Shown here in pieces: positions 1 to 23,962 of a DNA stretch of 23,962 nt; position 1 is the first letter of the stretch; each line of letters starts with the position of its first letter. The notes beneath the pieces were generated by a model. The model saw only the letters and a list, made by a program, of their open reading frames with translations, was not told the DNA's origin and did not search any database. The DNA is from a virus. A program made the position numbers and the translations under genes. The stretch spans positions 1 through 23,962 of IMG/VR virus record IMGVR_UViG_3300042691_003755; one strand, 5' to 3'.

Positions 1-14
1 GCAAGCGCTCGCAT
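1..14 (-). CDS. Start of a further gene, cut by the window edge
   Basis: Only the first four codons are visible (M-R-A-L). The ATG at 14-12 lies one base after the TGA of the preceding gene (18-16), and a GAGG sits about 6 nt upstream, so a coupled start is plausible. The position, after two small membrane-protein genes at the end of a tail operon, would suit an endolysin or other lysis gene, but no product can be read from 14 bases. Confidence 0.4.
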
Positions 15-15
15 C

Positions 16-504
16 TCAACCTCGAGGCCAAGCGTGAATGATGTAGTTGCCGAGGTGAAACAGGATGATGCCGCCGGTGCCGACAACGACAGCGATCAGC
101 GCCCGCTCCTTTCTCTGTTTGGCCAACCGCTCACGCTCACGCTGGGCGGCAAGCTCTGCAGCTTTGCGCCGCTGCACCACCGCGTTGTGCTCGCGCTGGA
201 TATCCTCCCAGACATCAGCCTGGCCGCTCCATACTAGATGCTGCTTTAAATCCTCTGTCATTTCGCGAATTTTCTTGGCTGCGATTACAGACTCAAGCGC
301 CTCGCTCATTGCCGACTGCTGCTGACTATCTCCTTTGACCTTCGATCGCTCGTCCGTGCTGGCCTTTTGCAGCTTATCCTGCGCATCGAACAGTTTCATA
401 AAATCGCCGAGACAATCTTGTGCTGACCTTCCGACTTGGATGGCCTGCTTTATACCTGCAACAGCGGCCTGCGCGGTTGCCAAGATTGCGGCGACTTCGA
501 TCAT
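16..504 (-). CDS. Small coiled-coil protein with C-terminal membrane segment
   Basis: 162 residues, family not recognised. Residues about 4-20 are mildly hydrophobic. The middle (about 40-135) is highly charged and helical, with a basic stretch rich in R, E, K and Q just before a single hydrophobic segment at about 138-155, followed by a short polar tail. This predicts a mostly soluble coiled-coil protein anchored at its C-terminus. The ATG overlaps the stop of the 54-aa gene upstream as ATGA, indicating translational coupling. Its position after the tail fibres, next to another tiny membrane protein, suggests a lysis accessory or virion-associated role, but this is inference from context. 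I cannot exclude an internal virion protein. Confidence 0.8.
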   Translation of the reverse strand: MIEVAAILATAQAAVAGIKQAIQVGRSAQDCLGDFMKLFDAQDKLQKASTDERSKVKGDSQQQSAMSEALESVIAAKKIREMTEDLKQHLVWSGQADVWEDIQREHNAVVQRRKAAELAAQRERERLAKQRKERALIAVVVGTGGIILFHLGNYIIHAWPRG

Positions 505-665
505 TTGACCCGCAGAACAAGCGACAACAACAGAATTATGATCGCGCCTGCAGAACCAATGAGGATGGTCTCAAGCCGCTTCAACCGCGCATTGATACCC
601 TCATAACGCACTGCGCAGACTTCTTCGTGCGTCATCAACTTTGCCTCAAGATCGTGTTGTTCCAT
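501..665 (-). CDS. 54-aa membrane protein, possible XhlA-like or holin-like lysis protein
   Basis: Read by hand: ATG at 665-663, TGA at 503-501. Residues 1-33 are polar, helical and charged, with a short coiled-coil-like stretch (GINARLKRLET). Residues about 34-51 form one strongly hydrophobic segment (ILIGSAGAIIILLLSLVL), ending R-V-K. This layout, a soluble helix followed by one C-terminal membrane helix, resembles the haemolysin XhlA type of small phage lysis proteins; the assignment is tentative. The start lies 2 nt after the stop of the tail fibre gene and the stop overlaps the next ATG (ATGA), so it fits the operon exactly and fills an otherwise empty 163-nt gap. No clear Shine-Dalgarno sequence is visible, consistent with coupled translation. 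Confidence 0.72.
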   Translation of the reverse strand: MEQHDLEAKLMTHEEVCAVRYEGINARLKRLETILIGSAGAIIILLLSLVLRVK

Positions 666-667
666 GA

Positions 668-1333
668 TTATTCGTACAGGATGTTGATAGAACCACTTTG
701 GAAGGTATCTGTGCCATTGACCATCGTAATTCGGACACGATCAAGTACGGAACTTAAAGATCTGCGACCTGCGCCAATTGCATTGGTGGGTTGACTGTCA
801 GATAAATTTGATGAGTAAATCCAATTATTACCATCAATATTTGTTAATACAATTTGGCCATTAATGAATGCAGTTGATACAACAGCTTCTTGAATCAAGA
901 AACCAGCAGATGATGTACTGCTACCAGGTGAACCGCTGAATTGATTGCACGACGACGTATACCCAGAGGTTACAAATCCGGAAGACGTACCAAGCTGGAC
1001 AAGCATGTTGCTTGTCCCGCTCGTTGATATGTTGGACAACATTATTGTGATACGTCTTGTACCGTTTGGTATCCCAGTGAAATCACATGCAACCGAGACC
1101 GGTGATTGAGATGTTCCACGAATAAGAGGTTGGAAAGATAGCCAGTCTGTATTGCTTGGATTGCGAATCTTTAAAATGCCAAGCGTAGTGTCATACCAAA
1201 TCTGATTGGCATACGTCGTGGTTGGCGCAGTCGTACCAGAGTTGGCCGTCGCAATCGCTGCCAAAGCGTTGTTGAGATCGGCGCGGAAGTTGGCGCCGGT
1301 GTCGTTTGCGAGAATGTAGTCGTGTTGGCTCAT
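668..1333 (-). CDS. Tail fibre protein, second tandem copy, short form
   Basis: 221 residues. Residues 1-65 closely match the N-terminus of the upstream 363-aa protein (MSQHDY, RADLN, NSGT, a WYDTT motif, then an RN-x-x-NT-x-W pattern), while the rest is unrelated. This N-terminal domain is common on phage tail fibres and probably attaches them to the tail tip or to another fibre. The remainder is rich in S, T, N and G and in beta-prone sequence, with no enzymatic motif, fitting a receptor-binding or fibre-tip domain. The ATG follows directly on the TAA of the preceding gene, with GGAG 6 nt upstream. Base composition is visibly more AT-rich than in neighbouring structural genes, suggesting a recently exchanged tip domain. 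Confidence 0.82.
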   Translation of the reverse strand: MSQHDYILANDTGANFRADLNNALAAIATANSGTTAPTTTYANQIWYDTTLGILKIRNPSNTDWLSFQPLIRGTSQSPVSVACDFTGIPNGTRRITIMLSNISTSGTSNMLVQLGTSSGFVTSGYTSSCNQFSGSPGSSTSSAGFLIQEAVVSTAFINGQIVLTNIDGNNWIYSSNLSDSQPTNAIGAGRRSLSSVLDRVRITMVNGTDTFQSGSINILYE

Positions 1334-2425
1334 TTATAGCTCCGCTGATGCAAGATATGTCCATGAAGCATTTACTTGCCCGGCGGCGGCGACGGTAACC
1401 ACGTTATGTATTACACGATTGTTAAACGGGCCAAGCACTAAATTGCTTGAATTGCTGTATGTGACTGCACCAACAATGCTAGCAGTTGGCGTTGCACGCA
1501 TCGGTACTGGCAAAGTTGTTGGGACAAGATATTGAGCCCCGGTGTTTCCTTGGTATACCTGCGAAAAAACTAATTCTTGAACTGCGTATCGCTGACACAT
1601 GGCCAGCTCATCATTAAACATCCGATGCTCAAACGGTGTCGCCACACCGCCAAGCTCAAACTGGACATCACGAATCGTCAACGTCTGAGACGCCAACAGC
1701 GCGCCAGTCGTGAACACGATTTCAAGACCGGTTTGAGCAGTAGCCCCGGTGTTGATTTGCGCTGAGTACGTTGCTTCAGTTGACGTAATTGAAAACGTGC
1801 CAGTGGCGATCTGCGTGCGCGTTGGTGATGCGAGCGTGCCAAAGGCGTCCACTGTATTGGCGCGATAAACGGTCCATGTGATTGATGTCAATGCGCTGGA
1901 TGAGATTTTCGCTGACAAGGTGCAAATTTCACCTGCCATGTCATAGCAATTGACCTGCTCAATGCGCTGTCCAAACCCGACGCCTGTGTTGCTGGCCGCG
2001 CCTGTAAACCGATAATAAGTTGGAGCGAGTGATACTGGTTGATACTTAGCTCCAGTGACATTAGCGCCTGTGCAGTACGCATACCATCTATCAACCGTAT
2101 ATGCCAAGGCCGCGCCTGCCGTTATTGTTTGACTGGCAAATGCGTTACGCTGACTGATTCGCATCGCACCATTGATGATGCGATTTCTGTGCCCAGCAAG
2201 GTGGCCACCGGCGATTGCTTCGGCCTGCGCAACCCATCCAGTGTTGGCTGAGTTACGCTGTTTCATTGCGTCGTTTGTGGTGTCATACCAGACTTGCCCA
2301 GCAACAGTCGCCGCAGGAGCGGATGTTCCAGAGTTCTGTGATTGAATAGCGCCGGCAAGCGCATTGAGGTCAGCTCTAACGCTGGACCCGCTGCCGTTCG
2401 CTACGTCATAGTCGTGCTGGCTCAT
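1334..2425 (-). CDS. Tail fibre protein, first tandem copy
   Basis: 363 residues. The N-terminal 65 residues are the shared fibre attachment domain (MSQHDY, SSVRADLNALAGAI, VWYDTT). A central motif NRIINGAMRISQRN, followed by a beta-rich region ending near FELGGVATPFEHR, resembles the C-terminal beta-sandwich module of many phage fibre proteins, where an NxxINGxxxxxQR motif opens the domain. The last about 80 residues may form the receptor-contacting tip. The ATG is preceded by AGGGG about 6 nt upstream, which overlaps the stop of gpJ. A role in host recognition at the tail tip is inferred from domain type and position directly after gpJ. Confidence 0.87.
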   Translation of the reverse strand: MSQHDYDVANGSGSSVRADLNALAGAIQSQNSGTSAPAATVAGQVWYDTTNDAMKQRNSANTGWVAQAEAIAGGHLAGHRNRIINGAMRISQRNAFASQTITAGAALAYTVDRWYAYCTGANVTGAKYQPVSLAPTYYRFTGAASNTGVGFGQRIEQVNCYDMAGEICTLSAKISSSALTSITWTVYRANTVDAFGTLASPTRTQIATGTFSITSTEATYSAQINTGATAQTGLEIVFTTGALLASQTLTIRDVQFELGGVATPFEHRMFNDELAMCQRYAVQELVFSQVYQGNTGAQYLVPTTLPVPMRATPTASIVGAVTYSNSSNLVLGPFNNRVIHNVVTVAAAGQVNASWTYLASAEL

Positions 2426-2433
2426 GTATACCC

Positions 2434-5400
2434 CTAGGTCGTCTTGTAGCCGTAGCCCTTGGCAATCCAGTCCATTGTTCTGGCCACATTGGTGCCGGCT
2501 GAATTCTTAAAGGTGACAGTGAATCCGGTGGCGGATTGTGCTGACATCACGATGTAGTCCCCGGTGGCCATGTTGTACGGCGTCACCGCAATCGCTGGCG
2601 TCGAATAGAACTGATTGGCAAACGTCACCGACAGGCCAGAGGTTGTGACGGCAATATTGTTGGCGCTTTCGATGCGATCTGGAACATCGATTGTAACGCC
2701 AAGATCAGATACCTCAACTTGCGTGTACGGGTCAGTTCCACGATCGACCAACAGCCTGAACTTGAACGCTCGAGCGGTGTAATCACCAAGATAGAACGTG
2801 CGCCAAGCAGACCATATTGGGGTGCCAGCTGGATCATCGTTGGTCGTTGCGATTTGGAATGAGATGGCGGCATCGCCCAGCTCTTGCTCGCCGTCAAAGT
2901 TGAGCACCGCATCCCAGTCAGTCCAGCTGTCGACATAGTTGACCGGTATGTCACCAAGATCAAGGTCGCCAATGCTGTCTATGGTTGGCCAATTGTCGAC
3001 AAGGTTGGCTAAATTTACCGCTGCAGCTGCGAAATTGACAGACACGCGGCTGGTGTAGATAGCGCTTACATCGATGTATGACGAAAACTCGTACTCTCCA
3101 GATTGAACCACTGGATCTGGATACACTTCGCCTTCTTCATAAGTTCCTGCAGTAAAGTCAAGATCGAGCGAAGGGGTTGGAACCAAGTCTAATTTAAGTT
3201 TGTTCGATTCCACGAACATGTTGGTTTTGGTGCCGGTGAAGCCAGGATCTTGATCGCTGGTCACCACCGCGTTGTACTGGATGATCGACAGGGTCTGACT
3301 CAATATGGTTGCAGTGCCTAACGAATATTGACCAGTGCTGTCGACAGCCTTGGCAAGATACGTCCCTGCGGCAATGGGCACCGTGCCGCTTGTGGCCGAT
3401 CCAGCAAACTCTGCGACTGGTATCGACGTGTTCCACGTTGCGCTGGTGGTGAGATCAGAGTACCGAATGGCGATCTGGCCGCCAATGCGGACATCCAGGT
3501 CTGGATGTTGGTCCCACTGCAAGAGACCGTTTGCGCCCTGAGCCACCAGCTGGAGCCCCGTGACATTTGCCGGGTTGGCGGTCTTGCCCAGCACGGAGGC
3601 GGTGAACGTGTAGGCAGCTGACTTCTTGCCTGTGATGTTCAGCGCGTACACCGTGATGATGTAAGTGCCAACCTCGCAATCAAGCAGCTCAAGCGAAGCC
3701 GATTGCGTGGTGTATTGCACCAGGTTCTGCTGGTCAATGCGAACCTCAACCAAGTAACTTGTCGCGCGGCTCGGCGGCGTCCAAGTGATGGTTGCGCCAA
3801 CCTTCACGTCTGTCGTTGTCGTATACAGATACTCGGTGACTGCACCATTGGTGACGGGGTCGGTTGCGTCGTCAAGGATTGAGATGTCTCGAGGAGTGAT
3901 GACCAGCCCGTTTTCGACGGCATCGTACTTGTCTGGATTGTGTTTCAGTGCCGTTATGTCAACAGATCCGTCGTTTTCAGATACCGTGACGATTCTAAAA
4001 ATTTGCTCTTGGATTGTCTGCCGTGAAATGATCCATTGAGCATTGGCTTGCGGAGCTTGAGAAAGTGCCGTTGTGAGCGTTATGACTTGATTAGAAATGG
4101 ACGATATTGCTCGTGACTCTACCGTGTTATCCGGCAACATCACAATCATCGTCCATTCGCCGTCAATGAAGTAATCAGTTCCACTAGTTGATCTAGCGAA
4201 CGGTACGACTGAGTAGGCTGTACCAGCACTGTTTGCAATAGTTAAATTGACGATGTATTGGGTACCGCTACTCGAAAGCACAAAAAATTCAAATCCAATC
4301 CCAGTCAAAGCGATTAGATCGTCAATTGTGATTTGTGTCGTAGTCGCAGACTTTACCCGGCCACCCATGCGGGCACCAGCTCGAGCCGAGTCAGCAACCT
4401 TGATCACATCACCAGGCCGCGCAACGGCGCCCTCAATGCCAGTGCTGAACGTAACCGTCTCTGACTCAAGTTCCTCAGAAAACAAAAGCCAGCGACCAAC
4501 TCGATTGGCCTGGCCGCGCGAGGTGCAGCCGAACGCGGTGACCTCAGTCTGGATTACTCCAAGGCGAGCGATTTGCGTTGCGTTCTCGACGTACTCAATC
4601 TTCTGACGATACTGGTCGTCCGGATCATTCCAAGTGACCAGCGCCACGGTGTGCTTGGCCTTTGCGCTCGCACCTGAATATATGAACTGGCCATTGACGA
4701 CGTTCGCCTGCGTGTACAAAGCCACGGCGTCCTTAGGCGCATCCTGCGAGACGGTCAGCGAACCGGATGACCAATAAACCATCCCGCGAAACACGCTCGC
4801 CAGATCGTTGATGACCTTAAACGCTTCTTGCCGCGACTGCAAGTAAAGATTGCAGGTGAAGCGAGGTTCTGTACCGCCAAACCCGTCGTTGACCTGCTCG
4901 TCGCAATACTGGCTGACCGTGTACAACGCCCACTTATCAACCTGAGCAGCCGGCACATAGGTGCCCAGCCCGTATCGCTCGTTGGTCACCAGATCGTAGA
5001 ACACCCAAGCCGGGTTGTCGGTCCACGCTGTCTTAAACGTACCGTCCCAGATGCCGCTATATGTCCGAGCAACTGGGTCGTAGTTGACCGGTACTTGGAT
5101 CTTGAGCAACTTGAGATCAAATGCTCGAGACGGTATGCCTTGGAACGCAGCCGAATCAAATCGCATTGAGATCAGCGCGGAGTTGGGATACCGAAGCTTG
5201 GCCTCAATAATCTCTGTGTAGCTGTCCCAGTAGGTTTTGTTCTGTAGCGACAGATCAGTTGCATCAGCTGTAATGCGCCGCACCCGGACGTTCCAAGGAG
5301 CAGATCCGGTCAATGCAATGCGGTAGGCTCGCTGGTACTTTGAAGTCGCTTTGCCATCGATCGTGTCGTTTACCTGTGTGACGTAGCTGCCGCCACTGGC

Positions 5401-5787
5401 TTGCACGTCGATTGCGATCTGAACACTGGTTCCAGCTTGCTTACCGTCATTCTCGGCTTTGTACAGGGCGAGCACTGACAACACTACTCGAACCGCATCC
5501 ACTTCAGAATTGGACACCGTCCTGACCAACGATGTTGCCGCAGTGACCTCGCTAGAAACCGCAATCGCTGATTCGACGGCTGCAGCAGACGGAATATAGG
5601 TCTGCGCTTGCGTACCGGTGCGCCCCTCAAACGTCACGTTCTGAAAGTTGCGGCTACCGTCAGCGTTCTCAAGAACAGTGCCATTAAGATAGATTGACTT
5701 GGCACCGTCGACCAAACCGACGATTTCGCCTTCGCTGACAAGGTCCAGCACTTGGGCGAATGCGCGTGATTGAAGGGTGGTAGCCAT
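2434..5787 (-). CDS. J: Host specificity protein, gpJ-like tail tip protein
   Basis: 1117 residues, close to lambda J (1132). The N-terminus (SRAFAQVLDLVSEGEIVGLVDG, KSIYLNGT) is the typical gpJ start. A Phage-tail_3-type region lies at about residues 300-400 (RFTCNLYLQ, EAFKVINDLASVFRG), followed by a fibronectin-III-like stretch near 640-740 and a variable C-terminal part carrying host-range determinants in the family. In lambda-type tails gpJ forms the baseplate hub and central tip fibre and starts tail assembly with I, K and L. The start is 11 nt after the stop of gpI; its ribosome binding site is weak. The C-terminal third contains SLDLDFTAGTY (3139-3171), a peptide also seen in three other tail proteins here. 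Confidence 0.95.
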   Translation of the reverse strand: MATTLQSRAFAQVLDLVSEGEIVGLVDGAKSIYLNGTVLENADGSRNFQNVTFEGRTGTQAQTYIPSAAAVESAIAVSSEVTAATSLVRTVSNSEVDAVRVVLSVLALYKAENDGKQAGTSVQIAIDVQASGGSYVTQVNDTIDGKATSKYQRAYRIALTGSAPWNVRVRRITADATDLSLQNKTYWDSYTEIIEAKLRYPNSALISMRFDSAAFQGIPSRAFDLKLLKIQVPVNYDPVARTYSGIWDGTFKTAWTDNPAWVFYDLVTNERYGLGTYVPAAQVDKWALYTVSQYCDEQVNDGFGGTEPRFTCNLYLQSRQEAFKVINDLASVFRGMVYWSSGSLTVSQDAPKDAVALYTQANVVNGQFIYSGASAKAKHTVALVTWNDPDDQYRQKIEYVENATQIARLGVIQTEVTAFGCTSRGQANRVGRWLLFSEELESETVTFSTGIEGAVARPGDVIKVADSARAGARMGGRVKSATTTQITIDDLIALTGIGFEFFVLSSSGTQYIVNLTIANSAGTAYSVVPFARSTSGTDYFIDGEWTMIVMLPDNTVESRAISSISNQVITLTTALSQAPQANAQWIISRQTIQEQIFRIVTVSENDGSVDITALKHNPDKYDAVENGLVITPRDISILDDATDPVTNGAVTEYLYTTTTDVKVGATITWTPPSRATSYLVEVRIDQQNLVQYTTQSASLELLDCEVGTYIITVYALNITGKKSAAYTFTASVLGKTANPANVTGLQLVAQGANGLLQWDQHPDLDVRIGGQIAIRYSDLTTSATWNTSIPVAEFAGSATSGTVPIAAGTYLAKAVDSTGQYSLGTATILSQTLSIIQYNAVVTSDQDPGFTGTKTNMFVESNKLKLDLVPTPSLDLDFTAGTYEEGEVYPDPVVQSGEYEFSSYIDVSAIYTSRVSVNFAAAAVNLANLVDNWPTIDSIGDLDLGDIPVNYVDSWTDWDAVLNFDGEQELGDAAISFQIATTNDDPAGTPIWSAWRTFYLGDYTARAFKFRLLVDRGTDPYTQVEVSDLGVTIDVPDRIESANNIAVTTSGLSVTFANQFYSTPAIAVTPYNMATGDYIVMSAQSATGFTVTFKNSAGTNVARTMDWIAKGYGYKTT

Positions 5788-5798
5788 ATCAATGCGTG

Positions 5799-6470
5799 CT
5801 ATGTCTGAACAGCATTTGGATCGTAAGCATTCGGATCGTAAAACGCCGCCGGATCAGCAACTTTTTCCTCAATAACAGAGATGTCGTCTACCGTGATGCC
5901 GGCTGAGATCACCGCGCTGCCGACGATCATCCTGCCATAGCCGATCGGGACAGGGTTGCCCTGGGCGGTGACATTGACTGGGCCGTCGAAAATATAGCTT
6001 GATGGTGTGGCTTCCAATGGCTGTACACCTTGCGGTGTCGGTGCAAGCAGCTGCGCAACACCGCCGAGGGCGAGGGAGACGCCTACACCAAACGCGACTT
6101 GACCAGCCAAGCCAGAGAACACAAGCCCAGCTTCTCCAAGCGTCGCGCCACCAGTGTAAAAGGCCAACGCGATCAATGCACCGCCAATCAATATCTTCGT
6201 AAGCGGATTATCTCCACCAGCCCCCATGATCACTGGCGCAATGATCACTCGCCTGCTGGCAGGGTTATGCAGCTCCGACGCAGTGATCGACTCATCGCCT
6301 GAGATCACTCGATAGCCGACGTTGCGCTCCGCCGAGCTGGACATCCAAGATACGAAATCAGGGAAGTTAGCCGCAAGCGCTCGAATAGCTTCTGCAGGCG
6401 ATCGCACGTCCATGCGATGCTGCCGACCGTAGCGCTTACCAAGCTCACCCAATAACAGGATCGTCAGCAT
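5799..6470 (-). CDS. I: Tail assembly protein gpI-like
   Basis: 223 residues, matching the lambda tail assembly protein I family. The N-terminal domain (about 1-75) opens MLTILLLGELGKRYGR, a beta-grasp-like fold seen in this family. A glycine/alanine-rich hydrophobic stretch (about 85-145, including GGALIALAFYTGG and GVGVSLALGGVAQLL) follows, then a conserved GNPVPIGYGR motif near residue 175. In lambda, gpI works with K, L and J to start tail assembly and is not abundant in the mature virion. The start overlaps the end of gpK by 26 nt. The C-terminus carries a small tandem repeat, Y-D-P-N-A twice, mirrored by a DNA repeat near 5817-5843. Confidence 0.9.
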   Translation of the reverse strand: MLTILLLGELGKRYGRQHRMDVRSPAEAIRALAANFPDFVSWMSSSAERNVGYRVISGDESITASELHNPASRRVIIAPVIMGAGGDNPLTKILIGGALIALAFYTGGATLGEAGLVFSGLAGQVAFGVGVSLALGGVAQLLAPTPQGVQPLEATPSSYIFDGPVNVTAQGNPVPIGYGRMIVGSAVISAGITVDDISVIEEKVADPAAFYDPNAYDPNAVQT

Positions 6471-7149
6471 ATCTCAATGCGTGTGTAACGCGCCGCATCC
6501 ATGTGTCGTCCAGCATCTCTCGGCCAGACAGGCGATTTTGAACGTGGTGCAGGATGACATTATCGCCCAGATAGATCGCTGCGTGGTTGACAACTTTGCT
6601 GCCGACTCGCATCAATAAAGCATCACCAGGCTCAACCTCACTAAGTCTAATCTCACGAAACCCTTCATCGCGAAAATGGTCGCAATACAGGTCATCTCCG
6701 TGCTTCCACCATTCGACATTACGATCGTAGTCGTTAAGGTAGATTGATCCGTTGATCCGGTACCAGTCACGAACCAAAGTGTAGCAATCCGACTCCGCAT
6801 GAACCCATTGTCGGCCAATCAAATCTGGCGTGTAACCCTGCGGCTCGCAGTATGCCCAACTGCCGTTAGGCACCGACACAATGTGCCACGGTAACCCGCT
6901 AGCTTGACACGCTTGACGATCGATTGAGCTGGGCGTTGGCAGCATGTTAGGGTGACTGTGCACTACCGCCACCACTTCGCCCATGTCAGAAGCTCGAGCG
7001 TAGTCGTTTGGGTCCATCAGAAAACATGATGCTGCGTTTGATAGGTTGTCGCACGGGTGATACGTTGGCCCGCGGCTCGCCATGACAACCAGACCGCAAG
7101 ACTCGCGCGGAAACTCGGTCATCGCATGCGTGTAGGCATCGCGTCTCAT
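6445..7149 (-). CDS. K: Tail assembly protein gpK-like: JAMM metalloprotease plus NlpC/P60 hydrolase
   Basis: The open frame extends to 7329, but the start at 7149 is chosen because ATG overlaps the gpL stop as ATGA; the upstream 60 codons are read out of frame inside gpL. The product is 234 residues. Residues about 1-100 are a JAB/MPN (JAMM) domain with E16, H64-S-H66 and D77 in the exact HxH-x10-D spacing needed to bind zinc. Residues about 115-234 are an NlpC/P60 domain with C122 (ESDCYTLV), H189 (NHAAIYLGD) and H201. In the lambda family this protein acts in tail tip assembly and probably helps cell wall penetration by cutting peptidoglycan stem peptides. Both active sites look intact. 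Confidence 0.92.
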   Translation of the reverse strand: MRRDAYTHAMTEFPRESCGLVVMASRGPTYHPCDNLSNAASCFLMDPNDYARASDMGEVVAVVHSHPNMLPTPSSIDRQACQASGLPWHIVSVPNGSWAYCEPQGYTPDLIGRQWVHAESDCYTLVRDWYRINGSIYLNDYDRNVEWWKHGDDLYCDHFRDEGFREIRLSEVEPGDALLMRVGSKVVNHAAIYLGDNVILHHVQNRLSGREMLDDTWMRRVTHALRYADDPVIG

Positions 7150-7892
7150 CGCGTGAGCCCAGCTGCTGGGAACCCGCCAAACGGCAAAGGTTGGTATTCG
7201 CCAAACCGCAGCTTGCAGCTGGACAAACGCTTGCCACACGCATCCAGCGCGAGCGAACCGACAACTTGATCGGACGTATTCCAGTAGTTGCTGCCAGAGT
7301 ATCCGCACTGCGTGCTGCGGTACTTCCAAGTGCAGACGTTTTGAATGATCTGCCTGCGCGGCAGCTGAACCCCAGCAACATCAAACGCCGCAGCAAGTTC
7401 GAACTCGACAACGTCCTTGGTCTCGACGACCTTTCGATCAACGTAAAAGATCTCGTCAGCAAACTCCGCGGTCGGATCCGCGCTGCTGGACCGCACGCGA
7501 TAGTCCTGCGCAGTGAAGTTCAAGTCCAGCGACTGCTGATTAAAGTTTGCGTCATCAAGATACTTGACCAACGTGCGCTTGCGGGTGACCTTCGCACCTT
7601 GAAGATCCGAGTATGCCAGCACCAGCGCCGTGATCGTCCCGGCCACGTTGGACACAGCAATCTTTGGTCTTGGCAATTGACCATTACCCGAAAACTCAAA
7701 CCCGCCGACCTGAATAGGAAAAGCAGTGTAAGTGTTGCCTTGCCAGACGACATTGCCACGCAATTGGTTGGTGCCAGCATGGAAACGATACAGGCTGCCG
7801 CCAAAACTGGTGCAATCCAGTACGAACAGCTCAATAATCGCGCTTGGGGCGAGCTTCTGGATCTCCGACGTAATGGTTGACGGTGTCGTCAC
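7146..7892 (-). CDS. L: Minor tail protein gpL-like, metal-cluster tip protein
   Basis: 248 residues, lambda minor tail protein L family. The N-terminal part contains ELFVLDCTSFGG and YRFHAGTN. The C-terminal part has four cysteines, C187 and C196 (CTWKYRSTQCGYSG) and C219 and C226, matching those that hold an iron-sulfur cluster in lambda gpL. Residues 121-131 (SLDLNFTAQDY) are one copy of a short motif repeated elsewhere in this operon. gpL joins J, I and K in the tail tip. The start codon is GTG at 7892-7890 and overlaps the gpM stop (GTGA), while its own stop overlaps the gpK ATG. All features are as expected for a functional gene. Confidence 0.93.
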   Translation of the reverse strand: MTTPSTITSEIQKLAPSAIIELFVLDCTSFGGSLYRFHAGTNQLRGNVVWQGNTYTAFPIQVGGFEFSGNGQLPRPKIAVSNVAGTITALVLAYSDLQGAKVTRKRTLVKYLDDANFNQQSLDLNFTAQDYRVRSSSADPTAEFADEIFYVDRKVVETKDVVEFELAAAFDVAGVQLPRRQIIQNVCTWKYRSTQCGYSGSNYWNTSDQVVGSLALDACGKRLSSCKLRFGEYQPLPFGGFPAAGLTR

Positions 7893-8224
7893 TCGAACAC
7901 CTGTTCAAACGATGCGGTAACCGTGTTGATGTTGAATCGGTTCATCGTCTTCTGCCATTCGCGGCAGATCACCTTGATCGATGCTGTCGAGTCTGGCGGC
8001 GTCCAGTCGAAAGCCTCGACCGCGCCTCGAGCGGACAGGAAACCAGTGATGGCTGTGGTGTCCGTGTTGGAACGATTGGCAAACGTCAGGTTCCAGCGCT
8101 GCGGCTGCGTGTTGATCCCGTCAGCCTGGCGCTGCTCATACCCATCACCAAACTGAATCGATCGCACACGCGGCTTGATTGACACCTGTGCCGAATAATC
8201 TGGAGCGTATGTGAAAGTAGGCAT
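7889..8224 (-). CDS. M: Minor tail protein gpM-like
   Basis: 111 residues, lambda phage minor tail protein M family (lambda M is about 109). Recognisable signatures are the motif VRSIQFGDGYEQRQADGIN near residues 20-38, then WNLTFANR, a GAVEAFDWTPP stretch typical of the family, and a C-terminal VTASFEQVFE. gpM belongs to the tail tip complex that joins the tube to the J/L hub. The ATG is one base after the tape measure stop, and the stop overlaps the GTG of gpL, the usual H-M-L gene order of lambda-type tails. Confidence 0.94.
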   Translation of the reverse strand: MPTFTYAPDYSAQVSIKPRVRSIQFGDGYEQRQADGINTQPQRWNLTFANRSNTDTTAITGFLSARGAVEAFDWTPPDSTASIKVICREWQKTMNRFNINTVTASFEQVFE

Positions 8225-8225
8225 A

Positions 8226-10385
8226 TCACGCCGCCGCTAAAATGCCGCCAGGACGGCGTTGATTGATCAGCTCGGCCTTGACTGCGCCTGCAATGAGCCT
8301 GCCCAGCTGGCCAGCGCCCTGATCGTTCTGAACCTGCGGAGCGCCGCCGTCAACCGACACGTTAACGACAACTGAAGTGCTGCCGCCGCCTTGCATCGTA
8401 ACCGGAATCGAGCGGCCGTCTGGCAGCGGGACATAAGCCTCTGGCATTGAGCCTTCGCCAAACACAGCAAGCTGCGGGCTGTTGGCGATGCCGCCGCGGG
8501 CATAGCGCTTCAAAGGCTGCAATCCGCTGGACGACATAACGCCGCCCATTGCCAAACCAGGGATTGCGCGAAGCGTACTGATGTCTGTTGGTGCCGGAGT
8601 CAATGCAGCGCCTAACATCGAAAATAATGGCTTCATAAGCGTCTGATACGACACCATTGTGATGATGTCCTTGATTACAGACCTTGCCATATCTTTAAAT
8701 GATGTCTTGACTCCCATCGCAAAATCAGCAAATGCGCTTGCTGATTGTTTACCCCATCCTTCTAGCGCTTGGGTCAATTCACGCAATAGGTTTTTCTGTT
8801 CTTTCGCTGCGCCGCTAAATTCCTCTGATGCTTTTTGCACACTGCGAATATAGGTATCGTATGTGATGACATTTCGCTGTAGCAGAGACTGCATCCGATC
8901 CAACTCGTCGTTGTACTTTTCAAGCGGCGTCCGGTTCTGCTCCGTTACTTGCCGGCCTTCAGCCTCAAGCTTCATGCGATCCATCACCAATCGCCGCGAC
9001 TCCTCGTCACGCAGCTTCTGAGCGTCAGCGGCACGCTTGCGTTCTTCTTCGCCTAAGCGTTCTTGATCACGCAATGCTGACACCGCATTCAACAAGCTGC
9101 GGTAATGCGCGATCTCGTCATCTGTCATGCCCAACCGATCAGCAAGCAACAGCTGATAACCAAGCTCACCAACAGTCAATTTGGTGATCTCGTCTCGGAC
9201 CTTTTGAAGCATGTCAGCTCGCTGCTTCGCGCGCGCGGCTTCTTCTTGCGCGGCTTTTTTGCGCTCTTCTTCGGCTTTCTTTTCTTCGTCAATGCCTCGT
9301 TTATTGTCAGCGGCAATGGCGGCACGGATTGCAGCTTGCTGTTCCTCAAGGCCCATCATTTCGTTGAGGGCGTCGATTTGACCTTGCAGACGCAGCATCT
9401 CAGGACTCGCACCTGGTGCAATCTGCCCACGTTGTGTCATGCGTTGTTGCATAAATCTCGCAGAGTCAAGCCGAGCTTGCAGCCCCGCCAGCTCCTCACC
9501 AACCGTCTCAACCCGGCCAATGCTTTTCATCTTGTCAAGCGCTGACCCAATTGCAGAAGTCAACGAATTCCAAGCACGTTCGAGTGAGCCAAGTCTTACT
9601 TGGCGCGTAGCAAGCGAATCATTTAAAGCATCCGCAGCAAACTTAATCGCCTCATCGTTGCGACCTTGTTCTTCAAGCTGCCGGATATAAGCGAACTGCT
9701 CGCGGCTCAAAAAGTTAAAATTGCGGTTGGTTTTGACTGCCCAATCCGACGCACTATCGGTTAGGCCATCGAACATCTTGACCACCTCATCGCGCGTGGC
9801 ACCCGTCAGACGCTGGATGTTGCCCATGGCGGTCGCAACTGACCGCACAGCTCCAGGGCCGATGTCTCCGGTTCCAACCGCAGCCGATAGAAACCCTCGA
9901 GCGTTGGACATCGACGCCTGCGTCGTCGCAGCAATCGCCTCAGCCATGCGCTCGTAATTGTCCGCGGTGATGCCGGCGAAGTTGCCGGTCAATGCCAAGG
10001 TGCGCGAAAACTCGCGGCTTTCTTTGTACCCAGCGATAAACGCCGCGCCGACGCCACCAATCGCTCCAGCAAGCAGCGCGAATCCACCCACCGCAGGCGT
10101 GATAACCGATCCAATGCCGCGGATCGCATTACCAATTCCGCCAAACGATGTAGTGATCTGCGAGCCCTGCTGCAGCAGAACCATCAGCGGGTTCTGCCCA
10201 CCTGCCAAGCTGACAGCAACGTCCTGAAACTGCGCCGGCAACTGGCGCATCGCGTTGTTGATCTGACGGGCCGACGTGTCACCCTGCTGACCCATGCGCT
10301 TGAGGCTGTCGGTCAGTCGATCGACCTGTTGCGTCCCTTGCACATTGGCAGAAATGCCGATGGCAAGAGGAAAGTTTAACGCCAC
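8226..10385 (-). CDS. H: Tail tape measure protein, gpH-like
   Basis: 719 residues with a GTG start at 10385-10383, one base after the stop of the chaperone T domain and with GGGAG upstream. The N-terminal part (about 20-120) matches the prophage tail-length protein family and contains a hydrophobic glycine-rich segment at about 91-119. A long charged coiled coil spans about 360-480, rich in E, K, R and A. A lambda-type tape measure C-terminal domain follows (about 535-595, ALEGWGKQSASAFADFA). The protein sets tail length and is ejected on infection. At the common rule of about 0.15 nm per residue it predicts a tail near 100-110 nm, as inference. A repetitive central helical region is absent, so it is short for the family. 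Confidence 0.95.
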   Translation of the reverse strand: MALNFPLAIGISANVQGTQQVDRLTDSLKRMGQQGDTSARQINNAMRQLPAQFQDVAVSLAGGQNPLMVLLQQGSQITTSFGGIGNAIRGIGSVITPAVGGFALLAGAIGGVGAAFIAGYKESREFSRTLALTGNFAGITADNYERMAEAIAATTQASMSNARGFLSAAVGTGDIGPGAVRSVATAMGNIQRLTGATRDEVVKMFDGLTDSASDWAVKTNRNFNFLSREQFAYIRQLEEQGRNDEAIKFAADALNDSLATRQVRLGSLERAWNSLTSAIGSALDKMKSIGRVETVGEELAGLQARLDSARFMQQRMTQRGQIAPGASPEMLRLQGQIDALNEMMGLEEQQAAIRAAIAADNKRGIDEEKKAEEERKKAAQEEAARAKQRADMLQKVRDEITKLTVGELGYQLLLADRLGMTDDEIAHYRSLLNAVSALRDQERLGEEERKRAADAQKLRDEESRRLVMDRMKLEAEGRQVTEQNRTPLEKYNDELDRMQSLLQRNVITYDTYIRSVQKASEEFSGAAKEQKNLLRELTQALEGWGKQSASAFADFAMGVKTSFKDMARSVIKDIITMVSYQTLMKPLFSMLGAALTPAPTDISTLRAIPGLAMGGVMSSSGLQPLKRYARGGIANSPQLAVFGEGSMPEAYVPLPDGRSIPVTMQGGGSTSVVVNVSVDGGAPQVQNDQGAGQLGRLIAGAVKAELINQRRPGGILAAA

Positions 10386-10386
10386 G

Positions 10387-10725
10387 TCAGCTCTCCCGCT
10401 TATTCAGAACCTGCAGCGCCGCAAGTTCCATCGTCTGCAGATCATTCATCATTGCAGCCTGATCTGCCACAGCATGGATTTTAAACAATGCCTCGACAGC
10501 AGGATAGTTCAAACCAAGGAAGATGCCAGTCGATGATACGTTCCACTGGGTCTGCAGTCTCAAGAACATAACGACAGAGTCGGTGTTTTCTTCCCAGACC
10601 GCAAAATCCGTGTCAGCTTGAGGCAAGCTGTCCAGCTGTTCAGCAGTCGCCCCAAACGCCGCAAGATCCTCTGCTGTATCGTCTTGTACGCCGCCCTGCG
10701 CCCAGTGCCTGGCGGCGTCAATCAG
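10387..10725 (-). CDS. Tail assembly chaperone T domain, DUF1799-like, made by -1 frameshift from gpG
   Basis: This frame has no credible start: the only candidate at its head is a TTG (10626) without a ribosome binding site, and reading starts naturally at the slippery heptamer at 10725-10731. After a -1 slip the ribosome reads L-I-D-A-A-R-H-W-A-Q and on for 112 residues, giving a G-T fusion of about 224 residues. The C-terminal part (FAVWEENTDSVVMFLRLQTQWN, then LGLNYPAVEALFKI) matches DUF1799, a phage family that sits between gpG-like and tape measure genes. By analogy with lambda GT, it binds the tape measure and recruits tube protein. The stop lies one base before the GTG of the tape measure gene. 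Confidence 0.85.
   Translation of the reverse strand: MIDAARHWAQGGVQDDTAEDLAAFGATAEQLDSLPQADTDFAVWEENTDSVVMFLRLQTQWNVSSTGIFLGLNYPAVEALFKIHAVADQAAMMNDLQTMELAALQVLNKRES
10688..10718 (-). promoter_or_regulatory. Frameshift-stimulating stem-loop
   Basis: Read on the minus strand, ACGCCGCC (10718-10711) pairs perfectly with GGCGGCGT (10695-10688) around a 15-nt loop. The 8-bp stem has seven G-C pairs. It starts 6 nt after the slippery heptamer, within the usual 5-9 nt spacing for RNA structures that pause ribosomes and stimulate -1 frameshifting. The loop contains CTG and CAG that could extend the structure. Function is inferred from position and spacing. Confidence 0.75.
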
Positions 10726-11060
10726 TTTTTTCGCTTGGCGCCTGACAAGCTGGCGAACAGCGCCAGAACGATACTGCCAGCGACCATTGGCACCTCAAGC
10801 AGCTGGTCCAGCGCCTGCGCCGAGAACGGCACCGCACCATCCTGGTCAACTACGCTCGACCACCCAACCATCACCTCACGCACCAGATCCACGTCGCGGA
10901 TCTCCTCGCGCTCAATGAGCTTGCGGATCTCCTCAATGCGAGACTGTGTAAGACGCTTGAACTCAGCGTCAAACGTGGCTTTCTCAGTGCGTCCACCGTC
11001 AGCAGGAACTTCGACCGTTACCGGCCAGGTGTAGGTGTCAGATTGCGATAGTTTGAACAT
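10722..11060 (-). CDS. G: Tail assembly chaperone gpG-like
   Basis: 112 residues, zero-frame product. It is acidic and helical in the first two thirds (DAEFKRLTQSRIEEIRKLIEREE), with a hydrophobic C-terminal helix (VAGSIVLALFASL) and a basic end (AKRKN). It lies upstream of the tape measure gene, as lambda G does, and its last codons CGA AAA AAC TGA contain the slippery site that gives the longer GT form. gpG-type chaperones coat the tape measure and keep it soluble until tube polymerisation. They are needed in excess over GT, which explains frameshifting instead of separate genes. The ATG lies 26 nt after the stop of the preceding gene; its ribosome binding site is weak. Confidence 0.9.
   Translation of the reverse strand: MFKLSQSDTYTWPVTVEVPADGGRTEKATFDAEFKRLTQSRIEEIRKLIEREEIRDVDLVREVMVGWSSVVDQDGAVPFSAQALDQLLEVPMVAGSIVLALFASLSGAKRKN
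10725..10731 (-). promoter_or_regulatory. -1 ribosomal frameshift slippery heptamer A AAA AAC
   Basis: Read on the minus strand, six A residues (10731-10726) followed by C (10725) form the canonical X XXY YYZ heptamer in register with the gpG frame (CGA AAA AAC TGA). The zero-frame stop lies directly after it. The -1 frame is open for 112 codons in a chaperone T-type domain. Lambda uses GGGAAAG at the equivalent place; A AAA AAC is one of the most efficient slippery sequences known. Confidence 0.88.
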
Positions 11061-11086
11061 TAATCAACTTTGATGTGGTTGCAACT

Positions 11087-11398
11087 CTACGCAGCCCACG
11101 GCAGCGGTGGCGCTACCACGGGCGGATTCTTTTGATTCTCGATCTGTTGCAAGACTGCCGCTTCAGTGGCGTCCTTGTCAACCCCATTCGCCCAGATCCA
11201 TTCGAGCACTTGCTCTTGGGTCAGGCTGGCGTAGGGTGTAAAGGACTCAGGATCAGGCGAGGGCAGCGAGCAGGTGGCGTAGACAGAAGCTGAGTAGCCG
11301 TCTACGGTATCCGAGCACTGCCAGTGAGCCACGATGCAAACGTCAGACAGATCGCCTTCTGATACTTTGCAGTCAAGACGGGAGATGTTCCAGTTCAT
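11087..11398 (-). CDS. Conserved 103-aa phage protein, DUF7936-like, unknown function
   Basis: Opens MNWNISRLDCKV and contains D-V-C-I-V-A-H-W-Q-C, then ASVYATCSLPSP, an FTPYASLTQEQVLEWIWANGVDKDAT block and an end rich in proline (NPPVVAPPLPWAA). This pattern matches a small protein found beside fibre genes in many tailed phages of aquatic bacteria, which I associate with DUF7936; its role is unknown. The beta-prone first half and the helical EQVLEWIWANGV segment suggest a compact domain. The ATG follows the S74 fibre TAA after 2 nt and is preceded by a GGGG-rich stretch. It may be a fibre cofactor or tail decoration; that is inference from location. Confidence 0.8.
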   Translation of the reverse strand: MNWNISRLDCKVSEGDLSDVCIVAHWQCSDTVDGYSASVYATCSLPSPDPESFTPYASLTQEQVLEWIWANGVDKDATEAAVLQQIENQKNPPVVAPPLPWAA

Positions 11399-11400
11399 TA

Positions 11401-13179
11401 TTAAGCCCCTTTGAGTGCGGCCACTTCGGCCTCTAGGGTTTCAATACGGGCCATTGCTTCTTGCAGGGCTTTGATGGCTGCGTGATACATATCGGTCGTG
11501 TAGATCGTCTTGTACGGCACTTCGCCTTCTGTCGCTTCGCCAAATCCATCGTTGCTCACAAACTCAGGCGCAACAGATTCAACCTGCTGGGCAATTACGC
11601 CGATGTTTGCAATGTCATCGGTTTGGTCTTTGTACCTGAACGATACGATCTCAAGCGACTTGATCTTGTCCCAGTACGAAGCAACCGGGGCAATATCCGT
11701 TTTAAGCCGAGCGTCTGACAAGTTGACATCGTTTGCTTGGTAGTTGGCAAGACCGCCGTTGGATCGGATAGATGCGCGTTGGTTAGCATCGCCATAACAA
11801 CGAAGGAAAAATGAATCTGTTGAGTTTGGATCAGCGGTTAAATTGATGTATACACCATATGCGCCAGACACGGCACTAGATGTACTTGTTACACGAACAG
11901 AATCAGTATTGTTGGTTTGATAAAACTCGTTGTATCCGCCAGTGCTGTCTGCGTAGGTCCCCGTATTACTCGCCTTAAAGTACCCACCGCTGGTGATACG
12001 GGCGCGTTCTGCATTAGTCCCCGCATTTGATGTCAAAAAGCGAATAAGCGTGCTACCACCGCTAGAGTTTGCGTTAAGCGTTAACTCACCGCTACTGCCG
12101 CCATAATTCAAATAGCCGTAATTTGTATTGCTGCCATTACCATCGTGGAATGCGACTTGGGTTGTCCCGCCTACAACTGTTGCTCTACCAATTGCTGTTG
12201 TACCACCAACCATCCAATTCCCACTAGCATCCAGCGTCATTGCTTGGGTGAAGGTGATCGGGTCGCCTGCGGTGCCGGAGGGGGCGTTGTACCAAATGTG
12301 TCTTCCGCTGCTTGAGTTATAACGAGTTGCAAAACCTGTATTGATGTAGTTCCAAGTAGAACCACCAGAAGTTAAGAAAGCGTTATTTCCAATTTCAAGC
12401 GCAATATTATCAACAGCGTAAAAAGAAGCCTGTCTAACTTGTGCGACTGTTGAACCAGATGTATACCAAGCACTAGGCGTCACCCCCAGACCGAGGTTGC
12501 CGGAGGAGTTGAGGGTCATGTCTACGCTACTGCCGTTAGTGGCAAACAAGACAGAACCAACCGCCCTAATACCAAGATCGTCTGCTGTTCCGCTACCGAG
12601 AAAACCCGGTGCGCCACCGATAAAGCTCTTCACCGTTCCGGACGCAGCAAAACGCAGATGTGCGCCGTTTGCATTCGTGCTGTTAAACAGCGACATAGCA
12701 TCAGATGCGCCGCCGTTTACTTCCAACTTGTACCCCGACGAAGTCGTCCCAATCCCGACGTTGCCGGAGATGTCAACAGTCAATTTTGTACTAAAGCCGC
12801 TGCCGGGTGTTTGAACCAGAAACGCGCCAGTATTGTCCGAGCCAATGTAGGCGATAGAGCCTGAGTTTTTCAGTCCAGCAAATACGCTTGTGCCTGTGCT
12901 TTCAATCAGCGCGGCAGTGGTTGACGCACCAGAGTTGACGTGCAGCTTATTGGCAGGCGCATTCGTCCCAATCCCAACATCCCCCGCTGCACTCACCACA
13001 AACGGGCTGCTGTCCGGGTTAGCTGCATCCTCCACCAGAATGGAATCGCCAGTACCCGTCTGCGTGATCCTGAGTGCTGGAGTGGTGGCGTTCACCACCA
13101 TGACATAGCTGTCGCCTGCTTGTGCGGCTTGAATCTGCGGGACTGCTGTGTTTAAAGCTAAAACCTCGTATGCGGCCAC
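11401..13179 (-). CDS. Tail fibre with C-terminal S74 self-cleaving chaperone domain
   Basis: 592 residues. Several beta repeats carry a G-[ND]-V-G-I-G-T-type motif (DVGIGTNAP, NVGIGTTSS, NLGLGVTPS, NWMVGGTTA), typical of trimeric phage fibre shafts. The last 105 residues are an intramolecular chaperone (Peptidase S74): nucleophile candidate S488 in NLSDARLKTDI and K493, five residues on, form the Ser-Lys dyad spacing known for endosialidase chaperones. Cleavage is predicted between L487 and S488, after it has guided trimerisation. A terminal leucine-heptad coiled coil (AMARIETLEAEVAALKGA) follows. The role is probably host-surface binding. Its ribosome binding site GGGG lies about 13 nt upstream. 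Confidence 0.92.
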   Translation of the reverse strand: MAAYEVLALNTAVPQIQAAQAGDSYVMVVNATTPALRITQTGTGDSILVEDAANPDSSPFVVSAAGDVGIGTNAPANKLHVNSGASTTAALIESTGTSVFAGLKNSGSIAYIGSDNTGAFLVQTPGSGFSTKLTVDISGNVGIGTTSSGYKLEVNGGASDAMSLFNSTNANGAHLRFAASGTVKSFIGGAPGFLGSGTADDLGIRAVGSVLFATNGSSVDMTLNSSGNLGLGVTPSAWYTSGSTVAQVRQASFYAVDNIALEIGNNAFLTSGGSTWNYINTGFATRYNSSSGRHIWYNAPSGTAGDPITFTQAMTLDASGNWMVGGTTAIGRATVVGGTTQVAFHDGNGSNTNYGYLNYGGSSGELTLNANSSGGSTLIRFLTSNAGTNAERARITSGGYFKASNTGTYADSTGGYNEFYQTNNTDSVRVTSTSSAVSGAYGVYINLTADPNSTDSFFLRCYGDANQRASIRSNGGLANYQANDVNLSDARLKTDIAPVASYWDKIKSLEIVSFRYKDQTDDIANIGVIAQQVESVAPEFVSNDGFGEATEGEVPYKTIYTTDMYHAAIKALQEAMARIETLEAEVAALKGA

Positions 13180-13200
13180 GTTTTACCCCAATTGTGTTGA

Positions 13201-13575
13201 TCAGGCCCAGATCCTTACAGGGTTTGCCGGTGTGACCTTGAAGGCGTCCAGCTCCGGCACGAGGTGATCGGCCGCCAGGCGCACGTTAACGTGCCAGCCT
13301 TCGATCGGTGCCATCTCGGGCTGCTCGCCCATGTCGGTCTCAATCGTCTCGCCGGTCGGCTTGTAGATCACGCCCACCGTGTCGATCGTGGCGCCGGGTG
13401 CGGGTGCGTGGCCTGCGGGCGACAGGATGGCGCCTTCGGCGTCGAGAATCGCCTGCGTCTCGATAAGGAGCCCAGCGGCGGCAAGTTGCTCGGTGGCTTC
13501 TTGTTCCGAGGCGAACCGCAGCATCAGGTCGTTCCAGAGCGGCACGGGAGGGGTCAGTGGGAGATCGTCAAGCAT
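13201..13575 (-). CDS. Conserved 124-aa phage protein of unknown function near fibre genes
   Basis: The protein begins MLDDLPLTPPVPLW, with NDLMLRFASEQEATEQL (a helical segment), then an acidic middle, a GWHVNVRLAADHLVP motif and a conserved-looking end TPANPVRIWA. I have seen this arrangement in small proteins encoded beside fibre genes in lambda-like phages, but no function is known to me. The start has an excellent Shine-Dalgarno sequence, GAGGA at 4 nt, which overlaps the stop of the preceding fibre gene (TGAGGACACCATG). The strong ribosome binding site suggests substantial expression, for example as a structural or assembly partner of the adjacent fibres. Candidates are a fibre chaperone or a virion decoration. 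Confidence 0.82.
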   Translation of the reverse strand: MLDDLPLTPPVPLWNDLMLRFASEQEATEQLAAAGLLIETQAILDAEGAILSPAGHAPAPGATIDTVGVIYKPTGETIETDMGEQPEMAPIEGWHVNVRLAADHLVPELDAFKVTPANPVRIWA

Positions 13576-13582
13576 GGTGTCC

Positions 13583-15232
13583 TCACGCGGTCAGAGCTTG
13601 CAGCTCGGCGTTGGTCAGGCGGCGGGGGTAGTAGGCGAGTCGACGAACGTGGCCATTCAAAACGCCGGCAAAACGGCTTGATGCAATTTGTAAATTATTC
13701 ACAGTTGGCACTTGCGAAACTGTGTCTGTTTGCACCGACAACCCATTTGCAGAAACTGCAAAGTCATTCAATTTAAAGCAACCAGCTATTTTGAAAACAA
13801 CATTGTCTTGCAGATTTAGGCCAGAATCAATGTCACCTTGAAGCGATCCGCTTACAACAGTTGCAAACCGCGCGTCTGCTGGAGCGCCGCCGGATGATTT
13901 ATAGAACAGCATTTCATTATTTACTGATCCGTCATTAAAAGACGCAAAACCGTAATTTATGCCTGCACCTGCTGCGTCCTGCATGTTTGCTTCTATAAAC
14001 AACGTCCCCTCAGTCGCGTTAAACCACGGCGACAACGTATTCACACTCGCAACATCCGCGCTGCGGGTGACGGAGGAGGCGAGGGTGGGTAAGTACGACG
14101 TGGCGAAGGATCCGGCTTCGAGTTGGGCGCCCCAGATGTAAACGCCGCCACTGGTTGAATCATTGCCTAAAACAAGGTATCCAACCGTGTTGGCCCCAAG
14201 ATTGCCGGTTAGCGCAACTCGATACCATCCGTTACCAAATGCTTGAATGCTTGCAGCCGCAGCAGTTGCTCCGCCACCAGAACTAACAGATCCAATGGTT
14301 CCAGCAGAAAGATTTATGTCAATAAACACATAAGTCCCAATTCCACCAGTCGCATACCAAAGTCGAGCGGTAGTTTTAGTGCCTGCTTTTAAAAACACAG
14401 AAAGCGTATACGTTGTACTGCTTGAAATAGCTGCACTGTGATATAAATAGTCTCCACCTGACGACTGAGTATAAGTATCGGCGGTTGTCTGGCCGTCAGG
14501 CGATACTGCTGTGTTAGAACTTCGCGATCCGCCAGCGACACTCCACTGAGTGATATCTTCGCTGTACGTCAGCAGATTCGTCCTCTGCTCCTCCACCAGC
14601 AACCCCCTAGCCGCCAGCGTCACCGGGTTGTAGTCAAACCGCGGGCCGTAGACTGCGGCGCTGGTGGTGGGCGTGTAGTCAAGAGCGTAGGGGCCGACGG
14701 AGAGTTGGGCGCCCCAGAGATGAATCGTTACTGTGCCAGATGACGTACCAAGAGCAGGACGCAAGATAATCTCAAAATTATCTGTCAATCTTGCTTCAGT
14801 TAACGTTACTCGAACCCAAGAGTTCGTCAGAGTGACAAACAGGTAACCGCTTCCTTGTACATGACGAAAACCGATAATCTTGCCAACGTCTGCTGCCGTT
14901 GATGCTTTAATGTAAAACGATCCGGTATATGTTCCAGCAGATGTCGATGGGGCTTGATAGATAAGTGACTGATCTCCAGATACCGGGGCAGCAAACACCA
15001 CTTGATCTGCCGTTACGGTTCCGTCAGGCGCGGTTGCTGCGTTGGCTGTAACAACAGGTGCAGATCCACCGCCGCTGTTTGTTTTAATCCAACTCGCGTT
15101 ATCGAACTCCTGCGACCTCAGCAGCAGATTGTGCGGCGCATACTCCACCAGCCCCGTCGGCCCGACCCTGGTGGCGTTGCTCGACCGCGAGAACGTAACG
15201 ATGTCGGAGAATGCTTTAGATACCAGGCTCAT
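13583..15232 (-). CDS. Tail fibre with two carbohydrate-binding-like modules and LamG-like C-terminus
   Basis: 549 residues. The start (VTFSRSSNATRVGPTGLVEYAPHNLLL) is a familiar opening of phage fibre and spike proteins. Two similar beta-sandwich modules follow: residues about 35-190 (NLLLRSQEFDNASW to IHLWGAQLSVGPYALDYTPT) and about 219-375 (NLLTYSEDITQW to VYIWGAQLEAGSFATSYLPT). Both begin and end with the same motifs and so arose by duplication; they resemble carbohydrate-binding modules. The C-terminal 150 residues resemble a LamG/concanavalin domain (TLFIEANMQDA, NGHVRRLAYYPRRLTNAEL). It probably binds host glycans. The ATG lies one base after the stop of the 41-aa mini-gene (TGACATG). 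Several AT-rich stretches set it apart from the tube gene. Confidence 0.88.
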   Translation of the reverse strand: MSLVSKAFSDIVTFSRSSNATRVGPTGLVEYAPHNLLLRSQEFDNASWIKTNSGGGSAPVVTANAATAPDGTVTADQVVFAAPVSGDQSLIYQAPSTSAGTYTGSFYIKASTAADVGKIIGFRHVQGSGYLFVTLTNSWVRVTLTEARLTDNFEIILRPALGTSSGTVTIHLWGAQLSVGPYALDYTPTTSAAVYGPRFDYNPVTLAARGLLVEEQRTNLLTYSEDITQWSVAGGSRSSNTAVSPDGQTTADTYTQSSGGDYLYHSAAISSSTTYTLSVFLKAGTKTTARLWYATGGIGTYVFIDINLSAGTIGSVSSGGGATAAAASIQAFGNGWYRVALTGNLGANTVGYLVLGNDSTSGGVYIWGAQLEAGSFATSYLPTLASSVTRSADVASVNTLSPWFNATEGTLFIEANMQDAAGAGINYGFASFNDGSVNNEMLFYKSSGGAPADARFATVVSGSLQGDIDSGLNLQDNVVFKIAGCFKLNDFAVSANGLSVQTDTVSQVPTVNNLQIASSRFAGVLNGHVRRLAYYPRRLTNAELQALTA

Positions 15233-15233
15233 G

Positions 15234-15359
15234 TCAGACCTCTATGCGGTACGTCTCAGTCGTAAAGTCCAGGTCCAGCGTCTGGCCGGTGTACTGAGCG
15301 CGACCTATCGCGGATGACAAAACGGCCGCGATTGCGGCCCGGATGGCGGCGCGGATCAT
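15234..15359 (-). CDS. 41-aa mini-gene, unknown function
   Basis: Read by hand: ATG at 15359-15357, TGA at 15236-15234. The product starts with an alanine/isoleucine-rich helix (MIRAAIRAAIAAVLSSAIG) and ends TGQTLDLDFTTETYRIEV. Its start follows the stop of the 90-aa gene by one base (TAAGATG), and its stop precedes the fibre ATG by one base (TGACATG). Such exact fitting of both ends is strong evidence for a real coupled gene. The C-terminal half closely matches the N-terminus of the tail terminator candidate. The first half is short and hydrophobic enough to be membrane-active or a helical plug. No family is recognised. Confidence 0.65.
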   Translation of the reverse strand: MIRAAIRAAIAAVLSSAIGRAQYTGQTLDLDFTTETYRIEV

Positions 15360-15360
15360 C

Positions 15361-15633
15361 TTAGATCGCCACGGTAATGCTGGTCCCGGCGCCGGCGCCC
15401 GCGACGTTGGCGCGGATCAAAGTATTGATCGGCAGGTCCATGATCACGGCCGTCGCGGCCGTGAAAGAGGCATATTGCAGATCGACCCAGTTCGTGCCGT
15501 CGTCGGACACCTGGATCTTGACGGTGGCGCCGTCGAACGTGCCGCGCACGATCAACAGCGTCGGGCCGCCAGGGTGCGACAGCGCCGAGCTGTTGCCGTT
15601 GGTCGTGCGTGCCGAGAATAGGTATGTCGCCAT
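15361..15633 (-). CDS. Small beta-rich structural protein, 90 aa
   Basis: The product contains GTFDGATVKIQVSDDGTNWVDL, then TLIRANVAGAGAGTSITV, an alternating beta pattern with no catalytic motif. Similar small beta proteins lie near tail or head genes in many phages, where they may serve as decoration or tail-tube-linked domains; the exact role is unknown. The gene starts 2 nt after the tail tube stop and ends one base before the next ATG. GC content is high and similar to that of the tube gene, suggesting the two have travelled together. I am confident in the gene, not in a function. Confidence 0.82.
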   Translation of the reverse strand: MATYLFSARTTNGNSSALSHPGGPTLLIVRGTFDGATVKIQVSDDGTNWVDLQYASFTAATAVIMDLPINTLIRANVAGAGAGTSITVAI

Positions 15634-15635
15634 GA

Positions 15636-16568
15636 TCAGCTCACCACGATCGAGATTTCGTCATTGCCCGCCGTGCTCGGCACGAAGGTCATCGGCACGC
15701 TCAGCATATGAATGCCGTTCGCGTCCTGGTACGTCGGCGGTCCAAGCGAGACCCGGCTCGAGGTGACCTGCACCCGGTTGCCTGCGACGGTGCCGTGCGT
15801 CACCTGGAAGTTGCCGATCGTCGTGGCCAGAGCGGCCGCGAAGTAGTCCTTGCCGGCGATCGTCGGAGCCTCGAGCACCACAGTGCCGCTCACCTGGCGA
15901 TCCGTCATCAGAACGTCCTCGGCGCCCACCAGCATGCGGTAATTCACCGCGTTGCCGAAGTTGATCTCGGCCGACTGCATCGCGCCTGAGTACGAGTGCA
16001 GCTGGAACCCGGTCGTGTTGTCCGAGTTGGCCGCGAGCGGCGTCTGGAACGCGGTGTACGTCGGGCTGGGCAGAGCCGTGTCGGTCGGCGCGTTGTACAG
16101 GCCCGTGAAGCTGAACCGATACACCGGGATCTGGCCCACCTGCAGGCTGATCTGCACATTGCCGCGAGCGCCGGTCACCTTGTGGAGCACGCCGTCGACG
16201 TTGTAGTAGATCGTCACCGACCCGAATGAGGCAGAGACCGGCGCATAGGTCACCGACACGCCCGCCGAAGTCGTTGCGGCCATACCACACGCGAGGAGCA
16301 GCGGGCCGTAAGCCGGAGCCGTGCCAGCGGTGCCGGATCCGGCGACCTCGACCTCGAACTCGCAGGTCACATGCGCTCCGGCCACCAGCTGCTCGCTGGC
16401 GCCCAGGTACGGACGGACCAGGTCGCGGCCGACGATCTCGGAATTCTGCGGCGTGATCGACAGGTTCCGCACAAGGACCGCATTTGCGGCCCCGGTCGGC
16501 GTCGGATCCGTGCCGTAGGTGACTTCGGTTTTTGCGAGGATCACTCGCTTGCGGCTCAACAAAGGCAT
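15636..16568 (-). CDS. Tail tube protein (major tail protein, gpV-like role)
   Basis: 310 residues, resembling the phage tail tube protein family with Phage_tube_2-type features. It starts MPLLSRKRVILAKTEVTYGTDPTPTGAANA, a typical opening in which a YGTDPTPT-like motif follows the first strand. It continues with alternating beta strands and ends in VPMTFVPSTAGNDEISIVVS. The protein would form hexameric rings stacked along the tape measure. It is longer than lambda V (246). The ATG has GAGG about 6 nt upstream; a 27-nt gap separates it from the terminator gene. This gene is among the most GC-rich in the window. Confidence 0.9.
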   Translation of the reverse strand: MPLLSRKRVILAKTEVTYGTDPTPTGAANAVLVRNLSITPQNSEIVGRDLVRPYLGASEQLVAGAHVTCEFEVEVAGSGTAGTAPAYGPLLLACGMAATTSAGVSVTYAPVSASFGSVTIYYNVDGVLHKVTGARGNVQISLQVGQIPVYRFSFTGLYNAPTDTALPSPTYTAFQTPLAANSDNTTGFQLHSYSGAMQSAEINFGNAVNYRMLVGAEDVLMTDRQVSGTVVLEAPTIAGKDYFAAALATTIGNFQVTHGTVAGNRVQVTSSRVSLGPPTYQDANGIHMLSVPMTFVPSTAGNDEISIVVS

Positions 16569-16595
16569 GATGACCTCGCTATCAGTATGCGAATT

Positions 16596-17069
16596 TTAAC
16601 TCAGAGCATTGAGGGTGGTGCGGTATGTGACGGTATATTCAACCGATACCACACCCGCCGGTTGATCTGCTTCCAATGATTCCCAGCTCGTCGCGCCAGG
16701 CACAATGTCGGTGACGTAGCCGCCCAACGTGGTGTCCACCAGCAGGCGCTCGTGCACGTCCATAATGATCGGATCCGCGATCTGGTCTGGCACTGCACCT
16801 CGGACGATTACCGAGACGCGCACGATCATGGTCCACTGCAGTGTGCCCAGCGTGTCCTGCTCGGCGTTGTCGGCCGATGGTTCAACAACGATCGCAGGCG
16901 ATTCGTTGCGGGCCAAAGGCTCAACCCGGCTGCGATACACGCGACCGCTCACGTTGATCGTTGGCGTCAACAGCAGGGCAATGCGGGCAAGGATCTGTTC
17001 TCTTCTGCTCACCATCCAGATCCTATAAACGCCTGTCGTGAAGTTGAGGTCCAGTGTCTCACCGGCCAT
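16596..17069 (-). CDS. Tail terminator / tail completion protein candidate (gpU-like position)
   Basis: 157 residues with a terminator-type pattern: an N-terminal helix (REQILARIALLLT), then VEPLARNESPAIVVEP, a beta strand WTMIVRVSVIVRG and a C-terminal VVSVEYTVTYRTT. Such proteins form a hexamer that caps the tube and joins it to the head. It is the only candidate between gpFII and the tube, where lambda has Z and U. Two starts look possible: ATG 17069 (AGAAGG about 7 nt upstream) and ATG 17015 (AGGA about 5 nt upstream). The first 16 residues (MAGETLDLNFTTGVYR) are not needed for the fold and match the 41-aa mini-gene, so the shorter form of 139 residues may be the true terminator. Confidence 0.75.
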   Translation of the reverse strand: MAGETLDLNFTTGVYRIWMVSRREQILARIALLLTPTINVSGRVYRSRVEPLARNESPAIVVEPSADNAEQDTLGTLQWTMIVRVSVIVRGAVPDQIADPIIMDVHERLLVDTTLGGYVTDIVPGATSWESLEADQPAGVVSVEYTVTYRTTLNALS

Positions 17070-17071
17070 CC

Positions 17072-17356
17072 TCAGACCTTCTGCAAGTAGACCACTTTGA
17101 ATGCGCCATCATCTTGCAGGCGCACCTCTCGAACCGTGTATGCAACGCCAGCCACGGTCAGCGAACTGCCGTAGCCCAGCGATGGATAGACGCTCGCTTT
17201 GATCGTCAGCGCGTAATCAGTGCTGATGATCATGTTGCCCGCGATGATCTCGCTGGGCATATCCAAAATGCCGGTGGTCGCAGTCGTGCCATTAGTGACA
17301 GCCACCGCGAACTCGGTGGTCTGCAGGAACACGTCCAGATTCTCACTGAGCGCCAC
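17072..17356 (-). CDS. Head-tail joining protein, gpFII-like
   Basis: 94 residues with a GTG start at 17356-17354 that overlaps the end of the 62-aa gene by 14 nt; AGAGG about 8 nt upstream supports it. The C-terminal half (SLTVAGVAYTVREVRLQDDGAFKVVYLQ) shows the beta pattern of gpFII-type joining proteins, in which a short VxxVxxDDxG hairpin is characteristic. The middle contains GILDMPSEIIAGNMIISTDYALTI. In lambda, FII binds the head after DNA packaging and gives the docking surface for the tail. It is slightly shorter than lambda FII (117), with the N-terminal extension reduced. Position between capsid and terminator genes agrees. Confidence 0.82.
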   Translation of the reverse strand: MALSENLDVFLQTTEFAVAVTNGTTATTGILDMPSEIIAGNMIISTDYALTIKASVYPSLGYGSSLTVAGVAYTVREVRLQDDGAFKVVYLQKV

Positions 17357-17531
17357 GCTTACGGCCTCTGCGTTTCTGCGGTTGCACCACTTCAGGCTTG
17401 GCTTGCGTGATTAAGCGAGCCTTGCCCACCTCAATCAAAATCTCAGCATCAGCGTCAGATATCTCCTGCTGAGTGCCGGCCTTGACCAGCCTTCCATCTG
17501 CCATCGTCGTGCTGAGAATCAAGACGCGCAT
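17343..17531 (-). CDS. Small capsid-adjacent protein, unknown function
   Basis: 62 residues: MRVLILSTTMADGRLVKAGTQQEISDADAEILIEVGKARLI, then a very basic end (KRRGRKRGAQ). Small proteins with a beta-strand start, the ISDADAEILI helix and a lysine/arginine tail often lie between the capsid and head-tail connector genes of tailed phages. The tail may bind DNA or the capsid. Its ATG follows a strong hairpin (17538-17561) with no normal Shine-Dalgarno sequence, so its expression may be controlled by that structure. A second ATG at 17504 is possible. I do not know its function. Confidence 0.8.
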   Translation of the reverse strand: MRVLILSTTMADGRLVKAGTQQEISDADAEILIEVGKARLITQAKPEVVQPQKRRGRKRGAQ

Positions 17532-17537
17532 GCGAAA

Positions 17538-17578
17538 CGGGCCGAGGTTTCCCCCGGCCCGCCTAGTCTTTTCGACTA
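17538..17578 (-). promoter_or_regulatory. Double hairpin between capsid gene and the 62-aa gene
   Basis: Two adjacent inverted repeats fill the short gap after the capsid stop (17581-17579). The first, TAGTC/GACTA with a 5-nt loop (17564-17578), begins right after the stop. The second pairs CGGGCCGAGG (17538-17547) with CCCCGGCCCG (17552-17561) with one A-C mismatch and a 4-nt loop. On the minus strand only three T follow, so it is not a classic rho-independent terminator. It ends 6 nt before the next ATG. It may stop or trim the mRNA downstream of the highly expressed capsid message, or mask the next start. Confidence 0.6.
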
Positions 17579-18829
17579 TCAGGCGATGTCAGCGTCGCCG
17601 TAGCAGAAGGACACTGCATTGCGAACCGCAATGTCGATGTCCTGCAGCGCCACGACGCGGACCGTGCCGGCGGTCGAACCGGAGTACGGATCAACCATCA
17701 GGTCAAGGCCAGCCCACATGCCGATGAGCAGGTCAGCAAAGTTGCCAAAGAACACGTCGCCGGCGGTCACCTGGTTCGAGGTCTCAGTGCGATAGCCGTT
17801 GACCGTGTTGCCAGGCTCCCACACGAACTGAGCCGTGTTGGTCGCTTTCTCGGTGGTCTTCAGAGCACCGCGCTGCGCCGGGTTGAACAGGTAGACCATC
17901 GTGCCGATATCGGCGTTGTCGGTCGCAACCTCGGTCTCCATCGCCACCAACTCCGCAAACGTCGGGTTAGTCGCAGCGAAGTCCTTGGTGTTGACGCCAG
18001 TCTGGTTTTTGATACCGGTCGGCTGGTTGCTAGAACCAGAGCCGTACAGCGCAGCCGCATCAATCGCAAGCGCGATAACTGACGACAGGTCGCGGCGAAC
18101 CATTGCCTCAACGTCGATCGACGACTGGTTCAGCAAGCGGCGGCTGATATCCGTCCACGCACCGACCGTCTTCGGGTTCATCGTCACCTGCGCTAGGGTC
18201 TGCTGCGACTCGGTCGGAGCCGAGTTCTCAGCCACCCAGTACGCGGTCGCCGCAGCAGACTGCTTAGGGATCGCCACATTGCCCACCAGGCCAGACAGCA
18301 TGGTCGCGCCAGAACGCATCACCACCGCGCGGTTGCGCAGCATCTCGATGAACGAAGCGGCCAACAGGTCGGTGGCGACAGTGAAGCCACCAGCGTTGTT
18401 GGTGCCAGCAGTCAGGTCACGCTTGTTGCGCAGGATCTCGCTGGGCACGAAGATGCCGCGGCTCGACTTGCCGGCAGCTTTGGCACCGGCCTCAGACACC
18501 TCACGCTCAAACGCAGCAGCTTCCCATGCAGCGCGGTCGCCGGGGTTGGCCAGCGCGTTCATGGCGCGGAGGAAGGAATACTCACGAACCTCTTTCTGCG
18601 TGAGGCCGATGTCGGTTTCAGTACCAGTGACAGGTTTCTGTTCCACGGAAATGCTCTCCAGAATAGCGGCGCGGGCCTCGTCAAGGCTCTTGCCAGAATC
18701 AATCAAGGTTCGCGCGAGGTCTTGCTGCTTGAAGCGCTCGCCCAGCGCGGAGATAGAGGCGATACGCGACCGTTCGGCTTCTGCAGCCTGCGTCGCAATC
18801 GTCTGGATATCGACGGTTTGCTCAGACAT
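17579..18829 (-). CDS. Nested internal start: major capsid protein with delta domain alone (416 aa)
   Basis: An in-frame ATG at 18829-18827 (MSEQTVDIQTIATQ) has a strong Shine-Dalgarno sequence GAGGA 4 nt upstream. The context TGAGGACACTATG differs by only one base from the start region of the 124-aa gene (TGAGGACACCATG), a start that is independently supported. The start falls at the protease/capsid boundary, just before the helical delta region. It would give a protein of the usual size for an HK97-type capsid precursor. The long fusion and the short form could then be made together, supplying protease in a small share and capsid in excess, as with lambda C and Nu3. Protein evidence is lacking. 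Confidence 0.6.
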   Translation of the reverse strand: MSEQTVDIQTIATQAAEAERSRIASISALGERFKQQDLARTLIDSGKSLDEARAAILESISVEQKPVTGTETDIGLTQKEVREYSFLRAMNALANPGDRAAWEAAAFEREVSEAGAKAAGKSSRGIFVPSEILRNKRDLTAGTNNAGGFTVATDLLAASFIEMLRNRAVVMRSGATMLSGLVGNVAIPKQSAAATAYWVAENSAPTESQQTLAQVTMNPKTVGAWTDISRRLLNQSSIDVEAMVRRDLSSVIALAIDAAALYGSGSSNQPTGIKNQTGVNTKDFAATNPTFAELVAMETEVATDNADIGTMVYLFNPAQRGALKTTEKATNTAQFVWEPGNTVNGYRTETSNQVTAGDVFFGNFADLLIGMWAGLDLMVDPYSGSTAGTVRVVALQDIDIAVRNAVSFCYGDADIA

Positions 18830-19393
18830 AGTGTCCTCATTGGTGGTTTCGGCAGGCTGTGCCGGTGGATCCTCGCGCGTCAGATTGACCGCGCGCTTCT
18901 CATTGGCCTCCGCCCGGCCGATCCCGACTGTTGGATCGGCAGGAATGGTGACCACTGAAACCTCATAGGCTTCCCAACTTGTCGCCGTGTACGTTGACTG
19001 GCCGGACTTCTTGCTCTCGACCATGTCCATGATGCGATAGCCAAACGACACATTGCGCAGAATGCCGTCGTTGACCAGGCCCATCACCTCGTCGGCTCGA
19101 GCAGTCTTGGCAAACCGTACCTTGGCGTATCCGCGCTTGTCTTTGTCAATCCAGGCACGCTCGACAACACCGACGATCTCGTCCATGTTGTGATTGAACA
19201 GCAGCGGAGCGCCATCGTTCAGCCGCTTGAGATCCGCAGCGCCAGCGTTGTGCGACAGCACTTCATCGCCAAACCAACGCTCGACAGGAAGCTCACTCGA
19301 AAACGGAAACTCCATTGTGCGCGACTCTGCGTCAATGGTAATAGCTTCCGTGGACGCCGCCCGCGTCAGGACCGGCAATTCAAGTTTTTCCAT
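17579..19393 (-). CDS. Fused HK97-type prohead protease and major capsid protein
   Basis: The frame extends to 19411, but the ATG at 19393 (MEKLELPVLTRA; GGGTGA about 6 nt upstream) has a better ribosome binding site than 19411. The product is 604 residues. Residues about 10-165 form an S78 protease: H68 (LFNHNMD), S116 (LRNVSFGYR) and an acidic region WEAYEVSVVTIPADP. A helical linker and delta-like domain runs to about residue 300. An HK97-fold capsid region follows (LTAGTNNAGGFTV, then VAIPKQSAAATAYWVAEN and NQPTGIKNQTG). The protease would remove the delta region during maturation. Fusion of the two occurs in some phages; separate genes are more usual. Portal and terminase are lambda-like, so the head module is mosaic. 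Confidence 0.9.
   Translation of the reverse strand: MEKLELPVLTRAASTEAITIDAESRTMEFPFSSELPVERWFGDEVLSHNAGAADLKRLNDGAPLLFNHNMDEIVGVVERAWIDKDKRGYAKVRFAKTARADEVMGLVNDGILRNVSFGYRIMDMVESKKSGQSTYTATSWEAYEVSVVTIPADPTVGIGRAEANEKRAVNLTREDPPAQPAETTNEDTMSEQTVDIQTIATQAAEAERSRIASISALGERFKQQDLARTLIDSGKSLDEARAAILESISVEQKPVTGTETDIGLTQKEVREYSFLRAMNALANPGDRAAWEAAAFEREVSEAGAKAAGKSSRGIFVPSEILRNKRDLTAGTNNAGGFTVATDLLAASFIEMLRNRAVVMRSGATMLSGLVGNVAIPKQSAAATAYWVAENSAPTESQQTLAQVTMNPKTVGAWTDISRRLLNQSSIDVEAMVRRDLSSVIALAIDAAALYGSGSSNQPTGIKNQTGVNTKDFAATNPTFAELVAMETEVATDNADIGTMVYLFNPAQRGALKTTEKATNTAQFVWEPGNTVNGYRTETSNQVTAGDVFFGNFADLLIGMWAGLDLMVDPYSGSTAGTVRVVALQDIDIAVRNAVSFCYGDADIA
18830..18840 (-). promoter_or_regulatory. 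Internal ribosome binding site for the capsid protein
   Basis: On the minus strand ATGAGGACACT directly precedes the internal ATG. GAGGA matches the 16S rRNA tail well and sits 4 nt from the start. Such a strong match inside a long coding frame is unlikely to be accidental given its place at the domain boundary. Confidence 0.6.
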
Positions 19394-19423
19394 CGTTTCA
19401 CCCGATTGCATAGAGGAATTTTA

Positions 19424-20923
19424 TCAGGTTGGCGTTTCTTCTGCCGCGTCTTCCTCAATGTCCTCCGGCTGCGGCTCGCCGTTCTCCATCGTTTCGTGCG
19501 GATCTGTATCAAACGCCAAGTCCAACGCTTCGGCCATGTCCAGCTCGCGGCGGCGCTGCTGCATCAGATCCTCAAGGTCGCCACCCTGCTGAGCCACGAC
19601 ATCAGCCAACGTCGTAAACCCGCAGCGCACCGCTTCCTTGTACGCGCCCATCTCTTTGGCCGGATCCACCCACTGCCAGCCGCGCGGAATCCAGCGCACC
19701 TCACGGAACGGCGCAGGGTTCAGCTCGTACTGCGCAAGCTGCAGCTCACCCGACAACACCGCCCGGTCAAGCCACTCCTCGAACACCCGGCGATGGAAGC
19801 ATTCGATCATCCAGCTTTGCAGCACGCGCCACTGGTCGCGGTCGTCCAGCAGCGACAGCCGGCTGCTCGAGTAGTTCGACTCCGAGTAATCACGGCTCAG
19901 GGTTGCGTAACTCACCCCAATCCCCGCCGCCATCGACCGCAGCATCGCGCGAACGAACGGCTCGTACTGCCCACCTGGACGCGCCGGCTTGGCTTCCTGG
20001 TACGTCTCACCCGGCAACAAGCGCTCGATCTTGCCCGGCTCAAAGTTCGACACCGGCTGGTCATCCATCGTTACGTCTTGCATCGCGTCGTCTTCAGGCG
20101 ACGTGATAAACCCCATCCGGCAGGCTTCAGCACGGGCCGCGATCACCTCGGCCTCGGTGTAGCCGTTGAGGTGGTGCATGCGCATGATCGCCGACGCGAT
20201 CCACGGGAACCCGCGGGTCTGACCCGGCCGCTCAACCCGGTACAAGTGCAGCACCTCGTCGGCGCTCACGCGCACAGTGCGGCTGTCCGTTGTGCCGGTA
20301 GCTAGCGGGTAGTCGCCAGGGTGCTGCACTCGGAAGTGATACGCGACCGGTCGGCCCCACTGGTCACGCTCGATGCCCATGCGGATGTCGTTGCCGGTGT
20401 TCCGCGCAACTTCGTTCAGATCCACGTCCAGTCGATCGGCTTCGATAACCTCAAGCGAGAGCGGCACGCGCCCACCACCCATCGCCTGGCGCACCATCCG
20501 AATGAACACCTCGCCCGACTCAGCCGCCGACCGAATAGCCAAGCGCTCGATGTCAGCAAACGACAGAATCCCAGCCACATGGCAGTACCGCGCCCGCTTC
20601 CACTTGGCCCAACTGGCCTCGATCGCCGAGTTCGCAGCATCATCCATGCGGCCACCGCGGCGCATGCGCACCGACGCCTGCATGCTGATGCCTTGACCGA
20701 CCACGTTGTTCTCGATCACCCGCAGCGCGTTCCGGACGTAATCGTTGTTCTGCCCGAGGTCTCGAGCACGCTGGCGCAGCGTCTTGAGGTCCTTCCGCAG
20801 GTCAGCGTCCAGCGAGTTGCTGCTAGCCATCCAGTCCGACACCAAGCGGTCGTACACAGCCCCCTGGAACTTGCGGACAACCTTAACCTCAGTCTTGCGC
20901 TTGAACCAATCTCGCCAACCCAT
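19424..20923 (-). CDS. B: Portal protein, lambda gpB-type
   Basis: The frame extends to 20959, but the ATG at 20923-20921 (MGWRDWFKRKTEV) is chosen: it follows the stop of the gpW-like gene by one base (TGAGATG) and has GGGGG about 6 nt upstream. The product is 499 residues. Recognisable family features are RDLGQNNDYVRNALRVIENNVVG near the N-terminus, SGEVFIRMVR, LSLEVIEADRLD, YHFRVQHPGDYP, VLHLYRVERPGQTRGFPWIA, and YSESNYSSSRLSLLDDRDQWRVLQ. The protein forms a dodecameric ring at one vertex through which DNA enters and leaves. The C-terminus is acidic (EDIEEDAAEE). It lies between joining protein and capsid genes, as in lambda B. Confidence 0.94.
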   Translation of the reverse strand: MGWRDWFKRKTEVKVVRKFQGAVYDRLVSDWMASSNSLDADLRKDLKTLRQRARDLGQNNDYVRNALRVIENNVVGQGISMQASVRMRRGGRMDDAANSAIEASWAKWKRARYCHVAGILSFADIERLAIRSAAESGEVFIRMVRQAMGGGRVPLSLEVIEADRLDVDLNEVARNTGNDIRMGIERDQWGRPVAYHFRVQHPGDYPLATGTTDSRTVRVSADEVLHLYRVERPGQTRGFPWIASAIMRMHHLNGYTEAEVIAARAEACRMGFITSPEDDAMQDVTMDDQPVSNFEPGKIERLLPGETYQEAKPARPGGQYEPFVRAMLRSMAAGIGVSYATLSRDYSESNYSSSRLSLLDDRDQWRVLQSWMIECFHRRVFEEWLDRAVLSGELQLAQYELNPAPFREVRWIPRGWQWVDPAKEMGAYKEAVRCGFTTLADVVAQQGGDLEDLMQQRRRELDMAEALDLAFDTDPHETMENGEPQPEDIEEDAAEETPT

Positions 20924-20924
20924 C

Positions 20925-21485
20925 TCAACCCCCGAAACGGACGTACACCGCCCGACCACTGTTCAATCCCTTCGCAATCCGCTCGGCACGGGCTTCCTTC
21001 GCTACATCAGCTTTGAGCTTATTCTCAAGCGCAATCAGGTCCGTCATAGGCATCGATTTCAGCGACCGGTTGCCGATCGTGTACTCGGCCACCGCGCCAC
21101 CCGAGATCTTTGTGCGCATCGCCGCCTGCACGGCCTCAAGGTCAATCTCAGCTTGGCTGCGGCCGTTGTAGTGATTGCCCGCCGCGCCAATGTTGCCGAT
21201 GATGAGCATCGAGCCCTGCTCGAGCGTGAACCGCTCGCCGGCCTTCGTGACGTAGAGCTGATACCAGTGCGGATCCCGCGTCAGCGCTGCGGTCTGCGCC
21301 GTCGATAGCGTGAAGTTCCAGCCGCCGGATCCGTCCGCGACACCGGTGATCGACAGTGCATCATTGCCCGAGTCGTGCTTGATCACAAACGTGCCCACCC
21401 AGCTGGCCGCGCTTGAGTAGTCCGGCGTGACCGGAATATTGAACTTAACCGTGTCGCCGGCGTAGATCGATGCTGGCACGCCCAT
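20925..21485 (-). CDS. gpW-like head-tail joining protein with extra N-terminal beta domain
   Basis: 186 residues, much longer than lambda W (68). Residues about 1-100 form a beta-rich Ig-like or BppU-like domain (GDTVKFNIPVTPDYS, WVGTFVIKH, GGWNFTLS, GSMLIIGNIG). Residues about 110-186 (AEIDLEAVQAAM, GAVAEYTIGNRSLKSMPMTDLIALENKLKAD, and VRFGG at the end) resemble gpW in spacing and pattern: helix, basic beta hairpin, then a second helix. gpW binds inside the portal channel after packaging. The gene is between terminase and portal, as is lambda W. The extra domain could decorate the connector or bind host surfaces, but this is speculation. The ATG is 3 nt after the terminase stop. Confidence 0.8.
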   Translation of the reverse strand: MGVPASIYAGDTVKFNIPVTPDYSSAASWVGTFVIKHDSGNDALSITGVADGSGGWNFTLSTAQTAALTRDPHWYQLYVTKAGERFTLEQGSMLIIGNIGAAGNHYNGRSQAEIDLEAVQAAMRTKISGGAVAEYTIGNRSLKSMPMTDLIALENKLKADVAKEARAERIAKGLNSGRAVYVRFGG

Positions 21486-21488
21486 AGG

Positions 21489-23381
21489 TCACCATTGAGA
21501 GATGAAATTTGACCGTATTCTACGCTGGGGACGCCTTACGACCTGTTGCTGCTCCTCTACCTTGGGCTTCTCGACCACTGGGGCAGCGATCTGCAGCGTT
21601 CGCTCGAATTGATCCCAGATCGTCCTGCGGTTGTACCGGGTATATAGCCATTGCAGCGCCGCATAGGCGTACACCGCGCAGTCCAGCGCCTCGTTCCTGG
21701 CACCCGATTTCTTCACCCATTCACGCACCGGGAAGCCCTTCACATAGCGCGTTACCTGCTTCTCAGCCGTTAATTGCTCGAAATAGTCGTCACTTAGCTC
21801 GCCGTGGAAGTGCAGATACCCAGCGCCAGGCGCATTGAGCTTCAGCCGCGCATAAATCGTCGACTTGATCGTGTCCGAGCCCACCGGGTACACCTCGGCA
21901 GCCGACTTGATCACCCGCCCCTTCCAGTTGAAGTCCACCTTGGTGGGCTTGCCGATCGGAGGCTTGCCGCGCTGCGACTGACCTTTAATCGCCAACACGT
22001 TGTGCGCACGTCGGTCGCGCGAGTACGCATACACCTCGTTCGTAAAGTGTCCACCTGAGTCGATCGCCGCCGCCGAGATCTTGATCGGCTCGGCAAGCTC
22101 ATGCGCAACAGGCTTTAGCAGCACCTCGTCCAGCTGCGCCCAGAGCTTCGGACTCGCCGGGTCGCCATAGATCTCCATGTGGTCCAGCGCCCAGCATTCC
22201 TCGTCGCGGCCCCAGCCGTACAGTGACACTGCAATACGGTTGTCCTGGACATCGACACCAGCCGTCACGGTCAACACCCGCGCAGGCGCAACCCCAGACT
22301 GGTAGAACTCCACCCGGTTCCGGAGATCAGCCGCGCCAAGCTTCGCCGAATAGTCCTCCTCCCACGTCTCGCCCAGCACCGTGTTCACGAAGGTCTTCAG
22401 CAGCGACGGGTCCGATTTTGCCGCCAGGAACTCAGCCACGACCTCGGCCCAGCTTTTCCACCCCAACGGGCTGTACAAGCTCGACAGATGGAACCCCGCC
22501 GTGCGGCCGTCGCTCGTGGCGGTTGCTCGCCACTCACCCGCGGCCAGCATCTCCGACTTGTATCGCTCCTCGATCAGCACGCCGCATTCCTCGCAAGCGT
22601 AAGCCGCCGTCTGAGGGTCGTCGTCGTGCCACTTGATCTGTGCCCAGCGGAGCCACTGCTTGTGGCCGCAGTGCGGGCACGGGACGAAGTACCGGCGCTG
22701 GTCTGATGTCAGGAACTCCCGCTCGATCCGGCTCACGTCTTTGATCGTCGGTGTCGAGCATAGGTACACCTTGCGCCTCGAGAACGTCGTCGTGCGCTTC
22801 TCGGCCAGCTGTACGGGGTCTCCCTCGCCGTCCACGTCCGATGGGTAGGCATCGACCTCGTCGAGGAACAGGTACCGCACCGGCATCGATCGGAGCCCAG
22901 CGGCTGAGTTCGCGCCGGTGATGATCAGCACGCCGCCTTGGAACTCCTTCGTCATCATCGAGTTCCCGCCGTCCCGGCTGGCGTTCGCGGCGATCCGCTC
23001 GTGCAGGATCGGCGTTTCCTCGATCATAGGCGCCAAGCGCTGCTTTGAGAACCGCTTTGCCGTGTCCACCGTCGGCTGGACCAGCAGCATGGGGCCAGGC
23101 GCGTGATGGATGACGTAGCCCAGCCAGTTGTTCCCGGTCTCGCTCTTGCCCACCTGGGCACCGGCCATGAACACCACCCGCTGCACCGGACTGCTCGAGC
23201 CCAGACAGTCAAGTATCTCGCGCAAGTACGGCGTCCGTTCCGTGCGCCACCGGCCAGGCTCGGCAGATGCCTTCTGGCTCAACATCCGATGCTCGTCGGC
23301 CCAGCTGCTGACTGTGTGGTCAGGATCCGGGGTCAGCCCAGCAAGGAACGCTTCCCGGTAGACCAGCGCGCCGTCATTCAA
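21489..23381 (-). CDS. A: Terminase large subunit, lambda GpA-type
   Basis: 630 residues, close to lambda A (641). The start is TTG at 23381, the only start upstream of the conserved region (an in-frame TGA lies just before it), with GGAGG 9 nt upstream. ATPase motifs: Walker A-like AGAQVGKSE (73-81), Walker B YLFLDEVD (170-177), and CSTPT (208-212). Cysteine pairs C235/C238 and C263/C266 suggest a zinc knuckle. The nuclease domain has acidic residues D377 (AGVDVQD), D441 (AIDSGGH) and D567 (ALDCAVYAY). The enzyme cuts concatemeric DNA at cos and pumps it into the prohead. All motifs look intact. The start overlaps the TerS gene by 8 nt. Confidence 0.96.
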   Translation of the reverse strand: MNDGALVYREAFLAGLTPDPDHTVSSWADEHRMLSQKASAEPGRWRTERTPYLREILDCLGSSSPVQRVVFMAGAQVGKSETGNNWLGYVIHHAPGPMLLVQPTVDTAKRFSKQRLAPMIEETPILHERIAANASRDGGNSMMTKEFQGGVLIITGANSAAGLRSMPVRYLFLDEVDAYPSDVDGEGDPVQLAEKRTTTFSRRKVYLCSTPTIKDVSRIEREFLTSDQRRYFVPCPHCGHKQWLRWAQIKWHDDDPQTAAYACEECGVLIEERYKSEMLAAGEWRATATSDGRTAGFHLSSLYSPLGWKSWAEVVAEFLAAKSDPSLLKTFVNTVLGETWEEDYSAKLGAADLRNRVEFYQSGVAPARVLTVTAGVDVQDNRIAVSLYGWGRDEECWALDHMEIYGDPASPKLWAQLDEVLLKPVAHELAEPIKISAAAIDSGGHFTNEVYAYSRDRRAHNVLAIKGQSQRGKPPIGKPTKVDFNWKGRVIKSAAEVYPVGSDTIKSTIYARLKLNAPGAGYLHFHGELSDDYFEQLTAEKQVTRYVKGFPVREWVKKSGARNEALDCAVYAYAALQWLYTRYNRRTIWDQFERTLQIAAPVVEKPKVEEQQQVVRRPQRRIRSNFISQW

Positions 23382-23916
23382 GCTTCATGTCCTCCAGCGC
23401 TCGCCGGATCTCCTGCGTGAGCCGCTGGTGCACCTTGAACTGGTTGCCCTCCGCGGCCAATTCGGCGGCGACCCTGTCAGGAATGTTTAGCATCGCGTCC
23501 CGCACCAAACGAGCAATCCTAAATGCCTCCTTCTTCGCAGCCTCGGCCTCGACCAGCTTGCCCTCGCGTTGCTCAAGCTCGAGCTCTGCCAGTCTAGCTT
23601 TGAAGCGTTCGTGCTGAGCGCGGGCTTCGGCGTAGGAGATGGGGCGTGTGGCCACCGCCTCGGGAGGACCCGGTTCCTCAATCTTCTCGGCGACCTGTTC
23701 TTCGACCTTTTTGACTTGCGCTGGGTAGCCGCGGTTCTGGTCCGTGTTCTGGTTCCACTCAGCATCGGCCAGGTCTGGATCTATTTGATAGGCAGTACCC
23801 AGCCGGTCTACCGATTTCAACAAACGCTTGGTACGAATCGCAGCCAGCACGGCACCGGGGCTGACCCCCCTATGACGGGCGTACTGGTTGGCGGAAAGGA
23901 GGTATGGCATAGGCAC
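23374..23916 (-). CDS. Terminase small subunit, Nu1-like
   Basis: 180 residues, close to lambda Nu1 (181). Residues about 6-50 carry a helix-turn-helix (LSANQYARHRGVSPGAVLAAI, then RTKRLLKSV) that would bind cos DNA. The C-terminal half is a charged coiled coil (about 95-150, EARAQHERFKARLAELELEQREGK) that would oligomerise and contact TerL. The start is GTG at 23916 (M-P-M-P) or ATG at 23910; a TAA directly upstream excludes a longer frame. No strong Shine-Dalgarno sequence is seen before either codon, unusual for the first gene of a module. The overlap with TerL suggests translational coupling. Confidence 0.88.
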   Translation of the reverse strand: MPMPYLLSANQYARHRGVSPGAVLAAIRTKRLLKSVDRLGTAYQIDPDLADAEWNQNTDQNRGYPAQVKKVEEQVAEKIEEPGPPEAVATRPISYAEARAQHERFKARLAELELEQREGKLVEAEAAKKEAFRIARLVRDAMLNIPDRVAAELAAEGNQFKVHQRLTQEIRRALEDMKLE

Positions 23917-23917
23917 T

Positions 23918-23940
23918 TAGTGACCGACGAGTCACTAGTG
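23918..23940. promoter_or_regulatory. Inverted repeat just upstream of the terminase genes
   Basis: TAGTGAC (23918-23924) and GTCACTA (23931-23937) form a perfect 7-bp inverted repeat with a 6-nt spacer, immediately before the TerS start. A palindrome CACTAGTG (23933-23940) overlaps the right arm, and GTCAC recurs at the window end (23958-23962). A role as an operator or as part of a packaging (cos-like) site is possible from location; a small hairpin in the leader that masks the start is another option. Confidence 0.4.
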
Positions 23941-23962
23941 TAGCTTCGCGGTCGCGCGTCAC

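Follow-up and report, generated by a model that had tools for sequence, protein, structure and literature searches.

The viral genome fragment analyzed here carries a prohead protease–scaffold–capsid fusion gene that very probably has two in-frame translation starts, one yielding a minority protease–scaffold–capsid fusion and the other, nested in the linker behind the protease, yielding a majority scaffold–capsid protein with which the fusion would co-assemble. Based on sequence comparisons, we put the probability of this reading at roughly 88%. The window, i.e., the whole stretch of DNA that was analyzed, covers positions 1–23,962 (23,962 nucleotides) of IMG/VR record IMGVR_UViG_3300042691_003755, and the relevant genes all lie on its minus strand (Table 1).

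A candidate nested start in a protease–scaffold–capsid fusion gene

As proposed in a first-pass annotation of this DNA, protease and capsid share one frame: a Pfam Peptidase_S78 domain (52.8 bits, cut-off 21) is followed by a Phage_capsid domain (166.3 bits, cut-off 24.2), i.e., a single-gene protease/HK97-capsid fusion. In the list of open reading frames (ORFs), the frame runs from 19393 to 17579 uninterrupted by a stop codon, and the separate-gene arrangement of HK97 gp4/gp5 is not found here. The ATG at 19393 was retained as the start of the fusion, as an alternative upstream ATG at 19411 has no room in relatives L006–L008. The fusion also matches NCBIfam NF045541 (scaf_prot_MCP2) with 190.1 bits over the N-terminal 284 model positions only, and the fusion is not filed as a member of that family because this score is under the curated cut-off of 525. 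In the alignment of relatives, including the sister clade L018–L037, the protease residue His68 is nearly invariant and Ser116 is invariant.

An AlphaFold2 model of the fusion (39 sequences, mean pLDDT 77), in which the relative domain positions are unreliable because of a pTM of 0.52, runs from a beta-rich protease to a linker with pLDDT <50, then to a helical region at residues 196–307 and to the capsid domain, which matches the R4C and HK97 structures. This linker, the part of the model with the lowest confidence, includes Met189, which places the candidate start at the boundary between domains. For the helical region, we infer a scaffold role from HK97.

Table 1 Features of the fusion gene and its candidate nested start
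Feature	Position	Strand	Basis or remark
Protease–scaffold–capsid fusion gene, 604 aa, ATG at 19393	17579..19393	-	ORF list; Pfam Peptidase_S78 + Phage_capsid
Shine–Dalgarno (SD) GGTGA of the fusion's own start, weaker, −3.8 kcal/mol	19398..19402	-	
S78 prohead protease domain, Pfam span	18923..19267	-	
Disordered linker (predicted), residues 175–198, carrying the candidate nested start	18800..18871	-	AlphaFold2 pLDDT <50; mRNA structure trough
SD GAGGA, 4 nt 5' of the nested ATG, −6.0 kcal/mol with anti-SD	18834..18838	-	
Nested ATG, candidate start codon, Met189 of the fusion	18827..18829	-	Conserved in relatives
Nested in-frame ORF, predicted scaffold–capsid protein without protease, 416 aa	17579..18829	-	
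Helical, delta-like scaffold region (predicted), residues 196–307	18473..18808	-	AlphaFold2 secondary structure
HK97-fold capsid domain, residues 335–599	17597..18391	-	Pfam; PDB 8gta sequence and fold match

At the candidate start, the minus strand reads ...AAACCACCAATGAGGACACT followed by ATG TCT GAG... in the frame of the fusion (longer context: ...CCACCAATGAGGACACT / ATGTCTGAG...). The GAGGA and its distance to the ATG, the lengths of both products (604 residues from 19393 and 416 from 18829), and the single-base difference between the 13-nt context of this ATG (TGAGGACACTATG) and that of the start at 13575 (TGAGGACACCATG) are all as the first-pass annotation had described them. An SD-like tetramer 4–9 nt upstream is found for 23 of the 342 minus-strand ATGs of the window, real starts included, and from the window sequence alone the nested SD–ATG pair would thus exceed chance only modestly. 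As a weak test of whether a nested promoter, instead of a nested start, might be involved, 18500–19700 was scanned for sigma-70-like sites, and none was found.

Elsewhere in the window, the adjacent minus-strand genes at 668–1333 and 1334–2425 encode similar N-termini (MSQHDY..AN.....RADLNALA), a resemblance that looks like the duplication of a tail-fibre attachment module. A large tail gene at 11401–13179 (minus strand), which lies between the tail-tube and tape-measure regions together with further fibre-like genes, has a C-terminus resembling an intramolecular chaperone (DARLKTDI...FRYKD).

Conservation of the candidate nested start in related fusion genes

To evaluate conservation, 80 viral contigs, 18 genome loci, and ~20 isolated phages were gathered, and 112 fused-ORF sequences were grouped into 58 clusters at 85% identity, the relatives spanning 32–100% identity. 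The 12 nearest divergent relatives (58–85% identity) all carry GAGG and an in-frame ATG despite indels and codon changes, and the loss of the GAGGA among close relatives, which the first-pass annotation had named as the observation that would count against a nested start, was not seen in any of them.

Using an SD cut-off of −5.4 kcal/mol, which was picked after a first look at the SD table of the relatives, we detected an SD-preceded in-frame ATG at residues 170–200 in 40 of the 58 clusters, compared to 16.3 ± 2.7 in 300 synonymous-codon shuffles (maximum 24) in which codons were permuted within each gene and proteins left unchanged; these counts include clusters that share ancestry and are not fully independent, and the alignment-based residue mapping may pull Mets together. 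An SD was carried by 40 of 61 linker Mets, as opposed to 65 of 794 other internal Mets (Fisher p = 4e-25), and an out-of-frame ATG with an SD occurred within residues 180–194 in just 2 of the 58 clusters. When sequences were clustered at 65% identity, the signal was present in 24 of 33 clusters (null 11.0 ± 2.3), and at 55% identity in 16 of 22 (null 5.3 ± 1.6). Overall, the signal clearly exceeds chance across the 58 clusters, as judged against these nulls. Among the clusters with the signal, 29 have a nested SD stronger than the gene's own and 10 have a weaker one, for a set selected on the nested SD and with the own start defined as the best candidate within ~60 codons upstream.

Position, codon phase, and mRNA structure

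We also applied an SD-blind test, in which the linker ATG (present in 54 of the 58 clusters) was picked regardless of SD, and which is therefore unaffected by the post-hoc choice of cut-off. An SD-like stretch was located directly 5' of the blind-chosen ATG in 72% of sequences, with frequencies of 48–63% at 3-nt offsets from it and 0–20% at all other offsets between −60 and +60. The aligned SD–ATG spacing in relatives was mostly 5 or 8 nt, the codon phase of the linker SD was split 33/4/2, and the peptides encoding it varied (TTNEDTM, TQRSDPM, TQKRDIPM, ITIRGAEM, and ATPGDRSM). As neither the encoding peptide nor the codon phase of the SD is constant, selection acts on the nucleotides.

This bears on a reading in which conservation would concern a peptide motif, i.e., an acidic linker followed by Met that might for instance be a protease self-cleavage site, and not a start. 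Such a motif, E-(E/D)-x-(T/P/S)-M-(S/T), does recur in the close clade, but the peptides vary widely outside of it (the last four of those listed above), peptide-preserving synonymous shuffles lose most of the signal, and every close relative uses GAG for the Glu at the SD, a codon whose share among the Glu codons of these ORFs is 56%. We thus consider a peptide motif very improbable as the explanation.

The predicted mRNA structure amounts to −5.5 kcal/mol at the linker ATG, compared to −10 to −14 kcal/mol in windows at least 40 nt away; relative to synonymous shuffles, it is weaker there by 1.39 ± 0.37 kcal/mol, a predicted trough of the kind expected for a real start. The SD-like stretch sits exactly in the inter-domain linker, which would also suit a pause for elongating ribosomes at the domain boundary, during which the protease would fold first and no initiation would take place. 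A pause, however, requires no ATG at initiation spacing, whereas the SD peak here is anchored to an ATG in the reading frame, and the start region is unstructured as at real starts; we see hardly any chance that pausing accounts for the signal.

Distant fusions and a split relative

Scans of more distant fusions recovered the signal in 27 of 38 clusters of Stenotrophomonas S1-like fusions (against 15.9 ± 2.5), in 6 of 7 clusters of phiHAP-1-like fusions (null 1.9 ± 1.0), and in 15 of 15 for Pseudomonas LPPA33-like fusions, for which the null was high (9.6 ± 1.8); it was patchier in the Arya-like group. An SD-preceded start just 3' of the protease was also observed in Microbacterium KayPaulus, Rhodobacter RcDormio, Vibrio 1.055.O, Paenibacillus Pd_22F, and DCP80, which represent a different capsid family (Phage_capsid_4) or remote hosts and, being single sequences, are individually weak cases.

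Two annotation issues came up among these phages. Escherichia phage DCP80 (L122, PQ671644.1) is classed within Straboviridae (T4-like) and yet carries an HK97-type protease–capsid fusion, so that its taxonomy label looks doubtful. In VP882 (L114), the antisense hypothetical proteins annotated within the fusion gene at 1621–1818 and 2410–2817 are probably spurious.

The first-pass annotation had also suggested a comparison with phages in which the two genes are separate, and one relative, L257, shows this arrangement, an outcome in favor of the nested start. There, an S78 protease ORF of 204 residues ends in a stop codon, followed 18 nt later, after GGGAGGATTCCAAA, by the GTG of a 437-aa capsid ORF (opening sequence GGGAGGATTCCAAAGTG); a stop codon, and then an SD and a capsid start, are thus found at the place equivalent to the linker start. 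L257 was the only split relative used: L259 looks split as well, with an upstream ORF that has no Pfam match, and the capsid-only relative L091 was set aside as a split control, having no protease nearby and an ORF that begins within the scaffold region. This last ORF (L091:2486–3574, 362 aa, 40% identity) is located on a Nitrospina MAG contig, in a locus that has a primase-like ORF upstream and no protease, and that may be a phage satellite with its own capsid gene.

Fusions without the candidate nested start

At the −5.4 kcal/mol cut-off, the SD–ATG signal was absent from 18 of the 58 clusters. In the sister clade L018–L037 and L040 (~60% identity), the site of the nested ATG reads ATT with no good SD and the fusion is intact, which reflects either a true loss or another way to make the short form. 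The linker signal was also absent from cyanophages S-LBS1, S-CBS1, and S-CBS3. Neighboring genes used an SD in 34% of cases in loci without the signal, compared to 55% in loci with it, and low SD use may thus explain part, although not all, of these exceptions. Given the sister clade and these cyanophages, the nested start is common but not obligatory.

The same exceptions speak for a reading in which the full-length fusion is the sole product, the protease of each shell subunit self-cleaves during maturation, and the linker SD–ATG is left over from a once separate gene, as a relic, or due to chance: the 18 clusters, sister clade included, have an intact fusion without the start, so that one product is apparently enough, and the invariance of Ser116 extends to an alignment that takes in the sister clade. 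A relic would nonetheless be expected to decay, whereas the signal is kept at 32–50% protein identity, with differing codons and phases and with the mRNA structure trough, and we regard a sole full-length product as unlikely.

Proposed expression and assembly

For the preferred dual-start reading, we infer the following sequence of events. A minority of ribosomes would initiate at 19393 and produce the 604-residue protease–scaffold–capsid fusion, and the GAGGA at 18838–18834 would recruit more ribosomes to 18829, leading to the 416-residue scaffold–capsid protein. Because the scaffold and shell domains are common to both, the long and short forms should co-assemble, with the fusion as the minority subunit through which the protease would enter the prohead; once inside, the protease would cut the scaffold, and itself, off the shell subunits.

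In HK97, the coiled-coil towers that surround the portal are built from residues 2–66 of the shell precursor (PMC10275583). A protease on the end of each such tower would plausibly be an obstacle, which would favor the short form. The shell of R4C consists of 415 capsid subunits and is derived from a homologous fusion gene (PMC10276861). In our analysis, this gene displayed a strong nested SD (−9.5). The deposited R4C capsid chain corresponds to fusion residues 362–629, and the modelled shell therefore comprises neither protease nor scaffold; because the mature shell lacks the N-terminal part in either case, a sole fusion and a dual start cannot be told apart from the mature virion. No protease or cleavage data were found in the R4C papers.

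Taken together, these comparisons support the nested start read from the sequence in the first-pass annotation. Its argument from stoichiometry would follow from this reading: protease–capsid fusions, which are frequently annotated, pose a puzzle in that a shell needs hundreds of subunits and only a modest amount of protease, which a conserved second start would resolve. If so, two precursors are predicted in proheads, along with the real N-terminus of the main shell precursor, which would be useful to anyone expressing such capsids, and a major structural protein would currently go unannotated in a large number of phages. On a broader scale, we lean slightly towards dual-start expression being a general rule for tailed-phage protease–capsid fusions, arisen or kept across different capsid families, in which minority shell subunits would deliver the protease covalently and their share would be set by the ratio of the two ribosome-binding sites. 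A conserved second start would also carry the principle of the nested protease, as in lambda, Mu, and herpesviruses, over from the scaffold to the shell protein.

Comparison with known systems

In lambda C/Nu3, a nested in-frame start gives an assembly protein without the protease. A nested in-frame start of this type is also known for Mu I/Z, and was inferred for the P. aeruginosa Mu-like phage PaMx73 (PMC4378225). What these systems share with the fusion gene is an SD-preceded start codon, a candidate one in the fusion gene, that is located in frame directly behind the protease domain; they differ in that the short product is scaffold alone in the former, next to a separate shell gene, whereas it would combine scaffold and shell protein here. 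Since the short ORF runs through Phage_capsid, the fusion represents a variant, and not a member, of the C/Nu3 and I/Z type. Herpesvirus UL26 and UL26.5 overlap in the same frame and share their 3' end; the longer gene adds a protease, and the shorter one encodes the scaffold (PMC4498786). This is likewise a nested in-frame pair of a long form with protease and a short form without, but the short product is scaffold only, and UL26.5 has no Shine–Dalgarno start because the host is eukaryotic; in the related cytomegalovirus family, the transcripts are nested and 3'-coterminal.

Fusion genes of the same kind are represented by NCBIfam NF045541/NF045540, and protease–capsid fusions have already been annotated in Arthrobacter and Microbacterium phages (PMC5513430, PMC7302621) and in Rhodobacter cluster RcC (PMC8601537). 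The portions of these sources that we consulted do not mention a second start, and the records examined list one product. A search of the full-text literature, with subscription journals mostly outside its scope, did not turn up any description of a nested start for a protease–capsid fusion, which does not in itself prove novelty. Finally, the HK97 gp4 protease and gp5 scaffold(delta)–capsid proteins include the same domains in the same order, and the predicted 416-aa product has the layout of gp5. While HK97 encodes them in two separate genes, here they form a single frame with a candidate nested start, and the separate-gene state is found in relative L257.
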